From: Desulfatibacillum alkenivorans DSM 16219
GTDB taxonomy: Bacteria; Desulfobacterota; Desulfobacteria; Desulfobacterales; Desulfatibacillaceae
Length of the DNA: 64,000 nt
NCBI RefSeq assembly: GCF_900142135.1
Contig: NZ_FQZU01000026.1
Location: 1-64,000 of the forward strand
Reading direction: 5' to 3'
This document shows positions 1 to 64,000 of the stretch, piece by piece. Position 1 is the first letter of the stretch. Each line of letters opens with the position of its first letter. Below the pieces are notes generated by a model that saw only the letters and a list, made by a program, of their open reading frames with translations, ran no database searches and had not been told where the DNA came from. The translations under genes and the position numbers were made by a program.

Positions 1-3000
1 TCCATCGCGGGCGCCGGCATGGTGACGGGCTTCCTGGTGGACGCAACCGCGGCTACGGGCATTGACATGGACACCACGGCGGACGTGATCAACGCGACCA
101 CCCCCGCCGGCAACATTATAATAGAAGAAACCAACGACGTGTACCTGTTCAGCGTGACGGCTCCGGCCGGCACGGTGGACGTGACCACCAAGGGCGCGGG
201 CGACGTGACCGTCGGGACCATCACGGCGGCGACCACAGTGGACCTGACCCTGGGCGGCGCGGGCGACGTGCTGGACGACGGCGATCCCTCCACCCTGATC
301 ACGGGCACGGTCCTGACCGTTGACGGACCTTCCGCAGGCGCGGTGTCCGGCGACGTGACCGTGGAAACCACGGTGGGCTCGGTGGACATCGAGGCCACGG
401 GCGACGTGACTGTGAGAGAAACCGACGGCGTCACCCTGACCAACGTGGTCTCGGGCGGCGACGCGGAGATCACGGCCGGAAGCACTGTGACCGTGGTTAG
501 CGTGGATGCAACGACCCGGGCGGCCATCGAATCCGGCGGCAATATCACGGGCGGCGTGATCACCTCTCCTGAGGTTGCCCTGGAAGCGGCGGGCAGCGTC
601 ACGAACATCGATCTGGGTAACAACGGCGTAACCCTGGCGGTGCTGGCCGGCGGCGATATTGAAATCGACGGAACCAGCGGCGACCTGACGGTGGGCGCGG
701 TTGACGGCGTGGATCAGGGCCTGTCCGGCGTGATCACGGCCAAGGGCGACGTCACCCTGGACGCAGCGGCCAGCCTGAACGTGAACGCAGACATCACGGC
801 GGGCGGCGGCACGGCCGACCTGAGCGCGCTTGGCGGAAACATCACCACGGTGGACGGGGCTGTTGTGACCGCCTCCCTGGTGGACGCGGACGCCACGGGC
901 TCCATTGACCTGAACACGGACGCCGACACGATAGTCGCTACCTTCAGCGCAGCCGGCGTTGCGTTCATCGACGAAGCAGACACCGTGACGATCCAAAACA
1001 CCACCGGCGGAACCCTGGATGTGACCATCCTCGAGGACGGGGACATCCTGGACGGCGGCGGCAATAACGTGGACACCCTGTACGCCGAGACCCAGAACGG
1101 CGACATCACGTATGTTGACGGGGACAACCTGATCGCCATGGACGTACGGGCTCAGGGAACCGGCCAGAACGTGACCCTGACGGCGGGCGGAAGCCTGGAC
1201 GTGCGGTACGTGGAAGCGGCCGGCGATACGGTGAACCTGAACGCTTCGGGCGACATCTGGGACAGCACGGGAACGGGCACAAGAGACGTGTTCGCCGGCA
1301 TCCTGGTGGTTGACGCCAACGCCAATGGCGACGTGAACCTGGACACCGAGGTGCACACGGCTCATGCCGCGGGCGCCAACGTGGTGAACAACGTGACCAT
1401 CCGTGAAGAGACCGACCTGACGGTGGGCGCCAACGGATTTGACACGGCCAACTCCGGCTCCATCGTGATCACCACGGCCAACGGCGACCTCCTGACCGTG
1501 GGCGTGCTGGACGCGGACGGCCCCGGGACCATCACCCTGACCACCAACGGTCCGGACCGGGATATCATCCTGGGCAATGACGTGACCGGCGCCAGCGGCA
1601 GCATCATGCTGCACGCATCCGGCGGCGTGAACCAGACCGGCGGCATGGTGACCACGGACGTGGGCGTGGAAGTGACGGCCGGCGGCGCGGTAAGCCTGGC
1701 TCAGCCCGGCAACGCCATGACTGAGATCGCGGTGGATACGACCGGTACGGTGGCCATTGACGACGATGCAGCAACGGGCCTGACCGTGGGTACGGTGAAC
1801 GGCGTGAGCGGCATCGACTCCAACGGCTACAACATAGACATCGACACGGCCGGCAACCTCTCCGTGGATCAGTTCATCAACGCGGGTTCGCTGGGCGACG
1901 TAACCATTAACACCATCGGCTGGGTGGCCGGCGCGGGCGACATCACAGGCAACATCATTGACGTCACGGCCACCAACGGCATTGATATAGACACTGTCGG
2001 CAATATCATCGACGCCAATGGCGGCGCGGCCGGCAACGTGGTCATCGAGGAGTTGGACGATGTGACCCTCAGGGACATCGACTCCGCGGGCAGCGTGGAC
2101 GTGACCCTGCTGAACGCCGGCGACATCATCGTGAACGAGATCGACGCAGCGACCAACGTCAGCCTGCACCTGCCCAACGGCAGCGTCCAGAACGACGGAA
2201 ACTCGGGCACGGATATCGCAGCGGGCTCCGCCCTGATCATTGACAACGACGCGGGCGGCGCCATCACCGGCTACGCCAACGTGGACACCACGGTGAAATC
2301 CGCGGACATCCAGGCGGTGGGCGACGTAACCATCCACGAAACCGACGGCATCATCCTGACCCAGGTGACCAGCGATGACGACGTGTACGTGGAGAACGGC
2401 TTGAACGGCGACATCTGGGTGAACACGGTGACCGGCCTGACCTCGGTGACCATCGACTCGGACGGCGCCATTGACGGAACCGGCGCCGCCCTGATCACCA
2501 CGCCCACCGTGGACCTGGATGCGGACACGGGCATCGGCGCAGGGACGCCCATCAACCTGGCCACGACCACCTCGGTGGACGCGGACACGGATACGGGCGC
2601 CATTGACCTGAACAACAGCGCTGCGGGCCCCGTGACGGTGAACAGCCTGACCACGGCTTCGGGCGACATCAATTATGAAAGCACGGCCGCCGGCAACCTG
2701 CTGGTGACCCTGGCCCGGACCGACAACGGCGACATCACCATCATCAACACCGATGGCGACATCACCTTGGGCGTGGTCTCGGCCATCGGCAACGACGTGA
2801 CCATCACGGCGGCGGGGTCGGGCGGCATCGACGACGTAGTCGACGAACTGGATGCGGACATCTTCGCAGCCAACGTGGACCTGAACGCGGAGGACGGCAT
2901 CGGAAGCTCGGAAGCCATCGAGATGGAGATCACCAACACCATCGAGGCGGACACCACAGGAGGCGCCATCGACCTGGATAACGAAGCGTCCACCCCGGCC

Positions 3001-4110
3001 ATGGTGACCATCACGTCCCTGACCACGGGCTCCGGAGACATCAACTTTGATCAGTACTCCAAAGAGGGTTACACCGGAACCACGGACCTGACCGTGAACC
3101 TGGCCGCGGCCGGCGGAGCAGCCGCGGGCGACGGCGACATCACCATCACCAACACCACGCCTAACGGCGACATCCTCATCGGCACGGCCGCGGGCGGCAT
3201 CACGGCCCTGGGCGATACGGTGAGCATCACGGCGGCCGGGTTCATCGACGACCTGCAGGCGGAACCGGATGCGTTCCTGGACATCGACATCACGGCCACG
3301 ACCATGGACCTGAACGCAGGCCTTGGCATCGGCATGAACGCCGCCCTGGAAACCGAGGCGGACTTCATCACGGCGGACACCATGATAGGCGACGTCATCC
3401 TGTGGAACGAAGCCGACAGCCGGGTGGTTGTGAACAGCCTGACCACGGGCAACGGCAATATCAACTTCTTCCAGCAGGGCCTGAACACCTACGGCATGGA
3501 AGTGGATGTGGACTTCGTGGAAGTCCGGACCGACTACGGCCACGTGTACCTGCGGAACGTGGACAACACCCCGCTGGACAACACCTACGGCAACGTGTTC
3601 ATAGGCGACGTGGCGGCCTCGGAAAAGATCTGGATCGTCACCAGCGGATCCATCCTGAACCTGGATGTGGACACCACCACGGTGATCTCGGCTCCCTGGG
3701 CTTACCTGGAGGCCACCAACGGCACCATCGGCGTCTTTGAACTGCCCATTGATGTGGACGTGACCGGCGCCTTGTTCATCGAGGCCGGAGGCCTGGACGA
3801 CGGCTGGCTGTCCGCCAACCTCCAGGGCCGCGACGTGTACGCCCTGTACCCGGACGAAAGAATCCCGGGCCTGGTGCTGTTCAACTCCGAAGAGCCTGGC
3901 GCAGCTCCGGGCGTGGGCGGAGTTGTGGACGGCGTGAATCAGTTCACGGACTGGTACTTCCAGGGCATCGCCCAGAACCAGGCGGTGATCGGCAACGAGA
4001 TCTGGCCTTACGTCCTGCAGCTGGACGTGTTCGGCGACTCCGTCTTTGCTCCGTTCGACGACCTGTTCATGATCGAAGGCAAGGGCATCACCCCGGAAGA
4101 CGACGAATAA
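1..4110 (+). CDS. Giant repetitive beta-structured surface/secreted protein (5' partial)
   Basis: The reading frame is open from the first base of the window, so only the last ~1,369 residues are seen; the Met at 19 is probably internal. The protein is built almost wholly of short Gly/Asp/Thr/Val-rich strands of the type GDVTV, GDITI and GAIDL, as in filamentous-haemagglutinin-like right-handed beta-helices. Two levels of repetition are visible. A ~190-residue block at the start (GIDMDTTADVI, later VTVRETDGVTLTNV) recurs near residues 640-830 (GIDIDTVGNII, later VTIHETDGIILTQV). Three ~105-residue units near the C-terminus each contain VDLNA-GIG and SLTTGSGDINF-like segments. The end (FMIEGKGITPEDDE) is acidic, with no autotransporter barrel, LPXTG or membrane anchor visible. 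A secreted adhesin or two-partner-secretion exoprotein is the likely role. The export signal would lie upstream of the window. Confidence 0.75.
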   Translation, partial: SIAGAGMVTGFLVDATAATGIDMDTTADVINATTPAGNIIIEETNDVYLFSVTAPAGTVDVTTKGAGDVTVGTITAATTVDLTLGGAGDVLDDGDPSTLITGTVLTVDGPSAGAVSGDVTVETTVGSVDIEATGDVTVRETDGVTLTNVVSGGDAEITAGSTVTVVSVDATTRAAIESGGNITGGVITSPEVALEAAGSVTNIDLGNNGVTLAVLAGGDIEIDGTSGDLTVGAVDGVDQGLSGVITAKGDVTLDAAASLNVNADITAGGGTADLSALGGNITTVDGAVVTASLVDADATGSIDLNTDADTIVATFSAAGVAFIDEADTVTIQNTTGGTLDVTILEDGDILDGGGNNVDTLYAETQNGDITYVDGDNLIAMDVRAQGTGQNVTLTAGGSLDVRYVEAAGDTVNLNASGDIWDSTGTGTRDVFAGILVVDANANGDVNLDTEVHTAHAAGANVVNNVTIREETDLTVGANGFDTANSGSIVITTANGDLLTVGVLDADGPGTITLTTNGPDRDIILGNDVTGASGSIMLHASGGVNQTGGMVTTDVGVEVTAGGAVSLAQPGNAMTEIAVDTTGTVAIDDDAATGLTVGTVNGVSGIDSNGYNIDIDTAGNLSVDQFINAGSLGDVTINTIGWVAGAGDITGNIIDVTATNGIDIDTVGNIIDANGGAAGNVVIEELDDVTLRDIDSAGSVDVTLLNAGDIIVNEIDAATNVSLHLPNGSVQNDGNSGTDIAAGSALIIDNDAGGAITGYANVDTTVKSADIQAVGDVTIHETDGIILTQVTSDDDVYVENGLNGDIWVNTVTGLTSVTIDSDGAIDGTGAALITTPTVDLDADTGIGAGTPINLATTTSVDADTDTGAIDLNNSAAGPVTVNSLTTASGDINYESTAAGNLLVTLARTDNGDITIINTDGDITLGVVSAIGNDVTITAAGSGGIDDVVDELDADIFAANVDLNAEDGIGSSEAIEMEITNTIEADTTGGAIDLDNEASTPAMVTITSLTTGSGDINFDQYSKEGYTGTTDLTVNLAAAGGAAAGDGDITITNTTPNGDILIGTAAGGITALGDTVSITAAGFIDDLQAEPDAFLDIDITATTMDLNAGLGIGMNAALETEADFITADTMIGDVILWNEADSRVVVNSLTTGNGNINFFQQGLNTYGMEVDVDFVEVRTDYGHVYLRNVDNTPLDNTYGNVFIGDVAASEKIWIVTSGSILNLDVDTTTVISAPWAYLEATNGTIGVFELPIDVDVTGALFIEAGGLDDGWLSANLQGRDVYALYPDERIPGLVLFNSEEPGAAPGVGGVVDGVNQFTDWYFQGIAQNQAVIGNEIWPYVLQLDVFGDSVFAPFDDLFMIEGKGITPEDDE

Positions 4111-4171
4111 CATCAACCCAGGTCCTTGGGGCTCGCTCTCCAGGGACCTGGTTCACCCCTTTTAACTCCAT

Positions 4172-4207
4172 GAGCCCCAGGCGGACCCCCGCCTGGGGCT
4201 CCTTTGC
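4172..4207 (+). terminator. Rho-independent-type terminator after the giant repeat protein
   Basis: GAGCCCCAGGCGG (from 4172) pairs with CCGCCTGGGGCTC (ending 4201) across a tiny loop and is followed by CTTTGCTT. It lies 60 bp after the stop codon at 4110. The rest of 4111-4517 shows no convincing gene: a 71-codon ORF at 4275-4490 has no ribosome site and no recognisable motif. Confidence 0.75.
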
Positions 4208-4517
4208 TTCCACGCCTGTTTATGGAATGGGCTTCAAACCGGAGCGGCCCTGTTTAATCAAGCAGGCATAAACCTTGTTAATATTATGGATTGCGCCGTT
4301 GGGATTTCTATTTGCAGGAAATGGTGCATGTTTTCACATCCTGCAGGTGAAGTCATTCACATCGCCAGCCTATGTAAAACATCGGCTTTTCTTGCTGATT
4401 TCATTGACATATGTTATGCTTAGGATTATGAATTACTTCGATTCATTCCCGGTTAGCAACTCCGATCAACGTCCTGTTGGTTGCATATAACGGTTCCCAG
4501 TCAAGGAGTGACTTGTC

Positions 4518-5960
4518 ATGGCCAATAAAAAGATCAATGTAGAAAAACTCATTGCCGATCTTAATCCGCCTAAGTGGAAAATATGGATAACGCCTAAAGT
4601 GCGGCGGGAGGCTGCGCTTTCTTTGGGGCGCATGAAAAAGGCAGAGGCTTTTGAGCCGTTGCTCACGGCGTTGGAGGATCCCAAAGTGCAGGACGCCGCC
4701 ATGGAGGCGCTGTCCAGCCTGCCGGTTCCGGGCAAGCAAGCCGCCCGGGCGCTAAAGGCAATCCTGGCTTACAGGCAGGGACTGAAAGTCCGCTTTATCG
4801 AGGAATTTTTTAATGAGGACCGCAACTCCACGACCATGAAAATGGTTGGGGACATGCCCATGACCACCATGAAGGCCGAACCGGAAGGCTTTTTGGGTGC
4901 GGCCCTTTCCATTTGGTCCCAGCTCAATCCTGACAGGGAGGAGGACCTGGACGCGGCTGCAAGGCAGGGTCTGGCGCCGTACTCCAGGAAGAAATTCAGG
5001 AAGAACATTTATATTCTGGCCAGAAACGAGATTTTTCCCACTTGGGCGGAATTGGACGTCATCAACAGCCTTTTTGAGGCGGCGGATGATATGATTGTCT
5101 CCATTGCGGGCCCGGAAGCCGTTCCCGACTACGAGCCGAAGAAGGAAGGCGACGATCGCAGCGATGCTTCCAAAGGCAAGGACGCTGAAATGGGCAAGGC
5201 GCTTTCTAATGAGGCGCTGCACGACTTTGTGGTCAAAGCCTTGGGGGCAAAAAGCGCCATCACCACGCCCATGCCGCAAATTCCTTTGATCATGGAAGGC
5301 TTTTTCAAGGAATTGAAAGAGCGTTATCCTCTTTTGGATCCTCAGGAGATATTCAAGCTCTTGTCGGGCGCTGTCAGGTTGAACTGCCACACCTGCGGCC
5401 CTTTAGCCACTGAGTACACCCAGGGTCTGCTCGGCAAGGTGGAAGAGAGCTTTGAATCGGGGACGCCCTTGGACTTGGGAGAACTCACCAATGCCTCAGC
5501 CGGCTCTTTTGCGAAGGGCCACAACCCCGGCTGCAAAGGATTTGGCGTGGAATTGACCTTTGATCCCAGCGGAATCGAGGCGCCTGCCAAAGCCATTGAA
5601 GCGCGCAGAGAAGCCGCTGAAGGCAAACCGGCGAAAGAGGATAAAGAGGAGGCCCCAGCCCCGGTAGAGGCCGCTCCTGCGCCGCCTCAACCGGAGCCTG
5701 AGATTCTGGTTGAAGAACCCGCGCCTGCGCCGTCTGCATACAATGTCCTTTACAAAGGCGAGCTTATTGAGGGCAAAACCCTGGACGAGGTAAAGCAGGG
5801 CATTGCCAAGCTCTACAAGGTGGACGCCGCTAAAGTGGAGGGCTTTTTTTCGGGCAAGCCGCGCGTGGTTAAAAAGGGCGTAAACCGGGAAACCGCGGAA
5901 AAAATGGTGGCCGCCTTCAAAAGGGCGGGGGCTAAAGCCTATTGGGAAGAAGTGTCTTAA
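4518..5960 (+). CDS. HEAT-like repeat protein with Pro/Glu linker and small C-terminal domain
   Basis: This is a 480-residue, probably cytosolic protein of unknown function. AAGGAG about 10 bases before the ATG supports the start. Residues ~28-75 (RREAALSLGRMKKAEAFEPL, then LEDPKVQDAAMEAL) read as HEAT/armadillo-type helix pairs, as in scaffold proteins. A middle helical region contains an isolated LNCHTCGP segment. Residues ~365-405 are a low-complexity Ala/Pro/Glu linker. The last ~75 residues (YNVLYKGELIEGKTLDEV to FKRAGAKAYWEEVS) form a compact alpha/beta unit whose FFSGKPRVVKKGV core resembles a small C-terminal domain found on many proteobacterial proteins of unknown role. The gene stands alone, 120 bp before a cyclic-nucleotide-binding protein on the same strand. 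A binding or scaffold role is inferred from the repeats only. Confidence 0.6.
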   Translation: MANKKINVEKLIADLNPPKWKIWITPKVRREAALSLGRMKKAEAFEPLLTALEDPKVQDAAMEALSSLPVPGKQAARALKAILAYRQGLKVRFIEEFFNEDRNSTTMKMVGDMPMTTMKAEPEGFLGAALSIWSQLNPDREEDLDAAARQGLAPYSRKKFRKNIYILARNEIFPTWAELDVINSLFEAADDMIVSIAGPEAVPDYEPKKEGDDRSDASKGKDAEMGKALSNEALHDFVVKALGAKSAITTPMPQIPLIMEGFFKELKERYPLLDPQEIFKLLSGAVRLNCHTCGPLATEYTQGLLGKVEESFESGTPLDLGELTNASAGSFAKGHNPGCKGFGVELTFDPSGIEAPAKAIEARREAAEGKPAKEDKEEAPAPVEAAPAPPQPEPEILVEEPAPAPSAYNVLYKGELIEGKTLDEVKQGIAKLYKVDAAKVEGFFSGKPRVVKKGVNRETAEKMVAAFKRAGAKAYWEEVS

Positions 5961-6082
5961 GAATTGCGAAAAAAAGGCGCACAGTCTGGGCTGATTTCAT
6001 GGCGGGCCGCCGTTTATCGTTCGTTTTTTTTGCAAAGCTGGTAAGCCTTTTGCATCAACGGCTTGGCAAGGAGGCGAATGCA

Positions 6083-6586
6083 ATGCAAAATAATGATTTT
6101 GGAGCAGGGTTTAACAGCATGGCAAGTCAGGATATTTTGGAGTGTTTATCCGTGATCCCCATGTTTGAAGATTTGACGCACGAGCAAATGTTGGCGGTGT
6201 CCAAGCAAACCCTGTTGTTGACCGTCGAGGCGGGAGAAACGGTTTTTAGAGAGGGCGACAAAGGCGATTTTGTCTGTTTTGTGGCGGAAGGCCTGTTGGC
6301 CGTCGTGAAATCCCTGGAGGGCGGCAAGTTCGCCGAGCTTACCAGCCTGCCTCAAGGCAGCTCCATTGGGGAGATGGCGGTTATAGATGATTTTCCCCGT
6401 TCGGCCACGGTGATTGCCCGGAAGCCAAGTCAATTAATAACCATGACCAGAAGCCAATTCCATAGGGTGGTGACGGAGAATCCTGAAATAGGGATCAAGC
6501 TGCTGAAGGGCATTGCGCGGGTTTTATCCATGAACTTGCGGAAAACATCGGCTAATCTCGTTCAGCATATGCTGCCCTTATTGTGA
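6083..6586 (+). CDS. Cyclic-nucleotide-binding (CRP/CAP effector) domain protein
   Basis: The frame is open from 5942, but the ATG at 6083 has AAGGAGG at 6068-6074 and is the likely start, giving 167 residues. Almost the whole chain is one cNMP-binding beta-barrel: FEDLTHEQMLAVSK at the N-terminal helix, then AGETVFREGDKGDFVCFVAEG, the phosphate-binding-cassette region GSSIGEMAVIDDFPRSATV, and a C-terminal helix. There is no helix-turn-helix, kinase or channel domain, so it is a stand-alone sensor module rather than a CRP-type transcription factor. The PBC reads GEMAVIDDFPRSA, close to the cAMP consensus GExAL...RAA. The ligand (cAMP, cGMP or none) cannot be deduced. The partner is unknown. 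Confidence 0.8.
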   Translation: MQNNDFGAGFNSMASQDILECLSVIPMFEDLTHEQMLAVSKQTLLLTVEAGETVFREGDKGDFVCFVAEGLLAVVKSLEGGKFAELTSLPQGSSIGEMAVIDDFPRSATVIARKPSQLITMTRSQFHRVVTENPEIGIKLLKGIARVLSMNLRKTSANLVQHMLPLL

Positions 6587-6749
6587 ATTGCCTGTATTAT
6601 TTGTGAATTTTATCCTATATTCACTGTGAAGCGTTTCATTGCCGTAAGTGAAAAAATAGGGTTATTATGCACTCGGAAAACGGGAAGCGCTACCAACCTG
6701 ATCCGGTGTCAAACTTAACAGCGCAGACCGTCCCCATCCCCTTTTGGGA

Positions 6750-6802
6750 AGCCCCTGAGGCAGGTTACTGGTTCCCCCAGCCTGGTTTCGGGGGCTTTTT
6801 CT
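6750..6802 (+). terminator. Strong hairpin with T-tract
   Basis: AGCCCCTGAGGCAGG (6750-6764) pairs, with a few mismatches, with CCTGGTTTCGGGGGCT (6781-6796) and is followed by TTTTTCT. It sits 165 bp beyond the cyclic-nucleotide-binding gene. It could end that transcript or an unannotated small RNA. Confidence 0.6.
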
Positions 6803-6929
6803 ATTTTATGCCCTATGCAACGGCTCCAAACAGGGCGCCCGATCAATCCTAAAGTTTTCCGCCAGGCTCTCCGAACAATATGTCAAGATCCTCCAGCCTC
6901 CCGGAGGATTGGGTTTCCAATTTATACAG

Positions 6930-6979
6930 AACCCCGAAACGCCTGTTGGACCCCACACAACACGAGGTTCGGGGTTTTG
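6930..6979 (+). terminator. Second hairpin with T-tract
   Basis: AACCCCGAA (6930-6938) pairs with TTCGGGGTT (6968-6976), followed by TTGT. A further small stem ATCCTCC/GGAGGAT lies just upstream (6890-6909). The 606-bp gap 6587-7192 contains these hairpins and no supported gene on the plus strand. Confidence 0.5.
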
Positions 6980-7192
6980 TTATATGGGGCGAGGCCGAGG
7001 CGCACGTCTCCTTTTGCTATATTGCACCCCAAAATCAACCAATTTTAAGTGGATGGCATCGGGATAATACAGGACAACTTCATGTGGGCTGCATCCCGCA
7101 GCCCGGGGAACCTTGCATGTACACGAGGGGTGTAGGGATTTCCTTCTGCTTGCCCGGCAAGCGTCAGGAAGGATCCCTTTGGCGCCGCATTT

Positions 7193-7447
7193 TTACATCG
7201 ACGCCATTTGTTGACTGGCAACAGCTTTTTGTCTGGGCTTGTGCATGGGCTTGGAGCCCAAGTACATGGCATATTGTTCTGGGTCGAAAATCGCCCGCAA
7301 TAAGATATGGTAGGCGACCATATCAGGTTCTTCCCTTTCACACTTCACATCCCTGTTAGGGCAAGGACCACAGTCCCAATCGGGAAGATTATGCTTGGCG
7401 GCGCTAGTGAGGCATGTGTTGTAGTATGGGCAGTCAAGGTTTCTCAT
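7193..7447 (-). CDS. Small Cys-rich protein, probable metal-binding
   Basis: This 84-residue protein starts at the second of two nearby ATGs; AGGAAAGG lies six bases upstream of the ATG at 7447, too close to the one at 7453. The N-terminal half holds six cysteines in a compact pattern (DCPYYNTCLTSAA, then WDCGPCPN, then VKCE), consistent with a zinc or Fe-S binding knuckle. The C-terminal half is basic and has no cysteines. Small proteins with a Cx5CL..AA...C..C pattern are common near regulators in Desulfobacterota, but I cannot name a function. It is isolated and convergent with the cyclic-nucleotide-binding gene. Confidence 0.5.
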   Translation of the reverse strand: MRNLDCPYYNTCLTSAAKHNLPDWDCGPCPNRDVKCEREEPDMVAYHILLRAIFDPEQYAMYLGSKPMHKPRQKAVASQQMASM

Positions 7448-7826
7448 AATCATCCTTTCCTACGAACACTTTCCCGGTGCGGGGGGTTAGGCCTAAAGAG
7501 GCGGATTACAAAAAAAGAACATCAAAAGCTAAAACACTTCTACGTTTGAGGGTTGTGTGGCAAGGGCGCCCAAGGGGGAAGCCGATTTTGTCTCTTTTTG
7601 CTGTCGCTTCTTTTACTTGCAAAATCAATTCCAAAACTGATGTTTTTTTTAATAAAAATAAAAATGAAGTGTTTTCGCGCGTTTTGCCGGGGCCGGTCCG
7701 ATTGTGAAAAAATTCCTTTGCCCCCTTATCCCGCAAAACAGGGCATAATCCTGTCTGCCAGGACAAATGGCACATCACTGTGGCGCCTTTTTGACAAAAC
7801 TTGTGGCAAAAGAAATATTTCACAAG

Positions 7827-7870
7827 TTGCATTTCAGATCGTTAATAGGTATAAGCATAGTGGTTAACGA
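7827..7870 (+). promoter_or_regulatory. Promoter overlapped by a probable BirA operator
   Basis: A -35-like TTGCAT (7827-7832) is followed after exactly 17 bases by a -10-like TATAAG (7850-7855). An inverted repeat TCGTTAA (7839-7845) ... TTAACGA (7864-7870) brackets the -10 box. Its right arm GGTTAACGA and spacing fit the bacterial BirA box (two TTGTWAACC-type arms 14-16 bases apart). It lies 53 bp upstream of the birA start, so binding would autoregulate birA-bioYMN. The rest of the gap 7448-7826 shows no gene. Confidence 0.6.
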
Positions 7871-7922
7871 AAAGGCCCCGCCCCACGATAAAAGGCCCCT
7901 GCAGCCCTATACGAGGATCTTT

Positions 7923-8861
7923 ATGAAAGCAAAAATTATCGGTTTGTTAAAAGAGGCGACAACTCCCTTGTCCGGAGAAAAGATCAGTCAGGACCTGGGC
8001 GTATCGCGCGTGTCCGTGCATAAGCATATTAATGGACTTCGGGAGCGGGGCTATTCCATCACTGCGGGTTCTACGGGGTACACCCTGGAGGACGAAGGGG
8101 ATTTTTTGTATCCCTGGGAATTTGGGGAAAGGGAGCCGCTGATTCATTTTTATGAAGAAGCAACGTCCACCATGACAATTGCCAGGGACCTGGCGGAAAG
8201 CGGCTGCCCTCATATGACCACGGTGGTCGCGCAAAGGCAGACAAAAGGGCGCGGAAGGTTGAATCGGGTATGGGACTCCCAGGATGGAGGACTTTATTTT
8301 ACTGTAATTCTAAGGCCTTCTTTTCCCATCAACCAAGTTTATAAAGTCTTGTTTACAGCCTCCGTCAGCCTGGCGCAGGTGGTCAGGAATTTGACAGGCA
8401 TCAACGCAACGGTAAAGTGGCCCAACGACATCCTGGTGGGCGAGAAAAAGCTGAACGGCATGCTGTCGGAAATGGCGACGCAGGATGAGTTCGTCCAGTA
8501 CGTGAATTTGGGGATCGGCGTTAACGTCAACAACAATCCTTCCAAAGCGGAGCCCAATGCGGTTTCCATCCGCGATTTGCTGGGGCGGGAGTTTCCCCGG
8601 AGGAAAATACTGACCGGTTTTCTTGATAATATGGAAGAACGACTTGAGAACAAGGGCGAAGACGTAATCGCGCAGTGGAAGCAGTATACTTCCACCATCG
8701 GCCGCCCGGTGAGGATTCAGACTACCCGGGAAGTGCTGGAAGGCCGAGCCGTGGATGTAAACTCCCAGGGATCGCTGATCGTGGAGTTGGCGGACGGTGC
8801 GTTGGAGGAGGTTTTTCATGGGGACTGCTTTTATCAGTCGGGGGAGGCGCAGGAAAGTTAA
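7923..8861 (+). CDS. birA: Bifunctional biotin-protein ligase / biotin operon repressor
   Basis: BirA activates biotin as biotinyl-5'-AMP and attaches it to the biotin-carrier domain of carboxylases. The bifunctional form also represses biotin genes. This 312-residue protein begins with a winged helix-turn-helix (residues ~1-60: SGEKISQDLGVSRVSVHKHI), so it is the DNA-binding class. The catalytic domain follows, with the biotinyl-AMP loop GRGRLNRVW near residue 100 and KWPNDILVGEKKLNG near 165; a C-terminal SH3-like domain ends the chain. The frame is open from 7767, but the ATG at 7923 (AGGA before it) gives the standard length. It is 41 bp upstream of bioY, and the operator-like repeat upstream suggests it controls its own operon. 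Confidence 0.93.
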   Translation: MKAKIIGLLKEATTPLSGEKISQDLGVSRVSVHKHINGLRERGYSITAGSTGYTLEDEGDFLYPWEFGEREPLIHFYEEATSTMTIARDLAESGCPHMTTVVAQRQTKGRGRLNRVWDSQDGGLYFTVILRPSFPINQVYKVLFTASVSLAQVVRNLTGINATVKWPNDILVGEKKLNGMLSEMATQDEFVQYVNLGIGVNVNNNPSKAEPNAVSIRDLLGREFPRRKILTGFLDNMEERLENKGEDVIAQWKQYTSTIGRPVRIQTTREVLEGRAVDVNSQGSLIVELADGALEEVFHGDCFYQSGEAQES

Positions 8862-8902
8862 GGCGCCTCAATTTTAATGCAGGCAATAAAGGGTTATTAA
8901 AT

Positions 8903-9511
8903 ATGAACGAAAATATCGGCGAAGAAAACGCCTTTTCATTCACGCAAATCCGGAACATGGTCCTGGGCGCCCTGATGGCGGCCCTGATGGCCGTCGGCGC
9001 ATACATCGCCATTCCCGTAGGGCCCGTGCCCATTGTATTGCAGAACATGTTCGTCATGATGGCCGGGCTTATACTGGGGCCTTGGTGGGGCGCCGCCTCC
9101 GTGGGGATATATATGCTGGCGGGCATATTGGGCATGCCGGTTTTTTCCGGAGGCGGGGCCGGGCTGGTGCAGTTTATGGGGCCCACCGGGGGCTATCTTT
9201 TTGCGTACTTGCCCGCGGTTGTTCTTATCGGGCTTATTTCCGGCCAGGGAAAAAATTATCACGACAATCCTGCGGCGGGGGCTGTGACCAAGGCCATGGT
9301 TTATGACGTGCTCGCCATGGTCCTGGGGTCGGCGCTGGTATACGCCATCGGCGTGTCCCGATTAAAGAGCATGGCCGGTTTTTCGTGGGGAAAGGCCTGG
9401 GCGGTGGGCATGGCGCCCTTTCTTATAGGGGATGTTATAAAAATCGCCGCCAACGCCTCTTTGATCGTTGGGATCAGAAATATGCTGCGGCGTTTTAAAT
9501 CGGATGAATAG
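8903..9511 (+). CDS. bioY: Biotin ECF transporter substrate-binding protein BioY
   Basis: This 202-residue integral membrane S-component binds biotin in an energy-coupling-factor transporter. Several hydrophobic segments are evident, and the BioY signatures are present: GAYIAIPVGPVPIVLQN near residue 35, GPWWGAASVGIYMLAGILG, and the glycine-rich GGGAGLVQFMGPTGGYL loop. Translation most likely starts at the ATG at 8903; the frame continues upstream into birA without a better start. The next genes encode the matching ATPase and transmembrane protein, so this is a complete BioYMN set. Confidence 0.93.
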   Translation: MNENIGEENAFSFTQIRNMVLGALMAALMAVGAYIAIPVGPVPIVLQNMFVMMAGLILGPWWGAASVGIYMLAGILGMPVFSGGGAGLVQFMGPTGGYLFAYLPAVVLIGLISGQGKNYHDNPAAGAVTKAMVYDVLAMVLGSALVYAIGVSRLKSMAGFSWGKAWAVGMAPFLIGDVIKIAANASLIVGIRNMLRRFKSDE

Positions 9512-9512
9512 C

Positions 9513-10268
9513 ATGGCCGAGTCAGTCCTTGAGTTTAAAAAGGTCACCCACACCTTTGCCGGAGGAACAAGGGGCTTGTCCGGGGTGTCATTCAGGGCGG
9601 CGCCGGGAGAATTCATCATCCTGTGCGGAAAGAACGGTTCGGGCAAGACCACGCTTCTCCGGCACATGAACGCCTTGTCCCTTCCTTCCGAAGGAGAGGT
9701 GCTTGTGGCCGGCGTTTCCACCAGAAAGAACCCCGTTCAAGCCCGTCAGGTTGTGGGGATGGTTTTTTCGGATGTGAGAAACCAGATCGTGGGGGAGACC
9801 GTGGCGGACGACGTGGCTTTCGGGCCGGAAAACCTGGGCCTTCCCGAGGAGGAGATCAACAAAAGGGTGAAGGCGTCTTTGGAAGCCGTGGGCATGGGCC
9901 ATATGGGCGACCGCCGGCCTTATTTGCTTTCCGGAGGGGAAAAACAGCGGACGGCGGTTGCCGGAGTGCTGGCCATGGAGTCCCGGGTGATCGTGTTTGA
10001 CGAGCCGTTTTCCAACCTGGATTATCCGGGGGTGAAGCAGGTGCTGCAGCAAATGGTGAATTTACACGGGTTGGGCAAAACCATCATCGTGGCCACCCAT
10101 GATATTGAAAAGGTCGCCGCCCACGCGGGACGCATCTTGGTCATGGATAATGGTCGCCTGGCCCTGGATTGCTCTTTGGAGGAGGCGGCCCCGGATCTGG
10201 AAAAATACGGCGTGCGAAGGCCTTGCGCCTCGCTATTCGGCCGGGAGGTCGATTCGTGGCTGGAGTAA
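9513..10268 (+). CDS. bioM: Biotin ECF transporter ATPase BioM
   Basis: This ABC ATPase energises biotin uptake at the cytoplasmic face of the membrane. It has Walker A GKNGSGKTT (residues ~37-45), a Q-loop region, the signature LLSGGEKQR, Walker B RVIVFDEPFSNLD, and an H-switch (VATHDIEK). The start is uncertain between ATGs at 9504 (overlapping bioY by 8 bases) and 9513; the latter gives a standard N-terminus (MAESVLEFKKV) and 251 residues. The gene overlaps bioN by 13 bases, suggesting translational coupling. It is of the CbiO/EcfA type. Confidence 0.9.
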   Translation: MAESVLEFKKVTHTFAGGTRGLSGVSFRAAPGEFIILCGKNGSGKTTLLRHMNALSLPSEGEVLVAGVSTRKNPVQARQVVGMVFSDVRNQIVGETVADDVAFGPENLGLPEEEINKRVKASLEAVGMGHMGDRRPYLLSGGEKQRTAVAGVLAMESRVIVFDEPFSNLDYPGVKQVLQQMVNLHGLGKTIIVATHDIEKVAAHAGRILVMDNGRLALDCSLEEAAPDLEKYGVRRPCASLFGREVDSWLE

Positions 10269-11014
10269 ATCTTTTTGTATACACGCCGGGCGCCACGGCC
10301 GTTCACAGGATGGACCCCAGGTTCAAGCTGGCGGCGCTTGTCGTTTTGAGCCTGGCCACGGTGCAATGCGGCCCTTACGCCGCCTTGGGGCTGTTTTTTA
10401 TAGCGGCCTTCGCCGCGATCGCCGGCAAGATTCCCGCTTTTACCATGATCCGAAACGCCCAGGTGTTCCTCCTTTTTCTCGTGGGAATCATCCTGGTTCG
10501 AGGCGCCGTCACGCCGGGACCGGCTGTTTTTAACGGCGCAATTCCCTGGTTTTCGGTCAACGGACTGGAGGACGGCCTGCTTATCAGCTGGCGTTTGTTC
10601 GTGGTTTTGATCGCCAGTGCGGTTTTTACGGGCGCCACCCGGACGAGCGGGGTTTTTTCCGCGGTCAGGTGGTATTTCAAGCCCATCCCGTTCATGGACG
10701 GCGCCCGGGCGGCCATGATGCTGACTTTGATGATGCGTTTCATCCCCATCATTCTGGACGAGGCGGATTCCATCAAGGAGGCGCAAAGGTCCCGCGGCCT
10801 GGAAAACAGGAAAAATCCGGTATATCGCATCACCCGTTTGATTCCCCCTTTGATGGAGCGCACCTTCACCCGGGCTCAGGACCTTACCCTGGCCCTTGTG
10901 TCCCGGAATTTCGGCCCTAATCCCACGTCCCGCGGACTGCACGCCCGGAAAACCGACTGGCTTTACTTGCTCCTGCTTTTTAGCCTGTGCGCCGGATTGC
11001 GCGTCTTGGATTGA
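10256..11014 (+). CDS. bioN: Biotin ECF transporter transmembrane protein BioN
   Basis: This T-component couples the BioM ATPase to BioY. The GTG at 10256 has GGGAGG seven bases upstream and lies inside the end of bioM. The 252-residue product opens with HRMDPRFKL, the N-terminal signature of CbiQ/EcfT proteins, followed by four to five hydrophobic segments. Two short charged coupling helices follow, with the Ala-Arg-Gly-type motif as AQRSRGLE and a second SRNFG. Together with bioY and bioM it completes a self-sufficient biotin importer beneath the BirA-type promoter. Confidence 0.9.
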   Translation: MAGVNLFVYTPGATAVHRMDPRFKLAALVVLSLATVQCGPYAALGLFFIAAFAAIAGKIPAFTMIRNAQVFLLFLVGIILVRGAVTPGPAVFNGAIPWFSVNGLEDGLLISWRLFVVLIASAVFTGATRTSGVFSAVRWYFKPIPFMDGARAAMMLTLMMRFIPIILDEADSIKEAQRSRGLENRKNPVYRITRLIPPLMERTFTRAQDLTLALVSRNFGPNPTSRGLHARKTDWLYLLLLFSLCAGLRVLD

Positions 11015-11077
11015 CACCCGCCCAAAACCTGTACTACAAAGCCTTTTACTCACCATAACCGGAACAGGGAGGAATGC

Positions 11078-12442
11078 GTGAAGATCCTTATTGTAGGCGC
11101 GGGGGAAGTCGGTTTTCATATTGCAAGCCGTTTGGCCACGGAAAACAAGGACGTGGTCGTCATAGATAAAGACCCCAAGGCGTTGAAAAGGGTTTCAGAG
11201 CAACTGGACGTCCAGGTTTTTGAAGGATCGGGCAGCAGTCCGGAAGTGCTTCGGGAGGCGGGGATTTCCCAAAGCGACATATTGCTGGCCGTCACTGATT
11301 CGGACGAAACCAACCTGGTTTCCTGCCTGGTTTGCGATCTTCTCTCCCCAGCCACCCGCAAGCTCATACGCATCCGGGATTCGGATTACACCGATTTTAC
11401 GGACCGCTTAAAGGACGATCCTCCGCATATTGACACGGTGATCAACCCGGAAGTGGAATTGGTGCGTACGGTTCAGAGGCTATTAGAGGTTCCGGGGGCC
11501 GAGGACGTGGCGGAGTTTTCCGACGGCGCCATCAAGCTGATCGGAGTGCGCCTGGACGAACTGTCTCCTTTATCCAACATGCGTTTGACCAAATTGCGTG
11601 AGGTGACCGGAGACTTTCATCTGCTCATCGCCGCTATTGTCCGGGATGAGGAGTTGATCGTCCCCACGGGCCGGGACTCCCTTTTGCGGGGAGACCTGGT
11701 GTACTTTGTAACGGACGACGCCAACCTGCACACGGCCCTCAAACTTTTCGGCAAGGAATCCCGCACTGTGAAGCGGGCCTTTATTGTGGGCGGAGGCCGC
11801 ATTGGCATGCGTCTGGCCAGGGCTTTGGCGCAAAACGGCGTGTATGTGAAAATCGTGGAAGACGATCCGCAGCGGTGCAACCGGCTGGCCGAAGCCCTGA
11901 ATAACGTGGTTGTGCTCAACGGGGACGGCACGGACCAGGGCTTGCTGGCCGAGGAAAACATCGAGGATATGGACGTGGTCATCACCGTGACCGGAGACGA
12001 AGAAACCAATATCCTCACCTCCCTGCTCGCCAAACGCATGGGAGTGCCCATTGCCGTCACAAGGATTAACAAATTCGGATACTTTCCCTTGACCACGGCT
12101 ATTGGGATCGAGCATGTCATAAGCTCCAGGCTGTCGGCAATCAACACGATTTTAGGGCATGTCCGGCGGGGTAAGGTGCTGTCCTCCGTATCCCTCAAAG
12201 GGGAGCGCGCCGAGGTTTTGGAGGCCGAAGCTCTTGAAACCGCGGAGATTGTGGGAAAGCCTTTAAAGAGCATCAGCTTTCCAAAGGGCGCGCTGGTTAT
12301 CTCCATCATAAGGGATAACGAGGTGATCATCCCCAGGGGGGACAGCGTGATTCAGCCTGCGGACCGGATCATTCTGTTATGCTCCCAACAAGCCATTCCA
12401 AAAATCGAAAAGGCCATGGCCGTCAAGCTTGAGTTCTTTTAA
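11078..12442 (+). CDS. trkA: Trk potassium uptake regulatory subunit TrkA
   Basis: This 454-residue cytosolic NAD(H)-binding gating subunit of the Trk K+ transporter has two tandem RCK units. Rossmann motifs are GAGEVGFHIA at residue ~7 and GGGRIGMRLA at ~233, each followed by a TrkA-C domain (EVELVRTVQRLLEVPGAEDV; VLEAEALETAEIVGKPL). The start is the GTG at 11078, preceded by GGGAGG. It lies 63 bp after bioN and 140 bp before trkH; the transporter pair is presumably co-transcribed. Confidence 0.94.
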   Translation: MKILIVGAGEVGFHIASRLATENKDVVVIDKDPKALKRVSEQLDVQVFEGSGSSPEVLREAGISQSDILLAVTDSDETNLVSCLVCDLLSPATRKLIRIRDSDYTDFTDRLKDDPPHIDTVINPEVELVRTVQRLLEVPGAEDVAEFSDGAIKLIGVRLDELSPLSNMRLTKLREVTGDFHLLIAAIVRDEELIVPTGRDSLLRGDLVYFVTDDANLHTALKLFGKESRTVKRAFIVGGGRIGMRLARALAQNGVYVKIVEDDPQRCNRLAEALNNVVVLNGDGTDQGLLAEENIEDMDVVITVTGDEETNILTSLLAKRMGVPIAVTRINKFGYFPLTTAIGIEHVISSRLSAINTILGHVRRGKVLSSVSLKGERAEVLEAEALETAEIVGKPLKSISFPKGALVISIIRDNEVIIPRGDSVIQPADRIILLCSQQAIPKIEKAMAVKLEFF

Positions 12443-12582
12443 CCAACAGGACTCGTGGAATTTCGGGGACATGGCCTTATCTCAGGAATAGTTGTTGAAA
12501 TTATCAGTAATGACGCTTGAGGTAAGGATCGCGTCCCTTGAGGTTTGATATGGTCTGCGCCGATCAGAATTAGGATTATGAT

Positions 12583-14031
12583 ATGAGATGGGGCCACACA
12601 TTTTCGGTTGTAGGAATTTTGCTTGTTTTTTGCGGGCTGGCCATGGCGTTGCCCATGCTGGTCGGCCTGTATTATCAGGACCAGAGCATCATTCCCCTGG
12701 CCAAAGGCATGGGGATCACGCTTCTGGTGGGCGCCATGATTTATCTGGCGGCTCCTGCCAAACAACAGGAATCCCTAAGCCATAGGGAAGGCATGGCCAT
12801 TGTGGCTCTCGGCTGGGCCGCCGTTGGCGTAGCCGGCGCCCTGCCTTTTTATTTTTCCACGTCTTTTTTGGGGTTTACGGACGCAGTGTTCGAATCCGTG
12901 TCCGGTTTCACAACCACCGGATCCTCCGTGTTGTCCGACATCGAAGGCGTGCCCAAAGGGCTTTTGATGTGGCGCAGCATGATCCAGTGGCTGGGCGGCA
13001 TGGGCATTATTGTGCTGTCCGTCGCCATCCTGCCCTTTTTGGGCGTTGGCGGTATGCAGTTATATAAAGCTGAAGTGCCCACGCCGGTTCCCGACAAGTT
13101 AAAGCCCCGCATCCGCGACACGGCGGTCATCCTGTGGCAGGTTTACGCCTTGTTTACGGTTTTGGAGGCCGTGCTGTTGTTTGTGGGAGGCATGAGCGTT
13201 TTCGACTCGGTTTGCCACGCCTTCACCACCATGCCCACGGGCGGCTTTTCCACGCTGAACACCTCCGTGGGGCAGTATCACAGCCCTTATTTTGAGTGGG
13301 TGATCATTATTTTCATGATCATAGCGGGCATTAACTTTTCCTTACACTTTCAGTTATTGCGGGGCAAGCCCATGGCCCTGTGGAAAGATCCCGAATGCCG
13401 GTTTTTCCTGGGCCTTGTATTCGTGCTGGTTGCCGTAATCACCCTGAACATCCACGGGAAGATATTCACCAGCCTGAACGAATCCATACGGGCTTCGGCC
13501 TTTCAGGTTTCCTCCATCATAACCACCACCGGGTACGCCACGGCCGATTACGAGCTATGGCCGGCCTTGAGCCAGCTTCTCATTATGTTTTGCATGGTGG
13601 TGGGCGCCTCGGCAGGGTCCACCGGCGGCGGCATCAAGTGCCTGCGGGTCATGCTGCTTTTTAAATACTGCTACCGGGAGTTGTTCCGCATGATCCACCC
13701 CCGGGCCGTCATCCCGGTCAAGCTGGGGGGCAGGGTGGTGCCCGAGGATGTGCTTCACAGCGTGTGCGCCTTTTTCGTTTTGTACATGGGCTTGTTCGCT
13801 ATTTCGGCCCTGGTGCTTGCGGGCATGGGCGTGGACCTGGTGACCTCCATGGCCGCCGTGGCCGCCACCATCGGCAACATAGGCCCCGGGATCGGAGGCG
13901 TCGGGCCCATGGACAATTTCGCAAACATCCCTCTGGCCGGCAAATGGCTTTTGGTTTGGTGCATGCTCCTGGGCCGCCTGGAAATCTACACGGTCATCAT
14001 CCTGTTCGTCCCCGAGTTTTGGAGGAAGTAG
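12583..14031 (+). CDS. trkH: Trk-type potassium transporter membrane subunit TrkH
   Basis: This 482-residue polytopic inner-membrane channel subunit takes up K+ with TrkA. Four M-P-M repeats can be followed by their filter loops: GFTTTGSS (~residue 107), TTMPTGGFST (~212), IITTTGYAT (~312) and ATIGNIGPG (~430). The loop between the second halves contains the usual cluster GASAGSTGGGIK. The length is normal and hydrophobicity is high throughout. It is 140 bp downstream of trkA on the same strand. Confidence 0.94.
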   Translation: MRWGHTFSVVGILLVFCGLAMALPMLVGLYYQDQSIIPLAKGMGITLLVGAMIYLAAPAKQQESLSHREGMAIVALGWAAVGVAGALPFYFSTSFLGFTDAVFESVSGFTTTGSSVLSDIEGVPKGLLMWRSMIQWLGGMGIIVLSVAILPFLGVGGMQLYKAEVPTPVPDKLKPRIRDTAVILWQVYALFTVLEAVLLFVGGMSVFDSVCHAFTTMPTGGFSTLNTSVGQYHSPYFEWVIIIFMIIAGINFSLHFQLLRGKPMALWKDPECRFFLGLVFVLVAVITLNIHGKIFTSLNESIRASAFQVSSIITTTGYATADYELWPALSQLLIMFCMVVGASAGSTGGGIKCLRVMLLFKYCYRELFRMIHPRAVIPVKLGGRVVPEDVLHSVCAFFVLYMGLFAISALVLAGMGVDLVTSMAAVAATIGNIGPGIGGVGPMDNFANIPLAGKWLLVWCMLLGRLEIYTVIILFVPEFWRK

Positions 14032-14151
14032 GGGTTAAACATGATTTGAATGCTGCAAAACGAGGGGCGAAATCAAGGGACGGGCGCGCTTGAACACCGA
14101 GTGTTTTCACCACGCCGATGAATGCCATAGAGGGTGAAACTCTTCCAAACG

Positions 14152-14177
14152 CAATGTAGCCGCAGGGCTTGCCCTGC
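14152..14177 (+). repeat. REP-like palindrome downstream of the RAYT transposase
   Basis: The 26-base element contains the perfect palindrome GCAGGGCTTGCCCTGC preceded by CAATGTAGCC. A second copy, identical at 25 of 26 positions and in the opposite orientation, lies at 14557-14582 within the transposase gene. The remainder of 14032-14242 contains nothing else recognisable. Confidence 0.7.
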
Positions 14178-14242
14178 TCTTGGCGGAGATTGTTGCCTCC
14201 GCGTAACTATCCGTCGCCTGAAACTATTTAGGGATTGATGAA

Positions 14243-14950
14243 TCAAATTTTTTCATGGCGTCCAGGATTTTCCTTATCGTGCTTCCAGTTTTTCGGATTG
14301 TTTCGGATGTACTCCCTGGCGGCATTTAAGGATTGAGGATTTCTGATGACGTGCTCATAATAATTGCGCTGCCAAACTGGGCCGGATTTTTTCAAAAAGC
14401 GATTGATATCCAACGTAGAGATGGATTTAAAAACGCGAACAACATCACCCAATGAGTACCTTTGGTTGGCGCCCTGAGTTGATTTGATAGTTGTTCCTCC
14501 AGGCGAGGAGGCATATTCGGTGGAGTCTTTTTCGGAAAGGCAAGCCTTTCCACTATGCAGGGCAAGCCCTGCGCCTACATTGTCTCGAAAATCTTTGTTC
14601 ACAGCAGAACAGGGCTGAGACATATCGTCAATATAATTCTTTTCATTTGTCGGATTTTCGGCATTCGTGGTGTATACTTGCCCTGGAAATATTAAAAATC
14701 CATGCACATGATTGGGCATAATCACGAAAGTATCTAAACGCAAATTTTGGAAACGGTCGGGCAGGGCATCCCAAATTTGTTGTACTATCTCTCCGTTCCT
14801 GTTTAGCGCCATTTTACTTTTTAAAATGCGCCCAAAAAGGTTCTTTCGAGTCCTCTCGCAAATCGTGACAAAATAGGCGCCTGGACGAGAATAATCATAT
14901 CTCTTAAGGCGTAAGGAGCGGAACTTGCCTCTTTGTTGGGGATTGTCCAT
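14243..14950 (-). CDS. REP-associated tyrosine transposase (RAYT, IS200-like Y1 family)
   Basis: This 235-residue single-strand HUH endonuclease family protein is the type that acts on REP palindromes. The N-terminus (RLKRYDYSRPGAYFVTICER) and the HUH motif MPNHVHGFL (residues ~82-90) are diagnostic, followed by a Tyr-rich C-terminal helix (WQRNYYEHVIRNPQSL with IRNNPKNW), as is standard for RAYTs. GGAGAAACAACC precedes the ATG. A low-similarity insert between residues ~100 and 160 includes a stretch encoded by a REP-like palindrome. No flanking terminal repeats of a classical IS are visible, so this is a domesticated or chromosomal RAYT rather than a complete IS. A terminator is not obvious. 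Confidence 0.85.
   Translation of the reverse strand: MDNPQQRGKFRSLRLKRYDYSRPGAYFVTICERTRKNLFGRILKSKMALNRNGEIVQQIWDALPDRFQNLRLDTFVIMPNHVHGFLIFPGQVYTTNAENPTNEKNYIDDMSQPCSAVNKDFRDNVGAGLALHSGKACLSEKDSTEYASSPGGTTIKSTQGANQRYSLGDVVRVFKSISTLDINRFLKKSGPVWQRNYYEHVIRNPQSLNAAREYIRNNPKNWKHDKENPGRHEKI
14534..14582. repeat. Two adjacent palindromes inside the RAYT coding sequence
   Basis: GGAAAGGCAAGCCTTTCC (14534-14551) is a near-perfect palindrome. It is followed by the reverse complement of the 26-base REP-like element, with core GCAGGGCAAGCCCTGC, at 14557-14582. The reading frame stays open through both. Confidence 0.7.
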
Positions 14951-15013
14951 GGTTGTTTCTCCAACAAACTGTCAATGTTGAAGTGCTAAAACCGCTTGAT
15001 ATCAGATATTAAA

Positions 15014-15931
15014 TTAATCTTCGTTAAAATAGTCCGAGTCAATTGTTTTTATTTCATATGCGGTTTTTACTGAAGTTCCGATGTTGAAGTCAATCATGAA
15101 TTCAGCTAGTTGTCGCCCGTCAATGAGAACGACTTTTGAATCGATATTTTGAGAATACTCAACAGCGTCTTTAGAGAAGACTGCTGTTGTTATAAAAACC
15201 CCCTTTTTTCCCCGCTTTCCAATCAGTGCTCCGACAAATTTTTGAATTTCAGGTCTGCCAACCGTTCCTTCCCAACGCTTGGCTTGGAGATATATGGCAT
15301 CAAGGCCAAGGCGGTCTTCTTTGATAATTCCATCGATGCCGCCATCGTGGCTTTGCCCCACTGATTTGCCGGCATCTTCCAAGGAACCGCCGTATCCTAA
15401 TGCAATCATGAGGTCAACGACCAACTTTTCAAAAAACTGGGGCGAATTAGTCTTCAGGATATCAAGTATTTCAGAAGCCAACTCCTTTCGAATATCCTTG
15501 TATGCATTGGCCAAAATTTCCTCGGGCGTTTCAGAAATAGCTGCTTTCCCATTTTTTTCAGTTTCATTGTCTTTTGGTTTGGATAAATTGGCAGAATGAA
15601 ACTCAACAAACTCCGGATATTGATTAAGCACTTTGATATCAATCCGGTCGTGCCCTTGCTGGCGCAGTTCCCTGCCTCTATCGGTAATTTTAAAATGAGC
15701 CCATTTTGTGGCCTCAAAGACTTTGGCTTGTACGAAGTAGCTCTTCGCCCAAGCGATGCGGTTATCAAATTTTCTTTGCCGTCCGCTTGGCAGAAGCTCA
15801 GACAAGTCCTCGCTGTCTAAGGAAAAGTACTCTTTCATTGCTTCCCTGGCTTCCTTCATTGAGTGTTCAGCTCCATCAGAAGCAAACTCCAGAAGCGGCT
15901 TGAAGAAAGACTGAAAGTCAGGAACAGACAT
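15014..15931 (-). CDS. Mrr-type restriction endonuclease (type IV-like)
   Basis: This 305-residue nuclease is predicted to cut modified DNA. The N-terminal ~95 residues form an Mrr_N winged-helix-like region (FDNRIAWAKSYFVQAKVFEATKWAHFKITDRG), after which comes a charged linker. The C-terminal PD-(D/E)XK domain carries FEKLVVDLMIALGYGG, DGGIDGIIKEDRLGLD and IYLQAKRW, the Mrr active-site series (E, D, QxK). A GGGGG-type ribosome site precedes the ATG. The AT-richer composition and lone setting next to a RAYT suggest an acquired defence gene. No methyltransferase or specificity gene is adjacent, which favours a modification-dependent enzyme. Confidence 0.87.
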   Translation of the reverse strand: MSVPDFQSFFKPLLEFASDGAEHSMKEAREAMKEYFSLDSEDLSELLPSGRQRKFDNRIAWAKSYFVQAKVFEATKWAHFKITDRGRELRQQGHDRIDIKVLNQYPEFVEFHSANLSKPKDNETEKNGKAAISETPEEILANAYKDIRKELASEILDILKTNSPQFFEKLVVDLMIALGYGGSLEDAGKSVGQSHDGGIDGIIKEDRLGLDAIYLQAKRWEGTVGRPEIQKFVGALIGKRGKKGVFITTAVFSKDAVEYSQNIDSKVVLIDGRQLAEFMIDFNIGTSVKTAYEIKTIDSDYFNED

Positions 15932-16054
15932 GAATGCACCCCCTTGCTTAAATTATGGGCAATGAAGATTATTTCATTTCAGTATCAGCTAATCTAAGAA
16001 TTATCAATGACATAAGATTTGAATAGTAGGGGCAGGCATAGGCGAGCAAGCAAC

Positions 16055-16096
16055 AAGACAAAAGGGGAAAGCCTTTCCATCCAGGCTTTCCCCTTT
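16055..16096 (-). terminator. Terminator of the Fe-S/hyp gene group
   Basis: A perfect 14-bp stem, AAAGGGGAAAGCCT (16061-16074) with AGGCTTTCCCCTTT (16083-16096), is followed on the minus strand by TTTTGTCTTG. It lies 31 bp beyond the Fe-S gene stop. Confidence 0.8.
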
Positions 16097-16126
16097 GTGG
16101 TTTACGTTGAGATGGAAAAACCGCCC

Positions 16127-17122
16127 TTAGGTCATGGGAATGAATTCCTTTTCCCGGACCTCGTCCAGGACGATGGCGTCGGCCGGGCAGGTTACCTGGC
16201 ACACTCCGCAGCCCATGCAACGGTCCGGATCCACTACGGCGGCGCCTTTGTCTTCGTCCATTTCAATGGCTTTGAACACGCATCGCTCCAGGCACAATTC
16301 GCATTCTTCGCAGGCGTCCTCGTCGATCACCGCGCAAAACCGGCTGGGGTCGTTCATGGCCCGGCCGTATTCCACCATCATGGGCATGGCCATGCAGCAG
16401 CAGCCGCAGCAGTTGCAGATAAAGTGCATGTTTTCGGCCCGGTTCATGGTCACGTGGATGAGCCCGGCTTCCTCGGTTTGCTTGATGATGTCCAGGGCTT
16501 CCTGCTTGGAGACTTTTCGGCCCGTCTCCCTTTCCAGGGCGTATCGGGCGGATTTTCCAAGCTGGAGGCAGACTTCCACGGGGCTGTCGCATTTGTGGGC
16601 GATGACGCGGCACGTGCACTTGGTCACCGCAATGTCTTCGCTGTCTTCGATCAGGTCCTTGCAGCTTTCATAGGCCAGGATCTGGGACTTGGGATTTAAA
16701 GACTGCTCCACCGGAATGATTCTGGAAAAGGGCCGGGGCATGAATTTTTCCACCATCTTGGTGTATTCCGGCCATTCCTCCTCCATGAACTTCTGCCACA
16801 GGTCGTAATACTCCTGGGTGGCGCCGTGCCATAGAATGGTGGCGTCGTGGAACTGCATGACTTCCCGGGGCATGCGGTAGACGATTCCCTGGGGCTTATA
16901 GGACTTGAAAACCAGGCCTTTTTTGAAGAAGTCCACCATTTTGTCTTCCACGGCGGAAAGATCCATGGAAAACTTGTCCGCCAACTCCTGGGCTGTGGCG
17001 GGCATGGACAGGAGCATTTCCGCTTCCTGCTCCGTGGTCATCATGGCGATAAGCCGGGGGACGATCCCTGATCCCGGGATCATTATCTTTTCTGCGAATT
17101 GCTCGTAGACGGTCTTTCCCAT
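16127..17122 (-). CDS. Multi-cluster 4Fe-4S ferredoxin-domain protein
   Basis: This 331-residue predicted redox or electron-transfer protein has no membrane segment. The N-terminal ~100 residues resemble a winged helix (TAQELADKFSMDLSAVEDKMVDFFKKGLV). The middle region has KCTCRVIAHKC and later CNCCGCCCMAM, a dense Cys cluster. The C-terminus is a two-cluster ferredoxin with CEECELCLERC and CMGCGVCQVTCP. AAGGAGG precedes the ATG. This architecture (HTH-like region, Cys-rich middle, 2x4Fe-4S) is frequent in sulfate reducers, where it is annotated only as 4Fe-4S protein. It lies 131 bp downstream of hypB, so a hydrogenase-linked or other redox role is possible but unproven. Confidence 0.8.
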   Translation of the reverse strand: MGKTVYEQFAEKIMIPGSGIVPRLIAMMTTEQEAEMLLSMPATAQELADKFSMDLSAVEDKMVDFFKKGLVFKSYKPQGIVYRMPREVMQFHDATILWHGATQEYYDLWQKFMEEEWPEYTKMVEKFMPRPFSRIIPVEQSLNPKSQILAYESCKDLIEDSEDIAVTKCTCRVIAHKCDSPVEVCLQLGKSARYALERETGRKVSKQEALDIIKQTEEAGLIHVTMNRAENMHFICNCCGCCCMAMPMMVEYGRAMNDPSRFCAVIDEDACEECELCLERCVFKAIEMDEDKGAAVVDPDRCMGCGVCQVTCPADAIVLDEVREKEFIPMT

Positions 17123-17253
17123 AAATCCTCCTTGGACTCGTTATGATGGTATGGGCCGGGCGATATGGAGCTGTCTTGCTCAAGAGCAGAAGTATGCTGC
17201 GCAGTTCGGCTGCGGCTTTCCGTAACTCGCTCCAAAGCATGCTTCAGGATTCG

Positions 17254-17922
17254 TTACTTGCCGAACTTCTTGTTCACCTCTCCCTTCAGCCAGTCGACGA
17301 ATTCATCCAGGCCGGTATCCTTGGTGGCGCTGGTCTTGAACACAGGCATTTCAGGATGCACGGTCAGCATATTTTTCACGGCCAGGTCCGCGTCCACCTC
17401 CAGGTAGGGGACCAAGTCCATTTTATTGAGGATGGCGACGTTGCAAACCCGGAACATCAAGGGGTACTTGAGGGGTTTGTCTTCGCCTTCCGTGATGGAA
17501 AGGACCACGCCCCGGGAGTCCTCGCCGATCTCAAACTCGGCCGGGCAAACCAGGTTGCCTATGTTTTCTACGATCAGCAGGTCGATTTCCGAGAGATCCA
17601 ACTCTTTGGCGGCGCTCTTGATGACATGAGCGGCCAGATGGCAGTCCCCCCCGAAATCGTCGGTGGTGATCTGAACCACAGGCGCGCCGGTGACGGAAAG
17701 ACGGTCCGCATCGTTGGTGGTGCACACGTCCCCTACGATCACCGCAGCTTTGATTTCGGGCGCCAATTTTTGCAGCACTTTAGTCAGCAGGGTGGTCTTG
17801 CCCGACCCCGGAGAACTCATGAGATTAAAGACATACACGCCCTGCTGGGTGAAATAATCCCTGTTTTCCTGGGCCATTGTGTCATTGACGTCCAGGACTT
17901 TGCGTACGACTGGTATTTCCAT
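17254..17922 (-). CDS. hypB: Hydrogenase/urease nickel incorporation GTPase HypB
   Basis: This 222-residue SIMIBI-class GTPase delivers Ni to the large subunit of [NiFe]-hydrogenase together with HypA. Motifs seen: P-loop SSPGSGKTT (residues ~36-44), GDVCTTNDADR, GGDCHLAAH (dimer-interface metal site with Cys-His), IENIGNLVCP as VENIGNLVCP, and the guanine-specificity NKMD. It lacks the N-terminal His-rich Ni-storage stretch and the CxxGC motif, so it is the short form. AAAGGAG precedes the ATG. It is 14 bp downstream of hypA. No hydrogenase structural gene is in the window. Confidence 0.93.
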   Translation of the reverse strand: MEIPVVRKVLDVNDTMAQENRDYFTQQGVYVFNLMSSPGSGKTTLLTKVLQKLAPEIKAAVIVGDVCTTNDADRLSVTGAPVVQITTDDFGGDCHLAAHVIKSAAKELDLSEIDLLIVENIGNLVCPAEFEIGEDSRGVVLSITEGEDKPLKYPLMFRVCNVAILNKMDLVPYLEVDADLAVKNMLTVHPEMPVFKTSATKDTGLDEFVDWLKGEVNKKFGK

Positions 17923-17936
17923 GGTTGCTCCTTTGC

Positions 17937-18329
17937 TTATTTTTTCTTTTTGGATTTCTTTTGGGCCTGTTCCATTTCTCCAGGATCCGCCACCTCAATG
18001 GAGCTGACGGTCAGTTCCCTGCCTGAAATGATATCCAGTTTGCCGCTTTTACATTTTTCGCACGAAAAATCTGCATCCGTTATAATGGTCTCCGTATAAC
18101 ACTCCTTACAGACCGCAACGATTGGAATTTCCTCGATGTTAAGCTCCGCTCCCGCCAAGGGCGTGTCCTTTGCCACAATTTCAAAGCAGAAGCGCAGGCT
18201 GTCCGGCACAATGGCCGTCAGCTTGCCCACCCTCAGGTTGACGGCTTTCACTTTCAGGTCGGCGGGAGTCTTGGGGATGGCGGATTTGGCGATTTCCGCA
18301 ATCTGCAGGGCGATACCCATTTCATGCAT
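17937..18329 (-). CDS. hypA: Hydrogenase maturation nickel metallochaperone HypA
   Basis: This 130-residue protein starts with MHEMGIALQ, the HypA N-terminus whose His2 binds nickel; the frame extends upstream but this Met is the functional start. The zinc-binding domain has CKECYTETIITDADFSCEKC, that is CxxC...CxxC. The extension after the zinc domain is unusually Lys-rich (QKKSKKKK). No good ribosome site is visible. A promoter-like pair is found ~110 bp upstream. It leads the hypA-hypB group. Confidence 0.93.
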   Translation of the reverse strand: MHEMGIALQIAEIAKSAIPKTPADLKVKAVNLRVGKLTAIVPDSLRFCFEIVAKDTPLAGAELNIEEIPIVAVCKECYTETIITDADFSCEKCKSGKLDIISGRELTVSSIEVADPGEMEQAQKKSKKKK

Positions 18330-18435
18330 ATGATTATTTTCCGATGCGGGGATTGGGAGAGGGGGTAAGGTCCCGAGCCAGCCAGCCCCCCGCCTTTGCG
18401 TGGCATTCCGGGATGAAAAAACGAACGTTTGCTCT

Positions 18436-18465
18436 ATAATATAGCCATGTGGTTGAAAATTGCAA
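18436..18465 (-). promoter_or_regulatory. Possible promoter of hypA-hypB
   Basis: On the minus strand TTGCAA (18465-18460) is followed after 18 bases by TATTAT (18441-18436), ~107 bp upstream of the hypA start. Only the two boxes support it. Confidence 0.4.
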
Positions 18466-18538
18466 TACGTAAAATGACAGCAAGGGCCGGGCCTTGTCAA
18501 GCGGCGCCATGGGGGGCCGGGGGTTAAGACTCTGCTTT

Positions 18539-19573
18539 TTAAACAAATAGGCCGGGAGTGGGCCGCTTGTTCAAAGGGGGGGCGGACTGGAAAAAATCTT
18601 CCAAGACCGGGATTATATTGTCAATCTCCTTGGCGGCGAAGAGCCTTTTATGCAAGGCGTGGCCGAACTGGAAGTTTGCGCAGTAATAGGGGGAAAATTT
18701 CATGAATCGGAGAAAAGCGGTTCGCGGCTCGAAACGTTTGGCGCAAAAGGAGGCCATGGCCGTTCCCGCTGTCTTGTAGTCGTCCAGGGCCGGCGCCATG
18801 CCTTGGGACCACTGGGCCATGATCCAGGGCTGGGCCAGGGCGATGCGGCCTAAAGCCACGCCGTCGCAGCCGCTCATGGAGAGCATTTTTGCGGCGTCGT
18901 CCAGGCTGATCACATTGCCGTTGCCGAAAACCGGAACCTCCACGGCGTCCTTGACCAGCCCGATATACTCCCATTTGGGGGGGCGGGTGCGCAGGTCCGG
19001 CGCAACCCGGGGATGGAAAATCAGCGCGTCCGCGCCTTCGTCGCGAAAAAGGCGGGCCATGGAGACGGCATGGGCGGGATCGTCCTTCCAGCCGGTGCGG
19101 AATTTCACGATGACGGGAATATTGACCGCCTTGCGGACCGCTCTCACCACCTGGGCCGCCAGGTCCGGTTTGGCCAGCAGGGCCGCGCCCGAGCCGTACC
19201 GGCAAATGGCTCTGGCCGAACAGCCGCAATTGATGTCCACGCCGAAAAAGCCCTCCGCCTCGATGCGTTGCGCCGCTTGGGCCATGGTTTCCGGTACGGA
19301 TCCGAAAATCTGGCAGACCGTGTGCTCCAACTCTTCCTCCCTCCATGAGAAGACCGTGGAAACCTTGGGATTCTCGTGGGGAACGCTCTTGGCGCCCGCC
19401 ATGCCCGTATACAAAAGGCCGTATCCTCCGTACAGGGCCAGGACCTCTCGAAAGGCGATATGGGTCAGCCCGGCCATGGGCGCCAAAACCAGGCGGTTGG
19501 CGATGGTTTTTCCCCCAATGGCCAGGGGGGAGTTTAAGAATTCTTGGAGGTTAGTATTCAAAGCCGCCTTCAA
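18539..19573 (-). CDS. tRNA-dihydrouridine synthase (DusB-like)
   Basis: This FMN enzyme reduces uridines in the tRNA D-loop using NAD(P)H. The 344-residue TIM-barrel has LAPMAGLTHIAFRE (FMN site), the active-site segment VDINCGCSARAICRYGSGAAL with its catalytic-type Cys, IVKFRTGWKD, FHPRVAP and the phosphate-binding GNGNVIS, then GVALGRIAL. The listed start at 19573 is TTG; no in-frame ATG precedes the barrel and no strong ribosome site is present, so the exact N-terminus is uncertain. It is divergently separated from hypA by ~210 bp. The subfamily (DusB versus other Dus) is not certain. Confidence 0.88.
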   Translation of the reverse strand: MKAALNTNLQEFLNSPLAIGGKTIANRLVLAPMAGLTHIAFREVLALYGGYGLLYTGMAGAKSVPHENPKVSTVFSWREEELEHTVCQIFGSVPETMAQAAQRIEAEGFFGVDINCGCSARAICRYGSGAALLAKPDLAAQVVRAVRKAVNIPVIVKFRTGWKDDPAHAVSMARLFRDEGADALIFHPRVAPDLRTRPPKWEYIGLVKDAVEVPVFGNGNVISLDDAAKMLSMSGCDGVALGRIALAQPWIMAQWSQGMAPALDDYKTAGTAMASFCAKRFEPRTAFLRFMKFSPYYCANFQFGHALHKRLFAAKEIDNIIPVLEDFFQSAPPLNKRPTPGLFV

Positions 19574-19744
19574 TTGAGCATGGGGGACGTCGTGCTTGGA
19601 GTTAAGGGTGCACGATCCTTATCTCGCCTATTTGCTTGGGGAATTCATGGTTTCCGCAGAGATAAGGTCATGTCCCCCTAACTCTTCCCGCCGCATTCTT
19701 TTACGGGTGCGCTTGATTCTGTGTTTGCCCTTCCCAATAGGAAA

Positions 19745-19783
19745 AAAACGGGGAAAGCCGTTTGATGCGTCCGGCTTTCCCCG
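19745..19783 (-). terminator. Terminator of ilvE
   Basis: CGGGGAAAGCCG (19749-19760) pairs perfectly with CGGCTTTCCCCG (19772-19783). On the minus strand it is followed by TTTTTTTCC. It lies 30 bp after the ilvE stop. The remaining gap 19574-19744 shows no gene. Confidence 0.8.
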
Positions 19784-19812
19784 CGTATGGGACCTTTGAA
19801 AATGTCGGGTTG

Positions 19813-20877
19813 TTAATCCACGGGCACGATCCAGCCAAAGGGATCTTCCTTTTCGCCGAACTGGATGCCGGTGATGGCGTCGTACAGCTTTTGAGACAAG
19901 GGGCCCACTTCGTTGTTGCGAATGGTGATGACCCTTTCGTCGTAACGCAGTTCGCCGACCGGGGAGATGACCGCGGCGGTTCCGGTGCCGAAGCATTCTT
20001 CCAGCTTGCCGGCTTCATTGGCTTCGAAGATTTCCTCGATGGAGATGTGCCGTTCGGAAACGGGCAGTCCCCAATGCCTGGCCATGGTCAGGACGGAATC
20101 CCTGGTGATGCCGGGTAGGATGCTGCCGTTCAGTTCCGGGGTGACCACTTCGCCGTCAATGACGAAGAAGATGTTCATGGAGCCCACTTCCTCCACGTAC
20201 TTTCTTTCCACGGCGTCCAGCCAGAGCACCTGGGTGTAACCGGCTTTGGCGGCCTTGTGGCCCGCCAGCAGGCTGGCGGCATAGTTTGCGGCCGTCTTGG
20301 CTTCGCCGATGCCTTGGCGGGAGGCGCGCACATGCTCGGTGGTCACCAAAATCTTGATGGGGGCGAAGCCTTCTGCGTAGTAGGCGCCCACCGGAGAAAG
20401 AATGGTGAAAAAGCGGTAAGTCTGGGATGCAGCCACGCCCAGATAGTTGTCCGTTGCAATGATGGTGGGCCGGATGTACAAGCTGGTGCCGGGAGAACTG
20501 GGAACCCAGTCTTTTTCCACGGAGATCAGCTGCCTTAGATGGTCCAGGGCTTCGGCTTCATCAAAATTGGGAATGCACAGCATGGAAGCCGAGCGGTTGA
20601 ATCTTGCGAAGTTGGCCTGGGGCCTGAAAAGCTGAACCTTTCCTTTGGGAGTCCTGTACGCTTTAAGTCCCTCAAAAATCGCCTGGCCGTAATGAAATAC
20701 CAGCATGGCGGGGTCGCAGGATAAAGCCGCATAAGGTTCAATCCTGGGATCAAACCAGCCTTTACCCTCGGCATAGTCCATGTTGAACATGTGGTCAGTG
20801 AAAATCTTCCCGAATCCCAGCTGGTCGTCAGCAGGGTGGGGTTTCAAATTGGATGCCTTAGTGACCTTGATTGCCAT
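19813..20877 (-). CDS. ilvE: Branched-chain amino acid aminotransferase
   Basis: This PLP-dependent fold-type IV enzyme exchanges the amino group between glutamate and Leu/Ile/Val keto acids. The 354-residue length matches the class II (eukaryote/Gram-positive-like) BCATs. The N-terminus (LGFGKIFTDHMFNMDY), FHYGQAIFEGLKAY, the PLP-lysine region LWLDAVERKYVEEVGSMNIFF, LPGITRDSVL and CFGTGTAAVISPVGEL are all present. GGAGGAGACG precedes the ATG. It is single, with its own terminator. No ilv or leu genes are adjacent. Confidence 0.93.
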   Translation of the reverse strand: MAIKVTKASNLKPHPADDQLGFGKIFTDHMFNMDYAEGKGWFDPRIEPYAALSCDPAMLVFHYGQAIFEGLKAYRTPKGKVQLFRPQANFARFNRSASMLCIPNFDEAEALDHLRQLISVEKDWVPSSPGTSLYIRPTIIATDNYLGVAASQTYRFFTILSPVGAYYAEGFAPIKILVTTEHVRASRQGIGEAKTAANYAASLLAGHKAAKAGYTQVLWLDAVERKYVEEVGSMNIFFVIDGEVVTPELNGSILPGITRDSVLTMARHWGLPVSERHISIEEIFEANEAGKLEECFGTGTAAVISPVGELRYDERVITIRNNEVGPLSQKLYDAITGIQFGEKEDPFGWIVPVD

Positions 20878-21092
20878 CGTCTCCTCCTTAGGGACAAGTA
20901 AAGTGAAATAATCTTATTTCATAAACCCATTTCAGCGATTTGACAACCCGATTTTTGGGGAAAAATAAACCTGTACTTAAAAAACGCCCTCATTGCCGCT
21001 GTTGACTTGAACGTATCCTTCTGCTAATCCCTCGCTGGAATTGTTGCGCATTGAACCCAAGGAACAATTATTAACGCGAAAGGACATCAACC

Positions 21093-21509
21093 ATGGAAAG
21101 AACTCTCTCCATCATCAAGCCCGACGCCGTGGAAAGAAACCTCATTGGAAACATTATCAAACGCTTTGAGGACGCCGGCATCAAAATCGTAGCCATGAAA
21201 CTGCTTAAGCTCAGCAAAGCCCAGGCCGAAGCCTTTTACGCCGTGCATAAGGAACGCCCCTTTTACGGCGAACTGACCGATTACATGTCTTCCGGCCCTT
21301 GCGTGCCCATGATCCTGGAAGGCGAAGGCGTCATCCTGAAGAACCGCGAAATCATGGGCGCCACCGATCCCAAGGAAGCGGCCGCGGGAACCATCCGCGC
21401 CGACCTGGCCATTGACAAAGAAAAGAACAGCGTGCACGGCTCCGACGCTCCGGAAACCGCGGCTCAGGAAATCGCTTTCTTTTTCACCGAGTACGAACTG
21501 GCCGGTTAA
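21093..21509 (+). CDS. ndk: Nucleoside diphosphate kinase
   Basis: This enzyme transfers the gamma-phosphate from ATP to NDPs through a phosphohistidine. The 138-residue chain is full length: [13 protein letters not shown] at the start, then a Kpn-loop region with [21 protein letters not shown], the active-site NSVHGSDA (catalytic His ~115), and a closing [18 protein letters not shown] precedes the ATG. Its stop overlaps the ATG of the next gene (TAATG), so ndk and trmJ form a coupled pair. The 215-bp gap upstream must hold the promoter; TTGACT at 21002 with CTAATC is a weak candidate. Confidence 0.95.
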
Positions 21510-22264
21510 TGCCCCACAGCGTTGATTTAAAAAATGTAGCCATTGTCCTGTGCGAGCCCCAGATACCCGAAAACATCGGCGGGGCTGCCAGGGCAATGGC
21601 TAATATGGGCCTTGAGCGGCTCATTGTGGTTAAGCCGAAAAGCCTGGCCCAGGAAAAGATCTACCCCATGGCCACCGCCGGGGCGCGCCATCTCATTGAC
21701 TCCATGGAAGTGGTGGACGACCTGAAGACCGCACTCCAGGAATTCAATTGGGTGGTGGGAACCACAGCCCGGCTGGGCAGCCACCGTAAAGCCATGACCG
21801 TGGAGAACATGGCCGCCAGGCTCATTTCCATGACCGGGGAAAACAAGGTCGCCCTGGTTTTCGGCAGGGAGGATCGCGGCCTTTCCACGGAAGACGTTCG
21901 CCTGTGCCACCAACTGGTGAACATCCGCACCGCCGGGTTCTCCTCCCTGAACCTGGCCCAGGCCGTGCTGCTGGTTTGCTACGAGTTGTTCAAGGCCGGC
22001 AGCGATAAGCCCAGGGAAAGCGCGCCCAGGCTGGCCAACAAATTCGATTTGGAAGCCATGTACGACCAGCTTTCGGAACTTTTGGTCCGCATTGACTTTA
22101 TCAACCCGGAAAACCCCGATCACTGGATGGACAACATTCGCCGCTTTTTCACCCGCCACCCCCTCACCGCCCGGGACGTGAAAATCGTCCGGGGAATCTG
22201 CCGCCAGGTGGATTGGTATACGGAACGCCGCTTTAAAAAAATGGAGGCGAAGAAAAAGGATTAG
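21509..22264 (+). CDS. trmJ: tRNA (cytidine/uridine-2'-O-)-methyltransferase TrmJ
   Basis: This SPOUT-class enzyme methylates the 2'-OH of nucleotide 32 in tRNAs with S-adenosylmethionine. The 251-residue protein has the SpoU domain from residue ~8: PQIPENIGGAARAMANMGL (motif 1, Asn/Arg), then VFGREDRGLSTEDVRLC (motif 2) and FSSLNLAQAVLLVCYELF (motif 3, knot). A C-terminal helical extension typical of TrmJ follows. Its ATG overlaps the ndk stop codon. TrmJ and TrmH families are close, but length and C-terminus favour TrmJ. Confidence 0.88.
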   Translation: MPHSVDLKNVAIVLCEPQIPENIGGAARAMANMGLERLIVVKPKSLAQEKIYPMATAGARHLIDSMEVVDDLKTALQEFNWVVGTTARLGSHRKAMTVENMAARLISMTGENKVALVFGREDRGLSTEDVRLCHQLVNIRTAGFSSLNLAQAVLLVCYELFKAGSDKPRESAPRLANKFDLEAMYDQLSELLVRIDFINPENPDHWMDNIRRFFTRHPLTARDVKIVRGICRQVDWYTERRFKKMEAKKKD

Positions 22265-22363
22265 GCGTAGTGTTTGTTCCTGCGGCCCCCGTGGGAATAT
22301 ATACCAGGGTGCAATTTAACCTATTTTGAAATTTGTAACAAATGTGATTTCAAAGTGTTATGA

Positions 22364-22394
22364 TATGCATTCCCACGCAAAGCATGGGAACGAG
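22364..22394. repeat. Interspersed palindromic repeat, copy 1
   Basis: TATGCATTCCCACG ... CATGGGAACGAG forms an imperfect stem. A second copy of the same 31 bases, differing only in the central loop, is at 55103-55133. Confidence 0.6.
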
Positions 22395-22400
22395 TCGTAG

Positions 22401-22467
22401 GTCGGGTTGCGAAGTCCGGCGACGGGGCGTCTCATAACCGGGAAAGCAATTGGACTTCAAACCCGAC
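22401..22467. repeat. Long REP-like inverted repeat between convergent genes
   Basis: GTCGGGTTGCGAAGTCC (22401-22417) pairs with GGACTTCAAACCCGAC (22452-22467). It lies between the convergent ends of trmJ and the M48 peptidase gene and could act as a bidirectional transcription barrier. The GTAGGTCGGGTT start is typical of a widespread bacterial REP class. Confidence 0.6.
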
Positions 22468-22468
22468 A

Positions 22469-24307
22469 TTAAGGCTGCAAACCATCTCTGGCTTCCAAGT
22501 ACTTGTCCAGGTGTTCCTGGTATATCCTTCTGTTTTTGGAGTCCGGCTCCATTTTCAGGGCCCTTGTCTGGGTTTCCACGGCTTGGGCGTACATTCCGTT
22601 TATGTAATAACTTTCCGCCAAGGTATCCAGAATGTGGGGAAGGGGAGAAATTTCCACGGCCCGCAGCGCCAGTTCCAACGCCCTTTTCGGGTTTTGCAAC
22701 TCTTCCTTCTCGCAGGTTGCATAGGTCCAGGCCAGGTTGTTTAAGGTCAAAGCGTCGTCCGGATGGATTTGCAGGGCCTTTTCATAGGCGTCAATGGCTT
22801 TTTCAATGTCGTTTGCAGCAAGATACATATCTCCGAGCAGGCTCGGCGCCTTGTCAAGCTCTTCCATGCCGTCCGGTCTGGCTTCCAGGGCTGCCAGAGT
22901 CACTCCCAGCCTGACGCGATTATGGAATCCATTCCAGGCCAGAGCGCCCTGGGCGACCAATGTCCCGACAAAAACAACGACCAGAATCATCAGGGATTTT
23001 TTCACCTTGGCGTTGTGCCTGTCTATCCAAAGCCGGTTGGACTCGCACTTAAGAATATAATCGATGCGCTGGTTCAGGCCGAAGTGATGCCAGTTGGGTT
23101 CGTCGGCGGAGCGCCCGGAAAAAAAGGCGATCTTCCGGAACATGGTCACCAAAGGCAGGGCGCTGGGCAGGACTTCGTATACATAGAGGTCCGCCTGCCG
23201 TTCAAAGTTCCGTAGAAAATAACCGAATACAAAGCGCAGGTACAAAACCGCGAATGTCACCAAAAACAACCCTTGGGCCAAATTCAAAAACCAGGCGAAT
23301 TGCTCAGCTTCCATGCTCATGGGGACGAAGCGCGTGCTGAGATAAAGCACCGGAATTTCCAGCGCGCTCCAAACCAGATAGCCCGCAGGGGCCATGGCGG
23401 CGACAATCAGTAAAAATAAAAGCATGTGCTTTTTCTTGGCGTGCCCGATTTCGTGGCTTAAAACCGCGTCCAGTTCATCCGGCGAGGCCATGCGCAGCAT
23501 GGCGTCGGTCATGAGAACGTACCGGAACCTGCTGGCGATTCCGAACACGGCGGCCGTCAAAATGTGCCCGCCGAACAAGGGCCAGCGCAGGATTTGGGCG
23601 CAGGTGAAGTCGGCCTTTTGGCACAGGGCTTCCATACGGTCTCGTTCAGGACCGGGCGGAACGGGCGTGCATCCCCAAAAATACAGAACGATTCGGGGGC
23701 CTATCAAGACCAGGGCGGTCATCATAACCAAAAGATAGATCAATTGTCCGGTCGCGCTCATGAGCGCCCCATGCCAGGATGCGCCTGGTATAAGAAGCAG
23801 GATGTCCTGGACTCCGTAAAAGCCCGTCCACGGGATGAGAATGGGCGCCACAAGCATGACCTGCTGCCGGACGTACTCCCTGCGAGAAACCATGGTCTGG
23901 CCCAGTTTGGCGTACATGGGATGGGCCATATGCCATACGGCGATCAAAAATCCCAGGAACATAAAAAGGGCCAAGAGGGCCGACAGGGTGGGGATTTTGC
24001 TTATAATGGGAATTTCCAGCAGAAACGGCTTAAGCGGAGTCAAAAACAGGCACGAGACGAAAAACACGACGGCCATAAGCATCTGTTGGACCGTCAGCTT
24101 ATCCAGAATCGTCAGGTTGCTGTTTTTGGATCGCTGGGGAATGCGGCGTGCAAAATTTTTGAATCGCAGCCGGGCGACCACCAGAAACAGGGCGGCAAGA
24201 TACAAAATATGCCACGTTTTTCCCTGAGAGAGTAAAAGATCCCGGGATTCCGGGGCGTAATCATAACTGACCAGGACCGCAATTATAAGAATAAGGTTGG
24301 TGAACAT
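22469..24307 (-). CDS. M48-family zinc metallopeptidase with C-terminal TPRs, membrane-bound
   Basis: This 612-residue inner-membrane protein has about eight hydrophobic segments, mainly in the first ~230 residues and around the active site. The peptidase domain has the zinc motif LSHEIGHAKKKH (near residue 287) and a downstream ERQADLYVYE that supplies the third ligand Glu. The C-terminal ~110 residues contain TPR units (LGDMYLAANDIEKAIDAYEKAL..., NNLAWTYATCEK...). The combination suggests a quality-control protease related to HtpX/BepA-like M48 enzymes. It is 9 bp downstream of queH, last in maf-yggS-queH-M48 on the minus strand. Confidence 0.82.
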   Translation of the reverse strand: MFTNLILIIAVLVSYDYAPESRDLLLSQGKTWHILYLAALFLVVARLRFKNFARRIPQRSKNSNLTILDKLTVQQMLMAVVFFVSCLFLTPLKPFLLEIPIISKIPTLSALLALFMFLGFLIAVWHMAHPMYAKLGQTMVSRREYVRQQVMLVAPILIPWTGFYGVQDILLLIPGASWHGALMSATGQLIYLLVMMTALVLIGPRIVLYFWGCTPVPPGPERDRMEALCQKADFTCAQILRWPLFGGHILTAAVFGIASRFRYVLMTDAMLRMASPDELDAVLSHEIGHAKKKHMLLFLLIVAAMAPAGYLVWSALEIPVLYLSTRFVPMSMEAEQFAWFLNLAQGLFLVTFAVLYLRFVFGYFLRNFERQADLYVYEVLPSALPLVTMFRKIAFFSGRSADEPNWHHFGLNQRIDYILKCESNRLWIDRHNAKVKKSLMILVVVFVGTLVAQGALAWNGFHNRVRLGVTLAALEARPDGMEELDKAPSLLGDMYLAANDIEKAIDAYEKALQIHPDDALTLNNLAWTYATCEKEELQNPKRALELALRAVEISPLPHILDTLAESYYINGMYAQAVETQTRALKMEPDSKNRRIYQEHLDKYLEARDGLQP

Positions 24308-24316
24308 AAAGGGCGG

Positions 24317-24868
24317 CTAACGGGCCTCCTGGTCTTTTTTGGCGTTGTAATAGCGGTCTTTTTCACTGTAAATGCAGCCGCAATATTGCTGGCGATACAT
24401 TCCCAGACGCTTGGATTCCTCAATTCCGTATTTCCAGCCTTCCCGAAAGTCGTGGTAATAAAAAGGCACGGAGTACTGCTTGCCCAAAGCCTCCCCGATT
24501 TCCCGAATCAGTTCGTGCTTCTGGAACTTGCTGTACAAGAGGGTGGTGGTGAAAGCGTCGAACTTGCCCTTTTTGGCGATCATGGCGGCGGCCTTTAGAC
24601 GGCTGTGGTAGCAATACCGGCAGCGCTCTGTTTCTCGAAATGCCGCATTGCGCAGAAACTCCTCAATTTCATAGCCTTGCTGCCAGACCATCCTCAAATC
24701 CTGGGCTGCAGCGTATTCCCGGAGGGTTTCCTCCCGCTTCATGCACTCCGTAAAGGGGTGAATGTTATGGCGGTAGAAGGTTCCCATGACGTGGTGACCC
24801 TGCTCGCGTAATACTTTAAGGCAATATATGGAGCAAGGCCCGCAGCAAATGTTTAATAGAATTTTCAT
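24317..24868 (-). CDS. queH: Epoxyqueuosine reductase QueH
   Basis: QueH reduces epoxyqueuosine to queuosine in tRNA and replaces the cobalamin-dependent QueG in many anaerobes. The 183-residue protein matches family length. It carries the conserved cysteines NICCGPCSIY (residues ~7-14), CRYCYHSRL and YCGCIYSEKDR. TFYRHNIHPFTEC and TTTLLYSKFQKHELI are also family-typical. It lies 14 bp after yggS and 9 bp before the M48 gene. Confidence 0.92.
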   Translation of the reverse strand: MKILLNICCGPCSIYCLKVLREQGHHVMGTFYRHNIHPFTECMKREETLREYAAAQDLRMVWQQGYEIEEFLRNAAFRETERCRYCYHSRLKAAAMIAKKGKFDAFTTTLLYSKFQKHELIREIGEALGKQYSVPFYYHDFREGWKYGIEESKRLGMYRQQYCGCIYSEKDRYYNAKKDQEAR

Positions 24869-24882
24869 AAACGGCTGTCGCC

Positions 24883-25587
24883 TTAATTATAGTTTCTGGC
24901 GCCGAAGATGGCCGTGCCCACCCGGACCAGGGTGGCGCCTTCCTCGATGGCGGCTTCAAAGTCTCCGGTCATGCCCATGGAGAGTTCTTCCATGCTGACG
25001 TTCTCAAATCCTTTGCTTTGTATTGCCTGGGCCAATTCCCGCAGGCGCCGGAAGAACGGCCTGGCCCTGTCCGGATCGTCGAAAAAAGGCGGCATGGTCA
25101 TGAGCCCTTTTACACGAACGTTTTCCAGCGCTGAGATTTCCTTGACCAAATTGATGGCCTCGTTTTCTCCGGCGCCGGACTTGGTTTCCTCGCCCGAAAT
25201 ATTCACCTGCACCAGGATGTCCTGAATTTTTTCCGCCTTGGCCGCCTGCTTGTCGATTTCCCTGGCCAGCTTGAAGGAATCCACCGAATGAATCAGGCTA
25301 AACAACGGAACCGCGTACTTGGCCTTGTTGGATTGCAAATGGCCGATGAAATGCCATTCCACCTCCAGGCTGTCCAGTTCCGCGATTTTCTCCCGCGCTT
25401 CCTGGATGTAGTTCTCGCCGAAAATCGTCGCGCCTGCATCCGCCGCTTGCCGAAGCATTTCAGCAGGCTTGGTTTTGGATACAGCCACTAATCGTATGGA
25501 TTGGGGATCCCGGCCGCATTTTTCCGCGGCTTTTTGGATGCTGTCTTGAATTTCCCGCAAATTTTTTCTGATTGTATTATCCATCAT
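24883..25587 (-). CDS. yggS: PLP-homeostasis protein (YggS/PLPBP family)
   Basis: This 234-residue, non-catalytic PLP carrier has a TIM-barrel alanine-racemase fold. LVAVSKTKP contains the PLP lysine (residue ~35), FGENYIQEA and WHFIGHLQSNK follow, and the phosphate-binding LSMGMTGDFEAAIEEGATLVRVGTAIFG ends the chain. Start codons GTG 25593, ATG 25587 and ATG 25584 are possible; 25587 overlaps the maf stop by 11 bases. The role is balancing free PLP and amino acid pools. Confidence 0.9.
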   Translation of the reverse strand: MMDNTIRKNLREIQDSIQKAAEKCGRDPQSIRLVAVSKTKPAEMLRQAADAGATIFGENYIQEAREKIAELDSLEVEWHFIGHLQSNKAKYAVPLFSLIHSVDSFKLAREIDKQAAKAEKIQDILVQVNISGEETKSGAGENEAINLVKEISALENVRVKGLMTMPPFFDDPDRARPFFRRLRELAQAIQSKGFENVSMEELSMGMTGDFEAAIEEGATLVRVGTAIFGARNYN

Positions 25588-26200
25588 TCTCACTGGTTCG
25601 CATAATTACGCCTTGAGCCATAAAAAATTCGATAACCTCGCACACGGGCAGGCCGACCACATTAGTGTAAGACCCGGATATGCTTTTGACAAGAAAGGTT
25701 CCGATCCCTTGGATGGCGTAAGCCCCGGCCTTGTCAAAGGGCTCTCCGGTGCTCAAGTACCATTCGATTTCGTCCGGGCTCAGGCTTTTGAAAGTCACCT
25801 GGGTGGAAATGACTTCCGTATGGCGCACGCCTTTGTCCACATGGAATATGCTGAAGCCGGTCAAAACCTGGTGGGTGCGGCCTCCCAGCATGGTGATCAT
25901 GTCCCTGGCTTCCTCCATGCCCGAGGGCTTGCCCAGGATGCGGCCGTCGGTGACCACAATGGTGTCGGCGCCCAAGACCCAATGGCCCGGATGGCTTTCG
26001 GCCACGGCCAGGGCCTTTTTTTCGCTCAGCATGGCCGCGCATTCCCTGGGCGAGGCGCCCGCCGGACAGGTTTCGTCGGCGTCGCTCACAATGACCTGGA
26101 ATTCCAGCCCGGCCTGCTCTAAAAGATAACTGCGCCGGGGGGAGGCCGAGGCCAGAATTAGTGGCTCATTCGTGCATTTATGTGGTATTAATGTCTCCAT
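25577..26200 (-). CDS. maf: Maf-family nucleoside triphosphate pyrophosphatase
   Basis: This house-cleaning enzyme hydrolyses non-canonical or excess NTPs to NMP and PPi. The 207-residue protein has LILASASPRRSYLLEQAGL (substrate loop), DADET, VLGADTIVV (catalytic Asp) and DKAGAYAIQGIG. These are the dTTP/UTP-type (YhdE/Maf-B.subtilis) signatures. The C-terminus ends in the yggS overlap. The ribosome site before the ATG at 26200 is weak. Confidence 0.9.
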   Translation of the reverse strand: METLIPHKCTNEPLILASASPRRSYLLEQAGLEFQVIVSDADETCPAGASPRECAAMLSEKKALAVAESHPGHWVLGADTIVVTDGRILGKPSGMEEARDMITMLGGRTHQVLTGFSIFHVDKGVRHTEVISTQVTFKSLSPDEIEWYLSTGEPFDKAGAYAIQGIGTFLVKSISGSYTNVVGLPVCEVIEFFMAQGVIMRTSENDG

Positions 26201-26328
26201 GCTGTGCTTTTAACACTGGGGTTCGCCCTTGGCAACCCCCGGATGAAGAGGGAGACTGATAGGTTTGAGGTTGGTTTGCTTGACTTCATGCCTTTATTCA
26301 ATAGCAAAAATCTTGAGGAGGGGGTAGG

Positions 26329-28035
26329 ATGAATGCCTTTATCGTAATGGCCTTGGTTTTGGCTTGGTTTTATGCAGGATACCGATTTTACGGAACCTGG
26401 GTGGAGAGAAATCTGGTAAAGCCGGACGACGCCAGGCCCACGCCGGCTTACGAGTTTGAGGACGGCGTCGACTACTCGCCGGCCAAAGTCAGCTTCCTGT
26501 GGGGGCATCATTTCTCCTCCATAGCGGGCGCCGGCCCCATTATCGGCCCCATCCTGGCCACGGCCTGGTTCGGCTGGGCTTCCGCCATCTTGTGGATCGC
26601 CATTGGGTGCGTGTTCATTGGCGCCGTGCATGATTATCTGTCCCTCATGCTTTCCGTACGCCACCAGGGCAGGGGTATTTCCGAAGTGGCCGGAGACACC
26701 TTGGGGAACGTCACCCGGCTTTCCTTCGGCATTCTCATCTGGATTACGTTGGTGTTCATCATCGCCGTGTTCGCCGTCAGCGCGGCCAACGCCCTGGCCA
26801 ATATGCCCGAACTGGTCATTCCGACCTTCGGCGTTTGCTTTGTGGCCGTCCTGCTGGGCCTGGCGGTGTACAAATTGAAAATCAACGCGGTGTTAGCCTC
26901 TATTGGAGCGGTTTTTCTTTCGTACTTTCTAATTTACGTGGGTTACAATTATCCGATTGCCCTGGATGGATGGTCGCATGCAAGCAAGGTCATGCTTTAT
27001 TTGAACCTGCTTATGGGGTATTGCCTCATCGCCTCCATGCTTCCGGTTTGGGTGCTGCTTCAGCCCCGGGATTTCATTTCGTCGGTGAAATTGTTTGTGG
27101 GGCTTTTTCTCGGTTTACTGGGCGTTTTGGCGGCCAGGCCTGATTTTACGGCGCCCGCGTTCATCACCGGTTCGGACAAACCCATGTGGCCCATTATGTT
27201 CATCACCCTGGCATGCGGCGCCGTAAGCGGCTTCCACTGCCTGGTCGGGACCGGCACCACCTCCAAGCAGCTTGACAAGGAAAGCCACGGAAAAGTCGTG
27301 GGGTACGGCGGCATGATCATGGAGGGCGTACTGGCCGCCCTGGTGGTGGTTGTTGTGGGCGCGGGCCTCAAATGGGGACAGGCTCCGGCCGGTGAGGCCG
27401 CCGGGCTTTATTTCGCCTCTTCCTTGGAGCAAGGCTGGATTGTGGCTTTCAGCAATGGATTCGGCGCCATTGTGGGCGATGCAGGCCTGCCCTTTTTAAG
27501 CGCCGCCGTGGCGGCCCTGTTAGGCGGAGTTATGGTGAAAACCTTTGTCATGACTTCGTTGGACACATCCACCCGCCTCGGGCGCTTTATCTTCATGGAG
27601 ACCTTGTTCTCCAGCGTAAAGTTTTTAAGGCGCACTTTTGTCGCGACCATGGGAACCCTGGCGCCCGCCTATTATCTGGCCGCCACGGGCAATTGGAAAA
27701 ATATTTGGAAGCTGTTCGGCGCTTCCAATCAGTTGATCGCCGCCATCAGCCTGCTGGTGATCACGGCCTGGCTGGCCCAGAGGCGCAGGGCCATCGCTCC
27801 GGTTATCTTTCCGGCCTTGTTCATGGTGGCCACCACCATTGGCGCCTTGGGCTGGTCCGTCTTCAACAAAAACGGATATCTTGGCGCCGGACCCGGCCAT
27901 GACCTAATGCTGGGCGTTATCAGCCTGGCGCTCATTGCATTGGCTTTGGTCATCGCCTGCTCTGCGGCTTTTTCCTTGTTAAAAGACAAGGGTGCGGAAA
28001 AAAGGCGGGAGACCGACTCCGAGGCGTCTGCTTAA
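26329..28035 (+). CDS. cstA: Carbon starvation protein CstA (peptide/pyruvate transporter family)
   Basis: This 568-residue polytopic membrane protein has ~16 hydrophobic segments. It has the CstA N-terminus (GYRFYGTWVERNLVKPDD), the signature SFLWGHHFSSIAGAGPIIGPI near residue 70, GAVHDYLSLMLSVRHQGRGI, and HCLVGTGTTSKQLDKESHGK. GAGGAGGGGG precedes the ATG. It is of the shorter CstA type without the C-terminal DUF4161-like extension. The family is linked to peptide or pyruvate uptake under carbon limitation. It sits alone between the maf operon and the diadenylate cyclase gene. Confidence 0.9.
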   Translation: MNAFIVMALVLAWFYAGYRFYGTWVERNLVKPDDARPTPAYEFEDGVDYSPAKVSFLWGHHFSSIAGAGPIIGPILATAWFGWASAILWIAIGCVFIGAVHDYLSLMLSVRHQGRGISEVAGDTLGNVTRLSFGILIWITLVFIIAVFAVSAANALANMPELVIPTFGVCFVAVLLGLAVYKLKINAVLASIGAVFLSYFLIYVGYNYPIALDGWSHASKVMLYLNLLMGYCLIASMLPVWVLLQPRDFISSVKLFVGLFLGLLGVLAARPDFTAPAFITGSDKPMWPIMFITLACGAVSGFHCLVGTGTTSKQLDKESHGKVVGYGGMIMEGVLAALVVVVVGAGLKWGQAPAGEAAGLYFASSLEQGWIVAFSNGFGAIVGDAGLPFLSAAVAALLGGVMVKTFVMTSLDTSTRLGRFIFMETLFSSVKFLRRTFVATMGTLAPAYYLAATGNWKNIWKLFGASNQLIAAISLLVITAWLAQRRRAIAPVIFPALFMVATTIGALGWSVFNKNGYLGAGPGHDLMLGVISLALIALALVIACSAAFSLLKDKGAEKRRETDSEASA

Positions 28036-28114
28036 GTAAACGAATAGACAGGGAGCGGGCGGCCTGTGGGCCGGGGAAAGCTGCGGGCCCCTCACCCATT
28101 GACCGGAACATTTG

Positions 28115-29566
28115 ATGATTTCCAACTTTTTGCAAACAGTTTTGGGATGGCGGGCGTTGACGGACATCATCCTCATCGCTTTGGGGATGTTTTTCGTCTA
28201 CCACACCCTCCGCAGGCTGGGAACCTGGAAGATGTTTCTGGGGCTGGTGATGGCCATGCTCACCTATGTGGGCGCCAATTTATTGGGCCTGGAAGGAATC
28301 ACCTGGATTTTTTCCAACCTGAGCCATGTGGCGCTCATTGGCATCATCATTATTTTTCAGCCCGAAATCCGGAAAATGCTGGAAAGCTCGGTTTCTCCGG
28401 CGCGCCGGGAGCCCGAGGGGCCCGAACACGAGGGCCTGCCCATGATGATTGCAGACGCCCTGTTTTCCCTGGCCAAAATTCCCTGCGGCGCCATTTTCGT
28501 TTTTCCCGGACGGGACCCCCTGGAGCGTTTTCTCACGGGAGGCGTTTCCTTGAACGCCGATCCGAGCCCGGAGCTGATTCTCAGCATATTCGACACCCAC
28601 TCCCCCGGCCACGACGGCGCCCTGCTTGTCCGGGACGGCCGTCTGGCCGGATACGGATTTCGCCTGCCCATTTCCAAGTCCTCCCACCTGCCCAGGGAAA
28701 TGGGCACCCGGCATCATGCGGGCATGGGGTTGTCGGAAATTACGGACGCCCTGGTTTTTGTGGTTTCGGAAGAGAGGGGGCTGGTTTCCTTTTTCAAAAA
28801 CGGAAGGCTGTCCCGCGTCCCTGGCCGAAAGGAAGCGGTGGAAGCCATTACGGATCACTGGAAGGCCTCGGCCTCCTTCTTGCCCCAGCCGGAAAAGGGG
28901 ACTAAAAAATGGACCACCGCCGTGGAACTTGTGACCGCCTTCATGCTCACCATCCTCCTTTGGTCCAGCGTGGTCATAGGACGCATGGAGATCGTGGAAA
29001 AAAGCGTGGAGACCCCCATTGTCTATGTTGCCTTGCCCGCCAACATCGCCCTTTCCGGGGTCAAACCCACGGGCACGCGCATTCATATGGCTGGGCCCAA
29101 ATCGCAACTGGACAACCTGACCGCCGACAACCTGCGGGTGCGCATCGACCTTTCCAAGGCCCAACCCGGCAAACAGACCTTTTTCGTATCCCGTGAAAGC
29201 CTGAACCTGCCCAAGAAGGTGGACCTGCTGGATGCGGACCCTTCGGAAATCAACCTGTCCCTGGAAGAAACCGTGGACATGGAAGTCCCCGTGACCCCCC
29301 AATTGGTGGGGCAGCCAAGGCAGGGCTGGACCGTGGCGAGCGTCGCCGTGAAGCCGCAGAAAGTCCGGGTGGTCATGAAAAAGGGCGAAGGCGAACAACA
29401 AGCCCCCGCCGTGACCACCACGCCCATCTATCTGGACGGCCTGGGCTCCAGCACGTCCATCCGATGCAAGATCATCGCTCCGCCCGACGCCCAACCCTCG
29501 GACAAACCCTGGCCCGACGTGGAAGTGCAAATCCGCCTCATTCCCGTGGAGGCCAAGTCGGAGTGA
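28115..29566 (+). CDS. Diadenylate cyclase (CdaA-type) fused to a YbbR-like region
   Basis: This protein makes c-di-AMP from two ATP. The 483 residues begin with three transmembrane helices (~1-85: ALTDIILIALGMFFVY, FLGLVMAMLTYVGANLL, HVALIGIIIIF), then the DAC domain with FQPEIRKMLE, the catalytic HDGALLVRDGRLAGYG (near residue 170) and TRHHAGMGLSEITDALVFVVSEE (RHR-type loop). A further helix near 275 (VELVTAFMLTILLWSSVVIG) leads to ~200 residues with YbbR-repeat character: VYVALPANIALSGVKPT, then MEVPVTPQLVGQPRQGWTV. CdaA and YbbR/CdaR are normally separate adjacent genes, so this is a natural fusion that puts the cyclase and its regulator in one chain. ATG 28115 is preferred to TTG 28112. 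The ribosome site is weak. Confidence 0.85.
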   Translation: MISNFLQTVLGWRALTDIILIALGMFFVYHTLRRLGTWKMFLGLVMAMLTYVGANLLGLEGITWIFSNLSHVALIGIIIIFQPEIRKMLESSVSPARREPEGPEHEGLPMMIADALFSLAKIPCGAIFVFPGRDPLERFLTGGVSLNADPSPELILSIFDTHSPGHDGALLVRDGRLAGYGFRLPISKSSHLPREMGTRHHAGMGLSEITDALVFVVSEERGLVSFFKNGRLSRVPGRKEAVEAITDHWKASASFLPQPEKGTKKWTTAVELVTAFMLTILLWSSVVIGRMEIVEKSVETPIVYVALPANIALSGVKPTGTRIHMAGPKSQLDNLTADNLRVRIDLSKAQPGKQTFFVSRESLNLPKKVDLLDADPSEINLSLEETVDMEVPVTPQLVGQPRQGWTVASVAVKPQKVRVVMKKGEGEQQAPAVTTTPIYLDGLGSSTSIRCKIIAPPDAQPSDKPWPDVEVQIRLIPVEAKSE

Positions 29567-29604
29567 TGTTTTCGCCAGGATGCAATCAAAAACCCAATCA
29601 ATTC

Positions 29605-29634
29605 TTGACAAAGCGCTTATAGGCGCCCTATAAA
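29605..29634 (+). promoter_or_regulatory. Sigma-70-type promoter before the Rho-N-like gene
   Basis: TTGACA (29605-29610) and TATAAA (29629-29634) are separated by 18 bases. They lie ~110 bp before the ATG at 29744. A short imperfect hairpin (CCGGAAACG / CGTTTTCGG, 29647-29668) is in the leader. Confidence 0.65.
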
Positions 29635-29743
29635 TTATCCCTTTACCGGAAACGGGTCGTTTTCGGGGCGGAGGTGTGTTTGCTCATGCCTCCGTTATGT
29701 TTTAAAAACCCTGACAGAATGAAACAGTACAGAGAGGAAGACC

Positions 29744-30070
29744 ATGGGCGGCAAGAAAAAAGAAGCCAAGGAAAAACCCCTGGATAAAATGACAGCCAAG
29801 GAACTCCGGGAAGTGGCCAAGGAAATCCCCGGGATCGTCGGCGTACATTCCATGAATAAACTGGAACTGCTTTCCGAAATCAAGGAAGCCCGCGGCATCG
29901 TGGACGACGGCCCCCAAAAGGACACCGGCCTGATTCGTTCCTTGAAGAAGCAGATCAACGAACTCAAGGACAAACGGGACGCAGCCATTGAGGCCAAGGA
30001 CAAGGATCAGATGACCATCCTTCGCCGCAAGATCAGCAAGCTTAAGAAAAAGACCCGCAGGGCGGCCTAA
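29744..30070 (+). CDS. Small basic protein with Rho N-terminal-like domain and coiled coil
   Basis: This is 108 residues with about 25% lysine. Residues ~14-50 (KMTAKELREVAKEIPGIVGVHSMNKLELLSEIKEA) match the Rho-N/SAP-like helix-extension-helix fold. Residues ~60-105 form a charged coiled-coil-like helix (SLKKQINELKDKRDAAIEAKD). Nucleic acid binding is the likely activity, inferred from fold and charge. Its own strong promoter suggests high expression. No named family function is known to me. Confidence 0.65.
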   Translation: MGGKKKEAKEKPLDKMTAKELREVAKEIPGIVGVHSMNKLELLSEIKEARGIVDDGPQKDTGLIRSLKKQINELKDKRDAAIEAKDKDQMTILRRKISKLKKKTRRAA

Positions 30071-30131
30071 CAGCGCATTTTTCGGCCAGACGCGTAATTT
30101 TCCAATAGTCTTTTATAAAGTATTGTTGAAA

Positions 30132-30710
30132 ATGGACAAAATCGATCCGGCTGCCCTGGCTTTTGATATTGACGGAGTGGTGGCCGACGCCATGAAGCTG
30201 TTTTTGGACATCGCCCGGAACAAGCACGGCGTCAGCGGCATAGCAAAAGAGGACATCACCAGCTACATGCTGGAGGACTGCCTTGACATGAGCTCCGACG
30301 TGATCCTTGACGTGATCAAGGACATCATCGACGGAACTTACAAGGAAGTTTTGCAACCCATCGAGGGCGCCGTGGAGTCTCTGCGACGAATTCGAGCTCT
30401 GGGGGCGCCTCTTTTGTTCGTCACAGCCAGGCCCCGGAAACCGCCCGTGGAACAATGGCTCCGAACCAATTTGGGCATCGGCAACGGAGACATGCACATA
30501 GAAGCCACGGGCAGTTTTGAGGCCAAAATAGATGTCCTGGCCCAACACGGCCGCAACTGGTTTGTGGAGGACCGGTTGGAGACCTGCTTCCTATTGGCGG
30601 ACGCAGGGATCAATCCGGTCCTTTTCCGACAGCCGTGGAACCGCAGGCCTCACCCCTTCAAGGAGGTGGGCTCCTGGGAAGAGCTTCTTCCATGCATCAT
30701 GGGGATATAG
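30132..30710 (+). CDS. HAD-superfamily hydrolase (5'-nucleotidase-like)
   Basis: This 192-residue phosphohydrolase carries HAD motif I as LAFDIDGVVADAM (residues ~8-18), motif II in LLFVTARPRKP and motif III/IV in WFVEDRLETCFLLADAGI. The compact cap and the order match the bacterial NT5C/YqfW-like nucleotidases. TTG at 30123 is an alternative start. The end overlaps the next gene by 19 bases. The substrate cannot be named. Confidence 0.78.
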   Translation: MDKIDPAALAFDIDGVVADAMKLFLDIARNKHGVSGIAKEDITSYMLEDCLDMSSDVILDVIKDIIDGTYKEVLQPIEGAVESLRRIRALGAPLLFVTARPRKPPVEQWLRTNLGIGNGDMHIEATGSFEAKIDVLAQHGRNWFVEDRLETCFLLADAGINPVLFRQPWNRRPHPFKEVGSWEELLPCIMGI

Positions 30711-31639
30711 ACGACCAAGGCGCTTTTTTTTGGATTGATTCCTTTTTGGAATCCCTGGCCGCGGAACGACGATATTCCCCTGCAACGTGCTTGGCTTACG
30801 GCAAGGATTTGCGCGAGTTTTTCTCCTATGTGGCCGAGTCGGGCCTGCAAGGGGAAATCTCTCCGGAAAACGCGGACGTGGAAAGGGTGGACAACCTCGC
30901 CATTCGAGGCTATCTGGGCTTTTTGCATAAAAAGAACGAAAAGAGCACCATGGCCCGGAAGCTCTCCTCCCTGAGATCCTTTTATCGTTTTCTGGAAAAA
31001 AGAGGCCGCGTGGCCGTCAACCCCGCTCAGTCGGTGGTGACGCCCAAACGCAAAAAAACCGTGGCAGCCCACCTGACCGTGGACGAGGCTTTCGCCCTGC
31101 TGGACTCCATTTTGGACGACTCCCTGGCCGGCGCCAGGGACAGGGCCATGTTCGAGTGCCTGTATTCCACGGGCATCCGCGTTTCCGAACTGGCGGGCCT
31201 GAACATGGAGCGCGTCAATTTCTCCGGCAAGACCCTTCGGGTTTTGGGCAAGGGGGATAAGGAGCGCATCGTCCCAGTGGGCGCCAAGGCCCTGGAGCAT
31301 ATAAAGGCTTACAGGGACAGGCTGGCCGTTGAAGGGCCGAAAAATTTGGATCCGGACGCGGTGTTTCTCAATAAAAACGGGGGGCGCCTCTCAACCCGGT
31401 CCATACGGCGCATTCTGGAAAAGATCGTGCGGGACATGGGGCTGAACCGGCCTTTGTCCCCCCATGGATTGCGCCACACATTCGCCACGCACATGCTGGA
31501 TAACGGCGCGGATTTGCGTTCGGTCCAGGAATTGCTCGGCCACGCCAGCATTTCCACTACCGGGCGCTATACCCATGTGAGCATAGACCGGTTGATGGCC
31601 GCCTATGACAAAGCGCATCCGCGGGGCGAAAAAAGTTGA
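30692..31639 (+). CDS. xerC: Tyrosine recombinase XerC-type
   Basis: This 315-residue recombinase belongs to the chromosome-dimer resolution family. An N-terminal SAM-like core-binding domain (residues ~10-105: FLESLAAERRYSPATCLAYGKDL) precedes the catalytic domain. Catalytic residues visible are R in STGIRVSELAGL, K in LGKGDKERIVPVG, HGLRHTFATHM (H..R), LLGHASISTTGRYTHVS (H and nucleophilic Tyr). GTG at 30635 opens the frame, but ATG 30692 gives the standard N-terminus. It directly precedes hslVU, the same order as codV-clpQ-clpY in Bacillus. Confidence 0.9.
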   Translation: MHHGDIDDQGAFFWIDSFLESLAAERRYSPATCLAYGKDLREFFSYVAESGLQGEISPENADVERVDNLAIRGYLGFLHKKNEKSTMARKLSSLRSFYRFLEKRGRVAVNPAQSVVTPKRKKTVAAHLTVDEAFALLDSILDDSLAGARDRAMFECLYSTGIRVSELAGLNMERVNFSGKTLRVLGKGDKERIVPVGAKALEHIKAYRDRLAVEGPKNLDPDAVFLNKNGGRLSTRSIRRILEKIVRDMGLNRPLSPHGLRHTFATHMLDNGADLRSVQELLGHASISTTGRYTHVSIDRLMAAYDKAHPRGEKS

Positions 31640-31670
31640 ATTCAAGCAGCCGGAAAAAGGACCTTTGATC

Positions 31671-32213
31671 ATGAGCAACCCATTGGATTTCAGGGGCACC
31701 ACCATCCTGGCGGTTCGCAAGGACGGCAAAACCGCCATTGCAGGCGACGGCCAGGTGACCCTTGGCAATACGGTGGTCAAGCACACGGCGCAAAAAGTCC
31801 GTAAGATCTACCATGACAAGATTGTGGTGGGTTTCGCCGGCGCCACCGCCGACGCCCTGAACCTGTTCGATAAATTCGAAGGCAAACTGGAGCAATATAA
31901 CGGAAACCTGACCCGGGCCGCCGTGGAGCTGGCCAGGGATTGGAGGACGGACAAATACCTGCGCAAGCTGGAAGCCATGATGATCGCCGTGGACGACCAG
32001 CGCATGTTTTTGATTTCCGGCAACGGCGACATCATTGAGCCGGACGAAGGCGTCATAGGCATCGGCTCGGGCGGAGCCTTCGCCCAGGCGGCCGCTACGG
32101 GCCTGATCCGGCATTCGGACCTGGACGCTCCGGCCATTGCCAAAGCGGCTATGGATGTGGCCGCCTCCATTTGCATTTATACCAATCAGGTTGTAACCCT
32201 GCACGAGATATGA
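31671..32213 (+). CDS. hslV: ATP-dependent protease proteolytic subunit HslV (ClpQ)
   Basis: This threonine peptidase forms a dodecamer with HslU. Translation from ATG 31671 gives 180 residues. The nucleophile is in [14 protein letters not shown], so about nine residues must be removed to expose the Thr. [40 protein letters not shown] and [12 protein letters not shown] are all present. hslU starts 7 bp downstream. xerC overlaps its open frame upstream, so the three are coupled. Confidence 0.95.
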
Positions 32214-32220
32214 GGAAGGC

Positions 32221-33594
32221 ATGGAAGACCTAAAACCCCGGGAAATTGTTCAGGAACTGGACAAATACATCATAGGGCAGGACCATGCCAAGCGGTTTGT
32301 GGCCATTGCGCTGAGAAACCGCTGGCGCAGACGCCAGGTTCCCCAGGACTTGCGGGATGAAATCGCCCCGAAAAATATCATTCTCATAGGCCCTACAGGC
32401 GTGGGCAAAACGGAAATCTCCAGAAGGCTGGCCAAATTGGCGGACGTGCCTTTTTTAAAAGTGGAGGCCACCAAGTTTACGGAAGTCGGCTACGTGGGCC
32501 GGGACGTGGAATCCATGATTCGCGATCTGGTGGAAGTCACCGTCAACATGATGCGTGAAAAGGAAGAGGAGGAGGTGGCGCTGCCGGCCATGAAAGCCGC
32601 CGAAGAGCGCATTCTGGACATCCTGCTTCCTCCCAGAAGGGAGACCCAGCCCTTTGCCGATGCAGAGGGGGAGACCACCCTGGAAATCGTCACACGGGGC
32701 GATTCCAACCAGGACTCCACCCGGGAAAAGCTCCGGAAGATGCTGCACTCCGGCAAGTTCGACGACAGGTACGTGGACCTGGAAATCAACGAACGCAATA
32801 CCCCGGTGGTGGAGATTTTTTCCAACATGGGCATGGAAGAGGTGGGGTTCAACTTCAAGGATATGCTCGGCGGCCTCATGCCCAAGAACACGAAAAAGCG
32901 CAAGGTCAAGGTCAGCGAGGCCATGGAAATCCTCACCCAGCAGGAGGCTCAGGGGCTTGTCGACATGGAAAAGGTGGTCAAAAAGGCTCTGTCCCGGGTG
33001 GAGGAGTCCGGCATCATATTCCTGGACGAAATCGACAAAATCGCCGTGGGCGGGGGAAAAGGGCAGGGGCCGGACGTCAGCAGGGAAGGGGTTCAGCGGG
33101 ACCTTTTGCCCATTGTGGAAGGCACCACGGTCAACACGAAATACGGGATGGTCAAGACCGACCACATTTTGTTTATTGCGTCGGGCGCCTTTCATATGAC
33201 CAAGCCTTCGGACCTGACGCCCGAACTGCAGGGGCGGTTCCCCATTCGGGTGGAATTGGACTCCCTGACCGAACATGATTTTATGCGGATTCTGACCGAG
33301 CCGAAAAACGCCATCATGCTCCAGTATCAGGAATTGTTGAAGACCGAAGGCGTGGAGCTTGTTTTTACGCAGGACTCAGTGGCGGAAATCGCATCCATTG
33401 CCAAGGAAGTGAACGACAGGACGGAAAATATAGGCGCCCGCAGGCTGCATACGGTTATGGAATGCCTGTTGGAGGACATTCTTTACGACGCCCCGGAGGT
33501 TCCGGAAAAGAAAATCACCATCGGTGCGGAAATGGTGCGGGCGAAATTGGAATCCATTAAGGAAGACGAGGACCTTTCCCGGTACATCCTGTAA
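32221..33594 (+). CDS. hslU: HslU (ClpY) AAA+ unfoldase
   Basis: This is the 457-residue ATPase partner of HslV. Walker A is GPTGVGKTE (residues ~59-67) and [16 protein letters not shown] forms the pore region; the inserted I-domain with acidic and helical segments spans ~110-240. Walker [13 protein letters not shown] and sensor 1 [25 protein letters not shown] follow, and the chain ends in LSRYIL, the tail that docks into HslV. It is full length, with GAGGAAGGC before the ATG. Confidence 0.95.
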
Positions 33595-33630
33595 AGGCAG
33601 GCGGACCGGCCTCTCTCATTTGGGTGAGTC

Positions 33631-34506
33631 ATGGAAAAAACTGTTGCTGATATTCTGGTGGAAGCCCTCCCGTACATTCGGGAGTTCTCTGGCATGACCA
33701 TTGTGATCAAATACGGCGGCCACGCCATGGTGGACGAAGAGCTGAAGGATGCCTTCGCACGGGACATCACCCTGCTTAAACTGGTGGGCGCCAACCCGGT
33801 TGTGGTTCATGGCGGCGGCCCCCAAATCAACAAGGTCCTGGATCAGATGGGCATCTGCTCCAAGTTCGTTAAAGGCATGCGCATCACGGATCAGCCCACC
33901 ATGGACGTGGTGGAAATGGTCCTGGGCGGCAAGGTCAACAAATCCATTGTGGCTCAGATTAACCAGGCGGGCGGCCGGGCCGTAGGCCTCTCCGGCAAGG
34001 ACGGCGGACTGATCAAGGCCCGGAAGATGACCATCATGCATAAGGAAACCGCGGACAGCCCCCCTGAGATCATCGATCCCGGTCTTGTGGGAGAGGTGAC
34101 GGCGGTGAATCCCCGGATTATCGAAACCCTGACCCGGGAAGGATTCATCCCCATTATTGCGCCCGTGGGAACCGGCGACAACGGGGAAACCTTCAATATC
34201 AACGCGGATCTGGTGGCCTCCCATGTGGCTACGGCGTTAAAAGCCGGGCGGCTGATCCTGGTCACCGACGTGGACGGCGTCAAGGATCAGCAAGACAATC
34301 TGCTCTCCTCCCTGGACGCCCATGCCGCCGCGTCTCTTATTGACGAGGGCGTCATCGCCGGAGGCATGATCCCCAAAGTCAACTGCGCCCTGGACGCCAT
34401 TTCCTGGGGCGTCAACAAAGTGCATATTATCAACGGCCGGCGACGACACGCTTTGCTTCTGGAGCTTTTGACGGACAAAGGTATTGGAACTGAATTCAAA
34501 GCGTGA
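33631..34506 (+). CDS. argB: Acetylglutamate kinase
   Basis: This enzyme is the second step of arginine synthesis, phosphorylating N-acetylglutamate. The 291 residues have IKYGGHAM (K), [42 protein letters not shown] and [12 protein letters not shown]. An N-terminal helix ([17 protein letters not shown]) is of the arginine-sensitive hexameric type. It starts the arg cluster, 36 bp after hslU. Confidence 0.95.
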
Positions 34507-34531
34507 TCAAAACTTACGAAAGGCCGTAACC

Positions 34532-35719
34532 ATGAATAATACAAAACAACTTGCAGACCAGGTAATTGCAAACACCTACGCCCGGAATCCCATATGCCTT
34601 GTAAAAGGCCAGGGCGTTAAACTTTGGGACGAGGACGGGAAGGAATACACCGACTTCCTGGCCGGCATCGCCGTATGCATCCTGGGCCACGCCCATCCGG
34701 CGGTGACCCAGGCCGTATCGGAGCAGGCCGCCAAACTGGTGCATGTGTCCAACCTGTTTTACACCGAGCCCCAAACTCTGCTGGCGGATCAGCTCATCAG
34801 TTCCTGCTTTGCGGACCGGGTGTTCTTTTGCAACAGCGGGGCCGAGGCCAATGAAGCGGCCATCAAAATGGCCCGGAAATATTTCTCGGCAAAAGGCCAG
34901 CCGGAAAAATACCGGGTGATCGCCATGGAAAAATCCTTTCATGGCCGGACCTTTGCAACCATGGCCGCCACCGGCCAGGACGCGATCAAAAAGGGATTCG
35001 AGCCCATGATGGAAGGGTTCGACCATGTGCCGTTCAACGACCTGGAAGCCGTGGAAAAAGCCATTACCGACGAAACCTGCGCGGTCCTGACCGAACCCAT
35101 TCAGGCGGAAGGCGGAGTTATGGTTCCTTTTCCCGGATATCTTCCCGGGTTGCGGGAGCTTTGCGATAAAAAAGGCATTTTGCTGATTTTCGACGAAGTC
35201 CAGACGGGCATGGGCAGGACGGGCTCCTTGTTCGCTCATCAGCAAATGGGGGCCGCGCCTGACATCATGACCCTTGCCAAGGGTCTGGCCAACGGCCTGC
35301 CCATCGGCGCCGCCCTGGCCACGGAAGAGGTCGCTTCCGCGTTCACTCCGGGGTCCCACGCCACCACATTCGGCGGAACCCCTCTGGTTACGGCCGCAGC
35401 CCGGGCCGTGATGATCGCCCTCATGGATCAGGATCTGCTGGAATTGTCCATTTCAGTAGGCGACTATTTTAAAAACCAGTTGCTTTTGCTGAAAGAAAAA
35501 TTTGACTGCGTGGAGGAAGTGCGGGGCATGGGCCTGTTGCTGGGCCTTAAGCTGAACACGCCCGGAGCGCCCATTGCGGCCAAAGCCATGGATATGGGCT
35601 ACATTTTCAATGTCACCCAGGGCGACGTCCTCCGGTTCGTGCCTCCGCTGATTATTTCGCGGAAGGACGTGGACGGGCTCATCGAAACACTGGACAAGAT
35701 CCTTGCAGACAGCCAGTAA
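34532..35719 (+). CDS. argD: Acetylornithine aminotransferase
   Basis: This PLP enzyme uses glutamate to make N-acetylornithine. The 395-residue class III aminotransferase has YTDFLAGIAVCILGHAHP, FFCNSGAEANEAAIKMARK, FHGRTFATMAATGQ, LIFDEVQTGMGRTG and the PLP lysine in MTLAKGLANGLPIGA. AAAGGCCG precedes the ATG at 34532; the frame opens earlier. It lies 25 bp after argB. Confidence 0.95.
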   Translation: MNNTKQLADQVIANTYARNPICLVKGQGVKLWDEDGKEYTDFLAGIAVCILGHAHPAVTQAVSEQAAKLVHVSNLFYTEPQTLLADQLISSCFADRVFFCNSGAEANEAAIKMARKYFSAKGQPEKYRVIAMEKSFHGRTFATMAATGQDAIKKGFEPMMEGFDHVPFNDLEAVEKAITDETCAVLTEPIQAEGGVMVPFPGYLPGLRELCDKKGILLIFDEVQTGMGRTGSLFAHQQMGAAPDIMTLAKGLANGLPIGAALATEEVASAFTPGSHATTFGGTPLVTAAARAVMIALMDQDLLELSISVGDYFKNQLLLLKEKFDCVEEVRGMGLLLGLKLNTPGAPIAAKAMDMGYIFNVTQGDVLRFVPPLIISRKDVDGLIETLDKILADSQ

Positions 35720-35758
35720 ATCAAAGCGGGAGGAAATCCGCTTTTAGGAGGTTAATAT

Positions 35759-36679
35759 ATGAAAGTTGACATCACTACTCTCTCGGACTTGTCCAAAGAG
35801 CAGATAGACGAATTATTCGCCAACGCCCGGGAGGGAAAGAAAAAACACAAGCAAGGCGTTTACGAGCCCGTATTGCAGGGCAAGACCGCCGGCCTGGTTT
35901 TTGACAAACCCTCCACGAGGACTCGCGTTTCTTTTGAAGCAGCCATGATTCAGCTTGGCGGCGTGCCCATGTACATTCAATCCGGCGATACGCAGATCAA
36001 GCGTCAGGAGCCGGTGGAAGATACGGCCCGGGTGCTGTCCCGGTATCTGGACGCCCTGGTGGTGCGGACCTTTTCCCAGGAGTTTGTGGAAGATTTGGCC
36101 AGAGAGGCCTCCATACCCATCATCAACGCCCTGACCGACATGTACCACCCCTGTCAGGTTTTAAGCGACCTTCTGACGGTCATCGAACTCAAAGGCGGAT
36201 ATGAAGGCGTAAAGATCGTCTGGATCGGCGACGGAAACAACGTGGCCCACTCCTGGATATCAGCGGCCGCCATTCTGGGCCTGGATCTGGTGCTGGCCTG
36301 CCCGGACGATCATCAGCCCGAGCAGACCGTTCTGGACAAGGTTAAAAACAGTTCCGCGGGAAGCGTCAAGGTTGTCAGCGATCCCAGGGAAGCCGCCGTG
36401 GGCGCGGACGTTTTGTACACCGACGTTTGGGCCAGCATGGGCCAGGAGGAGGAAAGCGACGAAAGGATGAAGTCCTTTGAAGGGTACGTCGTGGATCAGA
36501 CCCTGGTAAACCTGGCCGCCAAGGATGTCAGCGTCATGCACTGCCTGCCGGCGCATCGGGGCGAGGAAATCACCGCCGGGGTTCTGGAAGGCCCCAATTC
36601 CGTGGTCTGGGATCAGGCCGAAAACAAGTTGCACATGCACAAGGCGATTTTGGACGCCTTGATCAGGCTTTGGAAATAG
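35759..36679 (+). CDS. argF: Ornithine carbamoyltransferase
   Basis: This enzyme makes citrulline from ornithine and carbamoyl phosphate. The 306 residues have [15 protein letters not shown] (carbamoyl-phosphate site), [34 protein letters not shown] and [13 protein letters not shown] (HCLP substrate loop). TAGGAGG precedes the ATG. It is 39 bp after argD. Confidence 0.96.
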
Positions 36680-36689
36680 GAGAAGCATC

Positions 36690-37892
36690 ATGGGAAAAGA
36701 TATTAAAAAGGTGGTCCTGGCGTATTCCGGCGGACTGGATACCTCCGTCATCTTAAAATGGCTTGTGGAAACCTACCAGTGCGAAGTAGTGGCTTTTTCC
36801 GCCGACATCGGGCAGGGCGAAGAGCTGGAGCCGGTCCGCGGCAAAGCCGAAGCCAGCGGCGCCTGCGCCGTATATATCGACGACCTGCGCGAGGAATTCG
36901 TGAAGGATTACGTGTTCCCCGCTTTCCGGGCTAACGCCATTTACGAGGGCCAGTACCTGCTGGGAACCTCCCTGGCCCGGCCTCTCATTTCCAAACGCCA
37001 GATGGAAATCGCCAAGCTGGAAGGCGCGGACGCGGTCAGCCACGGCGCCACGGGCAAGGGCAATGATCAGGTGCGGTTTGAACTGAGCTACCTGGCCATC
37101 GATCCGACCATCAAGATCATCGCCCCCTGGCGCGAATGGGACCTGAACTCCCGGACCAAGCTCATGGCTTACGCCGAAAAGCACGGCATTCCGGTCCCGA
37201 CGACCCAGGCCAAGCCCTACAGCTCGGACCGGAACCTGCTGCACATCAGCTTTGAAGGCGGAGTGCTGGAAGATCCCTGGGCGCCGCCGGAAGAGGACAT
37301 GTTCGTCATGTCCGTGTCGCCTCAGCAGGCGCCGGATCAGCCTGAAGAGGTGTTGATTCAGTTTGAACAGGGCAACCCCGTGGCGGTCAACGGAGAAAAG
37401 CTCTCTCCCGCCAATCTGCTGGCCAAGCTCAACGAACTGGGCGGCAAGCATGGCGTCGGACGCATGGATATTGTGGAAAACCGTTTCGTGGGCATGAAGT
37501 CCAGGGGCGTGTACGAAACTCCCGGCGGGACCATCCTGCGCATCGCCCATATGAACATGGAGACCCTCACCATGGACCGCGAAGTGGCCCATCTGCGGGA
37601 TTCCCTCATTCCCAAATACGCTGAACTGGTGTACAACGGATTCTGGTTCTCCCCGGAGATGAAGCTCTTGCAGACCACCATTGACGCCACCCAGGAAAAC
37701 GTGTGCGGCGAGGTGCTTTTGGAGCTTTATAAAGGCAATTGCCGGGTGCTGGGGCGCAGGTCGGACAAGTCCCTGTATCGCATGGATTTCGCCACCTTTG
37801 AAGAGGACGAGGTTTATCGCCAGAAGGACGCGGAAGGCTTTATCAGGCTGAACTCCCTGAGGCTCCGCATCCAGTCCATGTTGAACAAATAG
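36690..37892 (+). CDS. argG: Argininosuccinate synthase
   Basis: This enzyme joins citrulline and aspartate using ATP. The 400 residues have the PP-loop [16 protein letters not shown] at the N-terminus, [25 protein letters not shown] and SYTPSDRNLL-like [10 protein letters not shown]. It is full length. It lies 10 bp after argF and 10 bp before argH, so it is clearly in the operon. Confidence 0.96.
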
Positions 37893-37902
37893 GAGTCGGG
37901 TG

Positions 37903-39300
37903 ATGGCTGAGCACAAACCCTGGGACGGCAGGTTCGCCGAAAAAACCGATGACATGGTGGAGGCTTTCACCTCCTCCATTCAGGTGGACAAGCGCCTGTA
38001 CGCCCATGACATAACGGGCAGCATCGCCCACGCACGGACCCTGGCCGAAGCCGGAGTGATCGACTCCGACGAGGCCGACGCCATGGAAAAGGGGCTCCGG
38101 CAGGTAAAAGGCGAAATCGAGGCCGGAAACTTCAAATACGACGACAGCCTGGAAGACATCCATATGCACATCGAATCCAGGCTGACGGAAATTCTGGGGC
38201 CGACGGCGGCCAAGCTCCACACGGGGCGCAGCCGGAACGACCAGATCGCCCTGGACAACCGTTTGTATTTGCGGGACGAAACCCGGCAAATCGTCGCCAT
38301 GCTTCATGAACTGCGCCAGGCTATTGTGGATTCGGCCCAGGCTCATCTGGATTACTTCGTTCCGGGCTACACCCATTTGCAGCGGGCTCAGCCGGTGCTG
38401 CTTTCCCATCATCTCATGGCGTATTACGAGATGTTCACCAGGGACAGCGACCGGTTTACGGACGCCTTGTACCGAATCAATGTAATGCCCCTGGGAAGCG
38501 CCGCCCTGGCCGGGACGACCTTTCCCCTGGACCGGGAGTATACAGCCTCTCTCCTGGGCTTTGAGGGCGTTACGCAGAACAGTATGGATGCGGTTTCGGA
38601 CCGGGATTTCATCATGGAGTTCCTGTCCGACGCCAGCATCTGCATGGTGCACCTTTCCAGGATGAGCGAGGAGCTGGTTCTCTGGTCTTCCAGTGAATTC
38701 GCTTTTCTCAACATGCCGGACGCATTCGCCACCGGCAGCAGCATCATGCCCCAGAAAAAGAACCCGGACGTCCCGGAACTGGTGCGGGGGAAGACGGGCC
38801 GCGTCGTCGGCAGCCTCATGGCTATTCTGACCACCATGAAATCCCTGCCCATGGCCTACAACCGGGACATGCAGGAGGACAAGCCGCCGCTCTTTGATGC
38901 GGTGGACACCTTGAAGGCCTGCGTCGCCATGTTCGCCCGGATGGTTCCCAAGCTGGAATTCAACCGGAGAAACATGTTCGACGCCTCCAATCAGGGATTT
39001 TTAAACGCCACGGACATGGCCGACTATCTGGTGGAAAAAGGCGTGCCTTTTCGCGAAGCCCACGGAATCGTGGGCCGGGCCGTGGCTTATGCTCTGGATC
39101 GGGGCAGGGAGTTGCACGAGATTTCCCTGAACGATCTGCGCAAGTTTTCGGATAAACTGGAAAAAGATTTGTATGAAGCCCTTACTGTGGAGCATGTTGT
39201 GGAGCGCCGCCGCACCATAGGCGGGACGGCCTCCGTCAATGTAATCGCCGCCATCGGCCGGGCTCAGACCCAGCTTCAGGCGGAGACTTCGGGAGACTGA
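37903..39300 (+). CDS. argH: Argininosuccinate lyase
   Basis: This is the last arginine step: it cleaves argininosuccinate to arginine and fumarate. The 465 residues have WDGRFAEKTDDMVEAF, HTGRSRNDQIALDNRLYLRDE, the signature GSSIMPQKKNPDVPELVRGKTGRV and EVVERRRTIGGTA-like VEHVVERRRTIGGTAS. ATG 37903 follows TAGGAG; a GTG three bases earlier is an alternative. It is the end of the arginine part of the operon; the lipoprotein gene follows within 8 bp. Confidence 0.96.
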   Translation: MAEHKPWDGRFAEKTDDMVEAFTSSIQVDKRLYAHDITGSIAHARTLAEAGVIDSDEADAMEKGLRQVKGEIEAGNFKYDDSLEDIHMHIESRLTEILGPTAAKLHTGRSRNDQIALDNRLYLRDETRQIVAMLHELRQAIVDSAQAHLDYFVPGYTHLQRAQPVLLSHHLMAYYEMFTRDSDRFTDALYRINVMPLGSAALAGTTFPLDREYTASLLGFEGVTQNSMDAVSDRDFIMEFLSDASICMVHLSRMSEELVLWSSSEFAFLNMPDAFATGSSIMPQKKNPDVPELVRGKTGRVVGSLMAILTTMKSLPMAYNRDMQEDKPPLFDAVDTLKACVAMFARMVPKLEFNRRNMFDASNQGFLNATDMADYLVEKGVPFREAHGIVGRAVAYALDRGRELHEISLNDLRKFSDKLEKDLYEALTVEHVVERRRTIGGTASVNVIAAIGRAQTQLQAETSGD

Positions 39301-39308
39301 CCTTGACA

Positions 39309-39767
39309 ATGCCGGGAATGCGACAATACTTCATATGTACGCTGGCTCTAATCCTCGCTCTCAGCATAGGATGCGGGAAAAAAGGCCCCCCAAGGGCGCC
39401 CCACACCCAGCCTCCGGCGCCCGCTTGCGGTTTGGAAACGGAACTGCTGGAAGACAGCAGGGTGCGGCTGACCTGGAACCAGGCCGGGTGCGTTGCAGGC
39501 GGCAAGGTGGATGGATTCGCCGTATTTATGGCCCGGGAAAAGCTGGACAAGGAGGCGTGCAAGAACTGCCCCATGAATTTCCAGCGGATCGCCGACGTGC
39601 ACGTGGGCAAGTTCAATCCCTGGCAGACCCAGTCGGACAAAGCCGTGCACATGACGCCGGTACTGGAAGGGTTCAGGTATATTTTCAAGGTGACGGCCTT
39701 CGGGCCCGGAGGGGAAGCGCAGGATTCGGAAAGGGTGAGCGTGGACGTAATTCCCGCAGCGCCCTGA
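39309..39767 (+). CDS. LptM-like lipoprotein with extra C-terminal domain
   Basis: This 152-residue secreted lipoprotein starts between argH and lysA. A signal peptide (RQYFICTLALILALSIGCGKK) ends in a lipobox with Cys at ~residue 25. The mature N-terminus CGKKGPPRAP is the hallmark of LptM/YifL-type lipoproteins, which are often encoded beside lysA or dapF. Here the chain continues ~115 residues: a Pro-rich spacer and a region (RVRLTWNQAGC to FRYIFKVTAFGPGGEAQDSERVSV) that reads like a fibronectin type III-like domain. The start is uncertain (TTG 39303, ATG 39309, ATG 39318). A role in outer-membrane LPS-transport assembly is an inference from the N-terminus only. Confidence 0.7.
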   Translation: MPGMRQYFICTLALILALSIGCGKKGPPRAPHTQPPAPACGLETELLEDSRVRLTWNQAGCVAGGKVDGFAVFMAREKLDKEACKNCPMNFQRIADVHVGKFNPWQTQSDKAVHMTPVLEGFRYIFKVTAFGPGGEAQDSERVSVDVIPAAP

Positions 39768-39811
39768 TCGCACGACAAACAATATAGCGTCAGAACAAGG
39801 ACCGTTTTGCC

Positions 39812-41071
39812 ATGCATCATTTTCAGTATCAGAATAATGCTCTTTATTGCGAGGACGTCCCGGTTGCGGATATCGCCGCCAAACTGGGAACGCCTCTTTT
39901 CATTTACAGCCATGCTACCCTTACCCGTCACTTTCAGGCCTTTGACAAGGCTTTCGGAGACGTGGATCATATTATCTGCTACTCGGCCAAGGCCAACACC
40001 AACGGCGCTATCCTGAAGATGTTCGCGGATATGGGCACGGGCCTGGACGTGGTTTCCGGCGGAGAGCTTCATCGAGGCTTGAAAGCGGGCATCCCGGCCA
40101 ATAAAATCGCCTACGCAGGCGTAGGCAAGACCCGGGATGAAATCGACCTGGCTCTCAACTCCGGCATTCTCATGTTCAATGTGGAATCCTTTGAGGAGCT
40201 TCAGGCCATCAACGCCCGGGCCAAGGCATTGGGCAAGAAAGCCCCCATTTCCCTGCGGGTCAACCCCAATGTGGACGCCAAAACCCATCCCTACATCTCC
40301 ACGGGCATGAAAAAGAACAAGTTCGGCATCGCCAAGGAGGCGGTTGTAGAGGCTTATAAGGCGGCTCACGACCTGGACTCCACGGAGGTGGTGGGCATTG
40401 ATTTTCACATCGGGTCCCAGATCACCCAGGTAGGGCCCTTTGTGGAAGCCATGGAAAGCGTCAAATCCCTGGCCGCTGAGCTTAAAGGCATGGGAATTGA
40501 CATCAAGTACCTGGACGTGGGCGGCGGATTGGGGATCAATTATGACGACGAAGAGCCCCCCGAGCCCGATGAATACGCCAAGGCCATTTGCAAGGTGATT
40601 GCGGACTTCCCCATCACCGTGGTTTTGGAGCCCGGCAGGGCCATGGTGGGCAATGCGGGAATCATGGTGACCAGGTTCCTGTATCTCAAAGAGGGCGCGA
40701 CCAAGAATTTCATCATAGTGGACGCGGGCATGAACGACCTGATCCGGCCGTCCATCTACGACGCCTTTCATTTGATTCAGCCCGTAAACAAACGGGAAGG
40801 CGATCCCCTTACCGGCGACGTGGTCGGCCCCATTTGCGAGTCCACGGACTTTTTGGCCAAGGACCGGGAAATCGGCGCCGTAGTCCCGGGGGATTTGCTG
40901 GCGGTTATGAGCGCAGGCGCGTACGGATTCGCCATGTCCTCCAATTACAACTCCCGTCCCAGGGCTTGCGAGGTCATGGTGAAAGGGAATGTCTTTGAAG
41001 TCATTCGGCAGCGCGAGAATTACGAAGATCTTACGCGGGGGGAAGTTATTCCAACCTTTTTATTAGGATAA
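39812..41071 (+). CDS. lysA: Diaminopimelate decarboxylase
   Basis: This PLP enzyme forms lysine from meso-diaminopimelate. The 419 residues have the PLP lysine in ICYSAKANTNGAIL, VSGGELHRGLKAG, SLRVNPNVDAKTHPYISTGMKKNKFGI, HIGSQIT, DVGGGLGI, VLEPGRAMVGNAG and CESTDFLA. It is full length. dapF starts 7 bp after its stop. Confidence 0.96.
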   Translation: MHHFQYQNNALYCEDVPVADIAAKLGTPLFIYSHATLTRHFQAFDKAFGDVDHIICYSAKANTNGAILKMFADMGTGLDVVSGGELHRGLKAGIPANKIAYAGVGKTRDEIDLALNSGILMFNVESFEELQAINARAKALGKKAPISLRVNPNVDAKTHPYISTGMKKNKFGIAKEAVVEAYKAAHDLDSTEVVGIDFHIGSQITQVGPFVEAMESVKSLAAELKGMGIDIKYLDVGGGLGINYDDEEPPEPDEYAKAICKVIADFPITVVLEPGRAMVGNAGIMVTRFLYLKEGATKNFIIVDAGMNDLIRPSIYDAFHLIQPVNKREGDPLTGDVVGPICESTDFLAKDREIGAVVPGDLLAVMSAGAYGFAMSSNYNSRPRACEVMVKGNVFEVIRQRENYEDLTRGEVIPTFLLG

Positions 41072-41077
41072 ATCAAG

Positions 41078-41914
41078 ATGACCGGTTTGCAGTTTTACAA
41101 GATGAGCGGAAGCGGCAACGATTTTATTATCGCTGACAATCGTGACGGAAAAATAGCCAAGGACGACATGCCTGGGCTTGCAAAAGCCTTGTGCGCCCGA
41201 AAGATTTCCATAGGCGCCGACGGGTTAGTCCTTGTAGAAAACAGCGACCAGTGCGACTTCAAGTGGCAGTTTTACAACTCCGACGGCAGTGAAGCGGAAA
41301 TGTGCGGCAACGCTTCCAGATGCGTGGCCCGTTTCGCCTATCTGAACAAGATCGCCGGCGAAAAAATGACCTTTGAAACCCTGGCCGGCGTCATTCATGC
41401 CGAGGTCTTGGGCGAGACCGTCAAGGCGGGGCTGACCGATCCCACGGACGTCAAATATTTTTACGCCCTGGACGTGGACGGAACCACTTGCAATGTCACC
41501 AGCATGAATACGGGCGTGCCTCATGTGGTGCTTTTGGTGGGCGACATCGAAAAGCCGGACGTAGAGGAACTGGGCCGTAAAATCCGGTATCACGAAGCCT
41601 TCGCTCCGGCCGGAACCAACGTGAACTTCGTGGAGTTCCGCCGCAGAGAGCTTGCCGTGCGCACCTACGAAAGAGGCGTGGAAGGCGAAACCCTGGCCTG
41701 CGGAACCGGCGCCGTGGCTGCAGCCCTCGCCCGGGTGGCGGCGGACGCGGCTTTGTCTCCGGTCAAGGTTTTGACGCGCAGCGGGGAGTATCTTTACGTG
41801 CATTACAAGCGCGTGCCCGGCGGATACGGCAATATCTTTCTCGAAGGGGACGCCAATATTATTTACACGGGAGAAATCGGGCCGGACGCCCTGAAACTGG
41901 CCCAAAAAGAATAA
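41078..41914 (+). CDS. dapF: Diaminopimelate epimerase
   Basis: This enzyme converts LL- to meso-diaminopimelate by a two-cysteine mechanism. Both are visible in 278 residues: MCGNASRCVARF (first Cys ~75) and ETLACGTGAVAAALA (second Cys ~213). The N-terminus KMSGSGNDFIIADNRDG and GADGLVLVE complete the family pattern. It is 7 bp after lysA and 17 bp before dapL. Confidence 0.96.
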   Translation: MTGLQFYKMSGSGNDFIIADNRDGKIAKDDMPGLAKALCARKISIGADGLVLVENSDQCDFKWQFYNSDGSEAEMCGNASRCVARFAYLNKIAGEKMTFETLAGVIHAEVLGETVKAGLTDPTDVKYFYALDVDGTTCNVTSMNTGVPHVVLLVGDIEKPDVEELGRKIRYHEAFAPAGTNVNFVEFRRRELAVRTYERGVEGETLACGTGAVAAALARVAADAALSPVKVLTRSGEYLYVHYKRVPGGYGNIFLEGDANIIYTGEIGPDALKLAQKE

Positions 41915-41930
41915 GCGGAAAGGATGGATC

Positions 41931-43097
41931 ATGGATCAATTTGAAAAAGCGGACAGGCTTAAACAACTTCCACCCTATTTATTTGCGGAAATCGACCGGA
42001 AAAAGGAAGAGGTTCGCGCCAAGGGCGTGGACATTATCGACCTGGGCGTAGGCGATCCCGACCTGCCCACTCCGGATCACATCATCAAAGCCTTGAACGA
42101 GGCCGCCAAAGATCCCCGGTTTCACCGCTATCCTTCCTATTCCGGCATGGGCGCGTTCAATAAGGCGGTCGCCCGTTTTTACGACAAGCGCTTCGGCGTG
42201 AACCTGGAGCTTTCGGAGATCATCACCCTGATCGGCTCCAAGGAAGGCATCGCCCACATCCCCCTGGCGTACATCAATCCCGGGGACGTGGCCCTGGTTC
42301 CCAGTCCGGCCTACCCGGTCTATCAGATCGGCGTGGAGTTCTGCGGCGGATCCTGCCATATCATGCCGTTGCTGAAGGAAAACGGCTTTTTGCCCGACCT
42401 GGACGCCATTCCCGAGGACGTCGCGTCCAAGGCCAAGCTCATGTTCATCAATTATCCCAACAACCCCACGGCCGCCGTGGCTGACGAGGCGTTTTTCAAG
42501 AAGGTCATTGAATTCGCCAAAAAATATAAAATCATCGTCTGCCACGACGCCGCCTATACAGAAATGTCCTTTGACGGATTCGCTCCCATGAGCTTCATGG
42601 AAGTGGACGGCGCCAAGGAAGTGGGCATTGAGTTCCACTCCCTGTCCAAGACATACAACATGACCGGCTGGCGCCTGGGATTCGCGGTAGGGAACGCCGA
42701 AGTCATCGGCGCCCTGGGCAAGGTCAAGAGCAACATCGATTCCGGCGCCTTCGACGCCGTGCAAATGGCGGGCATCGAAGCCCTGGACGGCGACCAGCAA
42801 TGCGTGGCCGACAACGCCGGGATTTACCAGGAGCGCCGCGACCTGCTTATGGAAGGCCTGAACGCCATGGGCCTCAAGTGCACGCCGCCCAAGGCCACTT
42901 TCTACATGTGGGTCGAGGTTCCGGAAGGGTACTCCTCGGCGGATTTCTGCGCCAAGCTCCTGACCGAGGCGGGCATTGTGGCCACCCCGGGCAACGGATT
43001 CGGCGCGCCGGGCGAAGGCTATTTTCGTATGGCCCTCACCCAGAACAAGGACCGCATGGCCGAAGCGGTCAAGCGCATGCAGGAATTAAAGCTCTAA
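41931..43097 (+). CDS. dapL: LL-diaminopimelate aminotransferase
   Basis: This enzyme makes LL-diaminopimelate directly from tetrahydrodipicolinate and glutamate, bypassing the DapD/DapC/DapE route. The 388-residue fold-type I aminotransferase has DLGVGDPDLPTPDHIIKALNEA, YPSYSGMGAFNKAVA, FINYPNNPTAAVADEAFF, the PLP lysine in HSLSKTYNMTGWRLGF and GFGAPGEGYFRMALT. It is the archaeal/delta-proteobacterial (DapL2-like) version judged by length. Placement beside lysA-dapF supports lysine synthesis rather than a general aspartate aminotransferase. Confidence 0.88.
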   Translation: MDQFEKADRLKQLPPYLFAEIDRKKEEVRAKGVDIIDLGVGDPDLPTPDHIIKALNEAAKDPRFHRYPSYSGMGAFNKAVARFYDKRFGVNLELSEIITLIGSKEGIAHIPLAYINPGDVALVPSPAYPVYQIGVEFCGGSCHIMPLLKENGFLPDLDAIPEDVASKAKLMFINYPNNPTAAVADEAFFKKVIEFAKKYKIIVCHDAAYTEMSFDGFAPMSFMEVDGAKEVGIEFHSLSKTYNMTGWRLGFAVGNAEVIGALGKVKSNIDSGAFDAVQMAGIEALDGDQQCVADNAGIYQERRDLLMEGLNAMGLKCTPPKATFYMWVEVPEGYSSADFCAKLLTEAGIVATPGNGFGAPGEGYFRMALTQNKDRMAEAVKRMQELKL

Positions 43098-43109
43098 GGA
43101 AAGATCGCA

Positions 43110-43625
43110 TTGGAGCATACCGTATACATCGGGTTCGGGTCCAACATGGGAGACCTGAAGAAAAACTGCCAGTGGGCCATGGACAGCCTGAGCCGGTCCG
43201 GAGTCTGCATGGTGGAAAAGATCTCCCGCCTGTATGATACCGAGCCCGTGGATTACGAAGCCCAGGACAGGTTTATGAACGGGGCGGCCAGGATCAGGAC
43301 AAGCCTGGCGCCCCGGGATCTTTTGGCCTTGCTAAAATCCCTGGAAAGAGAAGCGGGGCGCAGCAGCGCAGGCCCCCGTTTCGGCCCCAGGGTCCTGGAT
43401 ATGGATATCCTGTTTTTCGGAGACCTTGTCATGGAATCGGGGGATTTGGAAATACCCCACCCCCGGCTTCATAAAAGGCGGTTTGTTTTAGCCCCGCTTT
43501 GTGATATAGCTCCGGAATTGCAGCATCCGGTTTTAAAAAAGACAGTTAGCTCACTTCTGGACAAACTGGATGACGGCGGCAAGGATGTCATGGTATTGGA
43601 GGACGTCCTTGCAATAACGGCGTGA
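43110..43625 (+). CDS. folK: 6-hydroxymethyl-7,8-dihydropterin pyrophosphokinase (HPPK)
   Basis: This folate pathway enzyme transfers pyrophosphate from ATP. The 171 residues carry YIGFGSNMGDLKKNC (N-terminal signature), LYDTEPVDYEAQDRFMNGAARI, and RFGPRVLDMDILFFGD with the metal-binding D-x-D, then IPHPRLHKRRFVLAPL. The start is the TTG at 43110. It lies 12 bp after dapL, so it is probably in the same transcript. Confidence 0.93.
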   Translation: MEHTVYIGFGSNMGDLKKNCQWAMDSLSRSGVCMVEKISRLYDTEPVDYEAQDRFMNGAARIRTSLAPRDLLALLKSLEREAGRSSAGPRFGPRVLDMDILFFGDLVMESGDLEIPHPRLHKRRFVLAPLCDIAPELQHPVLKKTVSSLLDKLDDGGKDVMVLEDVLAITA

Positions 43626-43668
43626 ATCCGGCTTGACCGGAGCGCCGAAATAGCTTAAGGGGTTGCTC

Positions 43669-43920
43669 ATGTGGCTAAAATTTTTAATATTTGCCGGGTT
43701 GGGTTACATGGTGTACAAGGCCCTGGCAGGCCCCGGACCTGAAAAAAACAGGCCCCGGATGGATCGCCAGGACGTCCGGCAGATAGACGATGTCATGGTG
43801 CAGGACCCGGTTTGCAAGGTGTATTTTCCCAAGCGGGAAGGGGTTGCAGCCAAAGTGGACGGACAGCTCATGTATTTCTGCAGCGAGGAGTGCATGAAAA
43901 AATATCTTAATCAAAAATAA
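43669..43920 (+). CDS. Membrane-anchored YHS/TRASH-domain protein
   Basis: This is 83 residues with one N-terminal transmembrane helix (LKFLIFAGLGYMVYKALA) and a cytosolic or periplasmic YHS/TRASH metal knuckle: VQDPVCKVYFPKREG and MYFCSEECMKKYL, with three cysteines likely binding a metal ion. AAGGGG precedes the ATG. Single-helix YHS proteins are frequent in sulfate reducers. Metal sensing or handling is inferred from the domain. Confidence 0.7.
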   Translation: MWLKFLIFAGLGYMVYKALAGPGPEKNRPRMDRQDVRQIDDVMVQDPVCKVYFPKREGVAAKVDGQLMYFCSEECMKKYLNQK

Positions 43921-43960
43921 ACCGGAATAAAAAAACACACTCAAACAAGGAGCGCGGCGG

Positions 43961-44605
43961 ATGAAGTTTTTTATCGATACGGCCAACATCGACGAGATCA
44001 AAGAGGCCAACAGCATGGGAATGGTGGACGGCGTAACGACCAACCCGTCCCTGATTGCAAAAGAAGGAAGGCCTTTTGAGGATATCATCAAAGATATCTG
44101 CGCCGAGGTGGACGGCCCCATCAGCGCCGAGGTTATCAGCACCGAGGCCAAGTCCATGATTGAAGAGGGCAAAAAGCTGGCTGCTATCCATAAGAACATC
44201 GTCATCAAGATCCCCATGATTCCCGACGGCATGATCGCCACCCGCGCCCTGTCCTCGGAAGGCATTCCGGTCAACGTGACCCTGGTGTTTTCTCCTTTGC
44301 AGGCATTGGTTGCGGCCAAAGCGGGCGCCGCCTACGTCAGCCCTTTTGTGGGACGCCTGGACGACCTGGCCAACGAAGGCATGCTCCTGATTGAGCAGAT
44401 GGTGACCATTTACAACAACTACGCCTTTGACACCGAAGTGCTGGTCGCCAGCGTACGCAATCCGCTGCACGTGCTGGAAGCAGCCATGATGGGCGCAGAC
44501 GTAGCCACCATCCCCTTTGGCGTTATCAAGAAAATGATGGGCCATCCCCTGACGGACAAGGGCCTGGCAGCCTTTCTGGCGGACTACGAAAAGTCCAAAA
44601 AGTAA
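43961..44605 (+). CDS. tal: Transaldolase-like (TalC/Fsa) sugar-phosphate enzyme
   Basis: This 214-residue small TIM-barrel belongs to the TalC/fructose-6-phosphate aldolase family. [13 protein letters not shown] starts it, then [14 protein letters not shown], the Schiff-base lysine in [11 protein letters not shown] (~residue 83), [14 protein letters not shown] and [17 protein letters not shown] precedes the ATG. Sequence alone does not separate transaldolase from F6P aldolase. It supports non-oxidative pentose phosphate interconversions. Confidence 0.9.
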
Positions 44606-44634
44606 GCCCCAAACCGGTCCGTAATAGGAATATC

Positions 44635-45222
44635 ATGGCTTCAGGTCGCTCTTTCAAGGACATTGTGCTGCATCCAAACACCCTGACTTTATTCAGGGTG
44701 GTGACTATCCCCGGCATCGTTATACTGTTGCTGCCCCAGGAGCCGGGCAAACTGTTTTGCTTTATCGCCGCCATTTTGTTTTCGTTGGCGGCCATAAGCG
44801 ACGGGCTGGACGGCTATTACGCCCGATCCCTGGGACTTGTCTCCAACTTCGGCAAGTTCATGGACCCCCTGGCCGACAAGCTCCTGGTCATGTCCACCCT
44901 GACCATGCTCACATGGCACCAGTGGATTCCAGGCTGGATAGCCTGCATCATCGTAGGCCGCGAACTGGCCGTAACCGGACTCAGGGGCATCGCCGCGGAG
45001 CAGGGCAAAGTCATTGCCGCGGAAAAACTGGGCAAGTATAAAATGGGCTTCCAGATCGGGGCGATCATCCCCTTGCTGCTTCATCACAAGTATTATTTTA
45101 CGGAGAGTTTTTTCCTGGATTTCGGGCAGGTGGGATACTGGGTTTTATGGATCGCTTTGGTCTTTACCATCTGGTCCGGCGCCGAGTATTTCAGGAACTA
45201 TTCAAAGGTCATCAGAAGTTGA
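44635..45222 (+). CDS. pgsA: CDP-diacylglycerol-glycerol-3-phosphate 3-phosphatidyltransferase
   Basis: This membrane enzyme makes phosphatidylglycerol phosphate. The 195-residue protein has the CDP-alcohol phosphotransferase motif DGYYARSLGLVSNFGKFMD followed by PLADKLL (D-G-x2-A-R-x8-G-x3-D-x3-D), four or more hydrophobic helices, and the opening NTLTLFRVVTIPGI. AGGAAT precedes the ATG. It is the last gene before the tRNA pair. Confidence 0.93.
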   Translation: MASGRSFKDIVLHPNTLTLFRVVTIPGIVILLLPQEPGKLFCFIAAILFSLAAISDGLDGYYARSLGLVSNFGKFMDPLADKLLVMSTLTMLTWHQWIPGWIACIIVGRELAVTGLRGIAAEQGKVIAAEKLGKYKMGFQIGAIIPLLLHHKYYFTESFFLDFGQVGYWVLWIALVFTIWSGAEYFRNYSKVIRS

Positions 45223-45251
45223 ATTTTAGGCTTTTGTTAGCGTTTTTTTAG

Positions 45252-45280
45252 TTGACAAACCCCGCCTGTTCTGGGTAAGT
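45252..45280 (+). promoter_or_regulatory. Possible promoter of the tRNA-Gly/tRNA-Cys pair
   Basis: TTGACA (45252-45257) is followed after 17 bases by a weak -10, GTAAGT (45275-45280), 13 bases before tRNA-Gly. Confidence 0.45.
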
Positions 45281-45292
45281 AGGGGGCGCTGA

Positions 45293-45367
45293 GCGGGAAT
45301 AACTCAGTGGTAGAGTGCGACCTTGCCAAGGTCGAAGTCGCGGGTTCAAATCCCGTTTCCCGCTCCA
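45293..45367 (+). tRNA. tRNA-Gly (GCC)
   Basis: The acceptor stem GCGGGAA pairs with TTCCCGC and the 3' CCA is encoded. The D-loop has CAGTGGTAGAG, the anticodon loop TTGCCAA reads GCC, and the T-arm is CGGGTTCAAATCCCG. All arms fold without mismatch. Confidence 0.95.
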
Positions 45368-45376
45368 TTTTTTTTG

Positions 45377-45451
45377 GGCGGCATAGCCAAGTGGTAAGGC
45401 AGCGGACTGCAAATCCGTTATTCTCCGGTTCAAATCCGGATGCCGCCTCCA
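45377..45451 (+). tRNA. tRNA-Cys (GCA)
   Basis: The acceptor stem GGCGGCA pairs with TGCCGCC with an encoded CCA. The anticodon loop CTGCAAA reads GCA, and the T-arm is CCGGTTCAAATCCGG. It is nine bases after tRNA-Gly. It borders the accessory island, so its 3' end is a natural integration site. Confidence 0.95.
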
Positions 45452-45463
45452 TAAGAAAATCAA

Positions 45464-45495
45464 AGGGTTAGCTCGTTTTGGGCTAACCTTTTTTT
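45464..45495 (+). terminator. Terminator after tRNA-Cys
   Basis: GGTTAGC (45466-45472) pairs with GCTAACC (45482-45488) and is followed by seven T residues. Confidence 0.8.
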
Positions 45496-45528
45496 ATGCC
45501 CAAAATGGCCGATTGCGCCAAATTGCGC

Positions 45529-46140
45529 CTAAACTGCGCACGCGACCCTCTGCAGATGCGCTTCCTGCTTGAATGCAGCAGCTTTCAGGCCCTCCTCGCT
45601 CATGATATTATACCTGTCAAATACCGATCTCGTTTTGCGCCCTGAGATCTTCATGACGACCGCTTCCGGCGCCCCTGATCGAACCATGTTGCGCACAGCA
45701 GTCCTTCTCAAATCATGAAACAATCGATGGCCTAATTTTGCTTTAGTGCAAGCATTTGCCCATGACTTGGAAAACTGGTCTACTCGGCCCGTTCCCCGTT
45801 CGTTAAGAAACACCCAGGGTAGTAGGCTTTTGCGCTTTTTATGGAGACCCTTCAACATGCCTTGCAACTCCTCATCCAAAAAAACCAGACGGCCTTCGTT
45901 GTTCTTGGTCGTACCGGGATCCAATTTGGCTGTGCCCCTATTGAGATCGACTTGAGCCCAAGTTAACCTGCATACTTCACCTCTTCTCCATCCTGTTTTG
46001 TAAGCAAAAGTTACCAACACTTTTAGGTGGGAGGGCAGGGCCTTTCGCAAAGCCAAAAATTCATCATGTTCAAAGAAACCTGTTCTAACATTATTTTCCT
46101 TCAACATGGGAATGTGTGGCGCTCCTGCTATACATTTCTT
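45529..46140 (-). pseudogene. 5'-truncated phage-type tyrosine integrase
   Basis: The minus-strand frame retains the catalytic domain: LKVLVTFAYKTGWRRGEVCRLTWAQVD (first Arg), the beta-hairpin segment DPGTTKNNEGR, LFHDLRRTAVRNMVRSG (H..R) and a C-terminal RYNIM Tyr. Normal relatives carry ~150 further N-terminal residues (arm- and core-binding domains). Here recognisable homology starts at about PMLKENNVRTGFFE. Upstream of that the open frame is only CRISPR repeat and spacer sequence (46146 onwards). It lies 78 bp from tRNA-Cys, the usual place for an island integrase. It is almost certainly inactive. Confidence 0.85.
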
Positions 46141-46145
46141 TATCT

Positions 46146-48681
46146 CGCATAATCCCTCACGGGGATGAATAACGGTGCGAGTCCCCAAGCCACAGATTCC
46201 AGGGCGGAGCTCATAACCCCTCATGGGGATGGATAACTGCGGCTGAGCTTCAATGTCTCTGGAGTCCCCTTTGTCTCATAACCCCTCATGGGGATGGATA
46301 ACTCCTTGCGGATTGCGTGGAGAAAGCTGACTCCGAGTCTCATAACCCCTCATGGGGATGGATAACCACCGAAGATGCAACCCTGCCCTTTAGGTGGGAA
46401 AACTCATAACCCCTCATGGGGATGGATAACAGTCATACGATGAATTCATGAAGCATTTCGCCTTTTTCTCATAACCCCTCATGGGGATGGATAACTCGGC
46501 GTCTTCAAAGTTCGGCCCACCCCAAAGCTCAGCTCATAACCCCTCATGGGGATGGATAACAACCTTATCAGCAACGGCGGCTTTGAAACTGCCGGGCTCA
46601 TAACCCCTCATGGGGATGGATAACGGCGAGATCGTGCGCCCTGCCCTGGCGGATCGTAAGCTCATAACCCCTCATGGGGATGGATAACTTTTACGCTGGA
46701 TGTTCAATAGCTCCTTATTGTAAACTCATAACCCCTCATGGGGATGGATAACGGGCGAGATCGTGCGCCCTGCCCTGGCGGATCGTAAGCTCATAACCCC
46801 TCATGGGGATGGATAACTTCTCCTGGATCTGCCATGGAGTCGATGCTCTGTACCTCATAACCCCTCATGGGGATGGATAACACGGGCCAACGACGATTCG
46901 CACCGTGTCACCTGTCTCTCATAACCCCTCATGGGGATGGATAACAATCGCCTGTGGCACGGCCATACACAAAAGCGGGCCCTCATAACCCCTCATGGGG
47001 ATGGATAACTCAAGCATGTCAAGGACTCGCTCAACGGCATTGTATCTCATAACCCCTCATGGGGATGGATAACCTTTTTCGCCCTCAACAAAGCCGTGGC
47101 CCGTGGAAACCTCATAACCCCTCATGGGGATGGATAACCTGTACGGTCCGGCGATATACGGTATGCTTCCTTTTCTCATAACCCCTCATGGGGATGGATA
47201 GCACATGAATATCATCGTAGGGTACGTTCCCGGGGAAGCTCATAACCCCTCATGGGGATGGATAACGCGTCATTTCAGCCGCGGCAGCCTCAAGCTCTCT
47301 TGCTCATAACCCCTCATGGGGATGGATAACCAAAAACCAGAGGCACGACATCGCCCTCTTTAACTGTCTCATAACCCCTCATGGGGATGGATAACTGAAG
47401 ACTACTGTGAATCTGAACTTTTGGACAGAAGTCTCATAACCCCTCATGGGGATGGATAACATTAAAAAGACTTGAAGTACTCGAATGGTATTTTGACTCA
47501 TAACCCCTCATGGGGATGGATAACCGCGTTTTGTTTTTTGGTTAGAACAAAAGGCCATGTCTCATAACCCCTCATGGGGATGGATAACGCAAATATAACC
47601 ATACAGAGTTCAAGCTCGATAGCAGCTCATAACCCCTCATGGGGATGGATAACTTGTCCGCTCTTAGGATTAACCATACATGGCAAAAGCCTCATAACCC
47701 CTCATGGGGATGGATAACCACCTGTTGCATGTTAACAGGCTTCTGATTCTGCTGAGCTCATAACCCCTCATGGGGATGGATAACCTATCCGGCATGCTTG
47801 ATGATTTGATGATGGACTCACTCATAACCCCTCATGGGGATGGATAACCACTCTGGCCGGGGGCGCGTCCGGGGCAATATACAGCTCATAACCCCTCATG
47901 GGGATGGATAACCGCGGAGGATGTAAAGGATGTCATGCCGGACGCCGTCTCATAACCCCTCATGGGGATGGATAACTAGGAACGTTAACGAGGTTCCCGT
48001 CAGCTTCGAAATCTCATAACCCCTCATGGGGATGGATAACCTCGTTTTTCGCCGGAGAACCGCTTTTGCCATGTATCTCATAACCCCTCATGGGGATGGA
48101 TAACGGTCCGCGTTTTCCCCAGGCTTACGCATTGTCACGACTCATAACCCCTCATGGGGATGGATAACTTTCCAGGATGATCGACGGAGCTGTTGAGGTT
48201 AAAGCTCATAACCCCTCATGGGGATGGATAACCCAGTCGGCGCATTTTTTGCAAAGACCATAGCCAACTCATAACCCCTCATGGGGATGGATAACAGCGG
48301 TAAGGCAGGCGGGCTGCGGTACGGAATGGAACCTCATAACCCCTCATGGGGATGGATAACTCACATAATCCAACTTGCTAAAGCCGGTCCTGACTCCCTC
48401 ATAACCCCTCATGGGGATGGATAACCGTTCTTGTAGGCGCTTCCTTGGCCCCACTGGGGATCTCATAACCCCTCATGGGGATGGATAACCTTTCGAACTT
48501 GGCGGCCTTGGCGCAGGACTCGGGATCTCATAACCCCTCATGGGGATGGATAACCATTTTCGGCCAAGGCGTTCGCAAGCCACTCCGGTCTCATAACCCC
48601 TCATGGGGATGGATAACTGCCGTTTCCGGTTGCAAATGATTTGACTGTGCTCGCTCATAACCCCTCATGGGGATGGATAAC
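46146..48681 (-). CRISPR. CRISPR array, 40 repeats of 28 bp, ~39 spacers
   Basis: Repeats recur every ~64-66 bp; the first on the plus strand is degenerate (46146-46173, four changes), the next starts at 46210 and the last is 48654-48681. The consensus contains the palindrome CCCCTCATGGGG, and spacers are ~35-38 bp. One repeat (47175-47202) has GATAGC instead of GATAAC. The degenerate repeat marks the distal end and cas2 is at the other end, so transcription is leftward (minus strand). The spacers at 46625-46660 and 46753-46789 are the same sequence apart from one extra G. No spacer target could be tested. Confidence 0.97.
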
Positions 48682-48804
48682 CCTTTTAATCATTACAAAA
48701 AACCTATATTTTGTCCATATTTTGAAGCAATACTCCATCAAATTCCTGTGTTTTTTACTTCACACCCCGGGGGATTTTGCAGGACCGGGGGTTGAAGTTC
48801 TGGG
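48682..48804 (-). promoter_or_regulatory. CRISPR leader
   Basis: This 123-bp, largely AT-rich stretch between the cas2 stop and the first (leader-proximal) repeat contains runs such as GTTTTTTGTAATG on the minus strand. It also contains GGGGG-rich short repeats near cas2 (CCCCGGGGG at 48766-48774). Position fits the leader and array promoter. Confidence 0.65.
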
Positions 48805-49119
48805 TCAGAGCACCTGGTAGTCGGATTTGTGGCTGGCGTCCTTTGTGGCGAGGACCTTTCCTTTTACCGCGCCGTTTTTGGGTTTTTGTCCGAGGAGGTG
48901 GACCACGTTGACGTTATGCCGGTTTTCCGCGGTGATTTCCGTCACGCGGTCTCCGGGCATGATGATTTCGTGGATTTTGTTGCGGAGCTCCAGGAGCGCG
49001 GCTTCGGGAAGGTCGCCGGTGAACACGGAGTATTGAGTGTGGGAGAGGTATTTCCGCAGGAGCTTACGGAATTTGTTGGTGCGTTTGGCTTCCACGTCGT
49101 AGGTCATGATGACGAACAT
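48805..49119 (-). CDS. cas2: CRISPR-associated endoribonuclease/integration protein Cas2
   Basis: This 104-residue ferredoxin-fold protein pairs with Cas1 in spacer integration. MFVIMTYDVEAKRTNKFRKLL holds the conserved N-terminal Asp, and YLSHTQYSVFTGDLPEAALLEL is the second helix region. It is somewhat longer than minimal Cas2 through a C-terminal tail (KGKVLATKDASHKSDYQVL). AAAGGAGG precedes the ATG. It lies 12 bp after cas1. Confidence 0.95.
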   Translation of the reverse strand: MFVIMTYDVEAKRTNKFRKLLRKYLSHTQYSVFTGDLPEAALLELRNKIHEIIMPGDRVTEITAENRHNVNVVHLLGQKPKNGAVKGKVLATKDASHKSDYQVL

Positions 49120-49131
49120 GCCGCGCCTCCT

Positions 49132-50100
49132 TTATGCTTTGCGTTTGAATGATTCGTAAGGGGTCAGGCCCATGACGGATCGTTCCAGGGCGATGGCTTC
49201 GCGGTATATCCACTCCCGGTAGGATTTTCCCTTGTATCGCTCCTCCAGGCGGGTGGAGAAGTGTTCCGCGGCGTGGCGCCGGCCGGTTTCGGTCAGCAGG
49301 CAGACCTTGTCTTGTTGGGAGAACCAGTTGTCCGACAGGATGTTTTTCCGGACCAGGCGGAAGATGAGGTTGTCGGCCAGGATGGGTTTAAAGGGTTCGG
49401 CCAGGTCCAGGCTCAGGGAGGATCTGCCGGTTCCGGGGGAGTGGAGCCAGGAGAGGGTTTCGTGCAGGTGGGTTTTAAAGACCTCGTGGCGCACGGCCGT
49501 GTAGGTCAATTGGTTGAGAAAGGAAATCAGGCAGTTGATGGGGTTGTTGGGCGGCCTGCGGGTGCGGGGGGCGAAGTCCAGGCGGGGATCCACAATGGGC
49601 CAGGCTGCGAAGTAGCGTGCGTGGAGGACGCCTTCGGCGCCCATGAGCTTGGGGATGCTCGGCGCCGTTTCGATTTTTTCGGCCATGCGGTCCATGTGTT
49701 CCAGGACGGGATCCAGGCGGTTCAATCCCCGGTATTGATAATAGGCCAGGTTGGCGCGCATGTTGCGCCATGCGCCCCGGACGATTTCCCGGGCCGTTTC
49801 CAGGCGCATCTCGTCATCCAGGATGCACCGGGCCTGTTCCTTGACGACCCGGCCCGAGGGGTTTTGGGGCTTGGGCTCGAAGGAGCCTTTGTAGTAGCCG
49901 TAGTAGTCGAACACGGACACCCGCACGCCGTGGGCGCCGCACAGGCAGAGCAAGGCGGAGTTGAAGCGTCCCTGGCCCAGCATGACGATATGGCGGATTT
50001 TTTCGATGGGGAAAAACCGTTTTTGTCCGTCCATGGAGACGATCAGGGTGTTTTCCCTTCGGGAAAGTCTGGCTTCCCTGGAAATGAATAAGGTTTCCAC
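49132..50100 (-). CDS. cas1: CRISPR-associated endonuclease Cas1 (type I-B-like)
   Basis: This is the spacer-acquisition integrase of 322 residues if started at GTG 50100, which has AAAGGAG at the right spacing; the frame also has TTG 50118. HGVRVSVFDYYGYYKGSF is the signature that places it with the type I-B/HMARI-like Cas1 group. The metal ligands lie in LMGAEGVLHARYF (Glu), THLHETLSWLHSPGTGR (His) and LDLAEPFKPILADNL (Glu/Asp). Its ribosome site overlaps the stop of the cas4 remnant, the normal cas4-cas1-cas2 order. The subtype is uncertain because no interference gene remains. Confidence 0.93.
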   Translation of the reverse strand: METLFISREARLSRRENTLIVSMDGQKRFFPIEKIRHIVMLGQGRFNSALLCLCGAHGVRVSVFDYYGYYKGSFEPKPQNPSGRVVKEQARCILDDEMRLETAREIVRGAWRNMRANLAYYQYRGLNRLDPVLEHMDRMAEKIETAPSIPKLMGAEGVLHARYFAAWPIVDPRLDFAPRTRRPPNNPINCLISFLNQLTYTAVRHEVFKTHLHETLSWLHSPGTGRSSLSLDLAEPFKPILADNLIFRLVRKNILSDNWFSQQDKVCLLTETGRRHAAEHFSTRLEERYKGKSYREWIYREAIALERSVMGLTPYESFKRKA

Positions 50101-50110
50101 AAACGCTCCT

Positions 50111-50250
50111 TTAATCAAAACCGCAAAAGACGGCGGCCGAACAGGTTTGGCATAAGGGGATGGGAGAGGCCGGCGGGACTTCCTCTTGGCTGGCCAGGGC
50201 TTCCAGGCGCAGGGATAGACGGTTCATTCTCTCCAAGGCCTCCTTGTCCA
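50111..50250 (-). pseudogene. cas4: 3' remnant of cas4
   Basis: The minus-strand frame ends DKEALERMNRLSLRLEAL..., then VPPASPIPLCQTCSAAVFC. That is the C-terminal Fe-S region of Cas4, with the last two of four cysteines (CxxC...C type). It is followed by taa at 50111-50113, overlapping the ribosome site of cas1. Upstream of ~50250 the minus frame stays open for over 900 codons, but that is only the antisense of the RHS gene and has no Cas4 similarity. So about 45 codons are left and the first ~120-150 are gone. The junction is near the GGCCGCGTC at 50246-50254. Confidence 0.75.
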
Positions 50251-53200
50251 GGGCCGCGTCATCGAAGAACGCAGGCCCTGGCTGGATTCGGACTTTGATA
50301 CGACAGGCCGCGTCACCTACTACGATTACACCCCCGTGGACGAGGACGACGCCCGGGAATTCCGGGACGTCACCTCGCCGCGCACGATCACCGAGGAAAT
50401 CAACGGCATCGTCACGTCCAAGACCTTTTACGCCTACAACCAGACCCTGTTCGGAGACCGCATCGTCATCACCGAACGGGCCGCGTCCCAGGACGCGGAA
50501 TACGGGGACCCCGGCAATATCCGCACCACCAGCGAATATTACGAGGAAAACCCCGGCGCCCTGACCTCGGACAAAATCAAGACCTCCCAGTCCTCGGACG
50601 GTCTCATGACCACCTACGAGTACGTCTACGGTGATTACGTGGAAGGCCTCAACCCGGGCGACGGCGTGTTCACCGAAGGATCGGGCTCCTATGTCCGCAC
50701 CTTGGTCACCCAGGGCACGGTGGATAACCCCGAGGGGATCGCCAACAAGACCACCCGGAGCGTGTCCATTGCAAATTCCGTGGGCAATACGCTCTACAGC
50801 GCAAGCCAGGTTTTTGACGGGTCGGCGTATCAGACCATCCAGTGGACCGAGTATTCCTACGACGAATTGGGCCGGGCCGTGCGCACGGACAACTCCGACG
50901 GAACCTATACGGAAACCCATTGGAGCTGCTGCGCCGTGGAATCCCAGACAGACGCCACGGGTGTATCCACCTACTACACCCTGGACGACCTCAAGCGGCC
51001 CTATATGGTCACGCGGGAAGGCCTGAACGGGGACGTCACAACCACCAAAACCATGGACGCCCTGGGCAGAACCCTGTCCACAACCACGGAAGCGGGAAGC
51101 CTGAGCCAGGCCAGTTCCACGATTTACGACACGGCCGGCCGCGTCGCCTCGTCCACCAACCAGGCGGGCCTTGTCACCACCTACGCCTACGAAAACGCGG
51201 GCAGAACCCAGACCGTCACCCAGCCAGGCGGCGCAACCCGCACCACAACCCGGCACTTGGACGGCAGGACCATCAGCACGACGGGCACGGCGGTCACGCC
51301 CCAGTACTACGAATACGGCGTGGAGGATGACGGAATCCAATGGACCAAGGTCTACACAGGGTCCGCGGGCTCGGCCATGTGGAGCAAGTCCTACACGGAT
51401 TTCCTGGGCCGGACTATCAAGACCGAACGCCCCGCTTTCGGCGGCGGAACTCTTGTTGCAGAAAATTTTTATGACGAACACGGCCGCCTGATCCGGTCCT
51501 CCGCGCCGGGCAGGGCAGACTCCCTGTACGTCTACGACGAATTGGGGAACCAGACATGGTCCGGCCTGGACGTGGACGGAGACGGAGAACTGACCGCCGC
51601 CTCCATGGATAGGTTGACCGAATCCGCCAGCGAGTACGCCTACATCAGCGGCGACTGGTGGCAGGAGAGCAAGCAGATCATCTACGCCGAAGCCAACTCC
51701 GCCGAGCAGACCGAAACCGGCGTGTCCCGCTCCCGCCTTACCGGTTTGGGCGCCGGACTGGTGGGCGAGTCCGTGAATATTGACATGCACGGAAACCAGA
51801 CAACGTCCCTGACAACCCTGGACCGGGACGCCCACACCCAGACCCGGGAAGTGGATTACCCCGACTCCACCATCAACGCCATATCCACGTCCGAATACGG
51901 CCTGACCGTCTCGTCCACCGACAAGACCGGACTCACCTACACCTTTGACTACGACGCCTTCGGCAGGCGGATTTCCGCAACCGATCCGCGCACGGGAACG
52001 TCCACCACCCATTACGACGAAGACGGCAGGGTGGATTACGTCCAGGACGCGGACGGCAATACATCCCGGTTCTATTACGACGCAGAAACCGGCCGGAAAA
52101 TCGCCGACGAAAATGCGCTGGGCCATTTTGTCCGGTACGCATACAACCTCAAGGGGCAGCTTGTCCGCCAATGGGGCGACGCAACCTATCCCGTGGAATA
52201 TGGGTACGACGCCTACGGCCGCAAGACAAGCATGAAAACCTTCCGCAGCACTGCGGATTTTGACGGGGACGAGTGGCCGTCCGACGCAGGAGACGGAGAC
52301 GCCACCACCTGGATCTACGACGAAGCTACAGGCCTGCTCATCCAAAAGCTCGACGACGAATACAAGGGCGCAACCTACGCCTATTCCGCCGAAGGCAAGC
52401 TCCTGACCCGCACCTGGGCCAGGACCGATCAGGGCCAGCCCTTGACCACAACCTACGACTACGATCCGGCCACCGGCGAGATGATCCTCACGGATTATTC
52501 CGACTCCACCCCGGACATCGCCTTTGAATACGACCGGTTGGGAAGGCAGACCAGCGTCACGGACGGCTCGGGCGCCCGGACCTTCACCTACAACGATTAC
52601 TTGCAGCCGGAATCCGAAGCCATAACCGGCACGGTACAGGCCGTCATAACCCGGGCCTACGACGCTATGGGCCGGAACGCGGGATTCTCCACGGACGCGG
52701 ACTACGCCCTCGCCTACGGGTACGACGGTTTTGGACGGTTTGAAACCGTGCAATATGCCGTGGAAGGCGTTGCCGGTTCCGCGTCTTACGGCTATCTGGC
52801 CAATTCGGGCCTCCTGGAATCCGTGACCATGCTTGAGGACGGGGCGGCCACGGCCGTCACCACGACCTACGGATACGAGCCCCATAGGAACGTGAAAACC
52901 CTGGTCGCCAACCAGTACGGAACGGAGATTATTTCAGAGTACGGTTACGGCTACGACGCCCTCGGCAGGAGAACCAGCGTCACAAACAGCGGGAATGCCT
53001 TTGACGATCAGGCGTTTAACCTGTATGAATACAATGCAAGGAATGAGCTTACGGCCTCAAACAGATACCTTGGGACCAGCATCCTGGATACAGCCAGTCC
53101 TGTTGATGATGAGGCACGGGCCTACAACTACGATCCCATCGGCAACCGCATCGCTGCACAGCAGGACTACGACATCTCAACCAGTGCGCCCATTACGTCC

Positions 53201-54658
53201 ACTTATGTGACCAACAGCCTGAACCAGTATGAATCTGTCACATCCGCTGGCGAGAGCATCTCTTTGGACTACGACGACGACGGCAACCTGATCCACAAGG
53301 ACGGCGTACAGTACGTCTTCAACTGCGAGAACAGGCTGGTGGAAGTATCGCCCCTGGCTCCCGTGATAGGAGACACCAGAGTAACCTTTGCCTACGACTA
53401 TATGGGCAGAAGATACCAGAAGCAGAGTTTTATCTATGCCTCCGGCGAGTGGTCTTTAGTCTCCACATCCACGTCGCTATGGGATGGCTGGAACCGCATC
53501 CAGGAAAAAGTGGTGCTTGCCTCGGACGGCTCTGAGGAAATGACATCCTACGCTTGGGGTCTTGACCTGAGCCAGAGCTTGCAGGGCGCCGGAGGAGTGG
53601 GCGGTCTGATTGCCGTTGTGGATAATGACTCTGCCGTGGACTTCTACCTCTACGACGCCAATGGAAACGTGGGGCAATTGATAAGCGCCGCTGACGGAAC
53701 CATCAACGCCCATTATGAATATGACCCCTTTGGACGCCTCTTGAAATCCACTGGCTCCAAAGCCAACCAGAACCCCTACCGCTTCTCCACCAAACCCATG
53801 GACCAGCAGACGGGCCTCTATTATTACGGCTACAGGTACCTTGATGTTGATCTTGGCAGGTGGGTCAGTCGTGATCCTATTGAAGAGGACGGTGGATTCA
53901 ATTTATATGCATTCGATAATAACACTGTTAATAAATATGACGTGTTTGGACTATGGGGAGAGGATGTTCATAGAGACCGTACTATTGAGTGGGCTCAGGA
54001 GGTTAATATTACAAAGGAAATTGCAGATAGGATTGGCGAAGCAGACATTGCAATTGATACGCTTCATGCTCCAACTGTCATTTCTAATGATACTTGGGGA
54101 TGGCATTTCAACCGATCCAGAGAGGGAGATTCAAGGTTAACTCATAGGGATGAAAATATCGAATTGGCCAGAAAAGCATGTGATAATGAGACCGATGATC
54201 CTAATCTCGCAGCACAATATATCGGATGGGCTTTGCACCCTGATCAAGACTGGGTTGCCCATGGAGATTATAATAGAATTCAGGAGGCGCCTACTTTACA
54301 AGGAGCAGGCTTTTTTGAAAGACGTTTTTATTGGCATAATTGGGGTTTACCGAGGCGAGGTAGTACAGGAATGCCAGATGATGCTAACATGGATGCAGAC
54401 AATTCCGAAGATAATGGCAGAGCAACAATCTCTGCGATGAGAGGTCCCAATGGTGGGCACAGAACCTTAAGCAATGGGGATGTGGTTTTTTGGGTATCGT
54501 ATCATTCAGGCAACCGTCGTTTTAATTTAACAAGAACACGAACTAAAAAAATCTTGCAGGATTTCAAGTCTTATGTGGAAACACAAGAAAATGCCTGTGA
54601 ATGCAGAAATGCCTTTGGGGTAACGCCATGTTCAATAGCTACTTTGGAAGAATTATAG
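50250..54658 (+). CDS. RHS/YD-repeat polymorphic toxin, 5'-truncated
   Basis: This is the C-terminal part of a large secreted or contact-delivered RHS protein. The frame is open from 50219, immediately after an in-frame TAG, with RHS-like sequence from ~50250; the only usable start is GTG 50336 (1,440 residues), so the true N-terminus is missing. Over 30 YD repeats (GRVTYYDYT, YDALGRRTSVTNS, YDYMGRRYQKQS) form the shell. The RHS core signature RYLDVDLGRWVSRDPIEEDGG precedes YDVFGLWG at ~residue 1200. The last ~235 residues, from EDVHRDRT, are an AT-rich toxin tip. It contains HPDQDWVAH, i.e. HxxxDxxxH, plus WGWHFNR and LTHRDEN, consistent with a zinc-dependent phospholipase C/S1-P1-type fold. 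Base composition drops sharply at ~53,840. Confidence 0.85.
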
Positions 54659-54906
54659 TTGCTTCATTTGTTGGGTTTTGTGTCGGTCTCTTTATTCTGG
54701 TTATAGGATTAAACACAGAGACCATACCGCTCTTACGGAGAGTGTTTGACTTTATTCATAAACCCGCAAGCTGGTTAGCTTATCTTTGGTCATTTGTTTT
54801 TTGCCTACCACCACGGAACGAAGCAGCTTTTGCTATTGTACCAATGGTTGCAGCCGTGTTGCAGTGGACCATTCTTGGTTTTCTTTTTGGATTATGGAAA
54901 AAATGA
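54628..54906 (+). CDS. Small membrane protein, candidate immunity protein
   Basis: This 92-residue product of ATG 54628 overlaps the RHS stop by 31 bases. It has three hydrophobic segments (FGRIIVASFVGFCVGLFILVIG, LAYLWSFVFCLP, IVPMVAAVLQWTILGFLFGLW). Immunity genes directly follow RHS toxin tips, and a membrane immunity protein fits a phospholipase toxin acting on membranes. No family name is known to me. It is AT-rich like the toxin tip. Confidence 0.65.
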   Translation: MFNSYFGRIIVASFVGFCVGLFILVIGLNTETIPLLRRVFDFIHKPASWLAYLWSFVFCLPPRNEAAFAIVPMVAAVLQWTILGFLFGLWKK

Positions 54907-55072
54907 CTTTAGGGGACATCCTTTAAGAAACTAAGAAACTCTGTAGTATCTTGATTTTGTAGGACGTTTGAGGCGGTTGGGCTGGTTGGCAAGCCCCCAA
55001 AGAGGGGCCTGAAACATAAAATTTCGGTTTTCGCCCGCACGCAGGGAAGCGGTTTTATCCCGCTCCCTGTAT
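54905..55072 (+). repeat. Direct repeat A (168 bp) after the RHS locus
   Basis: It begins GACTTTAGGGGACATCC and ends CCCTGTAT. Copy B (55283-55441) differs by a 9-bp deletion and about eight substitutions. It contains GGCAAGCCCCC...GGGGCC and other small inverted repeats. No coding content is supported. Confidence 0.75.
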
Positions 55073-55102
55073 GGAAGATGCGGTTGAAGGATGAGGCAGA
55101 GG

Positions 55103-55133
55103 TATGCATTCCCACGTGCAACATGGGAACGAG
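55103..55133. repeat. Interspersed palindromic repeat, copy 2
   Basis: Same element as 22364-22394: TATGCATTCCCACG at the left and CATGGGAACGAG at the right, with a different centre. Confidence 0.6.
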
Positions 55134-55282
55134 AATAACGACGCATCAGAGGGACGCAATGCATTTTTGGCGTTGGGAAAGAGATCCGGTCGCGCCTTTT
55201 GTGCTTCGCACCCAGGCAGGATACTGCTCTGCCAGTGCCGCCCAGGACTCTGGGGGACGCCTTTAAGAAATTAAGAAACTCT

Positions 55283-55441
55283 GACTTTAGGGGACGCCTT
55301 TAAGAAACTCTGTAGCATATTGATTTTGTGGGGTGTTTGAGGCGGTTGGACTGGTTGGCAAGCCCCCAGAGAGGGGCCTGAAACATAAAATTTCGGTTTT
55401 CGCCCGCACGCAGGGAAGCGGTTTTATCCCGATCCCTGTAT
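55283..55441 (+). repeat. Direct repeat B (159 bp)
   Basis: It is the second copy of the repeat at 54905. A short third partial copy, from the GGGGACGCCTTTAAG start, sits at 55253-55282. The spacing between A and B is ~375 bp. Confidence 0.75.
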
Positions 55442-55618
55442 TGGGCAGGGTCTTTGACATTCGAATAAAAATACGGAGATAAACCAGGCTGGGTAAAACC
55501 GCGATCTACGGCGTTACACATCTCCCCTCGTCACTGCGAAGTACGTAAAGTACGTCTCATTTCTCGGGGATCGTGCGCCTTGCATCTCATCGCTTTTACT
55601 CAGCCTGGACATGGATAG

Positions 55619-55652
55619 CGAGAGGGCGCCGTTTGGTAGGACGGCGCCCTCT
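55619..55652. repeat. Perfect 13-bp-stem hairpin
   Basis: GAGAGGGCGCCGT pairs with ACGGCGCCCTCTC across an 8-base loop. It is not followed by a T-tract. Confidence 0.65.
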
Positions 55653-55692
55653 CCATCCGCTAATGATTGCTCCCGTCGCCCGTCATCCTTAA

Positions 55693-55799
55693 GGGCGATC
55701 ACAAGGATCACCCCTACAGAGGCGCATTACGTAGGGCGCGAATCTTGTATTCGCCCCAACAACGGCGGTAATTTGTGCGATCACAAGGATCTCCCCTAC
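55693..55799. repeat. Cluster of REP-type GGGCGATCACAAGG-like palindromes
   Basis: GCGATCACAAGGATC followed by CCCCTAC occurs at 55695-55717 and again near 55777-55799. GTAGGGCGCGAATCTTGTAT (55731) with CGCCCC is a third, related palindrome. 55442-56070 has no supported gene. Confidence 0.55.
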
Positions 55800-56070
55800 G
55801 CGAGCGCGGCAAGCAGCGCCCCTACGGCCGCTAGAAAACGGCGGCGCTCGGAAGACCTCTTAATGGGGCGCACTGCCTTATCGGTTTTTGACGGGCATAT
55901 CCTATCCAGGCCTGGGAGGATCTTTTCCTGGGGCGTGCTTGCCATCCCGGGGACCAGCCGCAACCCTTGCCGTCAGCCAAAGCGCTTCCGTCTTCCTCTT
56001 CTCCCATGCTCTAAAGATTTTTGATCAAACTTTTTGCAAAAAGTTTGCCGCCGGAGGTATTTATTTTATC

Positions 56071-56192
56071 GGCGTGGCACGCTCCCGCCTGACCGGCCTG
56101 GGCTCGGGACTGGTGGGCGAGTCCGTGAATATCGACATGTACGGCAACCAGACAACGTCCCTGACAACCCTGGATCGGGACGCCCACACTGG
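56071..56192 (+). pseudogene. RHS remnant
   Basis: This copy of ~119 bp matches 51719-51837 of the RHS gene at about 90% identity; both read SRLTGLG.GLVGESVNIDM. The frame then ends at TGA 56200-56202. It is a leftover of a second RHS copy or of a recombined cassette. Confidence 0.8.
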
Positions 56193-56202
56193 GCCCCAGT
56201 GA

Positions 56203-56406
56203 GATAATGCGAAGAATAAAAGGCGAAGCGCAACAAAGTTGTTTGAAGAGTTTCCCCATTTGAAAAAGCGGTATTGGGGACGTCATTTCTGGGCGCGGGG
56301 ATACTTTTGCGTAACCGCAGGCCAGTTTACCGATGAGATGATCAAGAATTACCTGGAGCATCATTTTGAACCCAATCCCGATGATAATTTTAAAACAGAA
56401 AGTTAG
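56203..56406 (+). pseudogene. IS200/IS605-family transposase remnant (TnpA C-terminal part)
   Basis: The open frame reads RSATKLFEEFPHLKKRYWG, then RHFWARGYFCVT, DEMIKNYLEHHF and FEPNPDDNFK, the C-terminal third of IS200/IS605 TnpA; the HUH motif region and the start are missing. It is 10 bp after the RHS remnant. Confidence 0.85.
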
Positions 56407-56475
56407 CGACGGGTCTTTGACCCGTATCCGTGCTTTCAGCACTTAAAGAAAATCCTCCGACTTTAGTCGGTGGTT
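56407..56475 (+). mobile_element. IS200/IS605 right end
   Basis: The sequence after the TnpA stop ends in CCGACTTTAGTCGGTGGTTG, a short subterminal hairpin (CCGAC/GTCGG) with a T-rich tail, as at the right end of IS200/IS605 elements. The left end is not visible in the window. Confidence 0.55.
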
Positions 56476-56477
56476 GT

Positions 56478-57911
56478 TTAGTTAATGCCGCAAATGGCTT
56501 TAACGTTTTCCATTTTTTCCAAGAGGTTGTAATTGCGGGCCACTTCCATGCGGTTGGTTTCGGGGGTGCCTCCCGCGCAAATGGCGCTGGCGATGAGGTA
56601 CCCGGACCAACGGGACGCGGTGAGCTCCTGGATCAAATAGAGGATGCGCATCCTGTCTTCGGCGGTCACCAGGGGGGAGGCCTGAAAATACTTATCGATG
56701 AGAGGCCGGATTTCCGGGTTGGAGTATTCCTGCTCCGTGGGCATGGTGGTGACGATGCCTCCCGCGATTTCCTGCAAGGTCCCCAAAAACTGCGCAAACC
56801 GGGTGCGCGTGTGGTAAAGCCCGGCGTTTGCAATGCCGTTATCGGGGATGGGAATGCCGGACTCGTGCATGACGCTTTTTTGGACGGAGGCGATGGCGCA
56901 TCCGTAGCCGATTTCGCTGGCATTGGCCATGTCGGTTATCTTGCTGCGAACATGTCCGGCGCCGGGAACCCCGTTGGCCTGGGCGATCAACGCCGCCGTC
57001 CCGGCCAGAATGTCGATGCGGGCGGAGGTGCAGGTTCCCTTGGCAAAGCGCACATAGGGGGAGAACAGGCCGATGAGCTTTTGGGTGTACTCCCACTCGC
57101 CGCACATGAACACGTTTTCCCAGGGGATGAACACATCATCGAATACGGTGAGCGATTCCGTGAACCCGATCCGGGTGCTCACCGGACACTCGAATTCCTT
57201 GGGAGCGAGGGGGCCGGGCGCTGGCCTGGTTATGAAAGAAATGCCCGGAGCGTCCACCGGTATTGCGAATGACAGGCAATAGTCTGCGTCGTCCTCGCCC
57301 ATGGCCCGGCAGGGCATGGCGAAAAAGTAGTGGGTTATGGGGCCGTTGGATGTATGGGCCTTGGCGCCGCGTACGATGATGCCGTCATCCCGTTTTTCCG
57401 CAACCCGCAGGTAGAGGTCCGGGTCTGGCTGTCTGGAGGGAGGAAGGGAACGGTCCCCTTTGGGATCCATGACGCCCAGGCAATAACGGAGATCCTCTTT
57501 TTGGAGGTGCTCAAAAAAACGGCGGAAATTGGCGTGATAGGTCGTGTTTTTATCCCGGTCGATTTCCCAGGTGACGCCCCACAGGACGGACAGGCCGATG
57601 CCCATGCACATGGAGCAGAAATGCCGCGCGTTGGTGCGTTTCATGGTCTCCACCATGGCCAGCAGCTCCTCGGGAGTCTGACGCAGGTGCGTCCAAAAGC
57701 CCACGGTTTCGTTTGTAATGGGGGAATGAAAGGTAAAATCGTCCTTGGTTTCAGGGTCTGATTGCCAGTCGTAAAATTTTTTCATTTCACGGATGGGGGT
57801 GGCGAAAAAGGGGCTGTCTACCACAGAGGTTATTTTTTCGCCGCCGATATAAACCGTGGGAGACAGTTTTCGAAGGGATTCCACATATTGATCACCGGTT
57901 TTAATTCCCAT
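56478..57911 (-). CDS. HpaB-family flavoprotein, 4-hydroxybutyryl-CoA dehydratase-like
   Basis: This 477-residue member of the 4-hydroxyphenylacetate-3-hydroxylase/4-hydroxybutyryl-CoA dehydratase family binds FAD. The three-domain acyl-CoA-dehydrogenase-like fold is marked by GDQYVESLRKLSPTVYIGGE, ARHFCSMCMGIG, DDGIIVRGAKAHTSNGP and VFDDVFIPWENVFMCGEWEY. Cys99, Cys102 and the Cys in VFMCGE could be cluster ligands. The clostridial dehydratase uses Cys99, Cys103, His292 and Cys299, so the first pair here is spaced by one residue less. A dehydratase or isomerase in 4-hydroxybutyrate or related CoA-thioester metabolism, or an aromatic hydroxylase, is possible. AAAGGA precedes the ATG at 57911; the padR stop lies 5 bp upstream. 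Confidence 0.78.
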   Translation of the reverse strand: MGIKTGDQYVESLRKLSPTVYIGGEKITSVVDSPFFATPIREMKKFYDWQSDPETKDDFTFHSPITNETVGFWTHLRQTPEELLAMVETMKRTNARHFCSMCMGIGLSVLWGVTWEIDRDKNTTYHANFRRFFEHLQKEDLRYCLGVMDPKGDRSLPPSRQPDPDLYLRVAEKRDDGIIVRGAKAHTSNGPITHYFFAMPCRAMGEDDADYCLSFAIPVDAPGISFITRPAPGPLAPKEFECPVSTRIGFTESLTVFDDVFIPWENVFMCGEWEYTQKLIGLFSPYVRFAKGTCTSARIDILAGTAALIAQANGVPGAGHVRSKITDMANASEIGYGCAIASVQKSVMHESGIPIPDNGIANAGLYHTRTRFAQFLGTLQEIAGGIVTTMPTEQEYSNPEIRPLIDKYFQASPLVTAEDRMRILYLIQELTASRWSGYLIASAICAGGTPETNRMEVARNYNLLEKMENVKAICGIN

Positions 57912-57915
57912 GTTG

Positions 57916-58431
57916 TTATTCCTTTCCACGCCGGTCCAGTTCAGCCTGGTACCAGCTAATAAGGGTTTCCAAAAGATGAACGGCTGTTTTGTATGCAAAC
58001 GCGCCATTTTGATCCGCCCGCTCGTTGACGGTGTCCTCCATTTCCTGCAGGGTGGCCACCTGTTCGGAGAGGGACGCGATTTCGTCTTCAAAGGCGGCCT
58101 GGGTCTTGTCGCTATCGAGAAACCTGAAAAACAACGCCCGGGTCAAAAAGGGCAGATGGTAGTCCATGGGCTCGGGAGGGCCGGTAAGTTTTTGCTCCAG
58201 GGCCTTCCGGCCCTCTTCGGTGATGCTGTACATGTTCTTGTTAGGCTTCCCAACCTGGATCACGACCTCTTTCTCCACATGCCCTTTCGCCTCCAGGTTA
58301 CGCAAAACCGGATAAATCTGGTTGAGGCTGACAGCGTAATAAAGCATCATGTTGCCGAAAATCTGGTTGAGTTTGTATCCGGTTTTCGGCCCGGAGCTAA
58401 GATAGCCAAGGGCGAGAAGTTCCACGTCCAT
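57916..58431 (-). CDS. PadR-family transcriptional regulator
   Basis: This 171-residue repressor has a winged helix: LLALGYLSSGPKTGYKLNQIF, then VSLNQIYPVLRNLEAKGHVEKEVV, and a C-terminal dimerisation helix. The PadR family often responds to phenolics or other small aromatics. It stands just 5 bp upstream of the HpaB-type gene, so it likely controls that gene and itself. The promoter region upstream has TTGACA on the minus strand at 58574 flanked by T/A palindromes. Confidence 0.88.
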   Translation of the reverse strand: MDVELLALGYLSSGPKTGYKLNQIFGNMMLYYAVSLNQIYPVLRNLEAKGHVEKEVVIQVGKPNKNMYSITEEGRKALEQKLTGPPEPMDYHLPFLTRALFFRFLDSDKTQAAFEDEIASLSEQVATLQEMEDTVNERADQNGAFAYKTAVHLLETLISWYQAELDRRGKE

Positions 58432-58534
58432 GAAAGTTCCTCCATATCCAGGGGGGGAATCAATTTATTGCGTCGATTTTGATTTTCAGCGGTCGCCGCC
58501 GGGAAAAGGCGGGGTTACTATTTTTCCTCGCCAT

Positions 58535-58593
58535 ATTTTTTAAAAAAATAGTATTGAAAAATATAGTTTGTCAATCAATGTTTTTTTAAAAAA
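58535..58593 (-). promoter_or_regulatory. padR promoter with flanking A/T palindromes
   Basis: On the minus strand TTGACA (58574-58569) precedes a weak -10 region near 58550. Two near-identical palindromes TTTTTTAAAAAAA (58536-58548) and TTTTTTTAAAAAA (58581-58593) bracket it; they are candidates for a self-regulating operator. The gap 58600-58890 has a tandem repeat (58794-58817 and 58823-58846, 24 bases) and no gene. Confidence 0.5.
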
Positions 58594-58897
58594 TAACAAC
58601 GGCGGATAGAAATGGATATTAGCATCAAAGCAGTTCCATCGGTAATTGATATAATTTCTGGTTTTTATGGCGGTTTAGGCAGGATGTACCCACGAACGCC
58701 GGGAACGGCGCATACCCGGCAAAACAGAAAAAGGAGACGAGCATGACCAGTCTAAGAACCAGCCTGATCGGAGCCGAATTGATTCCCGCCCTTAAGACAA
58801 ATCCGGCCAATCGCCTGCCCTCAAGGCAAATCCGGCCAATCGCCTGATTGAGGGGTTCGCCACAGCGGAGGCGGGGCGTTTTTTGGAGATAAAAGGC

Positions 58898-58946
58898 GGA
58901 TCAGCGGGATTGCATCCGACCCTTCTTGAATGCAATCCCGCTTTTG
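58898..58946. terminator. Bidirectional hairpin after the acyl-CoA dehydrogenase gene
   Basis: AGCGGGATTGCAT pairs with ATGCAATCCCGCT around a ~16-base loop, followed on the plus strand by TTTG. It is just beyond the minus-strand stop at 58968. Confidence 0.6.
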
Positions 58947-58967
58947 GATCGCGGCGCTGCAAGCCTT

Positions 58968-60776
58968 CTAATCGTAAAAATACTCCGTCTGCATATCTAC
59001 GCATAAGCGGGCCTTTTCCATAAGGCGTTCGGCCAGGCCCTTGATCTTGGAGAGTTCATAATGAAAGTAATATTGCATGGTAAAAATCTTGCCGGTATAG
59101 AAATCGGCCTCCTTTTTTGAAGGCCCTTTTTCCAGCCTGGTTTGGGCGGCGATTCCCTGCAGAAGCCATTGCCAGCCCACTGCGATGCGCCCGAAATACT
59201 CCAGGTACAAGCTGGCGTCGGCCAGGAACACCTCCGGCCCGTCTTCCTGGGCCACGTCAAGCAGATGCATGGTAACCTGCTGCAATTGGTGCATGGCCTC
59301 GTCCAACCGGACGGCGTAGGGCTCCAGGCCCTTTACACCTTTGGCCTCGTCGATGGTTTTTTGGACTTCCTGGTTGTATAACATGGACGCCATGCCGTTT
59401 TTCATGAGCACTTTGCGGCCTAAAAGGTCCATGGCCTGAATGCCCGTAGCCCCTTCATGAATGGGATGAATCCTGATATCCCGGTAATACTGCTCCAGGG
59501 GAAAATCGTCGCAATACCCGTATCCGCCAAAGCATTGCAGGCCGTTGCTCACGGAAAGGACTCCCATTTCCGAGGGAAAGCTCTTGGCTATGGGGGTTAA
59601 AATTTCCAGCAGCAGATGATATTTTTCCTTGTCTTCTTCATTTTTCGCAACCAGCGCCAGATCGTAATACATGCCGCACTGGGTCAGCAGGGAGAGGGAG
59701 CCCTCCACAATGGCCCTTTGGAGTAGGAGCATTCTTTTCACGTCGGCATGATTGATGATGGGCGTCTGGGGCTGCGTGGGGTCCTTTTCCGTAATCTTCC
59801 GCCCTTGGGGTCGGTCCCTGGCGTATTCCAGGGAAGCGTAATAGGCCGCCGTGGCGATGCCTGCGGCGCCCAAGCCCACTTCGATCCGGGCTTCGTTCAT
59901 CATCTGGAACATGCATTTCAGCCCTTTATGAGGCTCTCCTATCAGGTAACCGCGGCAGTCGTTTTGCTCTCCGATGCTCAGTTCGGTAAGGGGCATTCCT
60001 TTATAGCCCAGCTTGTGGTAAACGCTTGAGCAGACAATATCGTTGAAAACAAGCGATCCGTCCGCTTCCACCCGTTTTTTCGGAACCACAAAAAGGGATA
60101 TTCCTTTGGTCCCGGCCGGCGCTCCGTCAATCCTCGCCAGCATGAGATGGACGATGTTGTCCAGGGCGTTGTGATCCCCGCCTGAGATGAATATTTTGTG
60201 TCCCCGGATTTTATAATACCCCTCGTCCGTGGGATAGGCGGTGGTGGTTATGTCCGAGAGGGAACTGCCGGCCTGGGGTTCGGTCAGAGCCATGGTTCCC
60301 TGCCATTCTCCTTGAATCAGTTTGCCCAGATAGGTTTCCTGCAACGCCTTATCCCCAAAGGAAATAATCAAATGAGCGGCGCCCGTGTTGGCGTCGGAAT
60401 ACACGCTGGCGGAATAGTTGGCGGCTGCGAAGATGAACCGGGACATATTGGTGAGCGTCAGGGGAAATTGGTCCCCTCCGTACTCCAGGGGAAAGTTGGA
60501 TGCAATCCAACCCCCCTCGCCGCACTCCTTCATGATTTCTTTTACCTTGGGGTGAACCTTCACCTCGCCGCCCGCCAGCTCCGGAGGAGTGACGTCCATT
60601 TCCTCCAATATGGGCCGCATAAGGTTTTTGGCCAATTGGACGGCGGAGGAGATGACCATGTCGAATACCTTATGGTTGTGCTCTTGGTAGTAGTCGAACC
60701 GGGTCAGTTCATCCACGTTAAAGACGTCGTACAATAAAAAGTCAATATTCCTTTTGCTTACGAATTTACTCGCCAT
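58968..60776 (-). CDS. Acyl-CoA dehydrogenase, large (~600 aa) type
   Basis: This FAD enzyme introduces the first double bond of an acyl-CoA. The 602-residue length and the C-terminal extra helical domain match the FadE5/DmdC-type enzymes. Signature stretches: GTMALTEPQAGSSLSDITT, YKIRGHKIFISGGDH, LGYKGMPLTELSIGEQNDCRGYLIGEP, ARIEVGLGAAGIATAAYYASLEYARDR, and HEGATGIQAMDLLGRK carrying the catalytic Glu. It lies ~20 bp after the first enoyl-CoA hydratase gene on the minus strand. The acyl substrate cannot be deduced. Confidence 0.92.
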   Translation of the reverse strand: MASKFVSKRNIDFLLYDVFNVDELTRFDYYQEHNHKVFDMVISSAVQLAKNLMRPILEEMDVTPPELAGGEVKVHPKVKEIMKECGEGGWIASNFPLEYGGDQFPLTLTNMSRFIFAAANYSASVYSDANTGAAHLIISFGDKALQETYLGKLIQGEWQGTMALTEPQAGSSLSDITTTAYPTDEGYYKIRGHKIFISGGDHNALDNIVHLMLARIDGAPAGTKGISLFVVPKKRVEADGSLVFNDIVCSSVYHKLGYKGMPLTELSIGEQNDCRGYLIGEPHKGLKCMFQMMNEARIEVGLGAAGIATAAYYASLEYARDRPQGRKITEKDPTQPQTPIINHADVKRMLLLQRAIVEGSLSLLTQCGMYYDLALVAKNEEDKEKYHLLLEILTPIAKSFPSEMGVLSVSNGLQCFGGYGYCDDFPLEQYYRDIRIHPIHEGATGIQAMDLLGRKVLMKNGMASMLYNQEVQKTIDEAKGVKGLEPYAVRLDEAMHQLQQVTMHLLDVAQEDGPEVFLADASLYLEYFGRIAVGWQWLLQGIAAQTRLEKGPSKKEADFYTGKIFTMQYYFHYELSKIKGLAERLMEKARLCVDMQTEYFYD

Positions 60777-60797
60777 TTTTCCCTCTCGAAAAATTGA

Positions 60798-61550
60798 TTA
60801 TGCGCCCAGCTTCATGGACGCGATAAGAAACGACTGGTTCCGGTTTTCCACATGAAGGGCCTGCTCCAAGGAGCCCGCGTTCAGGTTCTGATTGATGGCC
60901 TCCTTGGTCATTTTTAGCCCCAGGGGATTTTTCGACGCCATCTTTCCGGCAATTTCACAGGCCGTATCAAGAAGGTTCTCCTTTTCGACAATCCGGCTGG
61001 CGAAACCCAGTTGGATCGCTTCCTCTGCGGACATAAAATCGCCGGTCAGCAGAAACTCGTTGGCGCGTCCCGAGCCGATCAGCCTGGGTAGGAAATAGCT
61101 GCTGGCCAGATCGGCGCCGCCCAACCCGATATTAATATACGCCGCATTAAAGCGGGCCTGGGGGGTGATGATGCGCACGTCCGAAGCCAGGGCGAAGCTG
61201 AACCCGGCCCCGGAGGCGGCCCCGTGAACCGCCGCAATAATCGGCTGGGGGATGCGCCGCATTTTGTAAAACAATCTGGAGGCCAGGGATTGGTGCTTGT
61301 ATATCAGGGCAGGAGTGGCCTCAAAGAGCTGGGCCGCGGACTCCTTCATGTCCATGCCGGAGCAAAAGCCTTTCTCGCCGGCCCCCGTGAGGATCAAAAC
61401 CCGAATGCTCTCATTGGCTTCCAGGAAGTCGAACAAGGCGTGCAATTCCTCGATCATTTTTTGGTTTAAGGCGTTGACGGTCTTGGGCCTGTTCAGGGTC
61501 AAAAGGCCCATGTTGTCCTTTTCTTCAAAAAGCAAGGTTTCAAATTCCAT
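60798..61550 (-). CDS. Enoyl-CoA hydratase/isomerase family protein 1
   Basis: This 250-residue crotonase-fold protein has the oxyanion-hole segments GFCSGMDMKE and AAVHGAASGAGFSFALASDVRI, and the catalytic segment AYINIGLGGADLASSYFLPRLIG. The usual first catalytic Glu of hydratases is not obvious, so the reaction (hydration or isomerisation) is uncertain. It is between the second hydratase gene (61607) and the acyl-CoA dehydrogenase gene. Confidence 0.88.
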   Translation of the reverse strand: MEFETLLFEEKDNMGLLTLNRPKTVNALNQKMIEELHALFDFLEANESIRVLILTGAGEKGFCSGMDMKESAAQLFEATPALIYKHQSLASRLFYKMRRIPQPIIAAVHGAASGAGFSFALASDVRIITPQARFNAAYINIGLGGADLASSYFLPRLIGSGRANEFLLTGDFMSAEEAIQLGFASRIVEKENLLDTACEIAGKMASKNPLGLKMTKEAINQNLNAGSLEQALHVENRNQSFLIASMKLGA

Positions 61551-61606
61551 GGAATTCCTTTCTGTAGCTATATTGAAAATGAGAAATGTGCGTTCATCCT
61601 TAGGCC

Positions 61607-62356
61607 TCAGCCTTTCGCAAAGCCCTGAATGCGGTCCTGCGCGTCGCCGGACGATTGATCGGCGGAGTACTCCCGCTCCAGGCTTTCTTTCATGCTGTCC
61701 ATTTTATTTAGGTAGTATAGCCGTTTGTGAGCGGCGTTGGCTTCCTTGCTGTTGGCCATGATTTTGCCGGCCAGGTCCAAAACCGCACTTTTCAATTCCG
61801 AGGCCGGAACAGCCATGTTCACCAGCCCGATTCCTTCGGCTTCCTTGCCCGTGACCATCTCCCCGGTGTAGGTCATTTCCCGGGCCTTCAGCTCCCCGAC
61901 CCTTTGGGGCAGGCGCACGCTCATGCCCCACATGCACCGCAGCCCCCACTTGGTGTGGGTGTCGGCAAACCTGGCGTCCTCGCTGGCCGCCAAAAGGTCG
62001 CAGGCCAGGGCGATCTCCAAGCCGCCGGTCAGGCAGAATCCGTTGATCATGCCGATCACGACGACAGGCGCCGTCTCCATGACGGATTGCAGACGGCGGG
62101 CCGGTCCATGCAGCCTGGCCTCGATATCCGCCTCCCCAAGGCTCGACGCAGCCTTGAGATCCACTCCTGAACAAAAGGCCCGTCCTGCGCCGGTAATGAT
62201 AATTACGCCTGTTGCGGGATTCTGGGCCGCCGCCTCCACGGCATCCGCCATTTCGCACAGCACTTCCGGCGTAAGGGAGTTCAAGGCCTCCGGCCGGTTG
62301 ATTGTTATTGTCACGATGCCGTTTTCGGCCTCATACAAAATGGTTTGGTAATCCAT
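61607..62356 (-). CDS. Enoyl-CoA hydratase/isomerase family protein 2
   Basis: This 249-residue crotonase-fold protein starts at ATG 62356 with GAGGGTGG upstream; the longer open frame is spurious. It has AFCSGVDLKAA, MINGFCLTGGLEIALACDLLAAS and ADTHTKWGLRCMWGMSVRLPQRVG. It is the promoter-proximal gene of the minus-strand hydratase-hydratase-dehydrogenase group that faces the sigma-54 activator gene. Confidence 0.9.
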   Translation of the reverse strand: MDYQTILYEAENGIVTITINRPEALNSLTPEVLCEMADAVEAAAQNPATGVIIITGAGRAFCSGVDLKAASSLGEADIEARLHGPARRLQSVMETAPVVVIGMINGFCLTGGLEIALACDLLAASEDARFADTHTKWGLRCMWGMSVRLPQRVGELKAREMTYTGEMVTGKEAEGIGLVNMAVPASELKSAVLDLAGKIMANSKEANAAHKRLYYLNKMDSMKESLEREYSADQSSGDAQDRIQGFAKG

Positions 62357-62544
62357 GTTTCCACCCTCGATTTCCGGTTTTGCGTCTGCGCAGCCGCCCT
62401 CAATTACGGGCGGTGAAAAAAAGATATGGTCAGACTGTTGTATTTCAAAACGCCTCTGCGGCCTCCATTCTTGAAGCAAATGGGGCGCCAAGATGAATAT
62501 GGATAGCATTTCAATAGGTTATCAAAAGGCCTTTCGTTAAAGCA

Positions 62545-62604
62545 TCTTATTTGATATTTTAAATTGCATATAAGATAGAACTAAAGATAAAGTGTCTTAT
62601 AAGA
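62545..62604. promoter_or_regulatory. Divergent intergenic operator-like repeats
   Basis: TCTTAT (62545-62550) and ATAAGA (62570-62575) form an inverted pair and TCTTATAAGA (62595-62604) is a perfect 10-base palindrome. All are in the 274-bp gap between the divergent hydratase and sigma-54-activator genes. They may be sites for the local regulator. Confidence 0.4.
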
Positions 62605-62630
62605 TAATTACCAAGACAAGCCGAGGCGCC

Positions 62631-64000
62631 ATGCACATGGATGAAAACAAATTCTTTCGCGAAGCCACCCTGCGCATCTGCGGTTCCATTGAAATTGAAA
62701 AAGCCTTGTTTGACTGCCTGGATTATTTGAAAAACTTCATCCCGGCGGAGAGCGTCTACCTCCATTTCATTGATTTAAGGGAAAAAACGGGCGTTGTCTA
62801 CGCCATGGCGGATGGCGGCGGAGGGCGGCAGTTGAATATCCGGTTCGACTACCCCGCCCCGGTCTGGCGGCTCATCGGAGACGGCTCCGACCTGCCGGAG
62901 GAAGTGCTTCTGGATCGGGCGGATAAGAGTACGCTGGGAAAGCACATGCTTAAAATTGCAGGCCTTTCCGGCATACGCTCCCTGATGATGATGCGCCTGA
63001 GCCTGGACAGCAAGGAGGTGGGGGTTATCGCCTTTGAAGCCAGGGGGGAGAGCCGGTTCAGCCGGGAGCACCTTCACAGGCTCCGATTATTGCAATCGCC
63101 CTTCGCCGTGGCCATCTCCAACAGCCGCAGATATATTGAATTGCTGGAGCTGAAAAACCTCCTGGCGGATGACAACAAATACCTTCAGCAGGAGCTTCTT
63201 TCCCAAAAAAGCGATGAGATTATCGGCGCGGACTTCGGCCTCAAGCACGTGATGCAGCAAGTGAACAAGGTGGCGCCCCTTTCCAGCCCCGTCCTTCTGA
63301 TGGGGGAGACGGGCGTGGGCAAGGAGGTGATCGCCAACGCCATTCACAAGTACTCTTCCAGGCGGAACGAGCCGTTCATCAAGGTGAACTGCGGCGCCAT
63401 TTCAGAGACCCTCATCGACAGCGAGCTTTTCGGCCATGTAAGAGGCGCGTTTACGGGCGCCTTTGAAAACAAACGGGGCCGCTTTGAAAGGGCGCACCGG
63501 GGAAGCATTTTCCTGGACGAAATCGGCGAACTCCCCAAGGCGGCCCAGCTTCGGCTTTTGCGCGTCTTGCAGGAAATGGAGTTTGAACCGGTGGGAAGCG
63601 CCAAGACCATCAAGGTGGACGCCCGGGTTATCGCCGCCACCAACCGGAACCTGGAGGACATGGCGGCGGAGGGCTTGTTCCGAAAGGATCTTTATTTCAG
63701 GCTGAAGGTGTTTCCCATCTACATTCCTCCCCTTAGGGAGCGGGCTTGCGACATTCCCGCGCTTACCCAGTATTTTATGCACAAAAAGTATCGGGAAATG
63801 GGCTTTGCCGAGTATCCCTCTTTAGCCCCGGGGGCCGTTAAAAGGCTCGAGGCTTATGAATGGCCGGGCAACGTGCGCGAGTTGGAAAACGCGGTGGAAA
63901 GAGCCATGATCGTCAGCGGCGGCAAGACGCTTCATTTCGACGATTCCGGATTTGAAAAGCCAAGGAGCGTTTGGGAGGAGGCGCCCCGTGACGCCGAGGG
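62631..64000 (+). CDS. GAF-domain sigma-54-dependent transcriptional activator (3' partial)
   Basis: This bacterial enhancer-binding protein runs off the window, with ~456 residues seen. Residues ~1-170 form a GAF-like sensor (IEIEKALFDCLDYLKNFIP, FSREHLHRLRLLQSPFAVAISNSRRY). The AAA+ domain starts near 195: Walker A GETGVGKE (~224), the sigma-54 loop GAFTGAF (~271), Walker B GSIFLDEIGELPKAAQLRLLRVLQE and the sensor/Arg-finger segment FRKDLYFRLKVFPIYIPPLRER. The Fis-type HTH is outside the window. There is no receiver domain, so it senses a small ligand or signal directly. It is divergent from the fatty acid genes and is their likely activator. Confidence 0.93.
   Translation, partial: MHMDENKFFREATLRICGSIEIEKALFDCLDYLKNFIPAESVYLHFIDLREKTGVVYAMADGGGGRQLNIRFDYPAPVWRLIGDGSDLPEEVLLDRADKSTLGKHMLKIAGLSGIRSLMMMRLSLDSKEVGVIAFEARGESRFSREHLHRLRLLQSPFAVAISNSRRYIELLELKNLLADDNKYLQQELLSQKSDEIIGADFGLKHVMQQVNKVAPLSSPVLLMGETGVGKEVIANAIHKYSSRRNEPFIKVNCGAISETLIDSELFGHVRGAFTGAFENKRGRFERAHRGSIFLDEIGELPKAAQLRLLRVLQEMEFEPVGSAKTIKVDARVIAATNRNLEDMAAEGLFRKDLYFRLKVFPIYIPPLRERACDIPALTQYFMHKKYREMGFAEYPSLAPGAVKRLEAYEWPGNVRELENAVERAMIVSGGKTLHFDDSGFEKPRSVWEEAPRDAE

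Follow-up and report, generated by a model that had tools for sequence, protein, structure and literature searches.

In Firmicutes, CdaA and CdaR are encoded as separate proteins. A single open reading frame of Desulfatibacillum alkenivorans DSM 16219 therefore raises the question of whether a cyclase and its YbbR-type regulator are joined in one chain, and whether such a chain would still make c-di-AMP. The frame lies in a stretch of 64,000 nucleotides (positions 1 to 64,000 of contig NZ_FQZU01000026.1), which is called the window here. The initial annotation had described a diadenylate cyclase (DAC) domain with HDGA and RHH motifs, both thought intact, followed by a membrane helix and YbbR-like sequence. 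A natural single chain with fixed stoichiometry would be a handy object for structural and topological work. The mechanism by which the regulator controls the cyclase "remains unclear", in the words of one paper (PMC8573169).

The frame is uninterrupted and encodes 483 amino acids; alignment with relatives places its start at the ATG rather than at the preceding TTG, and its stop codon ends at 29566 (Table 1). CdaA_N comes first, followed by DAC, by another helix predicted to span the membrane and by a pair of YbbR repeats, and the matches to CdaA_N, DAC and YbbR (in two stretches) all exceed the curated Pfam cut-offs. Both the DAC domain with an intact HDGA and the helix followed by YbbR were thus borne out, the former by Pfam and the sequence itself, the latter by a segment at 266-291 and two repeats found by profile search. 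A hydropathy scan placed the membrane segments within residues 1-85 and at 266-291, between DAC and YbbR, and also flagged residues 110-131, inside the DAC region.

Table 1. Coordinates, within the window, of the fusion gene and of the features that it encodes
Feature	Position	Strand	Basis or remark
cdaA-ybbR fusion gene, RHH-type, 483 aa	28115..29566	+	alternative start TTG 28112
CdaA_N transmembrane domain (PF19293), residues 11-85, E 1.5e-7	28145..28369	+	Pfam, hydropathy
DAC domain (PF02457), residues 114-231, E 1.5e-31	28454..28807	+	Pfam
HDGA motif, residues 166-169, canonical	28610..28621	+	
Arg183, aligned with adenine-stacking Tyr187 of Listeria CdaA	28661..28663	+	
TRHH, residues 198-201, replacing canonical TRHR	28706..28717	+	
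SEE motif, residues 218-220, canonical	28766..28774	+	
Predicted fourth transmembrane segment, residues 266-291, after KGTKKW	28910..28987	+	Kyte-Doolittle only
YbbR repeat 1 (PF07949), residues 298-382, Pfam E 2.7e-10	29006..29260	+	Pfam; six-frame genome search E 2.9e-5
YbbR repeat 2 (PF07949)	29285..29488	+	six-frame genome search E 6.1e-4

As in CdaA, a CdaA_N domain precedes DAC and HDGA is present. However, GTRHHA stands in place of GxRHRxA, and the score against the NCBIfam equivalog model for CdaA (TIGR00159) was 146, below the cut-off of 188.8. Because of the changed motif, we file the protein as CdaA-derived and not as a CdaA equivalog. The YbbR repeats lie behind a membrane helix, as in CdaR (the helix being predicted from hydropathy only), but they share a chain with the cyclase instead of forming a separate protein. 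A profile of the clade to which the protein belongs found its best matches among solved chains named diadenylate cyclase or CdaA (including 9g69, 6gyw and 4rv7; E 1e-47 to 7e-33). An AlphaFold2 model, for which the fusion protein and its relatives L033 and L034 were used, had a pLDDT of 48, and a promoter scan around the fusion gene found none.

Two relatives share the layout. The closest named one, L033, from a Desulfatibacillum sp. MAG, is 80% identical over 483 residues, and L034, which a contig end cuts at residue 447, is 70% identical. Two genes joined by a frameshift, which the initial annotation had named as a finding that would refute it, could therefore be rejected. For the fusion gene compared with L033, dN/dS was 0.14 over the full length. 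For the DAC part by itself it was 0.09, a rough value because dS is high there (1.4), which points to strong purifying selection on this part between the two species.

We found a DAC match in 302 of the 389 genomes of the class (Desulfobacteria) and none in the other 87. Among the 150 class matches listed, with weaker ones outside the count, 146 sit in frames of at least 365 amino acids (122 at 450 or more, 24 at 365-449), and the four in frames shorter than 300 may be truncated or separate. The full-length fusion profile aligned over both halves in most of the listed class matches. In the phylum (Desulfobacterota, 395 genomes), fused and separate forms coexist; the 20 phylum loci that we picked to include both kinds, 10 separate (frames of 257-304 amino acids) and 10 fused, give no estimate of their proportions. 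The fusion is a common domain arrangement in the phylum and is not special to D. alkenivorans. We met no description of a cdaA-ybbR fusion among the abstracts and passages that the literature search covered. Nevertheless, a 2023 paper by Galperin in J Bacteriol on DAC domain architectures reportedly treats such architectures; the fusion may already be recorded in surveys of this kind, and we make no claim that it is unpublished.

Diadenylate cyclases are described as carrying RHR, or GxRHRxA (PMC8573169, PMC12974146). What had been read as an intact RHH motif is thus a substitution of the third motif residue. We read 93 sequences in detail, comprising 38 of an RHH/RHQ type, 13 with RHT, 32 fused RHR and 10 separate RHR forms. 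The third motif Arg is missing from all 38 of the RHH/RHQ type (RHH in 34, RHQ in four), and at position 183, the residue before "LP", 37 of them have Arg and one has His. In the RHT type this position is His in 11 and Gln in two, whereas all 42 RHR sequences have Ile, Leu, Val, Phe or Tyr. Arg, His or Gln at position 183 is therefore found in 51/51 sequences without the third Arg and in 0/42 RHR sequences, although, because the RHH/RHQ and RHT types group together in trees, this pairing of positions 201 and 183 represents one or two events and not 51. The best solved chain has a Tyr opposite position 183, and this position is spaced from the motif Asp and Thr exactly as Tyr187 is from Asp171 and Thr202 in Listeria CdaA. 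In the Listeria enzyme, Tyr187 stacks on the adenine and is displaced as the active dimer forms, and the adenine is read by main-chain atoms of Leu188 (PMC10167629). The Leu that follows position 183 is kept (L184).

Other motif residues are retained. HDGA and the first motif Arg were present in 93/93 sequences. SEE, checked in 63 sequences, was found in all but L110, which is of the RHR type and has SEQ; across 15 aligned clade members, HDGA, T198, R199, H200 and S218-E219-E220 are invariant. Changing the first motif Arg to Ala abolishes the activity of Leptospira CdaA (PMC12974146), and changing the whole of RHR to AAA abolishes that of M. tuberculosis DacA and of CdaS (PMC3328451, PMC4568413) and removes ATP binding in M. 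tuberculosis DacA. In the passages on mutated cyclases that we read, we met no single-residue change of the third RHR Arg. Whole clades without that residue test which motif residues a diadenylate cyclase needs.

The RHH/RHQ type is well separated in searches. With a Desulfatibacillum-type profile, 31 genomes of the class gave 33 matches scoring 320-1044 bits, and all other matches were at or below 234 bits; with a 15-row profile, the phylum search showed a gap from 509 to 342 bits, and eight genomes above it lie outside the class. Among the 31 class genomes with this type, 10 have no DAC match besides it (six of these ten are >90% complete), and the other 21 have at least one more. We also observed a second fused lineage, with GLRHTA (L035-L041, L127, L128, L139, L140, L142, L146), which seven genomes of the source organism's family hold, six of them as their sole DAC match, and a short fused RHR form with frames of ~400-460 amino acids on its own long branch (L147, L021, L022, L025, L027).

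In a tree of 63 whole proteins, one branch (100/100) set off the 30 rows of the RHH/RHQ type and another (100/100) the seven of the RHT type, with the warning that long branches meet in it, RHT and RHH among them. A tree of 80 CdaA halves was built without positions 160, 183, 198 and 201 and, to thin it, without 13 rows of the 63-protein tree. In it the RHH/RHQ clade again had 100/100, one branch split the 10 separate from the 70 fused forms (100/100), and rooting on that branch made RHT and RHH sisters (95/87). The tree of 56 YbbR halves set 28 fused ones on one side (100/98) and, on the other, separate CdaR and orphan YbbR proteins, which have no adjacent cyclase; RHT and RHH were again together (95/82), while orphans and separate CdaR were poorly resolved from each other (78/27). 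The comparison of fused with separate forms that the initial annotation had proposed thus puts them on opposite sides of one branch in both half trees. The domains, their order and the motifs are thus established, as is a supported clade in which two active-site residues have changed, the third Arg to His or Gln and the stacking position to Arg. The simplest reading of these trees would be one fusion within the sample, after which a common ancestor of RHT and RHH lost the third Arg; rooting with the separate form as ancestral is an assumption taken from the separate form known in Firmicutes.

At all 10 separate loci, cdaA stands between ftsH and folP, which are together at one flank, and ybbR at the opposite flank; in three of them, the gene after ybbR starts like glmM and presumably is that gene. 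In the source genome, the same place reads ftsH-folP-ybbR-coaX, with the cyclase absent (ftsH, folP and coaX being putative assignments from their sequences). Because only 5 bases separate folP from ybbR, there is no room for a cyclase gene. The orphan YbbR protein has 306 amino acids (L159:6264-7184, G000:C16) and a YbbR match at E 9.9e-14. Among the loci returned, another 21 in the class have an orphan YbbR, with coaX after it in 21/21 and folP before it in 20/21, the one without folP being cut near a contig end. A YbbR search of 63 chosen genomes gave a match in 48. This search was not fully sensitive, since in seven genomes other than the source genome that hold the RHH-type fusion Pfam YbbR fell short of the E 0.001 threshold; in G015 it matched the orphan only. 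YbbR in those fusions is therefore assigned from alignment with the Desulfatibacillum protein. For ten DAC-less genomes, the search gave a YbbR match in two (G003, G042) and none in eight. The persistence of an orphan ybbR after the cyclase left the operon suggests that YbbR has a role apart from an adjacent cyclase. It also qualifies the proposal of a fixed 1:1 stoichiometry, which follows from the fusion itself but is incomplete for a genome with a second YbbR.

The upstream neighbour is cstA, of the carbon starvation protein family (26329-28035, same strand), which ends 79 bases before the fusion gene; it was not found near that gene in the stretch read from a second Desulfatibacillum-like genome (L094). 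Downstream, a small protein that matches Rho_N below threshold comes first. It is followed by a recombinase of the phage integrase family and then by a peptidase of proteasome type next to an AAA_2 ATPase, a pair that we take to be hslVU-like. Only the fusion gene itself is common to the stretches compared in the two Desulfatibacillum-like genomes. Likewise, no neighbour common to all RHH-type loci was found within ~9 kb at 21 loci. By clustering, an MgtE-cluster gene lies within that distance at 5/21 RHH-type loci (one being a 129-aa piece) and a DUF5698-DUF2179 cluster at 5/21, compared with 0/17 RHR loci for each; MscS, SLC12 and CNNM genes are also near some RHH-type loci. In a Pfam tally limited to the three closest genes on either side, the RHH loci (119 genes) gave MgtE four times and CNNM and MscS three times, and the RHR loci (102 genes) gave DUF2179 and YitT_membrane twice each, with MgtE, CNNM and MscS absent from the 25 families shown, families with few members being hidden. 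The MgtE-cluster genes (Mg2+ transporter, CBS domains) are at L078, L088, L090, L092 and L093, with an SLC12-type transporter as well at L078, L090 and L092. It is possible that both kinds of transporter are effectors; MgtE, MscS, SLC12 and CNNM neighbours are absent from the source organism's own locus.

The RHR-type fused genes have a different neighbour, lying directly behind a DUF2914 gene with a gap of -4 to +6 bases at 15/17 class loci. A DUF2914 profile built from 16 genes matched at 17/17 class RHR loci, which are largely its own sources, and at 5/5 long fused-RHR loci outside the class. It found none at 20 RHH loci (some short and cut by contig ends), seven RHT loci, 10 separate loci or the one short fused-RHR locus. 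The DUF2914 protein is likely a partner of the RHR-type fused cyclase (L095-L111, L141, L143-L145, L148). A PF11141 search had no match in the source genome, nor in the control genomes.

The initial annotation had concluded that c-di-AMP signalling exists in this organism. Because the third motif Arg is substituted, this does not follow from the sequence. The genome has one further DAC match, a DACND-DACNH-DAC protein (L002:418-1941, G000:C21; 49.6 bits) in which DGA is present but RGARFNSA replaces GTRHRA; G015 has one like it (L044). It also has one PgpH-like 7TM-HD protein. As a marker of c-di-AMP signalling, this phosphodiesterase was rejected, since it occurs in 358/389 class genomes, including DAC-less ones, and so lends the pathway no support. 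TrkA, encoded with TrkH 14-17 kb upstream of the fusion gene (trkA 11078-12442, trkH 12583-14031), had been named as a target, which is plausible given its two TrkA_C domains; but with seven TrkA_C matches in the source genome and at least one in 13/14 control genomes, the presence of the domain proves nothing here. A search for the c-di-AMP riboswitch (RF00379), which was positive in B. subtilis, gave no match in the source genome. None of these four observations settles whether the pathway is present. In the class, c-di-AMP looks dispensable, since 87 of 389 genomes are without a DAC match.

We favour, at a probability of about 0.6, a membrane-anchored diadenylate cyclase that descends from CdaA and carries its own CdaR/YbbR regulator in the same chain. 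Three N-terminal helices would anchor the DAC domain to the cytoplasmic face of the inner membrane, and the fourth would recross the membrane, placing the YbbR repeats in the periplasm; the extracytoplasmic YbbR proposed earlier follows from this predicted topology. The state of the periplasm or envelope (osmotic, ionic or wall stress) might then act through the helices on the head-to-head meeting of two DAC domains, and this contact would set the c-di-AMP output, presumably made with RHH, to ion transporters. We favour a cyclase because the domains lie above cut-offs, the profile matches CdaA chains, the motifs are invariant, purifying selection appears strong, the essential first Arg is universal among the sequences read, and the type is the sole DAC match in 10/31 genomes. 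Against it count the third Arg missing in 38/38, the inactivity of RHR to AAA mutants, the missed TIGR00159 cut-off, the class genomes that do without any DAC match, the missing riboswitch, and the absence of the transporter neighbours from the source organism's own locus.

Part of this evidence would suit a DAC domain with RHH or RHQ (perhaps RHT) that has lost cyclase activity and binds ATP or c-di-AMP. Its signal would cross the membrane to reach YbbR or other partners, and it could serve as a sensor or inhibit an RHR-type enzyme with which it pairs. The two active-site positions differ together, a further DAC match accompanies the type in 21/31 class genomes, and the AAA change in M. tuberculosis DacA costs ATP binding. 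However, HDGA, R199 and SEE are all kept, which is more than sensing alone would require, and in 10/31 genomes the type is the sole DAC match; we consider this account unlikely, though the strongest competitor. A cyclase with a changed substrate or product, such as another cyclic or linear dinucleotide, is improbable: Arg in 37/38 at the position aligned with the adenine-stacking Tyr187, with His or Gln in RHR, might shift base choice or chemistry, but adenine is read through the main chain of the next residue, Leu188 (PMC10167629), which is kept, and at the stacking position RHR types have Ile, Leu, Val, Phe or Tyr with no known product change. A sequencing or assembly error joining two genes has next to no chance, since, although adjacent separate cdaA and cdaR genes exist in the phylum, the fused frame recurs in most listed class matches, the trees of both halves match and the relatives already refute it.

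Besides the favoured single-chain cyclase, we put forward tentatively, as possible rather than probable, a longer history. After one fusion in this phylum, a lineage would have acquired His/Gln or Thr in place of the third RHR Arg and, along with it, a base-stacking position that is polar or charged, and would have become a distinct membrane dinucleotide enzyme or sensor that replaces the canonical cyclase in some organisms; the ancestral operon would have lost its cyclase and kept an orphan YbbR, which would either work independently of any cyclase or act on the fusion in trans. The surprising part of the present results is this clade with two changed active-site residues, the sole DAC in some organisms, together with an orphan YbbR in the old operon.

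Among known systems, CdaA (DacA) of Firmicutes resembles the fusion protein in CdaA_N plus DAC, HDGA, the first Arg and the His of RHR, SEE and its profile match; the fusion protein differs in RHH, Arg at the Tyr187 position, a fourth helix with two YbbR repeats and a TIGR00159 score below cut-off. CdaR (YbbR), encoded beside cdaA, likewise has a membrane helix followed by YbbR repeats, but the YbbR part of the fusion has no gene of its own, and the 28 fused YbbR parts are set apart in the tree. The DACND-DACNH-DAC protein shares the DAC domain but has two other N-terminal sensor-type domains and no CdaA_N or YbbR match. The RHR fused CdaA-YbbR proteins of the same class and phylum have the same domain order and, in each of the two half trees, group with the fusion protein apart from the separate forms, whereas they keep RHR and adjoin a DUF2914 gene, which none of the 20 RHH-type loci was found to have.
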